From Thiobacillus sp. 63-78 (GTDB taxonomy: Bacteria > Pseudomonadota > Gammaproteobacteria > Burkholderiales > Thiobacillaceae): a DNA stretch of 64,000 bases. The first letter of the stretch is position 1. Each line of letters starts with the position of its first letter. The stretch lies in assembly GCA_001899765.1 (NCBI GenBank), contig MKWM01000038.1, positions 1 to 64,000 on the forward strand, read 5' to 3'. Below the pieces are notes generated by a model, which searched no databases, was not told where the DNA came from, and worked only from the letters and a program-made list of their open reading frames with translations. This document shows positions 1 to 64,000 of the stretch, piece by piece. Both the position numbers and the translations under genes were made by a program.

Positions 1-129
1 CGACCTTTGCGCAAGGGCGAAAGTCTGCGCGAGAAAATCGAAGAACAACTCGCAAATATTCAGAAAATGCCCCAACTCGTTCGCTCATTTTTCGGGGCAC
101 CTTCTGTCGCCTATATTGGCGACTGGTGA
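1..129 (+). CDS. C-terminal end of an unidentified protein (5' truncated by the window)
   Basis: An open frame enters from the left edge and ends with TGA at 127-129, giving 42 residues. The sequence is charged, then ends in a mixed hydrophobic segment (KMPQLVRSFFGAPSVAYIGDW without its first residue or so). Its composition looks like a genuine protein end rather than random frame. Base composition is lower in G+C than the genes that follow. I do not recognise the family. The gene points toward the repeat-bearing non-coding stretch to its right, so it is not in an operon with anything in the window. Confidence 0.5.
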   Translation, partial: RPLRKGESLREKIEEQLANIQKMPQLVRSFFGAPSVAYIGDW

Positions 130-617
130 GTAATTGATTTTTTGTGGGCGGAGCTCAAACACCTTTGCCTCTGATCCACCGACGCGCTTGATCTTCGGCG
201 GGTCTGTAAGGGGAGAGAGGTCAAAACCAGTTTAACTGGTATACAACCGTCACGAACCGGGTCAAGGGCTTCGCTTGAGGTTTCTCGCCCAAATACACAA
301 ACCGCCCGGTCATCACCGTCCTGATTTTGACTTTCCTCCCCTCTCAGTCCCGCCGGAAATCGGGCCTGCCGGGCGGATCAGCGGCAAAGGTGTCTGAGCC
401 CCGCTCGCCTTCGAAATACAAAAAAAGCGGGGCGAGTTCTTTGCCGCCCACCCGGCAGGTTCGGTTTTCGGGAATTCGGGGATGAGCGGGGTCGCCTTTT
501 CTTGGGTTACTTTCTTTTTGGCGAAGCAAAAGAAAGTGACTAGCCGCCGGGCTACCCCCGGCCAACGGCCAGCAGCCCCACGAGGGTCCTTCCATTGGCG
601 ATGCTTCGCGCCACGGC
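130..617. other. Non-coding stretch with a dispersed inverted repeat
   Basis: No convincing gene lies between the partial gene and yrfG. Two overlapping open frames on the minus strand (about 313-625) read through the repeat element and have no protein-like character. The part from about 480 to 575 resembles a sequence that recurs in many proteobacterial genomes and yields spurious translations rich in FLLL and KKVT. The left part (130-300) shows no feature I can name. Confidence 0.55.
491..560. repeat. Dispersed palindromic element
   Basis: A perfect 10-bp inverted repeat is visible: ACTTTCTTTT at 509-518 and AAAAGAAAGT at 528-537, separated by the 9-base loop TGGCGAAGC. The flanks (gggtcgccttttcttgg before, gactagccgccgggc after) match, from memory, a widely dispersed intergenic repeat of beta- and gammaproteobacteria. 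Neither arm is followed by a strong T tract that would make it a simple terminator, although it could fold in RNA. Confidence 0.6.
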
Positions 618-1274
618 TCACCCATCAGGCATCACCTGCCCGAAACTCGTAATCGCCTGAAACGTCCCGCAATCCTTGTGCGGCTGCCGTGAATCCGGGT
701 TGCACACCGCCAGCAGGTGCGCCACGCCATAAGCCTGGGCGCTCTTCAGCACCGGCAGGCTGTCGTCGACGAACAGGGTGCGCGTCTTGTCGAACGGCTC
801 GATCGCCTGCAAGCCCTGCCAGAAGTCGGGATGCTCCTTGGGCAGACCGATCTGATGCGACGAGAGCAAGGCGTCGAAATACGTGTCGATACCGGTCCTG
901 TGCATTTTCAGTCCAAGGCTCCGGGGATGGGCATTGGTCACCATGACCATCCGGCGGCCGGATGCGCGCACCGCCTGCAGGAATGCGGGGACGTCGGGAC
1001 GAACCGCGATCAGATGCGCCACTTCTTCCTTCAGTTGCACGATGTCGAGCGCAAGCTCGCTGCTCCAGAAATCCAGGCAATACCAGTTGAGTGTGCCGGC
1101 ATGGCGCGCGTAATGCGCACGCAGATGCGCGTGCGCCGTCTCCAGCGCGAGGCCGTGATATTCGGCATAGCGGCGCGGCATGTGCTCCAGCCAGAAATGA
1201 TTATCGAAATGGAGATCGAGCAGGGTGCCGTCCATGTCGAGGAAAACGGTGTCGACCTGCGCCCAGTCGGTCAT
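618..1274 (-). CDS. yrfG: GMP/IMP nucleotidase, HAD superfamily (YrfG-like)
   Basis: This 218-residue protein is a class IA HAD phosphatase. Motif I is FLDMDGTLLDL near residue 11, motif II is VTNAHP near 112, and the C-terminal acidic motif is FVDDSLPVL near 167. The N-terminal LNWYCLDFW block and the LLSSHQIGLPKE block closely follow E. coli YrfG, which dephosphorylates purine nucleoside monophosphates; the assignment rests on that resemblance. It lies 22 bp after rpoS on the same strand, so it is probably the last gene of the surE-pcm-nlpD-rpoS transcript. Length and motifs look intact. Confidence 0.85.
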   Translation of the reverse strand: MTDWAQVDTVFLDMDGTLLDLHFDNHFWLEHMPRRYAEYHGLALETAHAHLRAHYARHAGTLNWYCLDFWSSELALDIVQLKEEVAHLIAVRPDVPAFLQAVRASGRRMVMVTNAHPRSLGLKMHRTGIDTYFDALLSSHQIGLPKEHPDFWQGLQAIEPFDKTRTLFVDDSLPVLKSAQAYGVAHLLAVCNPDSRQPHKDCGTFQAITSFGQVMPDG

Positions 1275-1296
1275 GGCAACGCTACGCCGGTTCCGG

Positions 1297-2241
1297 TCAG
1301 AACAGCTCGTCCCGGGATACGCCGCGCCGTCTCAGCAGTTGCCTCAGTACGCGCAGGGATTCCATCTGGATCTGCCGCACGCGCTCACGCGTCACCTGCA
1401 ATTCGAGCGCCAGATCCTCCAGCGTGCAGGCTTCGCGGTTGTTCAGGCCGAAACGGCGTTCGATCACCCAGCGCTGCTTGTCGTTGAGCTGGGTGATCCA
1501 TTCATGGACGTGGTGCTCGATCTCCTCGAGCTGAAGCATTTCATCCGGCAGATGCGCATTGTCGTCGGCAATCGCTTCTCCCAGCGACAGCGTGGGGTCG
1601 ACATCGAGCGGGGCATCGAGCGAAGCGACCCGCTCGTTCAGTTGCATGATGCGGCGCACGTCTTCGACCGCATGCCCCGTCAGCAAGGCAATATCATCCG
1701 CGCTGGCATCGGTGATGCCGTGCGTTTCCAGATGGCGCTTGGCGCGCAGATAGATGTTGAGTTCCTTGATGATGTGCACCGGCAGTCGAATGGTGCGCGA
1801 CTGGTTCATGATCGCGCGCTCGATGTTCTGGCGGATCCACCAGGTGGCGTAGGTCGAGAAACGGAAGCCGCGCTCGGGATCGAATTTCTCCAGTGCGTGG
1901 ATGAGGCCGAGGTTGCCCTCTTCCACCAGGTCGAGCAGCGTCAGGCCGCGATTGGAATAATGCTTGGCGATGTTCACCACCAGGCGCAGGTTGCGCTCGA
2001 TCATGGTCTGGCGCGCTTCGAAATCTCCCTGCACGGTGCGCCGCGCCAGGGCGACTTCCTCTTCCGCGCTCAGCAGGGGGGCCAGCCCGATCTCATTGAG
2101 ATACAGCTGGGTGACGTCGACCTGAGGTTCATCGAGGATGGCGGACGCCAGAATCTCGTTGCTATCCATCATGGCATGCTGATCCGGGTCTGGTTGCTCC
2201 GGGCTCAGTTCGTCTGGTTCGTCACTGGGTGGATGGCTCAT
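1297..2241 (-). CDS. rpoS: RNA polymerase sigma factor RpoS (sigma-38)
   Basis: This 314-residue group 2 sigma-70 factor directs transcription in stationary phase and general stress. Region 1.2 begins near residue 43 ([12 protein letters not shown]). Region 2 runs about 80-150 with [19 protein letters not shown] and the promoter-melting [19 protein letters not shown]. The region 4.2 helix-turn-helix lies near 270-300 ([20 protein letters not shown]). It lacks the long region 1.1 and non-conserved insert of RpoD. The start ATG overlaps the nlpD stop by 4 bp. In enterics the main rpoS promoter lies inside nlpD; whether that holds here cannot be read directly. Confidence 0.96.
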
Positions 2242-3167
2242 GGGCGCTCCGGCAAATAGGACAGGGGATCGAGTGGTTTTCCATAACGGCGGATTTCCAG
2301 ATGCAGCTTGACCCGGTCGGCATCGCTGTCGCCCATCAGGGCGATCTTCTGCCCGGCCGTCACCATGTCGCCCTCCTTCACCAGGATGGCTTCATTGTGC
2401 GCATAGGCCGAGAGGAATTCCCCGGCATGCTTGATGATCAGCAAGCGCCCGTAACCGCGCAGACCGCTGCCACTGTATACCACCTTGCCGGCGGCCACCG
2501 CCCGCACCGGCGTGTTGCGCGCGCCGGCGATGTCGATCCCCTTGCCGCCCGCCGCGCCGAAGCGGCCGATCAGCGCACCGTCCACCGGCCACTGCCAGCC
2601 TTCCGCCGACGTGCTGGCGGCGGATGCTCCGGATGCGGGGGCCGGCGGTGCCGCCACCGGGGCAGCAGGCGCCGCACTGGCCGCGGCGGACGCGGGCAAT
2701 GGGGCTGGGCGAGCACTCGATACCCGAGCCCAGTTGGCGTCGGAATAGACCAGCAATTGCGCCTGTGGTTCACGCAGCACGGGCAGATCGTCCAGCGGCC
2801 GGGCGTTTGGCACCGGCTCCTCATCGAGCGGTTTGATCTCGACCGCGCCGGCCGGCGGCGTGAGCCGCAACACCTGTCCGACCAGGATGCGGTCGGCGGA
2901 CTCGAGCTGGTTCCAGATGGCGATCTCGCGATAATCGAGGCCGTTGGCAAAGGCGATGGCGTACAGCGTATCGCCACTCTGCACGGTATGCAGGCCATTG
3001 GTGGACGGCGCGATCTGCGGCGTGGCCGGCCGTACGCTTCCAGGCTTCGCGGCATGCGGCACTGGCGAACGGTTATCCACCGGCGCGATCCCGGATGACG
3101 CACAGCCCGCCAGTCCCAGCAGCATCACGACCAGCCAGACGGAACGGCGCCCCGCTGCCCGGCTCAT
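2238..3167 (-). CDS. nlpD: Murein hydrolase activator NlpD (LysM + LytM lipoprotein)
   Basis: This 309-residue envelope lipoprotein activates cell-wall amidases at division. The start at 3167 gives a short basic N-terminus, a hydrophobic segment and the lipobox LAGC. A LysM domain ([13 protein letters not shown] onward) binds peptidoglycan. An Ala/Pro-rich linker follows, then a C-terminal LytM/M23 domain (about residues 190-305). That domain keeps the fold motifs GKGIDIAG and HLEIR but lacks the usual HxH zinc ligands (it reads SAYAHNE), as expected for a non-catalytic activator. An upstream in-frame extension of 29 residues inside pcm is rejected because it precedes the signal peptide. The start overlaps the pcm stop as TAATG. 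Confidence 0.93.
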
Positions 3168-3847
3168 TACGCCACTCCTGGCAGTAAAGGAACGAATTTC
3201 ACGCCTTCGAGCAGGCGTTCGGTATACGTGTCGTTCTGGCGCTCCATCACGCACAGCGTCTGCGTGACATTGCCGAGCGGCATCACCAGGCGTCCGCCAT
3301 CGGCCAGTTGTTCCAGCAGGACGTGCGGCACTTCCGCGAACGCGGCGGCGATCACGATGGCGTCGAACGGCGCGAAATCCTTTGCGCCGTGCATGCCGTC
3401 GCCATGCTTGGGCTTGACGTTATTGACCCGCAGCGCCCGTAAACGCACGCGCGTCTTGCCGACCAGCGCCGCGATGCGTTCCATCGATATCACCTCGCGT
3501 GCCAGTTGGCCCAGTACCGCCGCCTGATAGCCGCAACCCAGCCCGATTTCGAGTACGCGGCCCAGTTCGCGGCCGTGACCATGCTCGCCGTGACGCGCCA
3601 GTTCGACCATGCGCGCCACGATGTAGGGGCTGGAAATCGTCTGTCCGAAACCGATCGGCAGGGCGGTGTCTTCGTAGGCGCGCGACTCCAGCGCCTGGTC
3701 GACATACAGGTGGCGCGGCACGCTGCCCATCGCCGCCAGCACCCTTTCGTCCTTGATGCCCTGCTCGCGCAGGCGCTCGATCATGCGACCGCGCGTGCGC
3801 GCCGAGGTCATACCGATGCCGGTGCGGGGGTTCAGGGTTTCAGCCAT
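3167..3847 (-). CDS. pcm: Protein-L-isoaspartate O-methyltransferase
   Basis: This 226-residue cytosolic repair enzyme methylates isoaspartyl residues in aged proteins using S-adenosylmethionine. The N-terminal [19 protein letters not shown] and PRHLYVD blocks are typical. SAM-binding motif I reads [15 protein letters not shown], where most homologues have GTGSGYQ; the catalytic-loop region [13 protein letters not shown] is intact. The protein ends with the family's usual [11 protein letters not shown]. It overlaps the end of surE by 16 bp and abuts nlpD, so the four genes are translationally linked in the classical surE-pcm-nlpD-rpoS order. Confidence 0.95.
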
Positions 3848-4575
3848 GCGTTCACACTCTCCATCTGGCTGAAACGGGTGAGGTCCATTTGCAGCGGAGT
3901 GATCGACACCCGGCCCCTGGCCAGGGCATGGAAATCGGTCCCTTCGCCCGCGTCCTGCGCCGCGCCCGCCGCGCCCACCCAGTACACGGTCTGGCCGCGC
4001 GGATTGGTCGTCTTCACCACCGACTCGGCCTTGTGGCGCTTGCCCAGACGGGTAACGGACACACCGTTCAGTTCGGCGGTCGCGCAGTCCGGCACGTTGA
4101 CGTTGAGCAGCATCGGTTCGGTCGGCGGGCGCGTCTGGATACGCTGCACCAGTTCGGCCACCACCCGCGCAGCGGTGTCGAAGTGCCGTGCATTGTGGCT
4201 GGCGAGCGAGACCGCGATCGACGGGATGCCCAGCAGGTAGCCTTCGGTAGCGGCTGCCACCGTACCGGAATAAATCGTGTCATCGCCCATGTTGGCACCG
4301 TGGTTGATACCGGAAATCACCATGTCCGGCAGATGGTCCAGCATGCCGGTCACCGCCAGATGAACGCAATCGGTCGGCGTGCCGTTGACGTAATGAAAGC
4401 CTGTCGGCGCCTGACGCAGCATCAGCGGGCGGTCGAGCGTGAGCGAATTGGACGCGCCGCTGCGGTCGCGCTCGGGCGCCACGACGGTGATATCGGCGAG
4501 CGGGGCGAGCGCCTCCGCCAGTGCGGCCAGACCGGGCGCGAAGTAGCCATCGTCGTTGGATAACAGGATGCGCAT
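3832..4575 (-). CDS. surE: 5'/3'-nucleotidase SurE
   Basis: This 247-residue survival protein is a metal-dependent nucleotidase and exopolyphosphatase acting on nucleoside monophosphates. The N-terminus [14 protein letters not shown] carries the metal-binding Asp pair. Asn and Asp ligands in [16 protein letters not shown] (near 93-108) and the downstream SxS region are conserved. Its length matches the family. It is the first gene of the surE-pcm-nlpD-rpoS-yrfG run; the 103-bp gap behind tamB holds a candidate promoter. Confidence 0.95.
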
Positions 4576-4653
4576 CAGCAGCAGCCTTCGGGCAGGGCAG
4601 GCAAACGAAACGAAAGGCTCATGGCAGCGATGCGGACTTCTAACATGCGCCCG

Positions 4654-4682
4654 ATTCTACCATCGGGATTTGATCTGTTCAG
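4654..4682 (-). promoter_or_regulatory. Candidate sigma-70 promoter for surE-pcm-nlpD-rpoS
   Basis: On the minus strand CTGAAC (4677-4682) lies 17 bp before TAGAAT (4654-4659). The -35 overlaps the tamB stop codon and matches TTGACA at only three positions, so the -10 carries most of the support. The expected leader is about 70 nt before the surE ATG. The -10 sits inside a CCCGAT/ATCGGG hairpin. Confidence 0.35.
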
Positions 4683-7600
4683 TCGTATTCCCGTGTGTAG
4701 AAGGCATCGAAGCTGCTGGGCTGTCCGGCCTGCGCTTCGAGACGCACGTGGGTGGACAGCTGATACAGCACTTTCACCACCTGGCTCAGGCCGTCGAGGC
4801 TCTGCTCGTAGCTCAGCGTCGCGCGCGAGGACAAACGCTTGCCGACGCTGACCACGGTACTGGCGAGCGATTCGCCGTTTCCGGAGCGCACATCGAAGCT
4901 GTCGATGCCCAGGGTTTCCGCCAGTTTCGCCTGCAGGTTCACCGATTCGGCCTGGCTCAGCAAGGCGCCTGCCGCCACCTGCATCAACACGAATTCCTGC
5001 TGGCCGCTGCTTTCCAGACCGTGTCCCAGCACCAGCCAGGCAAGCTTCTCGGTATCGGGCATCGCCGGATCGGAATAGAGCGTCACCTGGGGGCGCTGGA
5101 CCGAGCCGCCCACCTGCACGCCTACCGTGACGTTCGTCAGTTTTCGCACCGCCAGCACGTCGAGGCCGGGATTGTCGAGGGGGCCGGCAAAGCGCAAGAC
5201 ACCGCGCTCGATGTCCAGTGTCTGCGCATAGGCGGCATACCGCCCTTTCTCCACCTGGATCGTTCCTTCGCCGCGCAGCGCCTGGTTCACGGTGAACACA
5301 CGCAGCCGGCCGCCCAGCCGCGCGTCGAGCCCGGCGCCCTTGAACAGGAAATCGTCTCCCAGCTTGAGTGTCAGATCGAGCGCCAGCGGAAAGCGTTGTA
5401 CCACCGGTTTTTCGCGCGGCGGCCGGCCAACGACGATGACATCGCTCGACAACTCGGGACGGCTCGCCTCGGGCATTTCCAGACGCGCCCGATCAGCCGT
5501 GAGTTCGCCGGTGAGCTGCAGGCGTTTCGGGTCGAGGTTGAGCCGGGTCGTGCCGGACACGGTTACGTTGCGGTCGCTGCGGTGGGTCGCCGCGAATTTC
5601 TCGAAGGTGAGCGTAAGCCCGGCCTGCGGGTTTTTCAACTGGGCGTCGCCGCTCACCACGATGCGGCCGCCGGTGCCTTTCAGCACGCCCTCCTGCACCT
5701 GGACCCGATCGTCCGCCAGCAGGAGCCTGAGTGTGCCATCGGTGATCGCCACGCCCTGCTCGGGCATGGAAAAACGGATGACGTCGGCGGCCACGCGGCC
5801 ATCGATGCGCGGTGCCGCCAGGCTGCCGCTGCCGCTCAACTGCGCATCGACGCGGGCATCGGCGCGGATGCCGACCGGGATGAACGGCTTCAGCAGGCGC
5901 AGATCCGGCACGTCGAACCGGGCATTCCACGTCAGCGGCGCGCTGCGCGACAGGGTGAATGCGGCCTCCGTGCGGACCAGCATGCCCCGGCCATCCAGGC
6001 GCAACTGTCCCGCTTCGTGCGTGTCGGCGGCGAGCCGGACATGGGCCTGGCCGCCGGCCGCCTCGGCATCGAGCGTGAGAGCGGTCAAGCCCATGGCCAG
6101 CGCCGGCTCGGTCAGTCGCACATCGCCGGACTGGCGGCGCAGCTGCAGCCGGCCATCGAGCGATTCGCCCGCACGCAGATCCCAGTCGCCGTTCACGCGC
6201 AGGTCGGTGGTGACAGGCGGCGCCGTCTCCATCAGCGCAAGCACGGGTGCCAGCGGCAGATTGGCCAGCGTGCCGCGACTGGCCAGATGCGCGCCCTGAC
6301 GGTCGAAGTGTTCGACCGTCAGGCGGCCGCCTGCCACGCTCAGTGCCAGACCGTTCACCTGCTGCCGTTCGCGCGACAGCAGCAGGGAGGCGGGGGCCAC
6401 CAGCTTCGCTGGCCAGTCGCCCTGCACCTCGGCCTGGTTCAATTGTCCACGCCACACCTGGCGTGCATCCAGGCCGCCTGCCAGGTTCGCGCTCAGCCGC
6501 CACGCCGGCAAGCGGGCATCGAGCGTCAGCGTGTGGGCATTGCGGTGCCCCTGCAGGATGGCCCGAAGGGCGTCCAGACGCTGCCCCGCCAAGTGCACCC
6601 CGTTCGCGTCGAGCTGGCCGTTGAAGGTGCCGTTGTCGGTAGCCTGCATGTCCACGCGCAACGCCACGGATTCGGCGGCGAGGTCGCCGGGCAGGCGCAG
6701 ACCGCGGGCGGCGAGCTGCGCGTCGATCTGCAAGCGGGCAGGGTCGCCGCTGGCGCTGCCACGGCTGGTCAGGCGCCCGGCCAGTCCCAGATTCAGGCGT
6801 GCCAGCGCCGGTGCATCGACGTCCCAGACGAACCGGTCGCCCGCCCGGCCATACGCGCCTTTCAATTTTGCCCGGTTGCCGGCCAGATTCAGATCGATGT
6901 CGGCGTCGACGAGGTGGCGGTTCTCATAGCGCAGCCGCCCCTGTCCGCTCACCGGACGGCCTTCGAGGTCGCCCGGCGGCAGGCTGAACTGCGCCTGCAC
7001 GCGCGGCGTGGGCAACCAGGCACCGCTGGCCTGGCCGCGCGCATTGAGCCGTCCGCGTGGAAACTTGCCGAAACGGGACGGATTGATTTGCGTGGCATCG
7101 AATGCGACGCTGAAGGCACGCGTGGCGTCGAGATGAAGTACCCCGTCTGCGGTCAGGCGCCCCGCCTGTCCGGCCAGACTCGCCGATTCCAGATGCAGCA
7201 CCGCGTCGGCGTGCGTCAGCGTAAAGCGACCCTGCCCCCAGCTTTCGCTGACGTCGGCCGTGAGCGTCTGGCGCGTCGCGTCGCCGTCCAGTTGCAGGCT
7301 GGTCTTGAGTCGCGTGGGATACAACTGGCGATGCAGCCCGGCGAGGTCGAGGCGCGGGCTGTCCAGGTTCACGTTCAAGCGGCCATTGCGCCACTGCCCG
7401 CTTCCGTTCAACTGTCCGGCTGCGCCCAGATCGATCGCCAGCGCGCTGAAATCGGCCCGTACGCTGTCACCCACCACCGCGCCGGTGAGGTTGGCGAGCG
7501 GCAGACGATTCTGGTCGAGCCGCCCGGCCAGCCGGTTGCTGAGGCTGAAGCTGCCCAGCAGGCGTTCGCCCGGCTGGCCTTCGAATACGCCGGAAAACGC

Positions 7601-8404
7601 CAGGTCGGCGGCCGGTGCGTCGGCGGCGAACAGACGCGGATCGAGGCCCTGCCCGGCCACCAGCAGCCGGGGCAGACGCACGCGCGCAAACGGCGCGGCT
7701 TCGCCGCTGGCCATCATGGTCATGCCGCTGGCCTGCGCATCGAACCGGAAACCGATGGCCGCCAGCCGCCCCTGTACGTCGAGCGTGGCGCTGATCGGAA
7801 TGGGATCGCTGCGCGTGGCCTCGATGCGTCCCGCCAGATTGAACGGCGCGTCCTTGCCGAGTTCGAGCCGACCCGTCATGGCTGCCCAGGGAGTCGTGAC
7901 CGTCATGCCGGTGAACCGGTAGCGGTCGCCGTCGCCGTCGAGGCCTCCATGCAGATGACGGAAATCGAGCGTACCCCCGCTATCGACGACAGCGAGATGC
8001 GCCACATCCCAGGCGGCCACGTGCACGTCGAGTGGCAGGCGCAGGCTGGCGGGCAGCGTCGGGGGCGTCGGGTCCGGCTTCAGGATCTCGACCCGTACGG
8101 TTTGCGCCGCCAGCAGGCCGATGTCGAGCCGCCGTTTCAGCAGCGCGCGCGGCTGCCATTCCAGCCGGATCTGTTCGAGCGTGACGCGCTCCGTGTCCGA
8201 CGTGAAAACAAGTTTCGCGATTCTGATGGGAACGCCGACATGTCCGTCCACCCCTTCGATGGCCAGCCGTCCTCCGCCCAGGGAAACGGCCGTCTCGCTC
8301 AGCCAGCGGAACCCCGTGTCCGTCGTCGCCATGCCGATCGCCACGACGATCAGCATGACCAGCGCGACGGGCAGCGCGGCCAGTCCCCACAGCACGCGCT
8401 TCAA
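4679..8404 (-). CDS. tamB: Translocation and assembly module subunit TamB
   Basis: This 1241-residue inner-membrane-anchored periplasmic protein works with TamA in outer-membrane protein or lipid transport. One N-terminal transmembrane helix (residues about 4-26) is followed by a very long repetitive beta-strand region. The C-terminal TamB domain (last roughly 330 residues) includes the family-typical VGVQVGGSVQRPQVTLYSDPAMPDTEKLAW region in broken form: VGVQVGGSVQRP then a PDTEKLAWLVLG block. The start is TTG at 8402-8404, overlapping the tamA stop as TTGA; no ATG lies nearby. Its length is at the usual size for the family. Confidence 0.93.
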   Translation of the reverse strand: MKRVLWGLAALPVALVMLIVVAIGMATTDTGFRWLSETAVSLGGGRLAIEGVDGHVGVPIRIAKLVFTSDTERVTLEQIRLEWQPRALLKRRLDIGLLAAQTVRVEILKPDPTPPTLPASLRLPLDVHVAAWDVAHLAVVDSGGTLDFRHLHGGLDGDGDRYRFTGMTVTTPWAAMTGRLELGKDAPFNLAGRIEATRSDPIPISATLDVQGRLAAIGFRFDAQASGMTMMASGEAAPFARVRLPRLLVAGQGLDPRLFAADAPAADLAFSGVFEGQPGERLLGSFSLSNRLAGRLDQNRLPLANLTGAVVGDSVRADFSALAIDLGAAGQLNGSGQWRNGRLNVNLDSPRLDLAGLHRQLYPTRLKTSLQLDGDATRQTLTADVSESWGQGRFTLTHADAVLHLESASLAGQAGRLTADGVLHLDATRAFSVAFDATQINPSRFGKFPRGRLNARGQASGAWLPTPRVQAQFSLPPGDLEGRPVSGQGRLRYENRHLVDADIDLNLAGNRAKLKGAYGRAGDRFVWDVDAPALARLNLGLAGRLTSRGSASGDPARLQIDAQLAARGLRLPGDLAAESVALRVDMQATDNGTFNGQLDANGVHLAGQRLDALRAILQGHRNAHTLTLDARLPAWRLSANLAGGLDARQVWRGQLNQAEVQGDWPAKLVAPASLLLSRERQQVNGLALSVAGGRLTVEHFDRQGAHLASRGTLANLPLAPVLALMETAPPVTTDLRVNGDWDLRAGESLDGRLQLRRQSGDVRLTEPALAMGLTALTLDAEAAGGQAHVRLAADTHEAGQLRLDGRGMLVRTEAAFTLSRSAPLTWNARFDVPDLRLLKPFIPVGIRADARVDAQLSGSGSLAAPRIDGRVAADVIRFSMPEQGVAITDGTLRLLLADDRVQVQEGVLKGTGGRIVVSGDAQLKNPQAGLTLTFEKFAATHRSDRNVTVSGTTRLNLDPKRLQLTGELTADRARLEMPEASRPELSSDVIVVGRPPREKPVVQRFPLALDLTLKLGDDFLFKGAGLDARLGGRLRVFTVNQALRGEGTIQVEKGRYAAYAQTLDIERGVLRFAGPLDNPGLDVLAVRKLTNVTVGVQVGGSVQRPQVTLYSDPAMPDTEKLAWLVLGHGLESSGQQEFVLMQVAAGALLSQAESVNLQAKLAETLGIDSFDVRSGNGESLASTVVSVGKRLSSRATLSYEQSLDGLSQVVKVLYQLSTHVRLEAQAGQPSSFDAFYTREYD

Positions 8405-10137
8405 AACGACACCCCGAGCGAGAAATGCAGGCGGAATTGACGGGTGGCTTCGCCATACGCCAGGTCGAGGTTCACCGGCCCCACCGGCGAGCGGTAGCGC
8501 GCGCCGAAGCCGTAGCCGAACACCGGCGACAGCCGGCCTGGCACATCGGCTGCATCGCCCCCATCGACAAACAGCGCCATGCCCCAGTCGCTGTTGAAGA
8601 AATAGTTGTATTCGGCACTGCCCGTGGCGAGATAGCGTACCGATTCCACCCCGCCGGCCAGTGCGTGCCCCAGGCTCTGGTAGGCGTAGCCGCGCACCGA
8701 ATTATCGCCGCCGGCCCGGAACAGGAAGTCGGTGGGAATGCCGTCACGGGTGTCCGCCAGCACACTGCCGAACTCGCCGCGCAGGATCAGACGGCCGTGG
8801 GGACCCGCCGGGAAATACTGGGTATGCCGGGCATACAGACGGATGAAATTGGTATCCGACAACAGGGCGGCCGCCGCGCCGCCGCCTTGCAGGGTCAGCA
8901 CATGGCCGCGGCGCGGGTAGAACGCGTGCCCCACCGTGCGCTGCGTCCACGCATAGTTTGCCGTCAACGCCTGGTTGCGCGCATTGAGCACGTCGCCGAT
9001 GCTCTGCTGCTCGGTCTGGTATTGCAGCGACAGCGTGGTCTCGATCTGCCCGCGCGTGCGGCTGCGCTTGGCCACCGCCAGCGTGGAGCGGGTCTTCTGG
9101 CCCTTGATGTCCTCATGTTTGAGCTGGGCACCGAGGCTGTTCTCGTAGCCGGAGGACGTCCGCGGCCAGGCGAGTTCCGCCGCGCCGGATTGCTGCGTGG
9201 TTTCGATACGCGCATCGAGTTTCAGACGCAGGCCGCGATCGGCGATGTTACGCATCAGCCACCCTGTCTGCAGCCGCGCGCCGGTATCCGTACTCACGCC
9301 CACGCCCACGCTGAAGCGTTTTTCCGGCCGCTCCACCACGTCGACCAGAACCGGCACGGCTGCCGCCAGAGCGGGATCGGGCTCGATGTGGACCGTGGCA
9401 TGCGTGTAATAGCCGCTCGCTTCCAGCGCCAGCTGGTAATCGAGCAGATCCTGCTGGCGAAACGGTTTCCCTGGCTTGACGGGGTTGAGGTTGCGGATGA
9501 TCGTTTCGGGATAGCGCCGGGCGCCGCTGACGACCGGCTCGCCATAGAAGAATGCCGGCCCGCTGTCGATCGTCAGCGTCAGATCGGCCGCCCGTGTGGC
9601 GGGATCGATGCGTGCCTCGCTCGTCACCAGCCGTGCCGCCGGATAGGTGCTCGCCAGCAAGGGGCGCAGCACGCCCAGCTTGGCCGCGCTCCAGTCCGCC
9701 TGGCGGAACGGCATGCCCTGCCTGAGCGAAAAACCGCGTTCGACACGGCCGCGCAGGCCGGCCGTGTCGGCACGCGTCTTCAGCGCGCCTTCGAATACCA
9801 GCGCCACACTGCGTACGGTCGTGCGCGGACCGGGGTCGATCCGGTAGTCCAGTCGCCAGTCGTCGCCCACCTGTTCCAGCGTACTCTCCACCTGCGGCGA
9901 GAAATAGCCCTCGGTTGCCAGCAGGTCGTGTGCCGTCAGTTCACTCTGCCGCTGCAGCCGCGCGACTTCCTCAGCGTCGGGTTTTTCACCCGAGCGTGCC
10001 GCCCGCACCGTTTCCAGATGCTGCGTCAGAAGCGCCTTGAGCTCATCGGGCGCCTGCACTTCCACCGTCAGCGCGTGCGCAGGCATCGCGGCGAGCGCGG
10101 CAAGAAACAGCACGGTTTTGCAGAAACGGGCAGGCAA
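8401..10137 (-). CDS. tamA: Outer-membrane assembly factor TamA (Omp85 family)
   Basis: This 578-residue Omp85-family outer-membrane protein is the partner of TamB. A signal peptide ends near MPAHA (residue 22). POTRA domains cover about residues 23-270, and a 16-stranded barrel follows. The barrel carries the Omp85 lid-lock motif as NSVRGYAYQSLG and ends in an aromatic FSLGVSF. No ATG exists at a sensible place before the signal peptide; TTG at 10135-10137 is the best start and GTG eight codons on is an alternative. It heads a tamA-tamB pair and possibly a longer minus-strand run. Confidence 0.92.
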   Translation of the reverse strand: MPARFCKTVLFLAALAAMPAHALTVEVQAPDELKALLTQHLETVRAARSGEKPDAEEVARLQRQSELTAHDLLATEGYFSPQVESTLEQVGDDWRLDYRIDPGPRTTVRSVALVFEGALKTRADTAGLRGRVERGFSLRQGMPFRQADWSAAKLGVLRPLLASTYPAARLVTSEARIDPATRAADLTLTIDSGPAFFYGEPVVSGARRYPETIIRNLNPVKPGKPFRQQDLLDYQLALEASGYYTHATVHIEPDPALAAAVPVLVDVVERPEKRFSVGVGVSTDTGARLQTGWLMRNIADRGLRLKLDARIETTQQSGAAELAWPRTSSGYENSLGAQLKHEDIKGQKTRSTLAVAKRSRTRGQIETTLSLQYQTEQQSIGDVLNARNQALTANYAWTQRTVGHAFYPRRGHVLTLQGGGAAAALLSDTNFIRLYARHTQYFPAGPHGRLILRGEFGSVLADTRDGIPTDFLFRAGGDNSVRGYAYQSLGHALAGGVESVRYLATGSAEYNYFFNSDWGMALFVDGGDAADVPGRLSPVFGYGFGARYRSPVGPVNLDLAYGEATRQFRLHFSLGVSF

Positions 10138-10167
10138 GACGATCCACGCGAAAGAAAATGTCAGCCC

Positions 10168-10197
10168 ATTCTAGGGGGTGCGCCGGGGATCGGGCAA
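10168..10197 (-). promoter_or_regulatory. Candidate promoter of tamA-tamB
   Basis: On the minus strand TTGCCC (10192-10197) is followed after 18 bp by TAGAAT (10168-10173), about 30 bp before the proposed TTG start of tamA. The -10 is good and the -35 is half matched. Confidence 0.35.
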
Positions 10198-10316
10198 AAC
10201 CGCGAATGGACATCCGGGCGCCATGGTATCCATTGCGGACATAGGCTATGCTGAGTCTGACTGTCCGGCACGTTCAGGATCGAAGGTCCACGACAATCCC
10301 GGCGCAAGGAGCCCCC

Positions 10317-10829
10317 ATGACGCAGATTGAGGCAACGCTGCTTGGCGTGATGATCGCGACCATCGCGTTGATGATCGGCCTGCTCACTTATCTTCTGTCC
10401 CGGGGACTGCTTCCGCTGACGCCGAGCGGAAAGCTCTGGGACCGCGTGTACGAGCTCGACAAACTCGTTCTTGCCTATCCCGATGTGTTCGTCCGCTTCA
10501 TGCAGGAGTGCCCGCGCACGGCGCCTTTCTTTTATGCGGACCCGAGCGTCGTTCCGCGCACCAGGGACTTCTATCAGTTGAAGGCATTCGTCTACTTCCA
10601 TCTCAACGTCTTCGAGGAGATTTTCCTGACGACGGAGGGCTCCGGCTGGATCGCCCGGCAGTTCGAGCGAAGCGACTGGGACAGCTACATTCTTCGCAAG
10701 ATGCGGCACCCGCTGATCCGCGAAGTCTTCAACCGGGAAGCCCGGCTGATCTACCCCGGAAGGTTCCGCGAATTCATCGAAAAGAACCGGGCGTCCATCG
10801 AAAAGCCGGTCGATCCCGACGCATTCTGA
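10317..10829 (+). CDS. Small membrane-anchored protein of unknown function
   Basis: This 170-residue protein has one strong N-terminal transmembrane helix (about residues 6-30, ATLLGVMIATIALMIGLL) and then a soluble part rich in aromatic and charged residues. The start is set by an AAGGAG ribosome binding site just before ATG 10317; an upstream in-frame codon at 10248 lacks one. The cytosolic or periplasmic part contains KLWDRVYELDKLVLAYPDVF and FYQLKAFVYFHLNVFEEIF, suggesting a helical fold. I do not recognise a family. It stands alone, divergent from tamA and convergent with clpB. Confidence 0.8.
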   Translation: MTQIEATLLGVMIATIALMIGLLTYLLSRGLLPLTPSGKLWDRVYELDKLVLAYPDVFVRFMQECPRTAPFFYADPSVVPRTRDFYQLKAFVYFHLNVFEEIFLTTEGSGWIARQFERSDWDSYILRKMRHPLIREVFNREARLIYPGRFREFIEKNRASIEKPVDPDAF

Positions 10830-10879
10830 GCGGATGCCGCCGCGCCTGCGTATGCGAGCCCCATGGCAGGCGCAGCGAT

Positions 10880-10909
10880 AAAAAAAGAGGGTGGCAATCC
10901 CCACCCTCT
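10880..10909 (-). terminator. Rho-independent terminator after clpB
   Basis: A 9-bp perfect stem (AGAGGGTGG 10886-10894 with CCACCCTCT 10901-10909, 6-base loop) is followed on the minus strand by seven T residues (10880-10886). It lies 20 bp past the clpB stop. The stem could also end the convergent plus-strand gene, though without a T tract on that side. Confidence 0.85.
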
Positions 10910-10928
10910 GCATGCCTGTCCAGCCTGA

Positions 10929-13520
<2,592 letters not shown>

Positions 13521-13557
13521 GGGTGACCTCGTGCTTAAGGTATATTGAATGTCAGCT

Positions 13558-13585
13558 AAATGATGCCTTGCCGGGCGATTTCAAC
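13558..13585 (-). promoter_or_regulatory. Possible sigma-32 (heat shock) promoter of clpB
   Basis: On the minus strand GTTGAAA (13579-13585) resembles the sigma-32 -35 element CTTGAAA. The downstream segment around 13558-13568 (GGCATCATTT) only partly resembles CCCCATNT. It lies about 40 bp before the clpB ATG. The placement fits the known heat-shock control of clpB; the sequence match alone is modest. Confidence 0.35.
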
Positions 13586-13590
13586 CCTTT

Positions 13591-14505
13591 ATGTCTGAAT
13601 TGAATGTAGAACAGGTTTTGTCCGATGTCGCGCGCGCGCTGGCCGAAGACGTCGGCTTCCCTCTCCCCAACCCTCTCCCGTTTGCGGGAGAGGGTGCGAG
13701 CGCTGCGCTGCGCGCGCCCGAAGCGATTAACGATCTGACCGCCCAGCTGATCCCCGCAGCGCAAACCGCCCGCGCCCGCGTCATCAGCCGCGAGCCCGCC
13801 GTGGTCGCCGGCCGGCCGTGGTTCGACGCCTGTTTCCGCGCACTCGACCCCGCCTGCATCCTCGACTGGCGGGTTGACGAGGGCGACGTCGTCGCCGCCG
13901 GCAGCGTGCTGGTAGACATCGGCGGCAATGCCCGCGCGCTACTGACCGCCGAACGCCCGGCGCTGAATTTCCTGCAGACGCTGTCGGCGGTGGCCACCGC
14001 CACCCGGCCCTACGTCGAGGCGGTGCGCGGCACCCACGCCGCCATCCTCGATACCCGCAAGACCCTGCCCGGCCTACGCATCGCCGAGAAATACGCGGTG
14101 CGGGCCGGCGGCGGACAGAACCAGCGCGTGGGTCTCTTCGACGGCATCCTGATCAAAGAAAACCACATCGCGGCGGCGGGCGGCATCGCGCAGGTGCTCG
14201 ACGCCGCGTTCCGCCTGGCGCAAGACAGGATCAGCGTGCAGATCGAGGTGGAAAACCTCGACGAGCTCGGTCAGGCCCTCGCCGCCGGCGCGCCGCTGAT
14301 CCTGCTCGACAACTTCAGCCTGGCCGACCTGCGCCACGCGGTGCAGCTCACCCACGGCCGCGCCCTGCTCGAAGCGTCCGGCAACATCACCCTGGAGACG
14401 GTGCGCGCGGTGGCCGAAACCGGGGTCGACCGCATTTCCATCGGCGGCCTCACCAAGCACATCCGTGCGGTCGACCTGTCGATGCGCATCGACGCCGATG
14501 ATTGA
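13591..14505 (+). CDS. nadC: Nicotinate-nucleotide pyrophosphorylase (carboxylating), with an in-frame repeat insertion
   Basis: This 304-residue quinolinate phosphoribosyltransferase makes nicotinate mononucleotide, CO2 and pyrophosphate from quinolinate and PRPP in de novo NAD synthesis. Typical motifs are present: LNFLQTLSAVAT, DTRKTLPGLR with the substrate-binding Arg and Lys, KENHI, and the C-terminal SIGGLTKH. Most NadC proteins read EDxGxGDLT near residue 20; here EDVG (19-22) is separated from DLT (48-50) by about 25 extra residues. The DNA of that insert is a palindromic repeat (separate entry). The frame stays open, so the enzyme may still work. No clear ribosome binding site precedes ATG 13591. 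Confidence 0.94.
   Translation: MSELNVEQVLSDVARALAEDVGFPLPNPLPFAGEGASAALRAPEAINDLTAQLIPAAQTARARVISREPAVVAGRPWFDACFRALDPACILDWRVDEGDVVAAGSVLVDIGGNARALLTAERPALNFLQTLSAVATATRPYVEAVRGTHAAILDTRKTLPGLRIAEKYAVRAGGGQNQRVGLFDGILIKENHIAAAGGIAQVLDAAFRLAQDRISVQIEVENLDELGQALAAGAPLILLDNFSLADLRHAVQLTHGRALLEASGNITLETVRAVAETGVDRISIGGLTKHIRAVDLSMRIDADD
13657..13705 (+). repeat. Palindromic repeat inserted in frame in nadC
   Basis: Arms CCCTCTCCCG (13671-13680) and CGGGAGAGGG (13685-13694) are perfect 10-bp inverted repeats around a 4-base TTTG loop, preceded by a related CCCTCTCCCC at 13659-13668. It is read as FPLPNPLPFAGEGAS in NadC residues 23-37. A near-identical element sits inside nadE at about 19845-19895 and is read in the same phase. 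Confidence 0.8.
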
Positions 14506-14683
14506 GCTTGTCCGTGCCCGCTACGACGACCCCGTACACGATCGCGGTGCCTGCAAGCTGACGCTGGAAGGACTTTCCGGCAACCGCGCCGCACGGGCGC
14601 GCTACGAAAAGCCGGGCTTCGACGACTACCGGCTCGATCCCGCCATGGGCGACGCGCGGTTCATGCAGAAGTGGCTGGCCTGA
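14498..14683 (+). pseudogene. Remnant of a GNAT-family N-acetyltransferase
   Basis: From ATG 14498, overlapping the nadC stop, 61 residues are open. The middle and end (KLTLEGLSGNRAARARYEKPGF, then LDPAMGDARFMQKWL) closely match the C-terminal quarter of GNAT acetyltransferases, where the consensus is KLTLEVLSGNxxAxxLYxxxGF. The acetyl-CoA binding motif A and the N-terminal strands are missing. The usual LYxxxGF has become RYEKPGF, with a Pro that would disturb the helix. This is best read as a decayed fragment rather than a functional gene. It runs into the start of the DNA ligase gene by 13 bp. Confidence 0.7.
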
Positions 14684-15513
14684 GCCGCATCCTGTTCGTG
14701 CTGTGCCTGGCGCTGGCCTCGCCTCCGGCATGGAGCGACAGCGCCCCGCCGATGCTGCTGGCCGAGGTGTACGCGGCCGGCATCGATGTCACGCAATACT
14801 GGGTAAGCGAGAAGCACGACGGCGTACGCGCCCAATGGAACGGCCAGACGCTGCGCTTTCGCGGTGGCGGCCGTGTACCGGCGCCGACGTGGTTCACGGC
14901 GGGCTTCCCGGCGACGCCACTGGACGGCGAACTCTGGATCGGGCGCGGCCGCTTCGATGCGCTGTCGGGGACGGTGCGAAAACTCGACCCCGTGGATGCC
15001 GAATGGCGGCAGGTGCGCTATCTGGTGTTCGAATTGCCCGGCGCGGCGGGTGATTTCAGCGCACGCGTGCTGCAGATGCAGACGATCGTCGCGCGGGCGG
15101 CCGTGCCCTGGCTTGAGGCCGTCGAACAGACGCGCGTGACCGATCACAGCATGCTGATGAAGCAGCTCGACGCCGTGACGCACGCGGGTGGTGAAGGCCT
15201 GATGCTGCACCGCGCCGATGCGCCCTATCTCACCGGCCGCCGCGACGCGCTGCTGAAGTTGAAACCCTGGCTCGACGCCGAGGCGGTCGTCGTCGGCCAC
15301 CTCCCCGGCAAGGGTAAATACCGGGGCATGACCGGCGCGCTCCTGATGGAAATGCCGGACGGCAAACGCTTCCGCCTCGGCAGCGGTCTCCCGGATACAT
15401 TGCGCCGCCGGCCGCCGCCTCTCGGTGCACGCATCACCTACCACTATCAGCAAACGACGAAAAAAGGCGTGCCGCGTTTCCCGCACTATTTGCGCGTACG
15501 GGATGCTTTTTAG
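14671..15513 (+). CDS. ligE: ATP-dependent DNA ligase with signal peptide (Lig E type)
   Basis: This 280-residue minimal ligase has a predicted export signal (LSRILFVLCLALASPPAWS), as in the Lig E group of gram-negative bacteria. Motif I is SEKHDGVRA, with the Lys that takes up AMP. Motif III is near YLVFELPG, motif IV is EGLMLH, and motif V is LLKLKPWLDAEAVVVG. A short C-terminal OB domain follows (about 205-280), with GALLMEMPDGKRFRLGSG. No zinc-finger or BRCT domain is present. The start is GTG 14671; the leader would place the enzyme in the periplasm, where roles in processing incoming DNA have been proposed for the group. Confidence 0.87.
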   Translation: MAGLSRILFVLCLALASPPAWSDSAPPMLLAEVYAAGIDVTQYWVSEKHDGVRAQWNGQTLRFRGGGRVPAPTWFTAGFPATPLDGELWIGRGRFDALSGTVRKLDPVDAEWRQVRYLVFELPGAAGDFSARVLQMQTIVARAAVPWLEAVEQTRVTDHSMLMKQLDAVTHAGGEGLMLHRADAPYLTGRRDALLKLKPWLDAEAVVVGHLPGKGKYRGMTGALLMEMPDGKRFRLGSGLPDTLRRRPPPLGARITYHYQQTTKKGVPRFPHYLRVRDAF

Positions 15514-15553
15514 GGGATCGGGGCAGGGTCCGGCGTCATTGCGCGAGCCTGCT

Positions 15554-16138
15554 TCAGGATTTCTCCTGGCGAAGCGCACGCTCGATACGGGGGTCGGGCA
15601 CCAGCCACAGGATCGCCACGCATACATAGATCGCCTGCGCGATCCAGGGCGCCAGGAAGGTCGCGGCGATGGCAGTGCCATAGAGAACCGGCGACAGCTT
15701 GCCTTTCCAGTCCCACCCCACGGCGCGCCGGAGAACCGAGGCCGTTCCCTCGGAGGCGATGATCGCCTGTTCCAGCAGCCAGTAGGCGATCGCCGCCATC
15801 AGCAAAACCACTCCATACAACGCCGTAGGCATGGCAGCGAAGTGGTTCTCGCCCATCCAGCCGGTGGTGACTGGAAACAGCGACAGCCAGAACAGCAGAT
15901 GAAGATTCGCCCACAGCATGCGCCCGGTGACCCGGGTGGCGGTATGCAGCATGTGATGGTGGTTGTTCCAGTAGATGCCAATGTAGACGAAGCTCAGCAC
16001 GTAGCTGAGAAAAGCCGGTAGCAGCGGCAGCAAGGCATCCAGTGTCTCGCCATGAGGGACTTTCAACTCCAGCACCATGATGGTGATGATGATGGCCAGA
16101 ACGCCGTCGCTGAAGGCTTCGAGTCGGGTCTTTCCCAT
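15554..16138 (-). CDS. TMEM175-family potassium channel-like membrane protein
   Basis: This 194-residue membrane protein has about six hydrophobic helices. The N-terminal motif RLEAFSDGVLAIIITIMVLEL carries the RxxxFSDG signature of the TMEM175/DUF1211 family, whose bacterial members form K+-selective tetrameric pores. ATG 16138 is chosen over an upstream codon because it places RLEAFSDG at the N-terminus and follows a GGGAGAA ribosome binding site. The second helix carries the His-rich IYWNNHHHM, also usual for the family. It stands alone on the minus strand, convergent with the ligase gene. Confidence 0.82.
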   Translation of the reverse strand: MGKTRLEAFSDGVLAIIITIMVLELKVPHGETLDALLPLLPAFLSYVLSFVYIGIYWNNHHHMLHTATRVTGRMLWANLHLLFWLSLFPVTTGWMGENHFAAMPTALYGVVLLMAAIAYWLLEQAIIASEGTASVLRRAVGWDWKGKLSPVLYGTAIAATFLAPWIAQAIYVCVAILWLVPDPRIERALRQEKS

Positions 16139-16192
16139 GTTTCTCCCTTGGGGTGCAGTGATGGCCTGCCTTTGCGGCCAGGGTCGCAACGT

Positions 16193-16948
16193 TTACGTCA
16201 GCCAGATCAGCGAGGCCATGCGCCCGGTCACGCCGTCGCGGCGATAGGAAAAGAACACGTCGGTCTCGCTGAAGGTGCAGCGCCCGCCGCCGTAGATCGC
16301 CTGCACCCCGATGCGATCAAGGCGGATGCGCGCGAGCTGGTAGAGGTCGGCGAGCCATTTTCCCGGCACGGGCTGCGGGACGAATGCAGCGGCGGCTTCG
16401 GGATGCCGGTCGACAAAGGCCTCGCGCACCTCGTCGCCCACTTCGAACGCCCGCGGGCCGATGGCGGCGCCCATCCAGGCGAGAACCGCATCCGGCGGCA
16501 CCTGCATGGCGGCGACGGCGGCTTCGAGTACGCCGTCGGCGAGTCCGCGCCAGCCGGCGTGGGCGGCGGCGACGACGCTGCCGGCGCGGTCGCAGAACAG
16601 CACCGGCAGGCAGTCCGCGGTGAGCACCGCGCAGACCTGCCCCGCCTGGCGGGTGAAGGCGGCGTCGGCTTCGCGCTCGGCGTCGCGCCCGAGTTCGACC
16701 ACGCGCGCGCTGTGCACCTGCCCGAGCCAGCCCGGCTCGGCGGGCAGCCGTTCCCGCAGGCGCGCACGGTTGGCGGCGACGCGGGCCGGATCGTCGCCGA
16801 CGTGGTCGCCGAGGTTAAGGCTCGCCCAGGCAGCCTGGCTTACGCCTCCAGTTCGGGTGGTCATCAGGCTTCTGACCCGCGCGGGCGCAGGCCAGTCGGG
16901 AACCACAGGCTTCGACAAGCTCAGCCCGAACGGTATTGATTGCTTCAC
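16193..16948 (-). CDS. pgeF: Purine nucleoside phosphorylase / polyphenol oxidase YfiH (PgeF), repeat at the N-terminus
   Basis: This roughly 251-residue protein of the YfiH/laccase-like family acts on purine nucleosides or peptidoglycan-linked substrates depending on the study. Metal and active-site motifs are TADCLPVLFCD, AAAHAGWRGL and the C-terminal GGGRCTFSE. E. coli YfiH begins just before IVPQWP; here VVPDWPAPARV is preceded by about 12 residues encoded by a dispersed repeat (PFGLSLSKP). The best start is GTG 16948, overlapping the rluD stop as GTGA. An earlier in-frame start inside rluD is rejected. Gene order rluD-pgeF is common in proteobacteria. Confidence 0.88.
   Translation of the reverse strand: MKQSIPFGLSLSKPVVPDWPAPARVRSLMTTRTGGVSQAAWASLNLGDHVGDDPARVAANRARLRERLPAEPGWLGQVHSARVVELGRDAEREADAAFTRQAGQVCAVLTADCLPVLFCDRAGSVVAAAHAGWRGLADGVLEAAVAAMQVPPDAVLAWMGAAIGPRAFEVGDEVREAFVDRHPEAAAAFVPQPVPGKWLADLYQLARIRLDRIGVQAIYGGGRCTFSETDVFFSYRRDGVTGRMASLIWLT
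16904..16932. repeat. Dispersed repeat at the 5' end of pgeF
   Basis: The segment acaggcttcgacaagctc followed by agcccgaacgg is, from memory, a sequence found many times in proteobacterial genomes (the reverse reads gttcgggctgagcttgtcg). Here it is read as the N-terminal residues PFGLSLSKPV of PgeF. Confidence 0.6.
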
Positions 16949-17922
16949 TTGCCCCAGTCGGTGTCGTCGCGCAGCGCCGCCAGCAGCGAGGCGAAGTCGG
17001 GCGGCAGCGGGCATTCCCACTGCATGGATTCCCGGGTGACCGGGTGGATCAGGCCCAGTCGCTCGGCGTGCAGCGCCTGGCGCGGGAACGGAATCTTGAG
17101 ATGACTGCGGCGGCTGGCGCTGTAGACCTGCTCGCCGACCAGCGGGTGGCCGATGTGCTGCATGTGGACGCGGATCTGGTGGGTGCGGCCGGTTTCCAGC
17201 CGGCAGCGCAGCAGCGTCACGCCGGGGAAGCGTTCGACCACGTCGTAATGCGTGACGGCCAGCTTGCCCATGCTGTGCACGGTGCGCCGGGTGCGGTTGT
17301 GCGGATCGCGCGCCAGCGGCTCGTCGACGGTGCCCGCGTGGTCGACCTCGCCATACACCAGGGCGAGGTATTCGCGCTTGACGGTACGCGCCTGCAACTG
17401 GCGCACCAGGTCGGTATGGGCCTGCAGGGTTTTGGCGACGACCAGCAGGCCGGAGGTGTCCTTGTCGAGCCGGTGCACGATGCCGGCGCGCGGCAGTTCG
17501 GCCGACTGCGGCACCCGGTGCAGCAGCGCGTTCAACAGCGTGCCGCGCGGATTGCCGCTGCCGGGATGGACCACCAGCCCGACCGGTTTGTCGATCACCA
17601 GCAGCACCGGATCTTCGAACACCACGTTGAGCGGGATGGCCTCCGGCGCGTCGGGCGTGGCGTCCGGATCGGGCTCGATTTCGACCCGCACCGCCTCGCC
17701 GCCGCTGACCTTCATCCTGGTCGTGCCCCAGGCATCGTCCACCGCGATCTTGCGCGCACGGATCCAGTTCTGGATGCGGTTGCGCGAAAATTCCGGCAGC
17801 AGGGCGGCCAGGGCCTGATCCAGGCGCTGGCCGCCCTGTGCGTCGGGGATCACCAGCTCGCGGACGCCGTCCCCGCTATTTCCCTTATAATCGTCCGACA
17901 AATTTTCTGTGTCTTTTCCCAT
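16945..17922 (-). CDS. rluD: 23S rRNA pseudouridine(1911/1915/1917) synthase RluD
   Basis: This 325-residue protein makes three pseudouridines in helix 69 of 23S rRNA. An S4-type RNA-binding domain (residues about 20-85, RLDQALAALLPEFSRNRIQNWI) precedes the catalytic domain. The catalytic Asp lies in AGIVHRLDKDTSGLLVVAKT, and the later KREYLALVYG and GRTHQIRVHMQHIGHPLVG motifs are intact. The start at 17922 (ATG, MGKDTENL) is chosen because longer forms run back into bamD. The start codon interlocks with that of divergent bamD, so the rluD promoter must lie inside bamD, or rluD uses a later start. Confidence 0.92.
   Translation of the reverse strand: MGKDTENLSDDYKGNSGDGVRELVIPDAQGGQRLDQALAALLPEFSRNRIQNWIRARKIAVDDAWGTTRMKVSGGEAVRVEIEPDPDATPDAPEAIPLNVVFEDPVLLVIDKPVGLVVHPGSGNPRGTLLNALLHRVPQSAELPRAGIVHRLDKDTSGLLVVAKTLQAHTDLVRQLQARTVKREYLALVYGEVDHAGTVDEPLARDPHNRTRRTVHSMGKLAVTHYDVVERFPGVTLLRCRLETGRTHQIRVHMQHIGHPLVGEQVYSASRRSHLKIPFPRQALHAERLGLIHPVTRESMQWECPLPPDFASLLAALRDDTDWGK
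17886..17891 (+). promoter_or_regulatory. -10 element of the bamD promoter, inside the 5' end of rluD
   Basis: A perfect TATAAT lies 29 bp before the bamD ATG. No good -35 is seen 16-19 bp upstream, where the sequence is the G+C-rich start of rluD. The element falls within rluD codons 11-12, so promoter and coding sequence share the same bases. Confidence 0.5.
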
Positions 17923-18748
17923 GCTTAAGCAATGTTCATCCGGTTCCAACGCACTCAATCGGGTTTTGGGTGGCGTGCTGCTCGCTGCCGCGCTCACCCT
18001 GGGCGGTTGCGGCCTGCTGCCCGAAGTCAAGGACGAAACCGCGGGCTGGTCGGCACAGAAGCTCTACGCTGAAGCCAAGGACAATCTCAACAGCGGCAAC
18101 TACGAGCGCGCGGTCAAACTGTTCGAGACGCTGGAATCGCGTTATCCCTTCGGGCGTTATGCGCAACAGGCGCAACTGGAAGTGGGTTACGCCTACTACA
18201 AGGACAACGAACCGATTTCAGCCATTGCCGCCTGCGACCGTTTCATCAAGCTGCACCCCAATCACCCTAACGTCGATTACGCGTACTATCTTAAGGGCCT
18301 GGCGAATTTTAACGACGATCTGGGATTGCTGGGCAATCTGGTCGATCAGGACATGAGCGAGCGCGACCCCAAGGCCGCCCGCGATGCGTTTATGGCCTTC
18401 AAGGAACTGGTCACCCGCTTCCCCGACAGCAAATACGCCGAGGACTCGACCGCCCGCATGAAATACCTGGTCAACGCGCTGGCCAGCAACGAAATCCATG
18501 TCGCCCGCTACTACCTGAAACGCAAGGCCTGGATAGCCGCCGCCAACCGCGCCCAGGTCGTATTGAAGGACTACCCCGATGCGCCTGCCCTGGAAGAGGC
18601 ACTGGGCATCATGGTGGTGGCCTACGACAAGCTGCACCTCGCCCAGCCGCACGACGATGCGCTGCGCGTATTGAAGCTCAACTTCCCCCACAGCAAGTAT
18701 CTCAAGGGTGTGGCCATCCGGGACAAGGCGTGGTATCGGTTCTGGTGA
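17921..18748 (+). CDS. bamD: Outer-membrane protein assembly factor BamD (ComL)
   Basis: This 275-residue essential lipoprotein of the BAM complex helps insert beta-barrel proteins. The N-terminus has a signal peptide ending in the lipobox LGGC (Cys near residue 27). Five TPR-like helix pairs follow, including YAEAKDNLNSGNYERAVKLF, FGRYAQQAQLEVGYAYYKD and LVTRFPDSKYAEDS. ATG 17921 is chosen; a GTG four codons earlier is possible. There is no strong ribosome binding site. It is divergent from rluD and followed by convergent glnB. BamA lies elsewhere in this window (30778-33111). Confidence 0.94.
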   Translation: MLKQCSSGSNALNRVLGGVLLAAALTLGGCGLLPEVKDETAGWSAQKLYAEAKDNLNSGNYERAVKLFETLESRYPFGRYAQQAQLEVGYAYYKDNEPISAIAACDRFIKLHPNHPNVDYAYYLKGLANFNDDLGLLGNLVDQDMSERDPKAARDAFMAFKELVTRFPDSKYAEDSTARMKYLVNALASNEIHVARYYLKRKAWIAAANRAQVVLKDYPDAPALEEALGIMVVAYDKLHLAQPHDDALRVLKLNFPHSKYLKGVAIRDKAWYRFW

Positions 18749-18778
18749 CCGATTAGGGCCTGTTAGCGAGGCGGCGGT

Positions 18779-19129
<351 letters not shown>

Positions 19130-19287
19130 TTAATCGGTTTTGGCATTGCGTGTTCCCTCGCCCGCTTGCCGGGATAAGCGGCGACTTGCCCGCCTGCGGG
19201 CCTGGCCGACCGCCTGGAGGCTGCATAGAGGATGTGGGTGGAGGATAGATTGCCTGACGTCATCCAGCATCATGTCATTCGGTTTCG

Positions 19288-20952
19288 CTAAGCGAGGTCC
19301 GGTCGGTATTTCGATGTGATGGGATAGCGGCGATCTTTTCCAAAGTTGCGTGGCGTGATGCGCGGACCCGGCGGCGCCTGGCGGCGTTTGTATTCGGCAA
19401 GATCGACCAGGCGGATGACTTCGCGCACGGTGGCGGCGTCAAATCCCGCCGCGACGATGTCGCGTGCCGGCAGATCGCGCTCGACATAGGCCGCAAGAAT
19501 GGCGTCGAGCACGTCGTAGGGCGGCAGGCTGTCCTGGTCGGTCTGATCGGGACGCAGTTCGGCCGACGGCGGCCGGTCGATGATGCGCTGCGGAATGACC
19601 CGCGAGAGGCCATTGCGATAATTCGCCAGCCGGAACACCCGCGTTTTCGCCACGTCCTTCAGTACCGCGAAGCCCCCCGCCATGTCGCCGTACAAGGTGG
19701 CATAGCCGACTGCCATTTCGCTCTTGTTGCCCGTGGTCAGCACCAGCGTGCCGAACTTGTTGGACAGCGCCATCAGCAAGGTGCCGCGCGTGCGCGCCTG
19801 CAGGTTCTCTTCGGCGGTGTCGTTGATCGGCTTGGGCCTGGCGTTCGCTCCCTCTCCCGCTTGCGGGGGAGGGCTGGGGAGGGGGTTGCCGGCAAACTCC
19901 GGTGCCAACTGCCCCCGAAAGGCATCGAATACAGGCTTGATGGCGATTTCGGAATAGCGCACCCCCAGCCGCTTCACCATGTCGCGCGCATCCTCGACGC
20001 TGATGCTCGCGGTGTAATCCGACGGCATCATCACCGCGTGTACCCGGTCAGGGCCGATCGCATCCACCGCGATCGCCAGCGTCAATGCCGAATCGATGCC
20101 ACCCGACAGGCCCAGATGTACGCCCTTGAAGCCATTCTTGCCGACATAATCGCGCACGGCCAGGACCAGCGCGTCATAGACGGCGGCCTCCTCGTCGGGC
20201 AAGACCTGTTGCGGCCCGTTGCAGCCCTTGCCTTCAAGTTCGGCATAGAACAGGCCTTCCTGCCAGGCCGGATATTGCGCCGCGATCCTGCCGTCGGCAT
20301 CCAGCACGAACGACGCACCGTCGAACACCAGTTCGTCCTGTCCGCCCACCATGTTCACGTAGAGGATCGGCAGGCCCGCCTCGATCTGGCGCGCGCGCGC
20401 CACGGCAAACCGCTCGCGTTCCTTGTTGAGGTGATAGGGCGAGGCATTCGGAACCAGCAGCCATTCGGCGCCTGCTTCCATCGCACGCGTCGCCGGCCCC
20501 GGCTCCCAGATGTCGCCGCAGATATTGATCCCGAACGTCACGCCGCCGCAGGCGAACACGCAGGGCGCGTCGCCGCTGTCGAACACGCGCCGCTCGTCGA
20601 AGACGGAATGATTCGGCAGGTGATGCTTGCGATACACCGTTTCGATTGCGCCCCCGCGCAGCAGCGCCATGGCGTTGAACAAGCCGTCGTCGCTGCGCTC
20701 CGGATAGCCCACGATGAGCGCGAGTTGCGGCGGCGCATCGGCAGCCAGCTGTCGAACGGCCGCTTCGCATGCGGCCGTGAAATCGTGGCGCAGCACCAGA
20801 TCCTCGGCCGGATAGCCGCAGATCGACATTTCCGGCGTGAGCAACAGGGCCGCACCGGCGGCATGCGCGTCCCTCGCCGCGGCCAGCAGCCGCGCCGTGT
20901 TACCGGCGATGTCGCCGACCGTGAAATTGAACTGCGCAATACCAAGTTTCAT
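19288..20952 (-). CDS. nadE: Glutamine-dependent NAD+ synthetase, with an in-frame repeat insertion
   Basis: This 554-residue enzyme converts deamido-NAD to NAD. The N-terminal nitrilase-type glutaminase domain (about 1-260) has TPEMSICGYPAEDL, the Lys of YRKHHLPN, and the nucleophile Cys in FGINICGDIW. The synthetase domain has the P-loop GLSGGIDSALTLAI and the later TGNKSEMAVGYATLYGDMAGGFA. Between APEFAG and AEENLQAR, where most homologues have only a few residues, it carries about 20 extra residues (NPLPSPPPQAGEGANARPKP). These are encoded by the palindromic repeat also found in nadC. The start at 20952 is fixed by the typical MKLGIAQFNFTVGDI; a 36-residue upstream extension is rejected. 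Confidence 0.94.
   Translation of the reverse strand: MKLGIAQFNFTVGDIAGNTARLLAAARDAHAAGAALLLTPEMSICGYPAEDLVLRHDFTAACEAAVRQLAADAPPQLALIVGYPERSDDGLFNAMALLRGGAIETVYRKHHLPNHSVFDERRVFDSGDAPCVFACGGVTFGINICGDIWEPGPATRAMEAGAEWLLVPNASPYHLNKERERFAVARARQIEAGLPILYVNMVGGQDELVFDGASFVLDADGRIAAQYPAWQEGLFYAELEGKGCNGPQQVLPDEEAAVYDALVLAVRDYVGKNGFKGVHLGLSGGIDSALTLAIAVDAIGPDRVHAVMMPSDYTASISVEDARDMVKRLGVRYSEIAIKPVFDAFRGQLAPEFAGNPLPSPPPQAGEGANARPKPINDTAEENLQARTRGTLLMALSNKFGTLVLTTGNKSEMAVGYATLYGDMAGGFAVLKDVAKTRVFRLANYRNGLSRVIPQRIIDRPPSAELRPDQTDQDSLPPYDVLDAILAAYVERDLPARDIVAAGFDAATVREVIRLVDLAEYKRRQAPPGPRITPRNFGKDRRYPITSKYRPDLA
19845..19895 (-). repeat. Palindromic repeat inserted in frame in nadE
   Basis: Arms CCCTCTCCCG (19850-19859) and CGGGGGAGGG (19864-19873) pair with one mismatch around a CTTG loop, followed by a related GGGGAGGGGG. 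On the minus strand it is read as NPLPSPPPQAGEGAN in NadE, the same phase and nearly the same peptide as in nadC (13657-13705). Confidence 0.8.
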
Positions 20953-20962
20953 TGGGCGGATT

Positions 20963-21838
20963 TCATCGCGTCGCGAGTGCCTGCCGCACCGCTTCGCCCA
21001 GCCCGGCCGGGCTTGCCGCAATGACGGCTCCGGCCGCTTCCAGCGCGCGGATCTTCGCATCCGCCGTGCCGGCGCCGCCGGCGATGATCGCGCCCGCGTG
21101 CCCCATGCGCTTGCCCTGGGGAGCCGTGCGTCCGGCGATGTAGGCGGCCACGGGCTTCCGCATGTTCGAGCGGATGTACTCGGCGGCCTCTTCCTCGCGG
21201 CTGCCGCCGATCTCGCCGACCAGGATTACCGCCTCGGTCTGCGGGTCGGCCTCGAACATCGCAAGGCAATCGATGAAATCCAGCCCCTTGATCGGATCGC
21301 CGCCGATGCCGACGCAGGTCGACTGGCCGAGGCCCAGTTGCGTGGTCTGGTGCACCGCTTCGTAAGTCAGCGTGCCGGAGCGCGAGACGATGCCGATCGT
21401 GCCTTGCTGATGGATGGCACCGGGCATGATGCCGATCTTGCATTCGCCCGAGGTGATGATGCCGGGGCAGTTCGGACCGATCAGCTTCGCACCGTTTGCT
21501 CTGAGCGCGGCCTTGACGTTCAGCATGTCCAGTACCGGAATGCCCTCGGTGATGCAGACGATGACCTCGATGCCGGCGTCGGCCGCTTCGAGGATCGAGT
21601 CGGCGGCGAACGCGGCCGGCACGTAGATCATCGTCGCCTGCGCACCGGTCAGCCGCACGGCGTCGCGCACGGTATTGAAGACCGGCAGGTCGAGATGCGT
21701 CTGCCCGCCCTTGCCCGGCGTAACGCCGCCGACCATCCGCGTGCCGTAGTCAATCGCTTGTTCCGAGTGAAAGCTTCCCTGCCTGCCGGTGAAGCCCTGG
21801 CAGATGACTTTTGTATCTTTGTTGACGAGGATGCTCAT
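20963..21838 (-). CDS. sucD: Succinate-CoA ligase, ADP-forming, alpha subunit
   Basis: This 291-residue subunit of the TCA-cycle enzyme makes succinate and ATP from succinyl-CoA. It has the CoA-binding N-terminal Rossmann domain ([21 protein letters not shown]), the [15 protein letters not shown] motif, and the phosphorylated active-site His in [14 protein letters not shown] near residue 247. The stop lies 10 bp before nadE. The gap to sucC is unusually long because a dispersed repeat lies there; in most bacteria the two subunit genes nearly touch. Length and motifs are normal. Confidence 0.96.
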
Positions 21839-21959
21839 GAATCTTCACCGTAGAGACATATCCCGCAGGGACGGTATCCCTTGGGACACAGAGATACAGA
21901 GAAAGACAATAGAAAACTCTGTGCCTCTGTGTCTCTGTGGTTAATGGTTTTCGAATGTT
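21839..21959. repeat. Dispersed inverted repeat between sucC and sucD
   Basis: Arms GACACAGAGATACAGAG (21885-21901) and CTCTGTGCCTCTGTGTC (21917-21933) pair over 17 bp with two mismatches around a 15-base A-rich loop. A second small hairpin (GGGACGGTATCCC, 21868-21880) sits beside it. The CTCTGTG-rich sequence resembles a repeat seen in many environmental proteobacteria. In the sucCD transcript it would form a strong stem-loop between the two cistrons. Confidence 0.7.
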
Positions 21960-23120
<1,161 letters not shown>

Positions 23121-23147
23121 GTGTTTTTCGATGGAAGCCGCCAAAAC

Positions 23148-24308
23148 ATGCATTTTGAAGCAAACCCCTCCGATGCGGAAGCTGTCATCCGCGTCATTTC
23201 ACGCATTGCGGAACTGCCCGCCGACGCCTGGAACGCGCTGGCCGGTGACTCGCCTTTCCTGCAGCACGCCTTTCTGCACGCACTGGAAGCCACCGGCTGC
23301 GTCGGCCCCGACATCGGCTGGGAGCCGGCGCACCTGGCACTGTTCCGCAATGGCCGCCTCGACGCCGCGATGCCGCTTTACGTCAAACATCATTCCTGGG
23401 GAGAGTTCGTGTTCGACTGGTCGTGGGCCGACGCCTACCGGCGACAGGGCCTGAACTACTATCCCAAGCTGGTGTGCTGCGTGCCGTTCTCGCCGGTCCC
23501 CGGGCCGCGTCTGCTGGCAGGCAACGACGCCGACCGTACGATGCTGGTTGAGACCGCCCTGGAACTCACCCGCGAACTGGGGCTCTCGTCTTTTCACATC
23601 CTCTTCCCGACCGCGCCGGACCACGCCGTACTCGAGGCGCTGCCGCTGATGCACCGCAGCGGCTTCCAGTTCCACTGGAACAATGCGGGCTATGCCGATT
23701 TCGACGCGTTTCTCGCCGCGCTGACGCACGACAAACGCAAAAAGATCCGTCAGGAAAGAAAGAAGCTCGCCCGCCTCGGCGTGACGTTCCGCTGGGTCGA
23801 AGGCCGCGACAGCCGCGACGCCGACTGGGACCATTTCTTCCGCTGCTACGCCGACACCTACGCCCGTCACCGCAGCGAGCCACACCTCAACCGGGCGTTC
23901 TTCGCAACCCTGCGCAAGACCCTGCCCGACAATCTGCTGCTCATCATCGCCGACCGGCACGGCGAACCCGTCGCCTGCTCGTTCTGCATGAAGGATGGCC
24001 AGCGCCTGTACGGCCGTCACTGGGGCACGCTGGAATACCTGCCCGGCCTGCATTTCGAAACCTGTTACCAACAGGGGATCGAATACGCCATCACGCATGG
24101 CCTGCAGGTATTCGAAGGCGGCGCGCAGGGCGAGCACAAGCTCGCGCGCGGCCTCGTCCCCATCGCGACGCATTCATGGCACTGGCTGGAAAATAGCGGA
24201 TTTCGCGAGGCGGTCGACCGTTTCCTGGAACGCGAGACCGATGCCATCAGCCATTACATGGACGAACTCGAGGCCCCGTTCCGCCACGAACCACCCCCCA
24301 AGGGCTGA
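23148..24308 (+). CDS. FemAB/GNAT-like acyltransferase of the COG3146 (DUF482) family
   Basis: This 386-residue protein resembles the conserved family sometimes called peptidoglycan biosynthesis protein or GNAT N-acetyltransferase (COG3146). Characteristic segments are SPFLQHAFLHALEATGCVG, YVKHHSWGEFVFDWSWADAY in part, KRKKIRQERKK, and the C-terminal FEGGAQGEHKLARGLVP. No biochemical role is established for the family; FemAB-like folds transfer aminoacyl or acyl groups. ATG 23148 with a GGAAG ribosome binding site is preferred, and an in-frame ATG at 23109 overlapping sucC is possible. A much longer open frame upstream is the antisense of sucC and is rejected. Confidence 0.8.
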   Translation: MHFEANPSDAEAVIRVISRIAELPADAWNALAGDSPFLQHAFLHALEATGCVGPDIGWEPAHLALFRNGRLDAAMPLYVKHHSWGEFVFDWSWADAYRRQGLNYYPKLVCCVPFSPVPGPRLLAGNDADRTMLVETALELTRELGLSSFHILFPTAPDHAVLEALPLMHRSGFQFHWNNAGYADFDAFLAALTHDKRKKIRQERKKLARLGVTFRWVEGRDSRDADWDHFFRCYADTYARHRSEPHLNRAFFATLRKTLPDNLLLIIADRHGEPVACSFCMKDGQRLYGRHWGTLEYLPGLHFETCYQQGIEYAITHGLQVFEGGAQGEHKLARGLVPIATHSWHWLENSGFREAVDRFLERETDAISHYMDELEAPFRHEPPPKG

Positions 24309-24311
24309 CGC

Positions 24312-25313
24312 TCAGCCCAGCACAGCCGCCAGATACGTCGCATACAGCGCGCCGTTGACGAACAGGTGCCACACCCGCAGGCCGCCGTTCAGGGCGACCC
24401 AGCGCAGCCAGAATGCCGCGACCAGCGTGATCACTACGCCCAGCAGGACTTCCTTCTGCGGCATCCAGGGGGTCAATGAAATACCGATGGCGGGCAGCAG
24501 CGTGCCCTGGAACACCATGGCGCCGGTGATATTGCCGAATGCCAGCGTATCCTTGCGCTTGCGGATCCACAGGATCGAATTCACCTTTTCAGGCAATTCG
24601 GTTGCGATCGGGATGATCATCAGGGACAAGAGCAGTGCGGAGATGCCGAGGATGGGCGCAGCCAGTTCGACGCCGTGGATAAAGCCCTTGGCGCCGGCAA
24701 CCAGCAAACCCAGGCCGAGCACCAGTTGCAGCAGGATGACAAACAGATTCTGCGGCAGGCCCAGGCGCGTCAGCAGCATGTTCGAGCCGGCCTCGGTCGC
24801 ATGCCCGTTCTCGACCAGACTGGCCGACGCATTCAAGGTCAGCATCACATAGACGAAATAGATCATCACCATGACGAAGGCGAGCGCGCCGCGCACCCAG
24901 CCTTCACCGTGCGGCACGAACATGGCGACGAACGCCAGCAGAAAGGCCATCAGGAAGAAATCCAGATCGCGCTTGAGTCCGGATTTTTCCGGGGTAAGCG
25001 CGCCCTGAATGCCGCGCTGCTTCAGCACCGCCAGGCCGACCAGGGACAGCGACAGGGTCGACAGCATTAACGGCGCGCCCAGTATGGCGCCCACGCCGAT
25101 TTCCTCGTTGGTGGCGGTGTTCCCGGTGCCGGAGAAGATCGCCAGCAGCGGCACCAGGGTTTCCGGCATGGCGGTGCCGATCGCGGCGAACAGCGAACCG
25201 GTCACGCCTTCCGAGATGTGCAGCTTTTCGCCCAGGTGTTCGAGCGCGTTGACAAAGACTTCCGCCGCCACGAGGATGAGCAGCAGATAGCCGAGAAGTT
25301 CGAGAAACAGCAT
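24312..25313 (-). CDS. Sodium:calcium antiporter family membrane protein (CaCA)
   Basis: This 333-residue membrane protein has about ten hydrophobic helices in two inverted halves. The two ion-coordinating alpha repeats are visible as GSLFAAIGTAMPETLVPLLA (about residues 39-58) and LSLMIIPIATELPEKVNSI (about 235-253); each has the acidic residue in the (G/P)xx(M/L)PE pattern. This supports cation exchange, probably Ca2+ or another divalent cation for H+ or Na+; the exact ions cannot be read. The start codon at 25313 interlocks with the ATG of the divergent thioredoxin-like gene. It converges with the FemAB-like gene, 3 bp away. Confidence 0.86.
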   Translation of the reverse strand: MLFLELLGYLLLILVAAEVFVNALEHLGEKLHISEGVTGSLFAAIGTAMPETLVPLLAIFSGTGNTATNEEIGVGAILGAPLMLSTLSLSLVGLAVLKQRGIQGALTPEKSGLKRDLDFFLMAFLLAFVAMFVPHGEGWVRGALAFVMVMIYFVYVMLTLNASASLVENGHATEAGSNMLLTRLGLPQNLFVILLQLVLGLGLLVAGAKGFIHGVELAAPILGISALLLSLMIIPIATELPEKVNSILWIRKRKDTLAFGNITGAMVFQGTLLPAIGISLTPWMPQKEVLLGVVITLVAAFWLRWVALNGGLRVWHLFVNGALYATYLAAVLG

Positions 25314-25707
25314 GAGCGTCCGCCACGAGACAAACAGTGATTCTACCAGCCGCGACGCGCCGCCCCCGGGCGTTTTTTCACGGCTGGCCGAAGGGAATTA
25401 TCATGCCCGTCTCGCCGTCTCGTCTGGCGTCGCGGTGGTGCTGTTCAGCGCGCCGCATTGCGGTGCGTGCCGGGCATGGAAACAGCTGTTGCCGCAGGCA
25501 TTGGCCGGCATGGCCGCGCATTTTCACGAGGTCGATGTCAGCGAGGCGACCGGGGTGGCGCGCTACTTCGGCATTTTTCATCTACCCACGATCTATCTGT
25601 ACCGCAGCGGACGGTTTCATGCCGAACTGCAGTGCGAGGCACGCCCCGGCACCATCCGGGCAGTCGCGGCGCATCTGCTGGCAGCGCCGGCCCAGGATGA
25701 GCCTTGA
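25312..25707 (+). CDS. Thioredoxin-like protein
   Basis: This 131-residue thioredoxin-fold protein has the redox motif CGAC in VLFSAPHCGACRAWKQLLP (Cys near 50 and 53) and the cis-Pro region FHLPTIYLYRSGRF. The first 30 residues are poorly structured, and there is no signal peptide, so a cytosolic role is likely. CGAC is less usual than the CGPC of classical thioredoxin. ATG 25312 shares the CATG tetramer with the divergent antiporter start. A later in-frame start cannot be excluded, because no strong ribosome binding site is seen. Confidence 0.75.
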   Translation: MSVRHETNSDSTSRDAPPPGVFSRLAEGNYHARLAVSSGVAVVLFSAPHCGACRAWKQLLPQALAGMAAHFHEVDVSEATGVARYFGIFHLPTIYLYRSGRFHAELQCEARPGTIRAVAAHLLAAPAQDEP

Positions 25708-25751
25708 CGGCGTCCCGGGTTTTCAGCACCTCTTCGGATCAAACGCGCATT

Positions 25752-26204
25752 TCAACCCAGCGCCCGCCCGACAAACACCACGGCAATCGTCACCAGCCCC
25801 AGAGTGAGATTGATGCCAATCAGCCGGCGGATCTGCGCCAGCGCCGCCCCGCCCGCCTTCCAGTCCTGCCGGCCGACCGCCTGCTTGAGTTTTTTGTAGG
25901 GCGCAAAGAACACGTGCGCGTAGATCAGCATCATCGCCACACCCAGCACCAGCATGGTCAATGCGTAATGTGGCGCGGCCGCACCGCCCAGCCGCATCAG
26001 CATGTCCAGCCCGCTCAGCAGAATCAGCACGACCGACCCCCACACCCAGGGAAAGAACTTGCCGAACACGCCAGACCACAGCGTCAGCCGCTGTGGGGGT
26101 TCGAGCACGCTGGCGGCCACCGGGCGCAACGCCAGGTAGGCGAAAAACATGCCGCCTACCCAGATGACGACACTTGAGACATGCAGAAACAGCATCAGGT
26201 TCAT
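25752..26204 (-). CDS. CopD-like integral membrane protein
   Basis: This 150-residue protein has four predicted transmembrane helices. The N-terminal LFLHVSSVVIWVGGMFFAYLALRP is typical of the CopD family (H near 8, W near 16). The remaining helices include GSVVLILLSGLDMLM and YALTMLVLGVAMMLIYAHVFF. Homologues are annotated as copper-resistance or hypothetical membrane proteins; conserved His residues could bind copper or haem, but no function is proven. An AGGAA ribosome binding site precedes ATG 26204. It follows rnhB's upstream neighbours in no operon: rnhB lies downstream of lpxB, and this gene is 11 bp after the rnhB stop. Confidence 0.75.
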   Translation of the reverse strand: MNLMLFLHVSSVVIWVGGMFFAYLALRPVAASVLEPPQRLTLWSGVFGKFFPWVWGSVVLILLSGLDMLMRLGGAAAPHYALTMLVLGVAMMLIYAHVFFAPYKKLKQAVGRQDWKAGGAALAQIRRLIGINLTLGLVTIAVVFVGRALG

Positions 26205-26215
26205 GGGGGTTCCTT

Positions 26216-26830
26216 TCAGAAAAATGTGGCCTGGCCGAGGACGAGTTTAACCGGCGCAAAACTGCGCCGGTGCTGCGGGCAGGCACCGTGCGCCTTCAAT
26301 GCGGCGAGATGTGCCGCAGTACCGTAGCCCATATGGCGGGCGAATCCATAGACAGGGAAGTCTTCGTGCAGACGGCGCATGTAGTGGTCGCGCGCAGTCT
26401 TGGCCAGAATCGAGGCCGCGGCAATCGCCGCCACCTTGTCGTCGCCCTTGACCACGGCCTGCGAACGCCACGCCCAGTCCGGACAGCGGTTGCCGTCGAC
26501 CCACACGTCGTCCGGCGCGCGCCCCAGTCCGGCCACGGCGCGCTGCATCGCCAGCAGGGTGGCCTGCAGGATATTCAGGCGATCGATTTCCTCAACGCTT
26601 GTCTCGGCCACGCACCAGGCGGCGGCTCGCTTGCGAATCTCGTCGGCCAGGCGTTCGCGTGCAGCGGCGCTGAGTTTCTTGGAATCGCGCAGCCCTTCGA
26701 TCGGCCGTCCCGGATCGAGCATGACGGCAGCCGCCATCACCGGCCCCGCCAGCGGCCCACGGCCCGCTTCATCGACGCCGCACAGACCCAGCGGCCCGAC
26801 ATGCAGGATGACCGGCTGGCGCAGCGTCAT
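26216..26830 (-). CDS. rnhB: Ribonuclease HII
   Basis: This 204-residue endonuclease removes ribonucleotides from DNA and RNA-DNA hybrids. The catalytic signature [20 protein letters not shown] near residue 17 includes the DE pair. The second Asp is in [11 protein letters not shown], the third in [21 protein letters not shown], and the C-terminal [15 protein letters not shown] motif is complete. It starts within lpxB's stop by 4 bp (ATGA) and is the last gene of the lpxD-fabZ-lpxA-lpxB-rnhB block, the usual order in beta- and gammaproteobacteria. Confidence 0.95.
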
Positions 26831-27960
26831 GGCGCCTCCACGAGGTAAGACTCAAGTGCCTCGGCGATGCGTGCGCTGGCGTTCTGCCGCAGGCTCAGGT
26901 GCAGGGTGCGGAAGGTTTCGATGACGGCGGCACGGCGCGGCGCATCGTCGAGCCACGCCAGCGCGTCGTGGGCCAGATTGTCAGGCGTCGCGTTCTCCTG
27001 CACCCGTTCCGGCACCACGAAATCGCGGGCCAGGATATTCGGCAGTCCGATCCACGGCAGCAGCGCTTTTTTCCGCATCAGGCGCGCGGTCAGCGCGGGC
27101 ACGCGGTAGGTGATCACCATGGGTTTCTTGAACAATGCGGCTTCGAGCGTGGCGGTCCCTGACGCCACCAGTGCCACGTCGCAGGCCGCCAGCGCGGCAT
27201 GGGATTGCCCGGCCAGAAGATGCAGCGGCACCTCCAATCCCTGCCCGGCCTGCCGGACCAGGCGGGCGGCCGCTTCGTTCGCGGCAGGCAGTACGAACTG
27301 TGCGTCCGCATGCCGCCGGCGTATGCGCGCGGCGGCCTCCAGCATCAGCCGCGCATGGCGCGTCACCTCGGACAGCCGGCTGCCGGGCAGCAGCGCGATG
27401 ACCGGGCCAGGCGCCAGTCCCAATTGCGTGCGCGCGGTGACGCTATCGGGTTCCAGCGGGATCACGTCGGCCAGCGGATGGCCGACGTAGCTGACCGGGA
27501 TGCCGGCATCATGGTAAATCTGCGCCTCGAACGGAAATATCACCAGCATGTGCGATACCGCCTGCCTGATGCGGTAGATGCGTTCGGGCCGCCACGCCCA
27601 GATCGACGGGCTGACGAAATGCACGGTGGGAATGCCGGCCTGCTTGAGCCTGGCTTCAAGGGTGAAATTGAAATCCGGCGCATCGATGCCGACAAAGACA
27701 CGCGGTCGTTCACGCTGGAAATAGCGCGTGATGCGCGAGCGGATCCACAGCAACTCCGGCAAGTGGCTCAATACCTCGACATAACCGTTGACCGCCAGCT
27801 TCTCGCTCGGGTAGATCGCACGGACGCCGGCCTCGGCCATGCGCGGACCCGCGATGCCGGCAGCCCGTAAATCGGGATGGTTTTGCCTGAGCGCGGCGAT
27901 GAAATGCGCGCCCAGAAGATCGCCGGACACTTCGCCGGCGACCACGCCCAGATCGATCAC
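26827..27960 (-). CDS. lpxB: Lipid-A-disaccharide synthase
   Basis: This 377-residue membrane-associated glycosyltransferase joins UDP-2,3-diacylglucosamine and lipid X in lipid A synthesis. Motifs include [16 protein letters not shown] near the N-terminus, [25 protein letters not shown] with the [11 protein letters not shown] motif, and [21 protein letters not shown]. The C-terminal [19 protein letters not shown] block is also present. The start is GTG 27960, overlapping the lpxA stop as GTGA; no ATG is nearby. The length is normal. Confidence 0.95.
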
Positions 27961-28733
27961 CGGATGATGCCGCGCTCGGCGCGAGCGATGAAGTCGAGCA
28001 ACTCCCGCACCTCTGCATGGTTCGCGCCTTCGGGTGCGAGCTTGGCCTGCGCTTCCGCCAGGGTATTGCCCTCGCGATAGAGGATTTTGTAGGCACGCTT
28101 GAGCGCGGCCAGCGCATCGGCGGAAAATCCCCGCCGCTTGAGTCCTTCGTTATTGAGGCCATGCGGCACCGCCGGCTGGCCGAATGCCATGACGAAAGGC
28201 GGAATATCCTTGAACACCACGGTCGCTACGCCGGTCATGACGTGCGCGCCGACCTTGCAGAACTGGTGCACGCCGGTGAAACCGCCGAGTATCGCCCAGT
28301 CGCCGATCTCGGCATGGCCCGCCAGCGAGGCGTTGTTGGCAAAGATGGTGTGATCGCCCACCACGCAGTCGTGCGCGATATGGACGTAGGCCATGATCCA
28401 GTTGTGGCTGCCGAGGGTGGTGACGCCGCGATCCTGCACCGTGCCGGTATTGAAGGTGCAGAACTCACGGATGACGTTGTCGTCGCCAATCTCCAGACGA
28501 GTCGGTTCGCCGGCGTACTTCTTGTCCTGCGGCGCCTCGCCGAGCGAGACGAAATGAAAGATGCGATTACGCGCGCCGATCCGGGTATGACCGGTGATGA
28601 CGGCGTGGGCGCCGACCGTGGTGCCCGCATCGATCTCGACATGCTCGCCAATAATCGTGTAGGGGCCGATTTCGACGTCGTCGGCGAGCCGTGCGTCCGG
28701 CGCGACCAGCGCGGTGGGATGGATCGTCGCCAT
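27957..28733 (-). CDS. lpxA: UDP-N-acetylglucosamine acyltransferase LpxA
   Basis: This 258-residue trimer catalyses the first step of lipid A synthesis, moving R-3-hydroxyacyl from acyl carrier protein to UDP-GlcNAc. The left-handed beta-helix is visible as hexapeptide repeats from [13 protein letters not shown] onward. The catalytic His lies in [18 protein letters not shown] (near 120-137), and the conserved [13 protein letters not shown] follows. The C-terminal helical part ends [13 protein letters not shown]. It lies 1 bp after fabZ and overlaps lpxB. Confidence 0.96.
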
Positions 28734-28734
28734 G

Positions 28735-29178
28735 TCAGGGCTTGTCGCGCAGGGTCGCCATCAGATCGGCTTCGGCCACCAGTGCGCCATCCACTTCGGC
28801 ACGCCCCGTGTATTTCCAGATGCCGCGCATCTCGCGCACGATCTCGGCCTTGAGCACCAGCTGGTCACCGGGCTTGACCGGTTTCTTGAAGCGCGCATTG
28901 TCGATGCCCGCGAAATAGATGATGCCGATCTGTTCCGGCGTGCATTGCTTGGTCTTGAACGACAGGATTCCCGCCGCCTGCGCCATCGCTTCCAGGATCA
29001 GCACGCCCGGCATCACCGGCGAACAGGGAAAGTGCCCGCCAAAGAATGGCTCGTTGATGGTGACGTTCTTGAGCGCGGTAATGCGCTTGCCGGGTTCGAG
29101 CTCGATGACCTTGTCGATCAGCAGGAAGGGGTAGCGGTGCGGCAGGTACTGCATGACCTGCTCGATATCCATGATCAT
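28735..29178 (-). CDS. fabZ: 3-hydroxyacyl-[acyl-carrier-protein] dehydratase FabZ
   Basis: This 147-residue hot-dog-fold dehydratase removes water from R-3-hydroxyacyl-ACP in fatty acid elongation and competes with LpxA for substrate. The catalytic His is in [13 protein letters not shown] near the N-terminus, and the Glu is in [23 protein letters not shown]. The start at 29178 (overlapping the lpxD stop as ATGA) or the next ATG two codons later is preferred; a 32-residue upstream extension is out of register with the family and lies in lpxD. Confidence 0.95.
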
Positions 29179-30206
29179 GGTTTGCTTTCCAGTTCGGTGA
29201 GGCGTTTTTCGAGTTGCTTGATGCGGTTCGCCAGTTTGTCGAGGTTGCGCATGTGGACGGCATTTTTCTGCCAAACGTCGTGCGGGGAGAAAGGCAGCGC
29301 CGAGGTATAGGTTCCCGCTTTCGGCAACGACTTGGTGATCAGCGTATTGGTCGAGATACGGGTGCCATCGGCGATCTCGATATGGCCGAAGATCATCGCC
29401 GCGCCGCCGATGGTGCAGTGACGGCCGATCTTCGCACTGCCCGCGATACCGGTACAGGCCGCAATCGCGGTATGCGCGCCGATCGTCACGTTATGCGCGA
29501 CCTGGATCAGGTTGTCGAGCTTGACGCCCTCTTCGATCACCGTGTCTTCCAGCGCCCCGCGGTCAATGGTCGTGCAGGCCCCGACTTCGACGTCGTCGCC
29601 GATCAGCACGCGGCCGATCTGCGGGATTTTTTCCCAGCCGCCCTCGTTGGGCGCGAAGCCGAAGCCGTCGGAACCGATGACGCAACCCGAATGCAGGATG
29701 ACGCGGTCGCCCGCTTCACAGCCGTGATACAGGGTGACGTTGGCGTGCAGCAGGCAATCCGCGCCCACGCGCGCGTGATCGCCGACGACGCAGTGGGGAC
29801 CAACGACCGTCCGCGCGCCGATGCGCGCGCCGCTGCCGATGACCGCACCCGCGCCGATGCTGGCGTCGGCTGCAATCTCCGCATCCGGCGCCACGGTCGC
29901 CGCGGGATGGATCCCCGCGGGCGGGCGCGGCGGCGGGTTCAGCAGCGCCGAGACACGTGCGAAATACAGATAGGGATTGGGCGTGAGAATGCGCGGCAGC
30001 GTCGTGGCGTTGTGCGCATCGGGCGGCAGGATCACCGCGGCGGCATGCGTGGCGCTCAACTGCGTCAGATATCTGGCTTGTGAGACAAAACCGATTTCGT
30101 CTGCCTGAGCCCGGTCCAGTGGCGCGACCTGACGAATCGTGATGCTGCCGTCGCCCAGCAATTCACCGCCAAAACGCGCGACCAGTTCGGTCAGCGTAGA
30201 GGCCAT
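29175..30206 (-). CDS. lpxD: UDP-3-O-(3-hydroxyacyl)glucosamine N-acyltransferase LpxD
   Basis: This 343-residue enzyme performs the third step of lipid A synthesis. The N-terminal uridine-binding domain (about 1-100) precedes a long hexapeptide-repeat beta-helix (about 100-300: [18 protein letters not shown] and so on). The catalytic His is in [21 protein letters not shown], and [18 protein letters not shown] follows. A short C-terminal helix ends [12 protein letters not shown]. It follows skp by 44 bp with no terminator between. Confidence 0.95.
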
Positions 30207-30250
30207 TGGCTGCTTATTTTCCGTAATCGGGTTTATTTTCCATGCCGGGT

Positions 30251-30751
30251 CTATTTCCCACCCAGCGCCTTCATCACGCGATCCGTGATGTCGTTCCTGG
30301 GATCGACGTAGACGGCCTGCTCGATGATCAGATCGAATTTTTCCGATTTGGCGATATCCTGGATCGCCTTGCGCGCGCGTTCCTGAATCTGCCCCAGCTC
30401 CTCGTTGCGGCGCAGGTTGAGGTCTTCGCGGAATTCGCGCCCCTTGCGCTGCAGTTCGAGGTTGAGGTTGTTGAGATCGCGCTCTTTCGATTTGCGATCA
30501 CTGTCCGACATGGTCACGCCATCCTTGTCGAGCTGTGCCTGCAGATCGCGCGCCTGCTTGGCCGTCTTCTGCAGATCCTGGTCGCGTCCGGCAAACTCGC
30601 GTTCCAGCTTCTTCTGCGCGGCGATCGACAGAGGGGCCTCACGCAACAATCGCTCGGTGTTGACGAAACCGATCTTGGTGTCGGCCAGAAGAGGCGTAGC
30701 TGAGAATGCAGCCGCGAGTATCAGGGAAGCTGCCAGCTGTTTGAATGTCAT
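30251..30751 (-). CDS. skp: Periplasmic chaperone Skp (OmpH family)
   Basis: This 166-residue holdase carries unfolded outer-membrane proteins across the periplasm. A signal peptide ends at SATPLLA. The body is a short beta core ([12 protein letters not shown]) and a long, highly charged coiled-coil tentacle (about residues 45-110, rich in K, R, E, Q). The C-terminus returns to the core ([26 protein letters not shown]). ATG 30751 is chosen over a TTG two codons earlier. Its place between bamA and lpxD is the family's usual context. Confidence 0.93.
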
Positions 30752-30777
30752 GATCAAGACTCCGGTAACGCTTGGCC

Positions 30778-33111
30778 TCAGAACGTATTGCCAAGGGTGA
30801 ATTGAAATATTTCAGTCTTGTCGCCCGTTTTCTTGGACAGCGGTTGCGCCAGACTGAATTTGAGCGGCCCGAGCGGCGAAACCCACAACACCGCGATCCC
30901 CGCCGAATAGCGCAGGTCGTTAAAGGAAAAAGTCGAGTACTTGCCATCGTACGCGCCGCTGGCATTGGCATTGTAGGGCCCGAACGTCGCCCCCGTATCG
31001 ACAAAGGCCGACATGCGCAGCGACTGGTCATCCTTGAGGCCCGGCAAGGGGAAGTAGAGTTCCACGTTGCCGACGACGCGCTCATTGCCGCCCAGCGCAT
31101 CGCCATTGATATCCTTGGGCCCGAGGGTGCCCGTCTTGAAGCCGCGTACCGAACTGTTTCCGCCTGCGTAGAAATTCTTGTAGAACGGCAACGTGGTATG
31201 GCTTCCGTACCCCTCGCCATAGCCAAGCTCACCGTTCAACATGAGCGTGAAGCTTTTGCTCAAAGGAAAGTATTGCTGATGCTGGAGCGTCAGCTTGTAG
31301 TACCGCAGGCTGCCGCCCGGCGTGCCGACCTCGGCCGCCGCGCGCTGCATCAGGCCCTTGGTCGGGAACAGATAGCTGTTCCGGGTATCGCGCGCCCACG
31401 AGGAGTCGAGGCGCAACGTATCATTATCACTGCCAAAGTCCCTGACAAAAGTCGTGTACTGCACCGGGCTGTTCGAATAGGTGGTGATCGAGGTCTGCTC
31501 GTAGGTCAACCCAAGCGAAATGAAGTCGCGCTCGTTGATCGGCAGCCCGAACCGCGCCCCGGCGCCGTAGGTGGAGGTCTTGTACGGGCTGACGTCGGAC
31601 AGCGAGGTGGCATCGACATCGCGGCGATACAGATCATAGCCCAGGCTGACCCCGTTGATGGTGTAGTAGGGATTGGTGTACGACAGCGAATACACGGTGT
31701 TGACGCTGCCGGAGTTGATCTGTGCCGACAGCCGGTTGCCGGTACCGAACACGTTGTTCTGCGAAACCGAACCGGACAGCACCAGGCCCTCGGACGACGA
31801 GAAGCCGGCGCCCACCATGATGCTGCCGGTGGATTTCTCGGTCACGCCCACATTGACGTCGACCTGATCGGTGGTGCCCTGCACCGCCGGGGTCTCGATG
31901 TTCACTTCGTTGAAGTAGCCCAGGCGATTGAGGCGATCGCGTGACAGATTGATCTTCCCGGCGTCGTAGTATGCCCCTTCCATCTGGCGCACTTCGCGGC
32001 GTACCACTTCATCGCGGGTCTTGGTGTTGCCTGACACGTTGATACGATTCACGTACACACGGCGGCCCGGATCGACGAACAGGGTGAACGCGACCGTGTG
32101 CTTGTCCTTGTCGAGGTCGGGCACCGCATTGACGTTGGCGAAGGCGTAGCCGTCGTTGCCGAGGCGGTCGCTGATCGCCTTGGTGGTTTCGGTCAGGCGA
32201 TCGCGTGCGAATATCTCACCAGGCTTGACGGTGATGAGTTTTTTCAGTTCGGCTTCCGGCACCAGCATCTGTCCGGCCAGCTTGACGTCGGAAACCCTGT
32301 ATTGCGGCCCTTCGGTCACGTTGACGGTGATGTAGATGCCCTGTTTGTCGGGCGAGATCGACACCTGGGTGGAGTCGACGTTGAACTCGAGATAACCGCG
32401 GTTGAGGTAGAACGAACGCAAGGTTTCGATATCGCCGGCCAGGCGTGACTTGGAATACTGGTCGTTCTTGGAGTACCAGGTCAGCCAGCCCGGCGTGGTC
32501 GAGGTGAACTGCTTCAGCAGTTCCTTTTCCTTGAATGCATGGTTGCCGACAATGTTGATCTGCCGGATCTTGGCGCTGCTGCCTTCCACCACGTCGAACT
32601 GCACGGCAACGCGGTTGCGCTCCAGCGGCGTCAGGGTGGATTTGATTTCGACCGCATACTTGCCGCGGTTGAAATATTGCCGCTGCAGTTCCTGCTCGGC
32701 CTTGTCCAGGAGCGAGCGGTCGAGCACACGGCCCTCGGCCAGGCCGGTCTCCTTGAGCCCTTTCTTCAGGTCGTCCTCGGAAAACTCCTTGATGCCGGTC
32801 AGGGTGATCTTGGCAATCGAAGGGCGCTCTTCGACCGTGACGATCACCACACCGTCGCGCGCTTCTACCCGCACGTCCTTGAAGAAACCGGTGGCGTAGA
32901 GCGCCTTGATCGCCGCGGCGGTTTTCTCGTCGGTCATCTCCTCGCCGACCTTGACCGGCAGATAGCTGAACACCGTGCCCGCCTCGGTGCGCTGAATCCC
33001 TTCGACCCGGATGTCCTTGACGACAAAGGGTTCTGCGGCGAATACGGATGGCGCAGTGAATACGACGGCAAGAGCAAGCGTCAAACGGTCAAGGGTCATG
33101 GTTGTGATCAT
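30778..33111 (-). CDS. bamA: Outer-membrane protein assembly factor BamA
   Basis: This 777-residue Omp85 protein is the central pore of the BAM complex. A signal peptide ends at SVFA. Five POTRA domains run to about residue 425. The beta barrel follows, with the VRGF lid-lock motif ([16 protein letters not shown] near 657) and the terminal FQFTLGNTF with C-terminal Phe as expected. ATG 33111 overlaps the rseP stop by 4 bp, and ATG 33099 is a close alternative. The order rseP-bamA-skp-lpxD is the classical one and couples sigma-E-type stress proteolysis with barrel assembly. Confidence 0.97.
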
Positions 33112-34460
33112 CCGCCTATCAGGCGCTGCAAATCATTGAACAGGGCAAACGACATCAGCAGAAGCAAGAGCGTCATGCCGACCCGGCTCCCGATTTCCAT
33201 GACGCGCTCGGACACGGGGTGACCAGTCAAAACTTCGGCCACATAATACATGAGGTGTCCTCCATCCAACAGCGGGATGGGCAGCAGATTCAGCACCCCC
33301 AGACTCACACTGACCAGCGCCAGAAAACCGACGAAACTGATCCAGCCGAGGCTCGCACTCTGACCGGCATAGTCTGCGATGGTCAACGGACCCGACAGGT
33401 TCTTCCAGGAGACCTGCCCCAGCACCATGCGCCCCATCATCTCCAGCGTGAACAGGCTCATGTCCCAGGTTTTTTCGGCGCCGTGCTGCAGCGCCCCGAT
33501 CGGTCCATAACGCACTTCGGTCAGCAGGCTGTCCATCAGCGATGCGTCGACCTTGGGGCCGGCACCGATCCTGCCGATCTGCTGGCCGTGTTCATTCACG
33601 GTGTCGGGCACGACCGTCAATACGCCAGGCTGTCCCTGCCGCACGTATTCGATACGCAGGGATTGCGACGGATGCTGACGTATCAGTTTCACCCAATCCT
33701 GCCAGCTCGCCACATTCTTCCCGTTGGCGGCAACCAGCCGGTCTCCGCTCTGGAAGCCGGCACGCGCCGCCGCGCCACCGGCAACCAGCTCGCCAATGAC
33801 TGGATCGATCCGGGGGTCGTAGCGCACGATCCCGAGCGGACGCAGGGTGTCCTGTTCCAGATTCTCGGTATCCATCGGCGGCGCGCCGAGCTGCACGCTG
33901 CGGCCATCGGTCAGCTCCAGTTCGATCGCGTCGCCCGCCACTCCGGCGCGCAACAGTTCCAGCCGCAGATCCTGGAACGACGGGGTGTCAGCGCCATTGA
34001 CGCGGCGGATCTCATCGCCGGCCACCAGCCCGGCCTGCGCCGCCGGTGTACCGGCCGGCGGCTCGCCGATCAGCGGCTTCATCGCGGGCATGCCGTGCAG
34101 GAACAGCGCCCAGTAGAACACGACGGCCAGCAGGAAATTGGCGATCGGGCCCGCCACGACGATGCCGATGCGGCGCCATACGCTCGCCCGATTGAAGCTG
34201 CGATGCGCCTCGGCGGCCGGGACCTCGCCCTCGCGTTCGTCGAGCATCTTGACATAGCCGCCGAACGGCAGCGCAGCCAGCGCCCATTCGGTCTGGTCGC
34301 GGCCAAAGCGGCGGCTGAGCAGCGGCTTGCCGAAGCCGAGCGAAAAACGCAGCACCTTGACGCCGGCCAGCCGCGCCGCGAGGTAATGGCCGAATTCGTG
34401 CACCACCACCAGAATGGAGATGGCGACCAGAAACCAGATGACGGTATGCAGTACGCTCAT
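33108..34460 (-). CDS. rseP: RIP metalloprotease RseP
   Basis: This 450-residue inner-membrane site-2 protease cuts transmembrane anti-sigma factors such as RseA. The zinc motif HEFGHYLAA lies in the first helix (residues 21-29). The second ligand is in the C-terminal [12 protein letters not shown] motif ([11 protein letters not shown]). Two periplasmic PDZ domains lie between (about 110-200 and 205-300; [16 protein letters not shown] is in the second). Four hydrophobic helices are visible. It overlaps both dxr and bamA by 4 bp. Confidence 0.95.
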
Positions 34461-35638
34461 GCGCAGGTCTCCAGCCAGGCGCCCGCCACGCGGCGCGCCT
34501 GACGGTCGGCTTCGAGCAGGTCGTCCAGGGTGGCCGCCGGGCCGCCTGCCAACGCATCCAGTGCATGGGCGATGCTGGCGGCGATGGCGTTGAACGGAAC
34601 CGCCTCATCGAGGAAACGCGCCACCGCGACCTCGTTGGCGGCATTCAGCACCGCCGCGGCATTGCCGCCCGCGGCGAGCGCATCGAACGCCAGTTGCAGG
34701 CAGGGGAAACGGGCGGTGTCGGGTGCCTCGAAGGTCAGTTGCCTGCCCAGCAGTTCCAGTGCCGGCACGCCGGCATCGATGCGCTCGGGAAAACCCAGCG
34801 CGTAGGCGATCGGCGTGCGCATGTCGGGTGTGCCCATCTGCGCGATCACCGAGCCGTCGGCGTATTCGACCATGGAATGCACGATGCTCTGCGGATGCAC
34901 CACCACCTTGATCTGCTCGGGGCGCGCATTGAACAGCCAGCGCGCCTCGATCACCTCGAGTCCCTTGTTCATCAGGCTGGCCGAGTCGACCGAAATCTTC
35001 CTGCCCATGACCCAGTTGGGATGCGCCACCGCCTGCGCCGGCGTGGCGGCGGCGATCGCTTCGGCCGGCAGCGTGCGGAACGGGCCGCCGGAGGCGGTCA
35101 GCCACAATGCCTTCACCCCGGCCTGCTGGAAATCGCCGCCGAAATCGCGCGGCAAGGCCTGAAAAATGGCGTTGTGCTCGGAGTCGATCGGCAGCAGTTC
35201 GGCACCGCTGGCCGCAACGGCGTCCATGAACAACTGGCCGGACACCACCAGGGTTTCCTTGTTGGCCAGCAGGATGCGCTTGCCGGCCCGGGCGGCTGCC
35301 AGCGTCGCCGGCAGCCCGGCTGCCCCCACGATCGCCGCCATGACGATATCGACCTCGGGCGCGGTCGCCACTTCGGTCAGGGCGTCCGCGCCATCGAGTA
35401 CGGCGACCGCGAGTTTTTCTGCGGCCACGCGTTCACGCAACGCCGTGGCCGCGGCGGGGTCGCTCATCACGGCAAAGCGTGGCCGATGCGCGCGGCACTG
35501 CTCGAGCATGCGTTCGACCTGGGTGGCTCCGGTCAGCGCAAACACGTCGAAACGGCCGGGATGGCGCGTCACCACATCGAGTGTGTTGACACCGATGGTG
35601 CCGGTCGCACCCAGAATAGCGAGAACGCGCGGCTTCAT
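34457..35638 (-). CDS. dxr: 1-deoxy-D-xylulose 5-phosphate reductoisomerase
   Basis: This 393-residue NADPH-dependent enzyme makes MEP in the non-mevalonate isoprenoid pathway. Motifs are the nucleotide-binding [15 protein letters not shown] at the N-terminus, [17 protein letters not shown], the metal-binding [13 protein letters not shown], and [24 protein letters not shown] and [13 protein letters not shown] follow. The start at 35638 overlaps the cdsA stop by 4 bp; 46 upstream residues in frame lie in cdsA and are rejected. UppS, which uses isoprenoids made by this pathway, is encoded two genes upstream. Confidence 0.96.
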
Positions 35639-36441
35639 GCCGAATGCTCCAGCCACAGCAGCATGCCGGTGGCAATCGGCAGGGTGGCGGTCAAGGCATC
35701 GATCCGGTCGAGCACGCCGCCGTGACCGGGCAAGATGCCGCCGCTGTCCTTCATCCCCGATACACGCTTGATCCACGATTCGAACAAATCACCCAGCACC
35801 GACAGATAGAGCAGTCCCGCCACCATGAACAACAGCGGCTGCAAGGGCAAATCGCCCCACAGGCTCAGGGCGACGGCATACAGCGCCACCGCGACGCAGG
35901 CGCCCGCCACGCCTTCCCAGGTCTTGCCCGGACTGATGGTCGGTGCAAGCTTGTGCCGGCCGAACAGACGTCCGGAAAAATAGGCGGCGGTGTCGGCAAT
36001 CCAGACCACCGCCATCACGCCAAGCAGCACGGCAGGGCCGCGCGAATGCAGGTAGAGCAAGGCCATCCAGGTCGGGAGCAAGACCACTCCCCCGGCCACG
36101 GCCCGCGTCCATGGGCGGGAAGCCTGCCAGCGAGCCAGCAGCCAGCATGGTGCGACCAGCAACCAGAACACGATAGCCAGGGCAATCAGTACCGTCTGGA
36201 AAACCGGCCAGTTTCCGGCCAGTCCATGGGGCAGGACCAGCGCACACACTGCCAGCAGCATGGCATAACCCCATGTGGACAAGGCGGAGAAATGGCTGAG
36301 TCGCGCCCATTCGTAAGCCGCCATGCCCACCACGCCCGCCATCAGAATCTCCCACAACCAGGTGGGCGCCCACAATGCGGCCGGCACGAACACGGCCAGG
36401 AGCAGCACGGCAGTCCCTATCCGGCTGAGCAGCGGGTTCAT
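35635..36441 (-). CDS. cdsA: Phosphatidate cytidylyltransferase CdsA
   Basis: This 268-residue integral membrane enzyme makes CDP-diacylglycerol, the precursor of all the phospholipids. About seven hydrophobic helices are visible. The family signature near the C-terminus reads [20 protein letters not shown] then [15 protein letters not shown], with the metal-binding Asp residues. ATG 36441 is chosen because the 93 residues upstream in frame are antisense-like and overlap uppS. It lies 22 bp after uppS and overlaps dxr. Confidence 0.94.
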
Positions 36442-36463
36442 CGATGGCGCATCCGGAAAATCG

Positions 36464-37222
36464 TCACAATGCGGACCGCACCTGCTCGCTGGTGCGGCCA
36501 AACCGGCGTTCGCGGGTACGGTAGGAGGTGATCGCTTCGTCCAGTGCGGCCGGGCCGAAGTCGGGCCACAATGCCTGGGTGAAATACAGTTCGGTGTAAG
36601 CGAGTTGCCACAACAGGAAATTGCTGATGCGCTGCTCACCGCCCGTACGGATGAACAGGTCTGGCTCCGGCATGTCGGCCATGCTGAGCTGGCGCGCCAG
36701 TGCCGCTTCATCCACCTCATCCGGCGATACGCCTGCCGCCATCAGCTTCTTCATTGCCTGCACGATGTCCCATCGCCCGCCGTAATTGGCCGCGACGGTA
36801 AAGGTGAGGCGGGTATTGTTCCGCGTCAGTGTTTCCGCGTCACGGATCAGGACCTGGAGGCGCTCGGAAAACCCTGACAGGTCGCCGATGACGCGAAAAC
36901 GAATACCGTTTTCGTGCAGCCGTGCGACCTCGTTTTCCAGTGCGCGCATGAACAGTTCCATCAGCAGGGTGACTTCTTCCTGCGGACGCCGCCAGTTCTC
37001 GGAACTGAAGGCGAATACGGTGAGATGCGATATGCCGCGCTCGGCGCAGGCACGGATCACGCCGCGTAACGCTTCGACACCCTTGCGATGTCCGGCGATG
37101 CGCGGCATCAGCCGCCGTTTTGCCCAACGGCCGTTGCCATCCATGATGATGGCAACATGTCGCGGCACGTCGGCATCTGCCGGGGCTGGCCGCTTGCGGA
37201 TAGACACGCCGGATACGCCCAT
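36464..37222 (-). CDS. uppS: Undecaprenyl diphosphate synthase (UppS)
   Basis: This 252-residue cis-prenyltransferase makes the C55 lipid carrier for peptidoglycan and O-antigen. The signature [20 protein letters not shown] lies near residue 22, with the catalytic Asp. [26 protein letters not shown] and the C-terminal [24 protein letters not shown] (in two halves) are intact. It lies 8 bp after frr. Confidence 0.96.
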
Positions 37223-37230
37223 CTGGCCGC

Positions 37231-37800
37231 TCAGACTGCGAGCAGGTCCTTCTCTTTGTCGGCCAGCATCCTGTCGATCTCGCCGATGAACCTGTCGGTC
37301 AGCTTCTGCACGTCATCCTGGGTACGACGCTCTTCGTCTTCGGTCGCGGTCTTGGCCTTGACCATCTCCTTCAGCGAGCCATTGGCATCGCGGCGGACGT
37401 TGCGCACCGCCACACGTGCGCCTTCGGCTTCGCCGCGCACCACCTTGATCAGATCGCGGCGACGCTCTTCGGTCAGCGCAGGCATCGGCACGCGAATGAT
37501 GTCGCCGTGCGACGCCGGATTCAGCCCGAGGTCGCCGTCGCGGATCGCTTTCTCGATCTTGCCGACCATGTTCTTTTCGTACGGCTGCACGCCGAGTGTG
37601 CGGCTGTCGACCAGCGACACGTTGGCCACCTGCGGCACCGGCGTCGGATTGCCGTAATAATCGACCATGACATGGTCGAGGATGCCGGCATGGGCGCGTC
37701 CCGTGCGCACCTTGGCCAGATCGTTTTTCAACGCGTCCAGCGTCTTGCCCATTTTCTGTTCGGCGGACTGCTTGATCTCGGCGATGCTGGTTTCAGCCAT
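37231..37800 (-). CDS. frr: Ribosome recycling factor
   Basis: This 189-residue protein splits post-termination ribosomes with EF-G. The three-helix bundle begins [20 protein letters not shown], followed by [29 protein letters not shown] (shown here in part) and [23 protein letters not shown]. Its length is slightly over the usual 185. An AGGAG ribosome binding site precedes ATG 37800. It lies 9 bp after pyrH. Confidence 0.96.
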
Positions 37801-37809
37801 TTCAACTCC

Positions 37810-38520
37810 TTACAAAGTCACCCGCGTGCCTTCGTCTTCGCCCGCCACCACGCGTTTCAGCGCACCGGGCTTGAAGATGTTGAACACGACGAGCGACAGT
37901 TTCTGTTCGCGGCACAAGGCGAAGGCGGCGGTATCGAGCACGCCGAGATTGCTGGCGATCGCCTGATCGAAACTCAGCGTCTCGTAACGCCTGGCAGTTG
38001 CGTCCTTCCTGGGATCGGCAGTGTAGACGCCGTCGACCTTGGTCGCCTTCAGCAGCAGATCGGCGCCGATCTCGGCCGCGCGCAAGGCCGCCGCGGTATC
38101 CGTGGTGAAGAATGGATTGCCGGTGCCGCCGCCGAAGATGACCACGTTTCCGGCTTCCAGTTCGCGCACGGCGGCGTCGCGCTCGAAATCCCCGCCGACA
38201 TGGGCGATGTGCACGGCGGTCTGCACCCGCGCATCGACACCTGCCTGCTGCAGGGCATCCTTCAGCGCCAGCGCATTCATCACCGTCGCCAGCATGCCCA
38301 TCGAATCCGCTGTGGCACGGTTCATCCCGGATAACGCGCCGGTGGCGCCGCGAAACAGATTGCCGCCGCCGACCACGATGCCGATCTGAACGCCCAGTTC
38401 CACAATTTCACGAATCTGGCCGACGAAGCCGGCCAGCGTCTCGGCGTGATAGCCAAAGCTGTCCGGCCCCATCAGGGCCTCGCCGGACAGCTTCAGCAGG
38501 ATGCGACGGGCCGGCGCCAT
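37810..38520 (-). CDS. pyrH: UMP kinase
   Basis: This 236-residue amino-acid-kinase-fold enzyme phosphorylates UMP to UDP. The N-terminal [13 protein letters not shown], the GGGNLFRG phosphate loop, [18 protein letters not shown] and [18 protein letters not shown] are complete. The C-terminal [22 protein letters not shown] closes the fold. It lies 7 bp after tsf in the usual rpsB-tsf-pyrH-frr order. Confidence 0.96.
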
Positions 38521-38527
38521 ACCCCGG

Positions 38528-39400
38528 TCAGACCTGGGAAGCCGCCGCCACTTCGGCGGCGAAGTCGTTCACTTTCTTCTCGATGCCCTCGCCCACCACG
38601 TACATCGTGAAGCCGTGGCACTGCGAGTTCTTCGATTTGAGCACCTGCTCGACGGTCTGTTTGTCATCCTTGACGAAGGGTTGCGACAGCAGGGTGACTT
38701 CCTTGAGGTATTTCTGCACCGTCCCCTCGGCGATCTTTTCCAGCATGGCTTCCGGCTTGCCGGCTTCCCTGGCCTTTTCGATCGCGATGCGCCGCTCCGT
38801 ATCGAGCAGGTCCTGCGGCACGCCCGAAGCATCCAGCGACTTCGGCTTGGACGCCGCGATGTGCATGGCGATGTCGCGCGCCAGCCCTTCGTCGCCGGTC
38901 ACGTCGACCAGCACGCCGATCTTGCCGCCGTGGATGTAGCTGGCGAATTTGCCCTGGCCATTCATGCGCACGAAGCGGCGCACCGACATGTTCTCGCCGA
39001 TCTTGCCGACCAGTTCGGTGCGGAAAGCTTCGACCGTGGTGCCCTGATAGGGCAGCGCGGACAGCGCGGCGACATCGGCCGGATTCTGCGCCAGCACCAT
39101 GCCGGCCAGCGCGCTGGACAGCGCGATGAAATCGTCGTTCTTCGCGACAAAGTCGGTTTCGCAGTTGACTTCGACCATGGCGGCCGATTTGCCGTCGGCG
39201 CTGATGGCGATCGTGACCACGCCTTCGGCCGCCACGCGGCTGGCGCTCTTGGCGGCCTTGTTGCCGAAGCGCACGCGCAGGATTTCCTCGGCCTTCTGCA
39301 TGTCGCCGCCCGCTTCGGTCAGCGCCTTCTTGCAATCCATCATCGGCGCGTCGGTCTTCTCGCGCAGATCCTTGACCATGCTTGCAGTGATTTCAGCCAT
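38528..39400 (-). CDS. tsf: Elongation factor Ts
   Basis: This 290-residue protein exchanges GDP for GTP on EF-Tu. The N-terminal [24 protein letters not shown] and the core motif [16 protein letters not shown] (around residue 75-90) are typical. The later [16 protein letters not shown] and [16 protein letters not shown] are also present. ATG 39400 follows a GGGGAG ribosome binding site; a TTG seven codons earlier is rejected. A hairpin in the gap to rpsB may reduce readthrough. Confidence 0.96.
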
Positions 39401-39453
39401 TTCGTACTCCCCAGGATTCAATTAAATACAGCCGGTTTCAAACAATCCAATAC

Positions 39454-39476
39454 GGAAAGAGGGGCATCCGCCCCTC
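39454..39476 (-). terminator. Hairpin between rpsB and tsf, probable attenuator
   Basis: A 7-bp perfect stem (GAGGGGC 39459-39465 with GCCCCTC 39470-39476, 4-base loop) is followed on the minus strand by only three T residues. The weak T tract suggests partial termination, allowing more rpsB than tsf message. An intercistronic attenuator at this place is known in other bacteria. Confidence 0.55.
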
Positions 39477-39527
39477 CTCAAATACGCTCGCCGGGATGCG
39501 ACCCGGCGATGTGGTGGCGCGCCGCTT

Positions 39528-40271
39528 TTATTCAGCGGCGACATCCCCTTCTTCTTCCATCTCGACGAACTCTTCTCCGCCGACGATTTCGCTGATGACC
39601 TGGGCGCGGCCTTCCAGCGCCGCATCGGCCATTCCGCGGGCGTACAGGCGGATCGCGCGCGCCGAATCATCGTTGCCGGGAATCACGTAATCCACGCCTT
39701 CGGTGCTGTTGTTGGTGTCCACCACGCCGATCACCGGAATGCCCAGCTTCCCGGCCTCGACCACGGCGCCCTTCTGGTAGCCGACGTCGATGATGAACAG
39801 CGCGTCGGGCAGGCCGGCCATTTCACGGATGCCGCCCAGACTCCGGTTCAGCTTGTCGACTTCGCGCTGCACGGTCAGGATTTCCTTTTTCGACAGGCGG
39901 CCCGGTTCGGCCAGCGAAGCTTCCAGATCGTTCAGGCGTTTGATGGACTGCTTGACCGTCTTGAAGTTCGTCAGCATACCGCCCAGCCAGCGGTTGTCGA
40001 CGTAGGGCATGCCGGCGCGCTGCGCCTCTTCGCGCACGATGTCGCGCGCGGCGCGTTTGGTCCCGACGAACAGGACGTTACCCTTGTTGGCCGCCAATTG
40101 ACGAACGAATTTCTGCGCATCCTGGAACATCGGCAGCGACTTTTCCAGATTGACGATATGAATCTTGTTGCGATGGCCAAAAATGAACGGGGCCATCCTG
40201 GGGTTCCAGAAACGTGTCTGGTGGCCGAAATGGACACCGGCTTCCAGCATTTGACGCATGGTGACGGACAT
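39528..40271 (-). CDS. rpsB: 30S ribosomal protein S2
   Basis: This 247-residue protein of the small subunit is needed for S1 binding. The N-terminal [36 protein letters not shown] and later [18 protein letters not shown] are typical. [26 protein letters not shown] and [15 protein letters not shown] follow. The acidic tail [15 protein letters not shown] matches the family. ATG 40271 follows a CAGGAG ribosome binding site. It starts the long minus-strand block from rpsB to rnhB. Confidence 0.97.
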
Positions 40272-40391
40272 GAAAATCTCCTGAAAGGGTTGAGCCTCCA
40301 CCCCTCAGCAGCCGCACGTTTATCCAGTCTGAGCGTGCGACCACCCTTTTCAATGACGGGTGTGCGAATTTGTCCGGACCATTCCGGACAG
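40272..40391 (-). promoter_or_regulatory. rpsB 5' leader region
   Basis: About 120 nt lie between the predicted transcription start and the rpsB ATG. Its first part has the hairpin GTCCGG/CCGGAC (40372-40377 and 40384-40389), and the remainder is C/G-rich with possible further pairing near the ribosome binding site. rpsB leaders are known to serve S2 autoregulation in proteobacteria; here that role is inferred from position and length. Confidence 0.45.
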
Positions 40392-40397
40392 CCAGTG

Positions 40398-40426
40398 ATT
40401 TTAATTCCAACGCGCGTTTATTTCAA
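40398..40426 (-). promoter_or_regulatory. sigma-70 promoter of the rpsB operon
   Basis: On the minus strand TTGAAA (40421-40426) is separated by exactly 17 bp from TAAAAT (40398-40403). Both are close to consensus and the region is locally A+T-rich against a G+C-rich background. This is the best-looking promoter in the window. Confidence 0.7.
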
Positions 40427-40549
40427 GATACTGATGCGTGTGCGGGTCACTGGACAGACCGCCCTCCGCAAGCCACGCTCTCGTGCCCGCTACGCGCCCG
40501 GATCACCGCCATGAGGGCCTCATGGTTTTTCCGGGCTTTCGGCGCGCGC

Positions 40550-40555
40550 TAGAAT
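40550..40555 (+). promoter_or_regulatory. Candidate -10 element for map-glnD
   Basis: TAGAAT lies 32 bp before the map ATG. The -35 position (TTTTCC at 40527-40532) is poor. The gap of 316 bp between rpsB and map (40272-40587) otherwise holds only the rpsB promoter and leader and no gene. Confidence 0.35.
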
Positions 40556-40587
40556 GTCGGTTTAGGATCTTCATCCCACCCGGAATC

Positions 40588-41397
40588 ATGACTGTCACCA
40601 TTAAAACCGGCGCTGAAATCGAAGGCATGCGCATCGCCGGCCGGCTCGCCTCGGAAGTGCTCGACTACATCACGCCCTTCGTCAAACCGGGCGTCACCAC
40701 CGGCGAACTCGACCGCTTGTGCCACGACTACATGGTCGACGTGCAGGGCACGATCCCGGCGCCGCTGAACTACGCGCCGAGCGGGCACACCCCCTATCCC
40801 AAGTCGATCTGCACCTCGGTCAACAACCAGGTGTGCCATGGCGTACCGGGCGACAAGGTGATGAAGAACGGCGACATCGTGAATCTCGACATCACGGTCA
40901 TCAAGGACGGCTGGCACGGCGACACCAGCCGCATGTTCGTGGCGGGCGAGGCATCGATCCAGGCCAGACGCCTGATCCAGATCACCTACGAGGCCATGTG
41001 GGTCGGTATCGACCACGTCAAGCCCGGTGCCCGCCTGGGCGACATCGGCCACGCCATCCAGCGCTTCGCCGAGAATCAGGGCTACAGCGTGGTGCGCGAA
41101 TTCTGCGGCCACGGCATCGGACTCAACTTCCACGAGGATCCGCAGGTGCTGCACTACGGCAAGCCCGGTACCGGTCTCGTGCTGGAACCCGGCATGATCT
41201 TCACGATCGAGCCGATGATCAATGCCGGCCGCCGCGACATCCGCCAGATGGCGGACGGCTGGACCATCGTCACCAAGGACCGCAGTCTGTCCGCCCAGTG
41301 GGAACACACGGTTCTGGTGACGGACAGCGGCTACGAGGTATTGACCGCGTCGGCCGGCACCCCGGCCATCCCCGATAGCGTACACCGCGCGGCGTGA
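40588..41397 (+). CDS. map: Methionine aminopeptidase, type I
   Basis: This 269-residue dimetal enzyme removes the N-terminal Met from new proteins. The ligands are in order: Asp of VNLDITVIKDGWHGDTSRMF (two Asp), His of FCGHGIGLNFHEDP, Glu of FTIEPMINAG, and Glu of WEHTVLVT. The CTSVNNQVCHGVP substrate loop is intact. ATG 40588 is fixed by the family N-terminus MTVTIKTGAEIEGMRIAG; 50 upstream residues in frame are non-coding. It overlaps glnD by 4 bp and is divergent from rpsB, a frequent arrangement. Confidence 0.96.
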   Translation: MTVTIKTGAEIEGMRIAGRLASEVLDYITPFVKPGVTTGELDRLCHDYMVDVQGTIPAPLNYAPSGHTPYPKSICTSVNNQVCHGVPGDKVMKNGDIVNLDITVIKDGWHGDTSRMFVAGEASIQARRLIQITYEAMWVGIDHVKPGARLGDIGHAIQRFAENQGYSVVREFCGHGIGLNFHEDPQVLHYGKPGTGLVLEPGMIFTIEPMINAGRRDIRQMADGWTIVTKDRSLSAQWEHTVLVTDSGYEVLTASAGTPAIPDSVHRAA

Positions 41398-43940
41398 ACA
41401 GACCGCCGTTCGCCGATCTTCGCGAACGGCTCAGATCGGGCCGCGCCGGACTGGCGGGGGCCTTTCTGCACAAGCCCGCCACCCATTACCTGGGCCGCCA
41501 CGCCGCACTGGTCGACGGCGTACTGACCGAACTCTCGAGCCGGCTCGCGCTGCCGCCCGCGTTCTGCCTTGCCGCCGTCGGCGGCTACGGACGTGGCGAG
41601 CTGTTTCCCGGATCCGACGTCGACGTGCTGATGTTGCTGCCGCACGACCCCACGCCAGACCAGCAGGGCACGCTGGAAAACTGGGTGCAGGCCTGCTGGG
41701 ATATCGGGCTTGAAATCGGACACAGCGTACGTACGGTCGACGCCTGCCTGACCGCGGCCACCGACATCACGGTGGAAACCAATCTGCTGGAGGCGCGCTT
41801 CGTGTACGGCGCCGCGGACCTGTTCGACGAATTCGGACGCTGCTTCCAGGCGCGTTTCAATGCCCAGCATTTTTTCGACGGCAAGCTGGCCGAGCAACAG
41901 GCACGTCATGCCCGCTTCGACGACAGCGCCTACAAGCTCGAACCCAATCTGAAGGACAGCCCCGGCGGCCTGCGCGATCTGCACACGATCCACTGGCTGG
42001 CGCAGGCCTGCGGAATCCGGGGTGGCTGGAGCGGCATCGCCCGCGCCGGTCTTCTCACCCACGCCGAGACGCGCCGCATCGCCCGCGAGGAACGCTCGCT
42101 GTCGAACTTGCGCATCCACCTGCATCTTCTGGCCGGACGGCGCGAGGACCGTCTCGTCTTCGATTATCAGACTGAACTCGCGGCCCGCCTGGGACTTGCC
42201 GCCACGACGCACAGGCTTGCCGGCGAACGCCTGATGCAGCGGTATTACCGGGCGGCCAAGCTGATCCAGCGGGCCAACGACATTCTCATCCAGTCGCTGC
42301 GCGTGCGGCTGTTTCCGGTGACCGTTCCGCCGCAGCCGATCGATGACGATTTCCAGTTGCGCGCCAATCTGCTCGAGGCGCGCTCGGCCGATCTGTTCCA
42401 GGACAAGCCGGATGCCCTGCTGCGCATTTTCATTGTGTATGCCCAGCACCCCGAGCTGGCCGGTTTCGAGCCCGGGACACTGCGTGCATTATGGCGTGGC
42501 AGTGCCCGCATCGATGCCGCGTTTCGCGCCGATCCCTCGCATCGCGCACTGTTCATGACGCTATTGCGCCAGCCCCGGGGCCTCACCCGGGCGCTGCGCG
42601 CGATGCATCGCTACGGCCTGCTTGGACGTTACATTCCGGCGTTTGGCCGCATCGTCGGGCAGATGCAGCACGACCTCTTCCACGTCTATACCGTCGATGA
42701 ACACATTCTTACCGTGCTGCGCAACGTGCGGCGTTTCACCGTGCCGGATCTGGCGCACGAGTTCCCGCTCGCCAGCCGGCTGATCGCCGCCTTCGACAAG
42801 CCGGAGCTGCTCTATCTGGCCGCACTGTTTCACGATATTGCCAAGGGCCGTGGCGGCGATCACTCCGAACTGGGGGCCATCGATGCACGGCGGTTCTGCC
42901 GCCAGCACGGGCTCGACAAGGCAGACAGCGGCCTGGTTTCCTGGCTGGTGGACAGGCATCTGATGATGTCGCGCATCTCGCAGAAAGAGGACACCGGCGA
43001 CCCCGCGGTCATCGCCGCCTTTGCCGACCGGGTCGGCGATACACGCCGGCTGGCCGCATTGTATCTACTGACCGTGGCCGACATCCGCGGCACCAGTCCG
43101 ACCGTCTGGAACGCCTGGAAAGGCAAACTGCTGGAAGATCTGTATCACGCCGCCCATGCCCGGCTGGCAGGCAGTGACGCCGGGAGGACGGACATCGCCG
43201 CCCGCCAGAACGAAGCACGCGTCAAGCTCGCGCTGCACGGCCTCCCGGCGAACGCCGCCGACAGGCTGTGGCAGCATCTGGACGAACGCCATTTCGCCCG
43301 CTACGACGCCGGTGACCTGGCCTGGCAGGTGCGCATGCTGTGGCGCCGCACGGAGAGTGCCGACGCCGTCGTGCGGGCGCGGCTGTCACCGGCAGGTGAA
43401 GGCATCCAGGTGCTGGTCTACACGTCCGACCGGGCCGACCTCTTCGCCCGCATCTGCGGTTTTTTTGCCCGTATCCAGTACACCATTCTGGAAGCCAAGA
43501 TCCATACGGCACGGAATGGCTACGCCCTGGATAGTTTCCAGGTGATGGATCTGGCCAATCGCGGCATCCATTACCGCGATTTCCTGAATTTCGTGGAATA
43601 TGAACTGGCGCGCGACCTCGACCCGGCGCATCCGATGCAAGCGGTGCCGCGCGGCCGCCTGTCGCGTCATCAGCGCCACCACCCCTATCCCACCACGGTG
43701 CGGCTGGAACCCGACGCGCAGGATCGCGGCTATATGCTGTCGATCACCTGTGCGGATCGCGGCGGACTGCTGTTTGCGGTGGCTGAAGCGCTGATGCGGC
43801 ACGAAGTGAGCGTGCATGCGGCCAGGATCGACACGCTGGGTGAGCGGGTCGAGGATACTTTCCTGATCCGGGGCGCGGCCCTGCAGACGCCCGCGGGGCG
43901 GGCGGCGCTGGAAGCCGAAATAATCGAAGCGTTGACGTGA
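41394..43940 (+). CDS. glnD: Bifunctional uridylyltransferase/uridylyl-removing enzyme GlnD
   Basis: This 848-residue sensor of glutamine adds or removes UMP on P-II. The N-terminal nucleotidyltransferase domain has GGYGRGELFPGSDVDVLML (about 62-80). The HD hydrolase domain has YLAALFHDIAKGRGGDHSELG (about 473-493). Two C-terminal ACT domains follow (VYTSDRADLFARICGFFAR near 677 and CADRGGLLFAVAEALMRHEV near 785). The start is GTG 41394, overlapping the map stop as GTGA. Its target GlnB, with Tyr51, is encoded at 18779-19117. Confidence 0.96.
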   Translation: MNRPPFADLRERLRSGRAGLAGAFLHKPATHYLGRHAALVDGVLTELSSRLALPPAFCLAAVGGYGRGELFPGSDVDVLMLLPHDPTPDQQGTLENWVQACWDIGLEIGHSVRTVDACLTAATDITVETNLLEARFVYGAADLFDEFGRCFQARFNAQHFFDGKLAEQQARHARFDDSAYKLEPNLKDSPGGLRDLHTIHWLAQACGIRGGWSGIARAGLLTHAETRRIAREERSLSNLRIHLHLLAGRREDRLVFDYQTELAARLGLAATTHRLAGERLMQRYYRAAKLIQRANDILIQSLRVRLFPVTVPPQPIDDDFQLRANLLEARSADLFQDKPDALLRIFIVYAQHPELAGFEPGTLRALWRGSARIDAAFRADPSHRALFMTLLRQPRGLTRALRAMHRYGLLGRYIPAFGRIVGQMQHDLFHVYTVDEHILTVLRNVRRFTVPDLAHEFPLASRLIAAFDKPELLYLAALFHDIAKGRGGDHSELGAIDARRFCRQHGLDKADSGLVSWLVDRHLMMSRISQKEDTGDPAVIAAFADRVGDTRRLAALYLLTVADIRGTSPTVWNAWKGKLLEDLYHAAHARLAGSDAGRTDIAARQNEARVKLALHGLPANAADRLWQHLDERHFARYDAGDLAWQVRMLWRRTESADAVVRARLSPAGEGIQVLVYTSDRADLFARICGFFARIQYTILEAKIHTARNGYALDSFQVMDLANRGIHYRDFLNFVEYELARDLDPAHPMQAVPRGRLSRHQRHHPYPTTVRLEPDAQDRGYMLSITCADRGGLLFAVAEALMRHEVSVHAARIDTLGERVEDTFLIRGAALQTPAGRAALEAEIIEALT

Positions 43941-43964
43941 ACGGCGGCAGGCCGGTGAACGGCG

Positions 43965-44195
43965 TCAGGCCCGGGCGGCCGGATGCGCGTACTCGTCGAC
44001 ATAACGCCCACGCGATGGGGTTTTGCGGGCGGGCGGTGTTTTCTTGCGCACGCCATCGACGGGTTTCTTGGATTTTTCTTCCACGCTGGTCTTCACACGG
44101 TTGCGCCCGCGCCCCGGACGCACCGAGGTCGTGACGCCGGTCACATCGGCAAGGGACAGGCCGGGATGCCATGCGAAATCCCGTTCTGCGTTCAT
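43965..44195 (-). CDS. Small basic protein of unknown function
   Basis: This 76-residue protein starts at ATG 44195, overlapping the end of the upstream gene by 4 bp (ATGA), which suggests translational coupling. The N-terminus (MNAERDFAWHPGLSLADVTG) looks structured. The remainder is very rich in Lys, Arg and Pro (RGRNRVKTS, KSKKPVDGVRKKTPPARKTPS), so it may be a disordered nucleic-acid or partner-binding tail. I do not recognise a family. It converges with glnD. Confidence 0.55.
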   Translation of the reverse strand: MNAERDFAWHPGLSLADVTGVTTSVRPGRGRNRVKTSVEEKSKKPVDGVRKKTPPARKTPSRGRYVDEYAHPAARA

Positions 44196-44575
44196 GCCGC
44201 CTCCCGCCATCCCTTGAGGCTGCCCGCCAGCGTGCGCGTCAACGCGATCAGGCTGCCGAGCGTGTCGGCATCGGGCGTGGCCTCGCACATGCTGATCTTG
44301 CTGTCGGCATACACCGACAGGATCAGCAGGTTGTGCTGCGCATCCAGCGGCAGGGACAACGTACCTTCGGCCAGTCTGGCCTGGATCGCATGCCAGACGC
44401 TGCGACTGGCCTCCAATGCCGCCATGAGGCGCAACGGGCGGCTGGAATCGCTCCAGTGCCGTTGCACGGCCATCAACTGGATGGCCATGTCGTCGAGTCG
44501 GGCCGCTTCGCCCATCATCGCATCGGTATGGTGGATGTGGCGTTGCGCCTGCTGGATTTGATGTTCCGGGATCAT
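44192..44575 (-). CDS. Unknown helical protein, weakly FlaF-like
   Basis: This 127-residue protein has no signal peptide or membrane segment. It is predicted helical: an N-terminal region rich in His and Gln, then RPLRLMAALEASRSVWHAIQARLAEGT and LPLDAQHNLLILSVYADSKIS. The W-AIQ-L...LP...NLL-LS pattern is reminiscent of flagellar regulator FlaF, but the match is by eye only and no flagellar genes lie nearby. It is followed by, and overlaps, the small basic gene. Def lies 117 bp upstream on the transcript's opposite side, with def transcribed in the same direction but ending at 44693. Confidence 0.6.
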   Translation of the reverse strand: MIPEHQIQQAQRHIHHTDAMMGEAARLDDMAIQLMAVQRHWSDSSRPLRLMAALEASRSVWHAIQARLAEGTLSLPLDAQHNLLILSVYADSKISMCEATPDADTLGSLIALTRTLAGSLKGWREAA

Positions 44576-44692
44576 TGTTGTCCTTGCCGCGTGTGCCGGG
44601 GCACATCGCCCACGGTTACGCTACAAGTTAGCGGCGAGTAGCGCCGCAACTTTAGACAAGCTAAATGCATGCCCGAAAGCGTCGGGAACCCG

Positions 44693-45226
44693 TCAATCGT
44701 CCTGCAGGGTTTGCCCGGGAAACAGGGTCTCGGTGAAGCCAAACGTGCGCAGATCGCGGATACGCATCGGGTACAGGATGCCGTGCAGATGGTCGACCTC
44801 GTGCTGCACCACGCGGGCATGGAAATCGCTCACGCTGCGATCGATCGGTTCGCCCCCGGCATCGAAGCCCCGATAGCGCAACGAAACGTGGCGCGGCACC
44901 AGTCCACGCATGCCGGGCACCGACAGACAGCCTTCCCAGCCTTCCTCCATGATGTCGGACAGGGGCGTCAGCACGGGATTGATGAGCACAGTGAACGGCA
45001 CGGTTTCGGCATCCGGATAACGCGGGTTGCCGCTGACTTCAAAAATCACCACCTGCAGGCCAATGCCGATCTGCGGGGCTGCCAGGCCGGCCCCGTTCAG
45101 CGAGCGCATGGTGTCGTGCATGTCGACGATCAGCCGCGACAGGTCGGGCGTGGAAAAATCCTCCACCGGACGCGCCTGGGCAAGCAGGCGCGGATCACCC
45201 ATTTTCAGGACCTCGCGGATGGCCAT
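44693..45226 (-). CDS. def: Peptide deformylase
   Basis: This 177-residue metalloenzyme removes the N-terminal formyl group of new proteins. Its three motifs are intact: [10 protein letters not shown] (about 46-55), [11 protein letters not shown] (about 98-108, Cys metal ligand) and [11 protein letters not shown] (about 140-150, the two His ligands and catalytic Glu). The C-terminal tail [11 protein letters not shown] is slightly longer than in some homologues. It overlaps rsuA by 22 bp. The partner enzyme Map is encoded close by at 40588. Confidence 0.95.
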
Positions 45227-45927
45227 GGCTGCTCCAGTCGTTGCAGGTCGGCGGCTTCCAGCCAGCGCCAGCCGCCAGGCGGCAGGTCGGTGGGCAGCGC
45301 ATGGCTGCCGATGGCTTCGCGATGCAGCGCCTCGACCCGGTTGCCGGTCGCCGCGATCATGCGCTTGACCTGATGGTACTTGCCCTCGGCGAGCGTCAGG
45401 CGCAGCGTGGTGGCCTCAAGCCGATCGCAGGCCAGCGCGGCGACCGGCGCCGGCTCGTCGCTCAGCGCCACGCCTTGACGCAGGGCATCCAGCATGGCGT
45501 CGGTCACGGGCTCGGCGCAGGCGGCCCGGTAAATTTTCGCGATACGCTTCTTCGGCGAAATCATGCGATGGATGAACTGGCCGTCGTCGGAAAACAGCAG
45601 CAGGCCGGTGGTGTCCTGGTCGAGCCGTCCCACGCACTGCACCCCACGCTGCAACAGCGGCGGCGGCAGCAGGGAAAACACACTGGGATGGTGGCTGGGG
45701 TGGTGCGAGCACTCGTAGCCGGCCGGCTTGTGCATCGCTACATAGGCCTTTTCGCGAAACGTCCAGACCACACCGTCGAGGGTCAGTTCCAGCCCTGCGG
45801 GATCGACATCGGTTTCAGGATCGTCACAGACCACGCCGTTGACCTCGACCGCACTGGCGCGCACGCGCGCCACACAGCCCTTGCGCGAGCCAAACCCCTG
45901 CGATTGCAGCGCACGATAGAGCTTCAC
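45205..45927 (-). CDS. rsuA: 16S rRNA pseudouridine(516) synthase RsuA
   Basis: This 240-residue enzyme modifies U516 of 16S rRNA. A short S4-like N-terminal domain ([24 protein letters not shown]) precedes the catalytic domain. [18 protein letters not shown] and the catalytic Asp in [19 protein letters not shown] are typical of the RsuA subfamily, as is [21 protein letters not shown]. The start is GTG 45927. It sits between mtnP and def. Confidence 0.92.
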
Positions 45928-45945
45928 GCTGCCCTCATTGCCTGT

Positions 45946-46707
45946 TCAGACGGGGCACAGTCCGGCCGCATCGTTGGTCACCAGCTGCTCCAGCAGGTGC
46001 CTGACCTGCAGCATCACTTCGCCCAGCACAGCCTGGATTTCGCCCATCTGGATCCCGTCGGCCGACAACCCGCGGCCGGCCGCATGGTTGACTACCGCGC
46101 CCACCGCCGCGTAGCAGAGCGACAGTTCGCGCGCCAGGTAGGCCTCCGGCATGCCGGTCATGCCCACCATGTCGGCACCGTCGCGCTCCAGGCGGTTGAT
46201 TTCGGCCGCCGTCTCCAGGCGCGGCCCCTGTACCGCGCCATAGACGCCGCCGTCGCGCAGGCTGATGCCGGCACCGCTCGCGGCCTGCAGCAGCGCGGCG
46301 CGCATGGCCTCGCAATAGGGGGTGGTGAAATCAAGATGAACGACCGGTTTGTCGTTGCCGAACGCATACGTGGCGGCGCGGCCATGCGTGTAGTCGATGA
46401 TCTGGTCGGGGATGACCAGCGTGCCGGGAATCAGGTCAGGATGGATACCGCCGACCGTGGCCACCGACACCACACGGTCGACGCCATGATCCTTCAGCGC
46501 CCACAGGTTGGCGCGATAGTTCACCTCGTGCGGCGGGATGGTATGGCCGTAGCCGTGACGCGCCAGAAAGATCACCTCCTGACCGCAGATGCGGCCGAAG
46601 GTGAGCGCGCCCGAAGGCTCTCCGTAGGGCGTGCGCGCCACCTGACGGTGAGTGATTTCCAGATTGGCCAGTTGCGTGAGGCCGGTACCGCCGATGATGC
46701 CCAGCAT
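45946..46707 (-). CDS. mtnP: S-methyl-5'-thioinosine (or thioadenosine) phosphorylase
   Basis: This 253-residue member of the purine nucleoside phosphorylase family 2 splits a methylthio nucleoside to a base and methylthioribose-1-phosphate. The phosphate-binding GGTGL, FLARHGYGHTIPPHEVNYRAN, and VGMTGMPEAYLARELSLCYA motifs are present. The base-binding loop reads NHAAGRG (Asn207, Ala209), where adenine-specific MTAP enzymes carry two Asp. From memory, Pseudomonas methylthioinosine phosphorylase has Asn and Ala there, so hypoxanthine is the likely product. The gene directly follows hpt, which would salvage hypoxanthine. Confidence 0.88.
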   Translation of the reverse strand: MLGIIGGTGLTQLANLEITHRQVARTPYGEPSGALTFGRICGQEVIFLARHGYGHTIPPHEVNYRANLWALKDHGVDRVVSVATVGGIHPDLIPGTLVIPDQIIDYTHGRAATYAFGNDKPVVHLDFTTPYCEAMRAALLQAASGAGISLRDGGVYGAVQGPRLETAAEINRLERDGADMVGMTGMPEAYLARELSLCYAAVGAVVNHAAGRGLSADGIQMGEIQAVLGEVMLQVRHLLEQLVTNDAAGLCPV

Positions 46708-47253
46708 TCATTTGTCCTTCAAAGCGTAAATGGCGGGCAGATTGCGCCACAGTCCGTAAGCATCCATGCCGCAGCCGAACACATAGCGGTTGGGTACAAC
46801 CAGCCCCACGAAATCGGCCTGGACCGGCTTGTCCAGCCCGTTGTCCTTGTTGGTCAGCACCGCCGACCAGACCCGCGCCGCGCCCATGTGCAGGAGCTTG
46901 TCGCGGATCGCGGCCAGGGTTTCGCCTTCGTCCAGGATATCGTCCAGCACCAGCACATGGCGGTCGACCACGTTCTGCCCCGGCAGGACGCGCCACTCGA
47001 TCTCGCCGCCTTCGGTCTTGCCGCGATAGCGGGTGACGTGCAGATAATCGAACTCCAGCGGAAAGCGCAGCCGCGGCAGCAACTGGCCGGCAAACACCAC
47101 CGCGCCGCCCATGACCGCCAGCACCAACGGAAACACGCTCCCCAGCCCGCGTCCGATTTCGTCCGCCAGGCGATCGAGCGCAGCCTGCACCTCCGCTTCG
47201 GAGGCGACAGGCTCGGCGTGATCCAGCAATTGTTGCGCGTCCAGCCGTGTCAT
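46708..47253 (-). CDS. hpt: Hypoxanthine-guanine phosphoribosyltransferase
   Basis: This 181-residue type I phosphoribosyltransferase salvages purine bases to IMP and GMP. The PRPP-binding motif is HVLVLDDILDEGETLAAIRD (about 101-120), with the two acidic residues. VLAVMGGAVVFAG and the C-terminal base-binding VVPNRYVFGCGMDAYG are typical of this branch found in proteobacteria. ATG 47253 is preferred over GTG 47262. Its stop codon is immediately followed by the mtnP start, with no gap, which argues for co-translation. Confidence 0.9.
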   Translation of the reverse strand: MTRLDAQQLLDHAEPVASEAEVQAALDRLADEIGRGLGSVFPLVLAVMGGAVVFAGQLLPRLRFPLEFDYLHVTRYRGKTEGGEIEWRVLPGQNVVDRHVLVLDDILDEGETLAAIRDKLLHMGAARVWSAVLTNKDNGLDKPVQADFVGLVVPNRYVFGCGMDAYGLWRNLPAIYALKDK

Positions 47254-47388
47254 GCGGCACACCCGGAATTCATGAAAGTCGGCAGTCTACCCGCAAGAGG
47301 CCGTGGCAGTCAGCCATTCAAGCGGCACCCCCTCCAGGGACGCCAGCTGATGTTTCCAGACTCCGCATGGGTCAAGTAAGCTTGCGCC

Positions 47389-47949
47389 ATGACGCTTTCC
47401 GATCCGTTCCCTCGTGACCTCGATGCCTCGGGCTGGCTGATCGGTGCACGCCACCTGCCTTCGCCCAATTGCGATGCACGCCCGCAAGGCGCGGCGATCG
47501 AACTCGTCGTTCTCCACAACATTTCGCTGCCGCCGGGCGTGTTCGACGGCGATGCGGTCATCGATCTCTTCACCAACCGGCTCGACTGGGAGGCGCATCC
47601 CTATTTCCAGGATATTCGCGGTCTCGAAGTGTCGGCGCACTTCTTCATCCGCCGCGACGGCAGCCTGATCCAGTTCGTGCCGTGCGCGCTGCGCGCCTGG
47701 CACGCAGGCGTATCGAACTGGCAGGGGCGTGAACGCTGCAACGATTTTTCCATCGGCATCGAACTGGAAGGCAGCGACGATCTGCCGTTCACCGATGCCC
47801 AGTATGCGGCGTTGCTCCCGCTGCTGGCCAGCCTGAAAACAGCCTATCCGATCCAGGCAGTCGTGGGCCACAGCGACATCGCGCCGGGCCGCAAGACCGA
47901 CCCCGGCCCTCATTTCGCCTGGCGGCGGCTGGATGCGCAACCGACCTGA
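47389..47949 (+). CDS. ampD: 1,6-anhydro-N-acetylmuramyl-L-alanine amidase AmpD
   Basis: This 186-residue cytosolic zinc amidase recycles peptidoglycan fragments and thereby affects beta-lactamase induction in species with AmpR. The zinc ligands are His in ELVVLHNISLPPG, and His and Asp in VVGHSDIAPGRKTDPGPHF. CALRAWHAGVSNWQGRERCNDFSIGIELEG is the family's central signature, given here in pieces. There is no signal peptide, as expected. It overlaps the next gene by 17 bp. Confidence 0.95.
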   Translation: MTLSDPFPRDLDASGWLIGARHLPSPNCDARPQGAAIELVVLHNISLPPGVFDGDAVIDLFTNRLDWEAHPYFQDIRGLEVSAHFFIRRDGSLIQFVPCALRAWHAGVSNWQGRERCNDFSIGIELEGSDDLPFTDAQYAALLPLLASLKTAYPIQAVVGHSDIAPGRKTDPGPHFAWRRLDAQPT

Positions 47950-49513
47950 TCCACGCCTCTGTATCGGTCTGCTTGCATTGCTGCTGGCCGGCTGTGCGTC
48001 CACCCTCGATCCCGACGCCCGACGCCTGCCCTCTCAGGCCCTGTCCAGCCAGGTCGACACGCCCCTGAAAGCCCGGATCGCAGACTGCATCCCGCCCGCT
48101 GAATCAGGATTTTATCTGCTCAAGGGCGGTCATGCGGCCCTGGCCGCCCGGCTGGCGCTGGCGCAACGCGCCACCCGCACGCTGGATGTGCAGTACTACC
48201 TGTTTCACAACGACACCACCGGCAAAATGGTCGCGGCTTCGCTGCTGGCCGCGGCCGATCGCGGGGTGCGCGTGCGCCTGCTGATCGACGACATCGACAC
48301 CGCCGACAAGGAACTGGGGCTCGCCACACTGAATGCCCATCCCAACATTCAGGTACGGCTGTTCAATCCATTTCACACCCGCAGCACCAGCCTGCTGGTC
48401 AAGGGTTGGGAGGCCTTGCGCGAAAGCGTCCGGCTCAACCGCCGCATGCACAACAAGGTCTTCATCGCAGACAGCCAGATCGGCATCACCGGCGGGCGCA
48501 ACATCGGCGACGAGTATTTCGACGCCAATCCTGATCTGGCCTTCATCGATCTCGATGTCGTCGCGGCCGGCGCCATCGTCAATGCCCTGTCGCAATCGTT
48601 TGACGCCTACTGGAACAGCATCGCGGCCGTACCCGCCTCCGCCCTGCCGATCGCCCCCAGCGACCGGCGGCTGCAGCGCACCACCCAGCGCCTGTACCGG
48701 TTCCGCGCCGAGCAGCTCGATACGGCGTTTGGCCGCGCACTGACTGCGGCGGACCCGATTCCCGGACTGCTGAAAGGCGACACCCCCTGGCACATTGCCC
48801 ACGCCGACCTCGTCGTCGATCCGCCTGGAAAAGTGCTTCATCCCAACAAATCGCCTTCCAGCCTGCTGATCGGCCAACTCGCCGGTCTCTGGGTCGATCC
48901 AACCCGGCGCGTCCTCATCGTGTCGCCCTATTTCGTACCGGGTGCAGCGGGCATGGCCTATTTCAGATACTGGCGCGGCCAGGGCATACGGATCGACGTC
49001 CTGACCAACGCCTACGCCGCCAGCGACGTGCCGATCGTGCACGCGGGCTATGCCAACTACCGTATTCCGCTGCTGGAAGCCGGCGTCAACCTCTATGAGC
49101 TGAAGCCGCTGGCCGAACCCATCGGCGGCCGTCTGCGTGATCTCCCGGGCGGTTCGTCGCGCGCCAGCCTGCATGCCAAGACGTTCGTCTTCGACGGCGA
49201 ACAGGTGTTCATCGGCAGCTTCAACTTCGATCCGCGTTCGGCCTTGCTCAATACCGAACTGGGCCTGGTGATCCATTCACCCGGGCTCGCGCGGGAAGTC
49301 ACCGACATGGCCGAGAACGCCATGCGGCCCGAACGCAGCTTCCAGCCGCGGCTCGTTGTCGAAACCGTCGAGGCGAAAGTCGTGAAGCGGCTGCAGTGGA
49401 CCGATATCCGCCAGGGCATCCCGCGCACCTTCGACCAGGAGCCCGACACCACGCCGATCCAGCGTGGCCTGTTACGTATACTGCGGGTGCTGCCGATCGA
49501 GGAATATCTGTAA
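47933..49513 (+). CDS. Phospholipase D-family lipoprotein (cardiolipin synthase C-like)
   Basis: This 526-residue protein has two HKD motifs: HNKVFIAD (about 179-186, followed by GITGGRN) and HAKTFVFD (about 414-421, followed by IGSFNFDPRS). This places it in the phospholipase D superfamily, close to ClsC/YmdC-type enzymes that make cardiolipin or related lipids. The N-terminus has a signal peptide with lipobox LLAGC, so it is probably an envelope lipoprotein. ATG 47933 lies inside ampD. Its actual substrate cannot be decided from sequence. Confidence 0.85.
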   Translation: MRNRPDPRLCIGLLALLLAGCASTLDPDARRLPSQALSSQVDTPLKARIADCIPPAESGFYLLKGGHAALAARLALAQRATRTLDVQYYLFHNDTTGKMVAASLLAAADRGVRVRLLIDDIDTADKELGLATLNAHPNIQVRLFNPFHTRSTSLLVKGWEALRESVRLNRRMHNKVFIADSQIGITGGRNIGDEYFDANPDLAFIDLDVVAAGAIVNALSQSFDAYWNSIAAVPASALPIAPSDRRLQRTTQRLYRFRAEQLDTAFGRALTAADPIPGLLKGDTPWHIAHADLVVDPPGKVLHPNKSPSSLLIGQLAGLWVDPTRRVLIVSPYFVPGAAGMAYFRYWRGQGIRIDVLTNAYAASDVPIVHAGYANYRIPLLEAGVNLYELKPLAEPIGGRLRDLPGGSSRASLHAKTFVFDGEQVFIGSFNFDPRSALLNTELGLVIHSPGLAREVTDMAENAMRPERSFQPRLVVETVEAKVVKRLQWTDIRQGIPRTFDQEPDTTPIQRGLLRILRVLPIEEYL

Positions 49514-49556
49514 GCCACGGTAAAATGGGGCTTTCTGGTTTCGCTGGATGTTCCCC

Positions 49557-50753
49557 ATGCGCCTCGGCACCCCTCTCTCTCCTTCCGCCACCCGCGTCAT
49601 GCTCCTGGGAGCCGGCGAACTTGGCAAGGAAGTCATCATCGCCCTGCAGCGCCTGGGCGTCGAGGTCGTTGCAGTCGACCGCTACGTCAACGCACCCGGC
49701 CAGCAGGTCGCGCATCGCGCCTACGTGACCGACATGAGCGACCGGTCGGCGCTGCGCGCACTGATCGAAGCGGAAAAACCCCTGCTGGTGGTGCCGGAAA
49801 TCGAAGCCATCGCCACCGAAGCGCTGCTGGAGATCGAGCTCGAAGGCCTGGCCGAAATCATTCCCACCGCGCGTGCCGCCAATCTCACCATGAATCGCGA
49901 AGGCATCCGCCGGCTCGCCGCCGAAACCCTGAATCTGCCCACCTCGCCCTATGTGTTCGCCTACAGCCTGGAGGAGATGGCCTCCGCCGCGGAAAAACTG
50001 GGCTATCCGGTCATCGTCAAGCCGGTGATGTCCTCATCCGGCAAAGGCCAGTCATGGGTGGACGACGCCCGCCAATTGCCGGCGGCCTGGGAGGAGGCGG
50101 CCCGCGGCAGCCGCGTGGACAAAGGCTGCGTCATCGTCGAGGGCGTGATCGACTTCGACTACGAAATCACGCTGCTGACCGTGCGGGCGCGCGGACGCTC
50201 CGGAGAAATCGAAACCCATTTCTGCGCGCCTATCGGGCACAGGCAGATGAAGGGAGACTACGTCGAGTCCTGGCAGCCGCAGGCGATGTCCCCCGTCGCC
50301 CTGCAGCGCGCGCAGGAAATCGCCGCCGCCGTGACCGGGAACCTGGGCGGACGCGGCGTTTTTGGCGTGGAACTGTTCGTCAAGGACGATGCGGTCTGGT
50401 TCTCCGAAGTCAGTCCACGCCCCCACGACACCGGCATGGTGACCATGGCGACCCAACGGCAGAATGAATTCGAACTGCACGCGCGCGCCATCCTCGGCCT
50501 GCCGGTCGATGTCTCGCTGCGCGAGCCTGGCGCCTCGGCGGTGATCTACGGCGGCATGGAGGCGGCCGGCATCGCCTACGACGGCGTCGCCGACGCGCTT
50601 GCCCTGCCCGGTGTCGATATCCGCCTGTTCGGCAAACCGCAGGCCTTTGCCGGCCGACGCATGGGCGTGGCGCTCGCCACAGCGGAAACCACCCCGATCG
50701 CCCGCGACCGGGCCAGGGCGGCGGCGGCGGCGGTCAAACCCGTGAAAGGCTGA
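49557..50753 (+). CDS. purT: Formate-dependent phosphoribosylglycinamide formyltransferase PurT
   Basis: This 398-residue ATP-grasp enzyme makes formyl-GAR from GAR, formate and ATP in purine synthesis, replacing folate-dependent PurN. N-terminal [37 protein letters not shown] and the acidic metal-binding [30 protein letters not shown] (given in part) are typical. ATG 49557 matches the family N-terminus [14 protein letters not shown] better than ATG 49548. A TAAAAT about 31 bp before the ATG may be a -10 element, but no -35 is visible. Confidence 0.95.
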
Positions 50754-51137
50754 ATGATGCCCACTCATTACGAACAACTCGGCGGCCAGGAAACCATTCG
50801 CCGCCTGGTCGACCGGTTTTACGACCTGATGGACGAGGATCCGGACTATTACGGCATCCGCAAGATGCATCCGGCCGATCTCGCCGAATCGCGCAACAAA
50901 CTGTTCTGGTTCTTGTCCGGCTGGACCGGCGGCCCGCCGGAATACACCGACCGTTTTGGCCACCCTTTCCTGCGCCGCCGCCACATGCCTTTTACCATCG
51001 GCGAGGCCGAACGCGACCAGTGGATGGGCTGCATGATCCGCGCCATGCAGGAGGTGGAAATCGATGCCGCCATGCAACAGGAACTGACTGCCGCCTTGTT
51101 CAAAACGGCCGATTTCATGCGCAACCAGCCCGGATGA
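50754..51137 (+). CDS. Group II truncated haemoglobin
   Basis: This 127-residue 2-on-2 globin has the short-globin start HYEQLGGQETIRRLVDRFYDLM. The proximal His is in LRRRHMPFTIG, and the Trp of the G helix (DQWMGCMIRAM) is typical of group II (TrHbO). Such proteins bind oxygen, nitric oxide or peroxide; the role here is unknown. It starts at the base after the purT stop and overlaps the next gene by 4 bp, so the three are probably one transcript. Confidence 0.9.
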   Translation: MMPTHYEQLGGQETIRRLVDRFYDLMDEDPDYYGIRKMHPADLAESRNKLFWFLSGWTGGPPEYTDRFGHPFLRRRHMPFTIGEAERDQWMGCMIRAMQEVEIDAAMQQELTAALFKTADFMRNQPG

Positions 51138-52396
51138 ACATGAAGCGCTGGATGGGCTGGGGAGCGCTGTCTGTCGTGCTGGCCGCACTCATCCTGCTGC
51201 CCTGGCTGGCGCTGGATGACGCACCCGCGGTCGAGCCGCCGGCACAATTTCGCCGCGCCGATCTTGCCTGGATCAAATCATTGTTCGAGAAACACGATCC
51301 GCGCGGACAGACGCCCGATGTGGTACAGAGCATCCAGCTCGACGAATCCGAGCTCAACCGCCTGCTCAACTACGCCGTCGAGCTGCGGCGTGTCAGCGGC
51401 ATTGCCGCCGAACTCACACCGGGGCTGGCCACGCTCACCGCCACGCTGAGCGTCCCGGCGAGTCCGTTTGGGCGCTACCTCAACGTCACCGCCGAACTGG
51501 CGGACGCGCCCGACGGCATCCGCATCCGGGGCCTTCAGCTTGGCAGCCTGCCGCTGCCGGGCACGCTGGCCGACTGGGCCGCGCGTCTGGCAAATCGCTG
51601 GCTGCGGCGGGACAACACCTATGCGGCGCTGGTCGACGCCTTTATCCGGATACGCTTCGACGAAAACCAGGCCACCCTGGATTACCGCTGGAATCCTGAA
51701 CTGCTGACCCGCCTCGAGCGCAAGAGCGTCAGGTTACTGATCGCACCCGACGATCAGGCCCGCATGCTGGCCTACGCCGGGCAACTGGATACCCTGCTGA
51801 AATCCCGTCCGCACGGCAGCACGGTGCCGCTGGTGAGCATCATGGGCCCGCTGTTCGACTACGCCCAACAAAGCGGAAACGATGCACGCGAGGAAAACCG
51901 TGCCGCGCTCACCGCGCTGGCAGCCTATCTGGGCGGCATCAGTCTGCCCCGCTTGCTGGAGGACAATGGCCGCTCGATCCGCCGCGCGCCGCGAGTATTG
52001 CTGTCATTGCACGGGCGGCGCGACTTTGCCGAGCATTTCGTGATTTCCGCCGCCCTGGCGGCCAACGGCGGCAGCCGTCTCGCCAATGCCATCGGGCTGA
52101 TGAAGGAAGAAGAAGACGCCGGCAAGGGCTCGGGATTCAGTTTCACCGATCTGGCCAACGACCGCGCCGGCGCACGGCTTGGCGAACGCGCGACGGGCGA
52201 TGACGCTGCGCGGATGCTGCAACTGCTCGCCCGCGCCCGCAACGATACGGACTTGCTGCCTGATTTCCGCGATCTGCCGGAATTCATGCCGCGAACCGAA
52301 TTCGACCGCCGCTTCGGGCCGGTCGGGGGCGCACGATACCAGCGCATGATCGAGCGCATCGACGCCCGCCTGGCCGCGCATCCGCTTACCCGATAA
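51134..52396 (+). CDS. Conserved hypothetical protein with N-terminal membrane anchor
   Basis: This 420-residue protein has an N-terminal hydrophobic helix ([25 protein letters not shown]) and then a long soluble part. The soluble part may face the periplasm. Recognisable segments are [33 protein letters not shown], and a C-terminal half with [28 protein letters not shown] and [20 protein letters not shown] recognise no catalytic motif and no named family. It overlaps the globin stop as ATGA, and typA follows 60 bp later with its own promoter. Confidence 0.75.
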
Positions 52397-52412
52397 CACA
52401 GTCAATAAACCC

Positions 52413-52421
52413 TGTTATAAT
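52413..52421 (+). promoter_or_regulatory. Extended -10 promoter of typA
   Basis: TGTTATAAT contains a perfect TATAAT (52416-52421) with a TGN extension, 35 bp before the typA ATG. The -35 region is poor, which is usual for extended -10 promoters. It lies in the 59-bp gap after the unknown 420-residue gene. Confidence 0.6.
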
Positions 52422-52455
52422 GCTTGGTTTCCCGTAATCCGGCCTTTCACCCATC

Positions 52456-54288
52456 ATGTCCCGCAAGCTTCGCAACATCGCCATCATCGCGCACGTCGAC
52501 CATGGCAAGACCACGCTGGTCGACCAGCTTCTCAGGCAGTCCGGCACTTTCCGCGACAACCAGGCGGTCGACGAACGGGTGATGGACTCCGGCGACATCG
52601 AAAAGGAACGCGGCATCACCATCCTGGCGAAGAACACCGCGATCACCTACGGCGACACCCACATCAACATCGTCGACACCCCCGGCCACGCCGATTTCGG
52701 CGGCGAGGTCGAACGTGTGCTCGGCATGGTGGACGGCGTGGTGCTGCTGGTCGACGCCGTCGAAGGCCCGATGCCGCAGACGCGCTTCGTCACCAAGAAG
52801 GCGCTGGCGCTGGGACTCAAGCCCATCGTCGTGATCAACAAGGTCGACCGCCCCGGATCACGCCCGAACTGGGTCGTGGACCAGACCTTCGACCTGTTCG
52901 ACAAACTCCACGCGACCAACGAGCAGCTCGACTTCCCGATCATTTACGCATCCGGCCTCAACGGCTGGGCCTGCATGGACCTGAAAGACGCGCCATCGAA
53001 TGGCGGCCCGGCAACCGACATGAAGCCGCTGTTCGAGACCGTGCTCTCGCACGTGCCCACGCCGCCAGGATCAGCCGACGCCCCCCTGCAGTTGCAGATC
53101 GCCGCACTGGACTATTCGACCTACACCGGCCGCCTCGGCGTCGGCCGCGTGCTGAACGGCCGCATCAAGCCCGGCATGCCGGTGGTCGTGATGAACCATG
53201 AGGAACAGGTCGCCACCGGGCGCATCAACCAGGTGCTCGGCTTTCAGGGACTGGAACGCGTGCCGGTGGAGCAGGCGGAAGCGGGCGACATCATCATCAT
53301 CTCCGGGCTGGACGACATCGGCATCGGCGTCACCATTTGCGACAAGGACAAACCGGCCGGCCTGCCCGTGCTGCCGGTGGACGAGCCGACGCTGAACATG
53401 GACTTCATGGTGAACACCTCGCCGCTTGCCGGCACCGAAGGCAAGTTCGTCACCAGCCGCCAGATCCGCGATCGCCTGAGCAAGGAACTGCTGGTCAATG
53501 TCGCGCTGCGGGTCGACGAAACCGGCGACGCCGACGTGTTCCGCGTTTCCGGCCGGGGCGAACTGCACCTCACCATCCTGCTGGAAAACATGCGGCGCGA
53601 AGGCTTCGAACTGGCCGTCGGCAAGCCGCGGGTCGTGTACAAGGACATCGACGGCGAGAAATGCGAGCCGTACGAAAATCTCAGCATCGACCTCGAAGAC
53701 GACACGCAGGGCACGGTCATGGAAGAAATCGGCCGCCGCCGCGGCGAACTCACCAACATGGAGTCCGACGGCAACGGCCGCACCCGCCTCGAATACCACA
53801 TTCCCGCGCGCGGCCTGATCGGCTTCCAGTCCGACTTCATGACCATGACGCGCGGCACCGGCCTGATGAGTCACGTGTTCGACGACTACGGCCCGGTCAA
53901 GGCCGACCTGCCCGGCCGCCACAACGGCGTGCTGGTGTCGCAGGACAACGGCGAAGCGGTGGCCTACGCGCTGTGGAAACTGGAAGACCGCGGCCGCATG
54001 TTCGTCTCGCCCGGCGACAAGCTGTACGAAGGCATGATCATCGGCATCCACAGCCGCGACAACGACCTGGTGGTCAACCCGATCAAGGGCAAGCAGCTCA
54101 CCAACGTGCGCGCCTCCGGCACCGACGAGGCGGTACGCCTGACCACGCCGATCAAGCTGACGCTGGAATCCGCGGTGGAATTCATCGACGACGACGAACT
54201 GGTCGAGATCACGCCGAAATCGATCCGCATCCGCAAGCGCCACCTGCAGGAACACGAACGCAAGCGCGCCAACCGCGCGGCGGCGTAA
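52456..54288 (+). CDS. typA: Translational GTPase TypA/BipA
   Basis: This 610-residue ribosome-associated GTPase is related to EF-G and helps large-subunit assembly and stress responses. The G1 loop [15 protein letters not shown] (11-25), switch [17 protein letters not shown]3 [15 protein letters not shown] and G4 NKVDRPGS are intact. The C-terminal BipA-specific region includes [21 protein letters not shown] and [15 protein letters not shown]. It has its own promoter before and a terminator after. Confidence 0.96.
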
Positions 54289-54292
54289 TATC

Positions 54293-54318
54293 AAAACCCG
54301 GCCGGCGCCGGGTTTTTT
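54293..54318 (+). terminator. Rho-independent terminator after typA
   Basis: A G+C-rich stem (CCCGGC 54297-54302 with GCCGGG 54307-54312, loop CGGC) is extended by A-T pairs and followed by six T residues (54313-54318). It begins a few bases after the typA stop. Confidence 0.85.
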
Positions 54319-54344
54319 CATGGCGGCACGGGTAAAATCCGCGC

Positions 54345-55571
54345 ATGCAACCTGTCGAAATCGGCCTCTTCGCCGGCCTTGTCGTCCTCGTCCTCCTGAC
54401 TGTGTTCCTGCTGCTGCGCCTGCGTGCGCTGCAGCAGGAACAGGCCGGGTTGCCCGCGCTGCTGGCGCAGGACATGGAGGCCCGTCACCGCGCGGTGCTG
54501 ACCGACCTGCATGCGGGGTTGTCGCAGCAATCCGACCGTATACAGAACCAGCTCTCCGCGCTGCAGATCGCGCAGGCCGAGCGCCTGGCCGAGACGCGCG
54601 AAACCGTGACCGGTCAGTTCGGCCAGTTCCAGACTGCGATGCTGGAAAAACTGATCGAACAGGGGCGTGCCGGGCAAAGCCTGCTGCAGGACACGCTGAA
54701 GCATATGACCGCGCAGTTCAGCGAGCGCGTGCAGCAACTGTCACAGACGGTCGACGGGCGCCTGAATGAAATCTCCGGCAAGGTGGCCGAGCGGCTCGAC
54801 GAGGCGCAAAAGAAAATCGAAGGCCTCGCCTCCAACGTCGTGTCGCTGCAGGAAATCCTCGGCGACAAGCGCTCGCGCGGCGCCTTCGGCGAAGTGCAAC
54901 TGGAAGCGCTGGTGCGGAACAGCCTGCCGCCCGATGCCTATGCCTTCCAGTACACCCTGAAAAGCGGCACCCGTGCCGACTGCGTGCTGATCCTGCCGCA
55001 GCCCACCGGCAGCGTCTGCGTCGATTCCAAGTTTCCGCTGGAAAACTACAGCCGCATGTTCGACGACGCACTACCAGTGGCCGAGCGCGAGGCGGCGCGG
55101 CGGCAGTTCAAGACGGATGTCAAGAAACACGTCGACGACATCGCCGCCCGATATATCGTCGAAGGCGAGACTTCCGACGGCGCAGTGATGTTCCTGCCGG
55201 CCGAGGCGGTATTCGCCGAAATCCACGCCTACCATGCGGATCTGGTCGAGCATGCGCAGAAAAAGCGGGTGTGGCTCACCTCGCCGACCACCCTGATGGC
55301 GGTGCTGAATACCGCGCGCGCCGTGATCCGCGATTCGGAAACGCGGCGCATGGCACACGTCATCAAGGACGAACTCTCCAAGCTGGCGAAGGATTTTGCC
55401 CGCTTCGACGAGCGCATGAAAAAGCTCGCCAGCCACATCGAGCAGGCCAGCAAGGACGTGGGCGAGGTGCGTATTTCCAGCGACAAGATCAGCCGCCGTT
55501 TCCTGCAGATCGAGCGGGTCGAGCTCGAACATTCCGACGCGGCCGACACACGCCTGCTTGAGGACGAATGA
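54345..55571 (+). CDS. rmuC: DNA recombination protein RmuC
   Basis: This 408-residue protein limits inversions and rearrangements in E. coli; the domain resembles restriction-type nucleases. An N-terminal transmembrane helix (about 5-25) is followed by a long coiled coil (about 40-160). The conserved RmuC core contains LGDKRSRGAFGEVQLEALVRN and VCVDSKFPLENYSRM, then FLPAEAVFAEIHAY and VWLTSPTTLMAVLNT. The C-terminal tail is acidic. It overlaps mtfA by 4 bp. Confidence 0.93.
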   Translation: MQPVEIGLFAGLVVLVLLTVFLLLRLRALQQEQAGLPALLAQDMEARHRAVLTDLHAGLSQQSDRIQNQLSALQIAQAERLAETRETVTGQFGQFQTAMLEKLIEQGRAGQSLLQDTLKHMTAQFSERVQQLSQTVDGRLNEISGKVAERLDEAQKKIEGLASNVVSLQEILGDKRSRGAFGEVQLEALVRNSLPPDAYAFQYTLKSGTRADCVLILPQPTGSVCVDSKFPLENYSRMFDDALPVAEREAARRQFKTDVKKHVDDIAARYIVEGETSDGAVMFLPAEAVFAEIHAYHADLVEHAQKKRVWLTSPTTLMAVLNTARAVIRDSETRRMAHVIKDELSKLAKDFARFDERMKKLASHIEQASKDVGEVRISSDKISRRFLQIERVELEHSDAADTRLLEDE

Positions 55572-56341
55572 ACTGGTTTGGCCGCTGGCGACGCACCCGC
55601 ATTCTTGCACGGCATGCCATTCTCCCTGCGGATTTCGACGCTGTCCTGGCAGCGCTGCCGATCCTGCACCGGCTGGACGCCCTGGAACGGGCACGCCTGC
55701 GTGAAGCGGCCAGTCTGTTCATCCACGGCAAAACCTTCTCCGCAGCAGGCGGCGCCGAGGTCGACGCGGCCATCCAGCTCGTCATCGCCGTGCAGGCCTG
55801 TTTGCTGACGCTCAACCTTGGCGAGGACAGCTACCGCGGCTGGAACGAGATCATTCTCTATCCCGATGAGTTCCTGCGCGCTCGCGAAGAGATGGACGAA
55901 GCCGGAGTGGTGCACCATACGCGCGACATCCTGGCGGGCGAATCCTGGCACGGCGGACCGCTGGTGCTGTCGATCGCCGATGTGGCCAGCAGTGGCCAGG
56001 CCGACGGCGTCAACGTCGTGCTGCACGAATTCGCCCACAAGCTCGACATGCTGAACGGCGATGCCAACGGCTTCCCGCCGCTGCATCGCGGCATGAATAC
56101 TGCCGCCTGGGCGCGCGATTTCGGTGCGGCTTACGACAACCTGTGCCACCGCGTCGACGCTGGCGAGCATACGGCCATCGATCCCTATGCCACCACCAAT
56201 CCCGCCGAATTCTTTGCCGTGCTCACCGAGGTCTTTTTCGAAACACCGGCGCTGCTCGATATGGAATATCCGGCGGTCTACCGGCAGCTGCAGCAGTTCT
56301 ATCGCCAGCATCCGCTGGCTTCCCCGGGCGCGGAGCCATGA
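55568..56341 (+). CDS. mtfA: M90-family zinc peptidase MtfA
   Basis: This 257-residue cytosolic zinc peptidase binds the regulator Mlc in E. coli. The zinc motif is VVLHEFAHKLDMLNG (about 155-169), with the third ligand Glu downstream in NPAEFFAVLTEVFFE. An N-terminal half with ARLREAASLFIHGKTF and the GWNEIILYPDEF block is typical. Mlc-type control is a feature of enterics, so the target here is not known. It overlaps the aminotransferase gene by 4 bp. Confidence 0.92.
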   Translation: MNWFGRWRRTRILARHAILPADFDAVLAALPILHRLDALERARLREAASLFIHGKTFSAAGGAEVDAAIQLVIAVQACLLTLNLGEDSYRGWNEIILYPDEFLRAREEMDEAGVVHHTRDILAGESWHGGPLVLSIADVASSGQADGVNVVLHEFAHKLDMLNGDANGFPPLHRGMNTAAWARDFGAAYDNLCHRVDAGEHTAIDPYATTNPAEFFAVLTEVFFETPALLDMEYPAVYRQLQQFYRQHPLASPGAEP

Positions 56342-57507
56342 ATCCGGAACCATTGAAAACAGCCGGGCGCCTCGACGGCATCGCGCCGTTCCACGTCATG
56401 GATCTCCTGGCGCGGGCCCAGGCCCTGGAAGCAGCCGGACGCGACATCATCCATCTCGAAATCGGCGAACCCGACTTCGCCACGCCCCGCCCCATCGTCG
56501 AAGCCGGCATTGCCGCGCTGCGCGCCGGCCATACGCACTACACCGGTGCGCTCGGCCTGCCCGGGCTGCGCGAAGCCATCGCCGGATGGTATGCCTCGCG
56601 CTGGCAGGCCCCGGTCGAGCCTGGGCGCATCGTCGTCACGCCCGGCGCGTCCGGTGCGTTGCTGCTGGCGCTGGGGCTGCTGGCCGGTCCGGACGACGAC
56701 ATACTGATGGCCGACCCGGGTTATCCCTGTAACCGCCACTTCGTCCGCTTTTGCGACGCTCGCGTGATGAGTGTGCCGGTCGACGCCGGCAGCGGCTTCC
56801 AGCTCACGCTTGAGGCCGTCGAACGCCACGCCACGCCCGCTACCCGCGCCCTCCTGATCGCCAGCCCGTCCAATCCCACCGGCACCATCATGGCAGCGGA
56901 CGAGCTCACGCGCATCCACGACTGGTGCGTGGCGCATGGCGTCGCCCTGATCGTCGACGAGATCTATCTGGCGCTGACCTACGACGGCACCGAGCACAGC
57001 GCCGCCCGCTGGGACGACGTGTTTGTCGTCAACAGCTTTTCAAAGTTCTTCCTGATGACCGGCTGGCGACTCGGCTGGCTGGTTGCACCCGCCTGGACCA
57101 TGCCGGCGCTGGAACGGCTCGCGCAGAATCTGTTTCTGGCCGCGTCCACGCCGGCGCAGCATGCGGCGTTGGCGGCATTCGCCCCCGCAACCCAGGACAT
57201 GCTCGAAGCGTGCAAGGCCGAGCTGCGCGCACGCCGCGATTACATGCTACCAGCCTTGCGGGCGCGCGGCTTTGTCATTCCCGTTGTCCCGCAGGGGGCA
57301 TTTTATCTGTATGCCGATTGCAGCCGTCTGACTGCGGACAGCCATGCATGGGCCAATCGTTTGCTCGAGGACGCAGGCATCGCCGTCACGCCCGGGATCG
57401 ATTTCGGCTCGTACCATGCGGCCCGTCACCTCCGCTTTGCCTACACCCAGCCGCTGCAGCGGCTGACCGAGGCCATGGCGCGACTCGACCATTTCCTGCG
57501 GCCATAA
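56338..57507 (+). CDS. PLP-dependent aminotransferase, class I/II
   Basis: This 389-residue fold-type I aminotransferase has the substrate-binding HLEIGEPDFATP, the cofactor-contact segment TPGASGALLLAL, and IASPSNPTG. The Asp that contacts the pyridine nitrogen is in LIVDEIYLAL, the Schiff-base Lys in VVNSFSKFFLMTGWRLGW (near residue 231), and the carboxylate-binding Arg in LRFAYTQ. It resembles the aspartate/alanine-type group; the exact amino donor cannot be named. The start at 56338 overlaps mtfA by 4 bp; an extension of 65 residues is antisense to nothing but lies within mtfA and is rejected. Possibly the last gene of rmuC-mtfA. Confidence 0.85.
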   Translation: MNPEPLKTAGRLDGIAPFHVMDLLARAQALEAAGRDIIHLEIGEPDFATPRPIVEAGIAALRAGHTHYTGALGLPGLREAIAGWYASRWQAPVEPGRIVVTPGASGALLLALGLLAGPDDDILMADPGYPCNRHFVRFCDARVMSVPVDAGSGFQLTLEAVERHATPATRALLIASPSNPTGTIMAADELTRIHDWCVAHGVALIVDEIYLALTYDGTEHSAARWDDVFVVNSFSKFFLMTGWRLGWLVAPAWTMPALERLAQNLFLAASTPAQHAALAAFAPATQDMLEACKAELRARRDYMLPALRARGFVIPVVPQGAFYLYADCSRLTADSHAWANRLLEDAGIAVTPGIDFGSYHAARHLRFAYTQPLQRLTEAMARLDHFLRP

Positions 57508-57529
57508 AAAAACCGGCCAGAGGCCGGTT
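57505..57529 (-). terminator. Terminator of the Ala/Pro-rich lipoprotein gene
   Basis: An 8-bp perfect stem (AACCGGCC 57511-57518 with GGCCGGTT 57522-57529, 3-base loop) is followed on the minus strand by about eight T residues. It may also stop the aminotransferase transcript from the other side, where the T run is short. Confidence 0.8.
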
Positions 57530-57548
57530 CGTTCCTGAGCCAGAGGAA

Positions 57549-57785
57549 TTACTTGGCAGGAGCTTCGGCAGGTGCAGCAGCGTCCGGCGCAGCAGGTGCA
57601 GCGGCTTCCGGGGCAGCAGGTGCAGCGGCTTCCGGAGCCGGCGCAGCTTCCGGAGCCGGCGCGGCAGCTTCAGGAGCCGGAGCAACCGCAGCAGGCGCTT
57701 CGGCGGGAGCAGCCGCTTCTTCTTTTTTGCCGCAAGCGGTCATGGAAACAGCCAGCAGAGCAGCCAGGAGAACGGAATATTTCAT
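57549..57785 (-). CDS. Small Ala/Pro/Glu-rich lipoprotein
   Basis: This 78-residue protein has a signal peptide with lipobox SMTAC (Cys near 18). The mature part begins GKKEEAAAPAE and is almost wholly Ala, Pro and Glu in a repeating pattern (APAPEAA, PEAAAPAA). Such tails extend from the membrane through the cell wall or stay disordered. The DNA has a 24-bp tandem repeat (57589-57611 and 57613-57635). A GGGAAAT ribosome binding site precedes ATG 57785. It has its own promoter and terminator, so it is probably expressed alone. Function unknown. Confidence 0.8.
   Translation of the reverse strand: MKYSVLLAALLAVSMTACGKKEEAAAPAEAPAAVAPAPEAAAPAPEAAPAPEAAAPAAPEAAAPAAPDAAAPAEAPAK
57589..57635. repeat. 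Tandem repeat, 24-bp period, in the lipoprotein gene
   Basis: The 23-base block gcagcaggtgcagcggctt followed by ccgg occurs at 57589-57611 and again at 57613-57635, with degenerate copies to about 57700. A 24-bp period keeps the frame and encodes an 8-residue Ala/Pro/Glu unit, so the tail length could change by slippage without breaking the gene. Confidence 0.7.
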
Positions 57786-57862
57786 TTGATTTCCCTTTAT
57801 TACGAATATAAAAACCCACACCAGAGATCGGTCCGGGACTTGAGATCCAGCCGACGCGCGGA

Positions 57863-57893
57863 ATTTTAGCAAATCGGCAAAAGAAAACCACAA
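57863..57893 (-). promoter_or_regulatory. Candidate promoter of the lipoprotein gene
   Basis: On the minus strand TGCTAAAAT gives an extended -10 (TAAAAT at 57863-57868). TTGTGG (57888-57893) lies 19 bp upstream as a fair -35. The whole 57786-58004 gap is unusually A+T-rich for this window and holds no gene. Confidence 0.45.
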
Positions 57894-58004
57894 TCTATTA
57901 ATTTTCTTCCATTGTGGATACCATGCGTTGTGTAATTACCACAGGCCATCTTCACGCCAGTCTGCGGACTGCGCGTTCACTGCATCCTTGCGGCCGGCCA
58001 GTTT

Positions 58005-59063
58005 TTACTCGGCGAGTTTTGCCCGGGCAAATTCCGCAAGTTTGTCCGTCAGATTACCCGTCATGAGCGCGCGCCGGAACGTGGAACGGGCTTCGTCGTT
58101 CCGGCCCTGGGCTTCCAGCGAGAGCCCCAGTCCCATCCACCAGAGCCCCTGATCCGACTGCAGTTTGAGCGCTTGCTCGTATTGCCGCACGGCGTCGGGA
58201 TATTGCTTGAGGCGCACCCACAGCGCCGCCAGCGTCGCATGGTATTCGGCGCTGACGCTGCGCCCTTCCATTCCGCCCTGCAAGGTCGCAACGGCTCCTT
58301 CCGTATCGCCGCGCGCCGCCTGCAGGCGCCCGAGGCTGAATGCGAACCCGGCATGCCCGGGATTCGTTGCGCGTCCGATGCGTAAAACCTTTTCGGCTTC
58401 CTGATTCTGCCCCGCCTCGCTGAGCAATGCGGCCAGCGCCTCGCGCGCGGCGACATGTCCGGGCGACACCTCGAGCACGGCTCCGAGCAGCGCGCGGGCC
58501 TGGCCTTCCTGATGGGTCTGGATGAGCGTCAGGGCCTTGCGATAGCCTTCCTCGGCCTTGCCCCCGTCAATGGCTTGATTGACCTCTTTGCGGATGGCCG
58601 GCGGCGGCATAACAGCGGAGCCTGGTGAACTCACCGTCACGGAAGCAGCGGACAGCCTGGGCGGGCGGGCAGGTGCTTGCGGGGTGACGCCTGCGTCCGG
58701 ATCCGCCGCGCCGCGCCGGGTGGCGGCCATGGCAGGAACGGCGACGGCGGCCTCCTTGACGGCAGGCGAGGCAAGCAGGGCGCGCGGCGGCGCAGGCTGG
58801 GTGTTGGGCGGTACGGGCGGCGCGGCGTGCGGCAGCGCGACTTGCCGCGAGGCCGGCCGGGGTGGCTGCGTAAGGTTCCCGGCGGCCGGTGGAGAGATGA
58901 ACCAAACGGTCAGTCCGGCAGCCGGCAACAATATCGCGAGCAGGATCCACAGGCCTGCCCGACGCGGCTTCGCGAGGGTGCGGAGGCGGTGCGGCGTCGG
59001 CGTGGCGGCCCGACCGGGCTGGCGGGCGTCCAGTGCGCGCAGTGTCTGGTTGATGATGCTCAC
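58005..59063 (-). CDS. mshN: MSHA biogenesis protein MshN (TPR protein)
   Basis: This 352-residue protein starts SIINQTLRALDAR, the MshN/ExeA-partner type N-terminus. One transmembrane helix (about 36-56) is followed by a Pro/Ala-rich linker and three or four TPR repeats in the C-terminal half (ALLGAVLEVSPGHVAAREALAALL and onward). The start is GTG 59063. It is the last gene of the msh run in this window; mshE and mshG, which usually follow, are absent, and the next gene is an unrelated lipoprotein. The assignment rests on order plus TPR architecture. Confidence 0.8.
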   Translation of the reverse strand: MSIINQTLRALDARQPGRAATPTPHRLRTLAKPRRAGLWILLAILLPAAGLTVWFISPPAAGNLTQPPRPASRQVALPHAAPPVPPNTQPAPPRALLASPAVKEAAVAVPAMAATRRGAADPDAGVTPQAPARPPRLSAASVTVSSPGSAVMPPPAIRKEVNQAIDGGKAEEGYRKALTLIQTHQEGQARALLGAVLEVSPGHVAAREALAALLSEAGQNQEAEKVLRIGRATNPGHAGFAFSLGRLQAARGDTEGAVATLQGGMEGRSVSAEYHATLAALWVRLKQYPDAVRQYEQALKLQSDQGLWWMGLGLSLEAQGRNDEARSTFRRALMTGNLTDKLAEFARAKLAE

Positions 59064-59094
59064 AGGATCAATCGAAAAATTGACAGGAAATTGT

Positions 59095-60096
59095 TTACGC
59101 CATCAGGTAAAACCAGCCGGTCGCCGCGCCCGCTCCCAGTACCGCCAGAACCGGCAGCGCCCACCGTGCCGCGCGACTGGCCGCGTTGGCCGCCAATGTG
59201 TCGCGCGCGGCATGACGCATCTCGTGCCAGCCGACACGATACAGGCCTTTGCCATACGTCAGCATGAGCGCCTTGTGGGCGATGACATTGGCGACGCGCG
59301 GGACACCCGCGCTGGCCCCGTACAAAAGTCCGAGGGCGCGCGGGCTGAACGGCGAGGCATCGGAATCGAAGCCTGCCCGCGCCATGCGATGGGACAGATA
59401 CGCAACAAGCTCCTCGCGTCGCAGGGGGCGCAGGCGATCGTGCAGACCGATCCGGGTCTTGAGTTGCGGAATGCGTTCCAGCCGCGCATCCAGTTCCGGC
59501 TGGCCAAACAGCACGATGGTCAGTAATTTCCGTTTTTCGGTTTCCAGGTTGGACAGCAGCCGTACCGTTTCCAGGCTCTCCAGCGGAATCGCCTGGGCCT
59601 CGTCGAGAATCAGCACCACGCGGGTGCCGCGTCTGGCCAGTGCGATCAAGCGCGACTGGATCGCCTTGTGCACGCGATAACCGCTTTCCATTCCTGTCGG
59701 CTTGATGCCAAGTTCTTCGGCTACGGCAAACAGAATGCCGGCCGGATCGAGCGCGGGATTGGGGAGATAGAGCGCACGGCAGCGCCTCGGGAGTTCGGCC
59801 AGCAGCGTCCGGCACAGCAGGGTTTTTCCGGTCCCGACCGCGCCGACGATCTTGATGAAGCCTTCGCCGTTTTCCAGCGCATGGAGCAGCGTATTCAACG
59901 CTTCCTGATGCGGCGGTGAAGCGAAAAAGAAATCGCTATCCGGGGTCAGCCCGAAAGGTGCTTCGGCAAGCCCGAAATGGGCCAGATAAGACAGTGCATG
60001 ACGGCTGCCGGCCGTGGAAACCGGCTTTCTGCCGCCCGACAACCCGCCGGGCGCGCCCAGCGAATGTTCGGGGTCGGAGAAAGCCGTCGCCGTCAT
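59095..60096 (-). CDS. mshM: MSHA biogenesis ATPase MshM (ExeA-like AAA protein)
   Basis: This 333-residue AAA ATPase has the ExeA/GspA-type N-terminal FGLAEAPFGLTPDSDFFFASP, Walker A GAVGTGKT, and Walker B VVLILDEAQAIP. A C-terminal transmembrane helix lies near 310-330. The family is thought to help place secretins in the cell wall, which fits its position next to the secretin gene mshL. The start overlaps the mshL stop by 4 bp. Confidence 0.88.
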   Translation of the reverse strand: MTATAFSDPEHSLGAPGGLSGGRKPVSTAGSRHALSYLAHFGLAEAPFGLTPDSDFFFASPPHQEALNTLLHALENGEGFIKIVGAVGTGKTLLCRTLLAELPRRCRALYLPNPALDPAGILFAVAEELGIKPTGMESGYRVHKAIQSRLIALARRGTRVVLILDEAQAIPLESLETVRLLSNLETEKRKLLTIVLFGQPELDARLERIPQLKTRIGLHDRLRPLRREELVAYLSHRMARAGFDSDASPFSPRALGLLYGASAGVPRVANVIAHKALMLTYGKGLYRVGWHEMRHAARDTLAANAASRAARWALPVLAVLGAGAATGWFYLMA

Positions 60097-61757
60097 GGCG
60101 TCTGCGGTTGTCGTTCGAGTTTGTCGAGACGCGCCTGGGTCGCTTCCGCATCCGCCTGCCAGTCTGCCTGGCTGTCGATGACGGTCGGCTTGATGAGGAT
60201 CACCAGTTCGCTTTTTTTCGAACTCTGGCTGGTATTGCCGAAGAAGTATCCCAGCAGCGGCACCCGGCCCAGGCCGGGCACGCGGTTGGCGCTGTCGTCG
60301 AAGGACTGTTTCATCATGCCGCCGATGGCGACGATGCGGCCGTCTTCCACCTGCACGACGCTGTCCGTTTCCGAAACCGCGCTGGAAGCGAGCGGCAGGG
60401 TCAGCTTGCCGGCCTGGCCGGCGTCGATGTTCTTGATCTTTTCCGTCACCACGCTCACCGAAGGACGGATATGCAGCGTGATGCGGCCCTTTTCGTCGAT
60501 CTGCGGAGTGATGTCCAGCGCGATACCCGAGAAGAACGGCTGCAGCGTCACGCTGGGCGTGGTCGTGGTGCCGGCGCCACCGGTATTGCTGGTGGTCGAC
60601 ACATTGGTCACGAAGAAATCGTCGGTGCCGACCTTCAGTACGGCCTGCTGGTTGTTCAGCGCCGCGATGCGCGGGCTGGACAGCACATGCACCGAGCCCT
60701 GGGTTTCCAGGAAATTAATGAGGGCCGCGAAACTCTTGGTCTGGAACGCGAGGCCGAAGATGCCGGAGGTGGTGCCGGCCGCGGCGGGCAGGCCGCTCCC
60801 GAGCGCATCGGCCAGCGAACCGCTGACCGCCCCGGTCAGCAGATCGAAATTGCCGGTGTTGGCGCCCGAGGAGTACTTGTGCTGGCCATTGTGCAGTACC
60901 GACCAGTTGATGCCGGTCTGATAGCCGTCGTTCAACTGTACCTCGAGTATCTTCGCCTCCAGCATGACCTGGCGTTCGACCGCCGAAGCGGTGGCCTTGA
61001 GGAAGTGCTCGACGTCCCGCATCGTGCGCGGCGTGGTCCTGACCACCACAACTCCCGACTGCGGGCTCAGGATCACCTTGCCGGATTCGCCGACGATCGT
61101 TTCCAGCGCCACCTTCAGTTCGCCCCAGAAGTCCGAGTTGAGCGTCGTGTTGATCTTGCTGGTTTCCAGCGAGGTTTGTGAACTACCGCTGCCGGTTGTG
61201 CCGCTTGCCCCGCCGGTGCCGGAGGCACTGACAGAACCCGAGATCACGCGCGTGTCCGACGAGCCGACGCGCGCACCGGCCAGATAATTGACCTTGAAGA
61301 TGCGGGTCTGCGGCGTCAGGGGCCGCACCACGATGCGGTTCCCGTCCATCGTGTAGTCGTAGCCGTACAGTTCGCGGATGGCGGACATCGCTTCGGGCAC
61401 GGTGACGTTCCTGAGATTGGCGGAAATCGTGCCCGCCACTTCCGGATGCACCAGCATGCTGTAGCGCGTGCCGGAGACGATCGCCATGAACACGTCCTGC
61501 GCCGGGGCGCCGTTGACGGCCAGGTCGAAACGCGGCTCGGCCGGTTCGGCCGCGCCCTTGGGCAGTTCGAGCTTGAGCGGGGGCAGCAGTGCGGCCTGGG
61601 CCTGCGCGTCCGTCATCGCGTGCGGCGCGGGCTGCGGCTGAGCCGCCTGGGCAACTTCCTGCCGGATCGCCTGCTGCGCATCGCGCGGCGTCAGGGGGCC
61701 GGCGCACCCCAGCAGAACCAGCGGACCAGCAACCATCAAGGTGTAGCGCTTCATCAT
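60093..61757 (-). CDS. mshL: Type IV pilus secretin MshL
   Basis: This roughly 554-residue outer-membrane secretin is the exit pore for MSHA-type pili. A signal peptide ends in the lipobox LLGC. The N-terminal STN/N0 domain and a Ser/Gly/Thr-rich spacer (SVSASGTGGASGTTGSGS) come next. The secretin core has VLSSPRIAALNNQQAVLKVG and the family signature VPGLGRVPLLGYFFG. The C-terminal part ends ELVILIKPTVI. ATG 61757 follows a GGGAGA ribosome binding site; ATG 61754 is equally possible. Confidence 0.93.
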   Translation of the reverse strand: MMKRYTLMVAGPLVLLGCAGPLTPRDAQQAIRQEVAQAAQPQPAPHAMTDAQAQAALLPPLKLELPKGAAEPAEPRFDLAVNGAPAQDVFMAIVSGTRYSMLVHPEVAGTISANLRNVTVPEAMSAIRELYGYDYTMDGNRIVVRPLTPQTRIFKVNYLAGARVGSSDTRVISGSVSASGTGGASGTTGSGSSQTSLETSKINTTLNSDFWGELKVALETIVGESGKVILSPQSGVVVVRTTPRTMRDVEHFLKATASAVERQVMLEAKILEVQLNDGYQTGINWSVLHNGQHKYSSGANTGNFDLLTGAVSGSLADALGSGLPAAAGTTSGIFGLAFQTKSFAALINFLETQGSVHVLSSPRIAALNNQQAVLKVGTDDFFVTNVSTTSNTGGAGTTTTPSVTLQPFFSGIALDITPQIDEKGRITLHIRPSVSVVTEKIKNIDAGQAGKLTLPLASSAVSETDSVVQVEDGRIVAIGGMMKQSFDDSANRVPGLGRVPLLGYFFGNTSQSSKKSELVILIKPTVIDSQADWQADAEATQARLDKLERQPQTP

Positions 61758-61777
61758 CCGCAATCTCTCCCGTTTTT

Positions 61778-62101
61778 TTATTTGCCGCGCAGCCGTTTTT
61801 CGACGTGCGGATAGAGTTCGAGCACTGTGATGTCCGCCCCGCGGCGCAGCACCACTTCGTTTTCAGTGATGCGCACCACACGGGCATCCCTGTAACGCCC
61901 ACCGGCCGCCACTTCCTGGCCCCCGATGACGGCGAATCGCTGCACGCCGCGCCGCTTGATGGCTGTCAGCGACATGCCGGGGCTGGCGTCGCCGCCGGCG
62001 GCGGGCGCTGCCGGCGGCGCGGTGGGGTCGGGCAGGTCCGCCCGGGCGCCGGGGATGGCCAGCAGCAGCAGCGCGGCACCCAGCATCATACGCGCAGCCA
62101 T
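61778..62101 (-). CDS. mshK: MSHA biogenesis protein MshK (pilus-associated periplasmic protein)
   Basis: This 107-residue protein has a signal peptide (ending GARA) and a short mature part beginning DLPDPTAPP, typical of MshK/PilP-like or GspC-like accessory proteins. SLTAIKRRGVQRFAVIGGQEVAAGGRYRDARVVRITENEVVL resembles the regulatory HR domain in pieces. It overlaps mshJ by 16 bp and precedes mshL. The identity relies on this position and on the small size. Confidence 0.8.
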   Translation of the reverse strand: MAARMMLGAALLLLAIPGARADLPDPTAPPAAPAAGGDASPGMSLTAIKRRGVQRFAVIGGQEVAAGGRYRDARVVRITENEVVLRRGADITVLELYPHVEKRLRGK

Positions 62102-62742
62102 GCTTCCTCCAGGCTCAATGTGTGGACGATGAGAGTCAGTTTCAGATCGGGGCGGCCCGTCGCATCGAGCGTCGCCTCGGTCCAGTTGAGGTGCCAGGGC
62201 AATGCTTCCAGATGCTCCAGATAGGCCACCAGATCGGCATAGGACCCGCTCACCGTGATTTCGAAGCCATGCCGGTAGAATCCCGGCGGACTCCCTTCGG
62301 GTGCCTCCGGCAGCGAGACGGGACGTGGACCGAGCGTCTTGAACCCGACGATCCGCACACCGCTCTTGCCGCCCACCACATCCTTCAGCACCTGGGCCAT
62401 CCGCTCGGGCGGAACCAGCGAGTGCCCGCGTGTTTCAAGCTGTACATTCAGGAGGGTCAGGCGCGCTTCCTGTGCAGCAAGCGCCTCGCGCGCAGCCCGG
62501 TCGGGATCGCCCCTGCCCTGGCCGGCCAGCAGTTCACGCTGCGAGTCGATCTGCAGCCGCGCCGCCTCGGCACTTTGCAGACGTTCTTCGGCATTCTGCA
62601 CGCGCCGTTGCACCGCATCGATCATCAGGATTTGCACCAGCGCGACCGCCACCACGACTGCCGCCACAAAAACGAACAGACGTTCCCGCAGACTCATCGC
62701 TTCGATGCGCCGGCCGATCTCGCGCCATTTTTCACGGGCCAT
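62086..62742 (-). CDS. mshJ: MSHA biogenesis protein MshJ (PilO/GspM-like)
   Basis: This 218-residue protein has one transmembrane helix (about 21-40, LFVFVAAVVVAVALVQILM), a coiled coil (about 45-85), and a C-terminal ferredoxin-like fold with GFYRHGFEITVSGSYADLVAYLEHLEAL. This is the PilO/GspM architecture of inner-membrane pilus alignment proteins. ATG 62742 lies within the end of mshI2; 41 upstream residues in frame are rejected. Confidence 0.82.
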   Translation of the reverse strand: MAREKWREIGRRIEAMSLRERLFVFVAAVVVAVALVQILMIDAVQRRVQNAEERLQSAEAARLQIDSQRELLAGQGRGDPDRAAREALAAQEARLTLLNVQLETRGHSLVPPERMAQVLKDVVGGKSGVRIVGFKTLGPRPVSLPEAPEGSPPGFYRHGFEITVSGSYADLVAYLEHLEALPWHLNWTEATLDATGRPDLKLTLIVHTLSLEEAWLRV

Positions 62743-63388
62743 CGGATTCTCCCCTGTCCGCCGGATTTTTCCGGCTGCCCGAATACAGGGCAAAGTCGAG
62801 ATGCTCCGGCAGCTTGTCGGGACGGGCCTGACTGTCGTCGCCTGCGGTCGGCACACGCTCGGCATTCATGCCGGTGAACTTCATGCCGGCAAACGCGGCC
62901 TGTTTGCCGAGGCGGTCCATATAGGTCGTCACCAGACCGGCAGTGAGCGCCGATCCATCGAGCGCCACGTAATCCGGCGAGAGGGTGAAGCCGTTCAGCC
63001 AGACGCCTTCGGTGCTGCTCTGCGCGAGCGCGCGCAAGCGGGCAGAAAATCCCGTCGAGCTACGGTCCAGGGTGCGATTCATCGACGCCAGCAGCGCCTC
63101 GCGTTGCGCGACCCGGGCCTGCGCTGCCTTGACGCGTCCGGTCAGGAGATCGCTCACCGGCCGCGCCGCGGCAGTGCCCAGCCGGTCCAGTTCCGCCTGC
63201 GCCGTCGCGAGTCGGGCCTCCTGCTGCGTGGCCTGCTTTTCGAGCGTGCCCGCCCGGTAGGTCAGATACCCGAACCATGCAAGCGCGGCCGCCAGCACCA
63301 GACCCAGACCCAGCGTCATTTCACGCAGCCCGAACGCATGGCGTTTCTTGAGCAGCAGCGGGTTGATCAGATTGATCTGCTGGCTCAT
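62732..63388 (-). CDS. PilN-like pilus assembly protein (MshI2)
   Basis: This 218-residue protein starts QQINLINPLLLKKR, the PilN signature that binds PilM-type ATPases. One transmembrane helix (about 26-46) and a coiled coil (about 48-80) follow, then a globular domain with GVWLNGFTLSPDYVALDGSAL. The ATG overlaps the mshI stop by 4 bp. In many msh loci this protein is called MshI2 or MshI1 depending on author. Confidence 0.82.
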   Translation of the reverse strand: MSQQINLINPLLLKKRHAFGLREMTLGLGLVLAAALAWFGYLTYRAGTLEKQATQQEARLATAQAELDRLGTAAARPVSDLLTGRVKAAQARVAQREALLASMNRTLDRSSTGFSARLRALAQSSTEGVWLNGFTLSPDYVALDGSALTAGLVTTYMDRLGKQAAFAGMKFTGMNAERVPTAGDDSQARPDKLPEHLDFALYSGSRKNPADRGESDGP

Positions 63389-64000
63389 GGCTTGGTCTCT
63401 TCCATCCGCAAGGCGGCGCCGATGGCATGCAGGCAATGGGGCGGCAGCATGTTCGCATCGGGCAGGGCGCCGATGTCCAGCACCTCCGCCAGATCAAGCG
63501 CCTTGACCGGCAAGGCCAGATTGCCGGACAGGCCATTCTGCAAACCTGCGGCGCTCGCTCCCGGCGCCAGCAGCAGCCGATCGACGGGAATCCCGCCGAA
63601 CTGGCGGTCGAAATGATCGAGGCTGCGCTGGATTTCCAGCGTCAGGCGCTCGAGCACGCTCTCCGTGCCTTCGATGTCCAGCACGGTCTGATTCACGCCC
63701 AGCGTGCGCGCCATGCACAATTCGCCGTCCAGCGTGAGGGTCAGGAGCGCGCCGGTTTCGATGAACGAGAACAGTGCCAGCGCCCGTCCCGGGGCCTCCA
63801 GCCGGGTGGCCACGTTGCGCTGGGCGGTTTCCATGATGTCGATGATGGTGAGATCCAGTCCCGCGTTGGTCGCGAGCACGGCTTCTTCCGCCAGCAGGCT
63901 GTTCTTGGCCGCCACCGCGAAAATCTGCCTTGCATGACTGACATGCTCGGGGTGCGGCACTTGCAGTACATCCACCGTGCCGTCGTCGGCGTGAAAATCG
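63385..64000 (-). CDS. mshI: PilM-like pilus assembly protein MshI (5' end beyond the window)
   Basis: About 205 codons of the C-terminal part are present; the frame is open to the right edge. The visible part is the actin-like PilM/MshI fold: LDLTIIDIMETAQRN, RALALFSFIETGALLTLTLDGELCMARTL, ERLTLEIQRSLDHFDRQFGGIPVDRLLLAPG, shown in pieces. These match the central and late parts of the ATPase fold. It is translationally coupled to the PilN-like gene. The start and the N-terminal nucleotide-binding segment lie past 64000. Confidence 0.8.
   Translation of the reverse strand, partial: DFHADDGTVDVLQVPHPEHVSHARQIFAVAAKNSLLAEEAVLATNAGLDLTIIDIMETAQRNVATRLEAPGRALALFSFIETGALLTLTLDGELCMARTLGVNQTVLDIEGTESVLERLTLEIQRSLDHFDRQFGGIPVDRLLLAPGASAAGLQNGLSGNLALPVKALDLAEVLDIGALPDANMLPPHCLHAIGAALRMEETKP

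Follow-up and report, generated by a model that had tools for sequence, protein, structure and literature searches.

Genomes of the genus Thiobacillus contain a small hairpin-forming repeat, either 63 or 72 bp in length, that lies in frame in nadE and nadC of the window (the whole 64,000-nucleotide stretch of DNA analysed here, with a GC content of 65%, from contig C38 of a 3.2-Mb genome), and all 18 in-gene sites surveyed across the genus are read in sense and mostly in a single frame. We consider it probable, at roughly 0.7, that this is a recurrently arriving hairpin element which is filtered by selection for a neutral, disordered and stop-free peptide. Such an element, which is found both inside and beside genes, would arrive at many places and most in-gene arrivals would be lost, with the survivors being those that keep the host frame, lie in a flexible loop, and read as the uncharged, proline/glycine-rich and rarely stopped PLPxPLPxAGEGAN..PKPIN instead of the arginine-rich frames.

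The element and its copies in the window

The two host genes in the window are nadE (19288..20952, minus strand), which encodes a glutamine-dependent NAD+ synthetase (PDB 4f4h, E 2e-183) whose nearest relatives are Thiobacillus and Hydrogenophilales records, and nadC (13591..14505, plus strand), which encodes a quinolinate phosphoribosyltransferase (PDB 3gnn, E 8.8e-93). Each is a single-copy gene with one match in its own genome, so the filled copies presumably work. The nadE element (19823..19885, minus strand; model R1 E 7.1e-12, G000:C38) is 63 bp long and consists of a third block, hairpin 1 and a tail, with a core at 19850..19885 (minus strand) that has two mismatches to the core pattern and, when its blocks are compared with those of TM_ECO, resembles the type A triplex motif (TM or PIT). 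Comparison with empty orthologues shows that it accounts for an insert of 22 codons, NPLPSPPPQAGEGANARPKPIN, in place of three (19822..19887, minus strand), as the protein reads EFAG-NPLPSPPPQAGEGANARPKPIN-DTAEEN when filled and EFAG-RAA-DTTEEN when empty. The nadC element (13659..13730, plus strand; model R1 E 6.2e-15) is 72 bp long, with a core at 13659..13694 (plus strand) which is the counterpart of the nadE core and a second hairpin (GCGCTGCGC), and in this case 25 codons, FPLPNPLPFAGEGASAALRAPEAIN, stand where the empty alleles of the Thiobacillus genomes G068 and G069 have the two residues SG in EDVG-SG-DLTA (13657..13731, plus strand).

An earlier sequence-only reading had noticed an in-frame element common to both genes, and this holds, with both copies read PLP(S/N)P(P/L)P-xAGEGA. 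It had called the palindrome near-identical in the two, which overstates the likeness of these copies of one element: a 9-nt block and several bases set them apart. The repeat is also longer than the palindrome first seen, as both copies continue beyond it to a tail ending GAT(C/T)AA, so that the extra peptide reaches ..PIN. The insert is predicted to form a disordered loop between two helices, with NadE residues 358–379 having a pLDDT below 50 between helices 339–353 and 378–400 in the predicted model; the solved NadE structure 4f4h has no such insert. A probable third copy, decayed and nested, was recognised by eye and was not scored by the model at 19130..19215 (minus strand), before the gene adjoining nadE, which we take from the start of its translation to be of the P-II type. 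The corresponding site is filled in three other loci (L223, with four tandem 63-bp copies, L277 and L290). We also note that this region looks mosaic, as NadC is 97% identical to that of G068 and NadE only 79%.

The model used to search for further copies (R1) was built from eight aligned copies from the window's own genome. The element begins with the third block (CCCTCTCCCC) and the linker AA, followed by a hairpin (CCCTCTCCCGC..GCGGGAGAGGG) and the tail CCCAAACCGATTAAY, between which the long form has a second hairpin with a variable stem. In the alignment of the eight copies, which are 63 or 72 bp long, the repeat end is CCCAAACCGATTAA; the tail ends GATTAAY and the consensus ends are CCCTCTCC and GATTAA. 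Full-length copies span 54–85 bp, and the hairpin arm, complementary arm and mirror-symmetric third block that define the G/C-rich TM/PIT were found in 139 of 145 copies, with the mirror match of the third block being 9/9 in 80 of them, 8/9 in 45 and fewer in 14; the TT linker of type A (read on the other strand) is present in 117 of these 139. Pairing in hairpin 1 is high (98.5% of the cells counted, with nine cells changed on both sides), but its conservation is not strict, as the most variable pair is paired in 81 of 115 copies and unpaired in 34, and the covariation score of 0.039 is lower than that of a control slid by −2 (0.045). In the 72-bp form the additional block is the second hairpin, whose stems differ between copies; of the 33 long copies scored, 29 have a stem of 4 bp or more, compared with 13% of shuffles. 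A third block with CCT is linked with an arm containing TCC in 20 copies, and these may be a subfamily.

Two further kinds of hairpin accompany this element. A second palindrome family in the same genome (L124, L128, L130, L133, L134 and L135) mostly has the CC linker of type B and is read LPSPASGRGAGGEG or similar within genes, in the orientation opposite to that of the first family; from their translations its hosts are presumably acnA, ileS, ygiQ and DNA methylase genes. In relatives, the nadC, nadE and glcE inserts (L331, L364 and L475) contain a further nested hairpin (around GACTAAGCCCGCAAGCGGGCAAGTCG), which also adjoins a copy in L109.

Orientation and reading frame across the genus

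The element is not a chance pattern, as R1 has 27 rows at E<0.01 in its own genome (these include the overlapping L121 and L127 and second-family members such as L124, L128 and L130; at E<=1 there are 54 rows, many of them the other strand of the palindrome), 34 of 56 genus genomes have a match at E<=1e-4, and reversed control patterns gave no matches. Regions round the genus matches yielded 253 profile hits, 154 of them full-length and 145 unique, in 134 clusters which flank similarity grouped into 66 sites; it should be noted that these regions were the top of score-sorted lists, so that well-kept copies are favoured and the counts are not of all copies. Flanking frames were called with a codon-usage detector, which in calibration was right in 348 and wrong in none of 352 cases, figures that are flattering because they come from the detector's own training genes. 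Three clusters (L243, L276 and L279) were dropped from the 34 first called in-frame because of a stop in the left flank, leaving 31, and the nadC group of four copies, whose left flank was short, was added by hand. After these corrections 18 of the 66 sites are in genes, which is few because sites are common to several species. At least 35 of the 134 clusters lie within genes, much less than a coding density of about 90% would give. A genome-wide survey had been proposed as a check, and the present one across the genus bears out a phase bias, as described below, with no excess in genes seen.

The two NAD-biosynthesis genes are among many hosts. The same genome has in-frame copies in glcE, ubiB, rsmG, norD, hrpA (twice), ygiQ and alaS, and relatives have them in ileS, with gene names other than nadE and nadC being our reading of the translations. 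A link to one pathway, as raised earlier, is therefore not supported, and targeting of the NAD pathway was rejected in view of the other hosts. A helicase gene which we take to be hrpA (L119) has its two copies in two different frames, and both sites are also filled in L287.

With frames named by their peptides, antisense ones included, all 18 in-gene sites are sense; 13 clearly have the PLP 5' phase and one more is tied, and 15 have the common 3' phase (..PKPIN), with another 3' phase used in the remaining three. A favoured frame, which the sequence-only reading had raised as a hint, is supported, and the accompanying suggestion that chance plus the purging of stop-containing frames might suffice, with any landing frame kept otherwise, now seems to us most improbable. 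Stops do close some of the alternatives, as just 50% of copies are open in the sense frame PSPQPSP.. and 46% in the antisense frame beginning TAA/TGA, and the PLP frame is open in 90%. However, a null based on stops alone expects a PLP share of 0.21 (P 5e-7 with the tie and 5.3e-6 without it; 6.6e-6 for the 12 of 16 sites, including the tie, that remain without the two window sites), and against a share of one-sixth, tie included, P is 2e-8. The stop-only account is also too weak because two antisense frames stay unused at the 18 sites although 79% and 93% of copies are open in them. In the consensus the PLP frame has a charge of 0, two rare codons and the best codon score in both forms (although the lead is narrow in the 63-bp consensus, −0.32 vs −0.41), whereas charges of +4 to +7 and five to six rare codons are found in the sense +2 frame LSPTLSRKRER.. 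and in the antisense frame VNRFG..RLRERVGER. Of the 34 clusters initially called in-frame, 30 have a length divisible by three, as do 61 of the 100 others.

Orientation and frame could alternatively be set by the insertion step, with the 3' end joining a YGA-like target or a codon-initial G so that arrival itself locks the phase. At in-frame and other sites alike the tail is mostly followed by YG(A), the Y of YGA falls on the third codon position in 438 of 722 cases among the window genes, and the nadC, nadE and glcE fills each end at one codon boundary. Yet the glcE host does not supply the Y and the codon after the ubiB element is not that of the empty site, and 15 of 18 sites exceeds the null of 0.61 from this codon phase only weakly (P 0.037, or 0.072 when the two window sites are excluded). 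A YGA target motif was for these reasons rejected as the whole cause. Locking on arrival does not predict the lack of antisense sites either, and where coding lies only 5' of the element there is no orientation bias (five sense, seven antisense). Where coding lies only 3' of the element 17 sites are sense and none antisense (a class that contains nadC itself and may hold others in genes); these one-sided classes are approximate as they include some in-gene copies (nadC, ileS and norD). Sites between co-directional genes are sense in 14 cases and antisense in three, and five sites have no call or opposed genes. We regard this explanation as rather unlikely and infer that the choice of frame owes more to selection on the peptide than to an insertion-step rule, although the 3' phase may owe something to a junction with a G-initial codon.

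Upstream of gene starts, an in-frame ATG, and perhaps also a GA-rich ribosome-binding stretch, can come from the sense strand of the element, which could explain the sense bias there. An ATG is often found in the tail; outside the in-frame class, 67 clusters are followed by a sense gene, and in 18 of them the element's own ATG shares the frame of that gene. In the case of truB in the window's own genome, the truB frame is closed 6 nt before the element, so that the truB start must be the ATG of the element or a later one. Related hairpins within genes of other genera, from four of five genomes, read mostly PLPxAGEG or PSPASGRG and rarely an arginine-rich frame, but in either orientation and with antisense frames used; this count is rough, as some places were counted on both strands, and we take it as a hint.

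Filled and empty sites among relatives

NadC and NadE could each be scored in 50 of the 56 genus genomes. NadC is filled in seven (the window's own genome, G064, G072, G081, G106, G108 and G113) and has the two-residue loop in 43, and NadE is filled in three (own, G108 and G113, in which the insert is much longer and nested) and empty in 47. Among named NadE loci, 61 of 80 were readable by script, and of these 58 have the same spacing, three are four residues longer, and none has the insert. Filling of nadC is confined to one codon boundary and is scattered over the gene tree; a quick tree requires seven changes to account for the seven filled genomes, with five or more of them forced by well-supported branches, and the nadE tree needs three, all forced. 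We rejected a single ancestral nadC insertion followed by losses, as at least five changes are forced and a two-residue loop would have to remain after every loss. A G precedes CGATTAA or similar in six of the seven nadC fills, for which a tail copied from the host was considered.

Other hosts look alike. Among 30 ubiB loci read (52 genomes matched), four have the element, two a shortened remnant, one a different palindrome and 23 neither; the different one (L434, the ubiB of G061) is unrelated to the element and occupies its site, as if this were a hairpin hotspot. Among 30 glcE loci read (51 genomes matched), seven have the element (one without the 5' part and one nested), one a remnant and 22 neither. 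Taken with the forced changes in nadC and nadE, these would fit a homing-like behaviour, in which the hairpin element would enter the same essential genes repeatedly, each at a single codon boundary and in the protein-sparing orientation and frame, with parallel host substitutions then following beside the insert; we put this forward only tentatively.

Repeated filling need not be repeated insertion, and it is possible, if less likely than not, that a few old insertions have spread between species by short-tract recombination. The nadE of G108 fits this, as its 45-nt left flank is 0.73 identical to that of an empty sister and its right flank 0.98, and filled alleles have common neighbours: the residue beside the insert is L in six of seven filled NadC proteins and in none of the 43 empty ones, and R and P stand beside the insert in all three filled NadE proteins, with P in none of the 47 empty ones. 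These common residues could reflect either imported tracts or parallel adaptation. Elements at the same site are also somewhat more alike than those at different sites (0.860 for 132 pairs vs 0.839 for 7618 pairs; Mann-Whitney P 2.8e-7, with pairs that are not independent). Against this, the own nadC differs by the insert from the empty alleles of G068 and G069, its two nearest, identity being 0.98–1.00 over 180 nt upstream and over the first 45 nt downstream, and keeps the V beside the insert. At one site both 63- and 72-bp forms occur, with different stems, and in one genome the ubiB site holds a different palindrome. Independent landings, as in the earlier reading, fit nadC in the window's genome; for nadE in G108 an imported tract fits as well.

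A role for the element itself, with the peptide or the mRNA hairpin adopted for a function such as tuning translation of the host gene, is improbable. The second hairpin is kept though its sequence changes and placement is sense-only where coding is 3' of the element, but the same sites are empty in most relatives, the host genes are unrelated, and remnants exist. The recurrent arrival of a hairpin element with selection on the resulting peptide remains our preferred reading.

Relation to known palindromic repeats

The closest likeness in structure is to the triplex motif TM_ECO, earlier PIT (PMC4666352), which has the same three-block core; on the other strand, the own core is CCCTCTCCCGCTTGCGGGAGAGGGTTGGGGAGAGGG compared with CCCTCTCCCTTGAGGGAGAGGGTTAGGGTGAGGGT for TM_ECO type A. 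TM_ECO in E. coli MG1655 is described as always intergenic and without strand bias (Holder et al. 2015, PMC4666352), and triplex formation was shown in vitro for oligonucleotides and is not supported in vivo. Unlike TM_ECO, the Thiobacillus copies are found in frame in essential genes, are sense-biased, and have an added second hairpin and conserved tail.

In-frame palindromes are known from Rickettsia (PMC2229807, PMC10969869 and PMC6649704), where the Rickettsia palindromic elements (RPE) also lie in conserved proteins and have a conserved peptide (PMC2229807 and PMC10969869). In-frame insertion in conserved protein genes is found at the 18 sites here, but RPE are described as 105–146 or about 150 bp long, as opposed to 63–72 bp in a window of 65% GC. 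Intragenic REPs (GTAG/CGTC) are similarly short palindromes in genes of many genera, and in two Xanthomonas recB genes they occupy roughly the same position (PMC3733652); unlike REPs, the element has no GTAG or CGTC tag at its consensus ends. Mobilisation by a RAYT was considered and rejected, as the two Y1_Tnp matches in the window's own genome have no copy of the element in either locus of about 3.3 kb. The coding MITEs (ERIC/RU-1 and the 107-bp NEMIS; PMC2229807) are small non-autonomous repeats fused in frame to genes, but unlike MITEs the element has no terminal inverted repeats, its two consensus ends being unrelated by eye. The own nadC, the single site with so close an empty sister, shows replacement of two codons and no visible target duplication.

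Searches of the open-access literature gave no report of this element in Thiobacillus. In enzymes such as NadC, NadE, IleS and AlaS the element provides a set of naturally occurring peptide insertions, and the many Thiobacillus genomes, empty sister alleles and repeatedly filled codons make it testable whether the insertion step or later selection sets frame and site. Rickettsia provides the best-known coding palindromes, intragenic REPs are known from several other genera, and TM has been described in E. coli as intergenic and orientation-neutral; the Thiobacillus element joins a TM-like core to the in-frame, sense-biased placement in conserved genes set out above.
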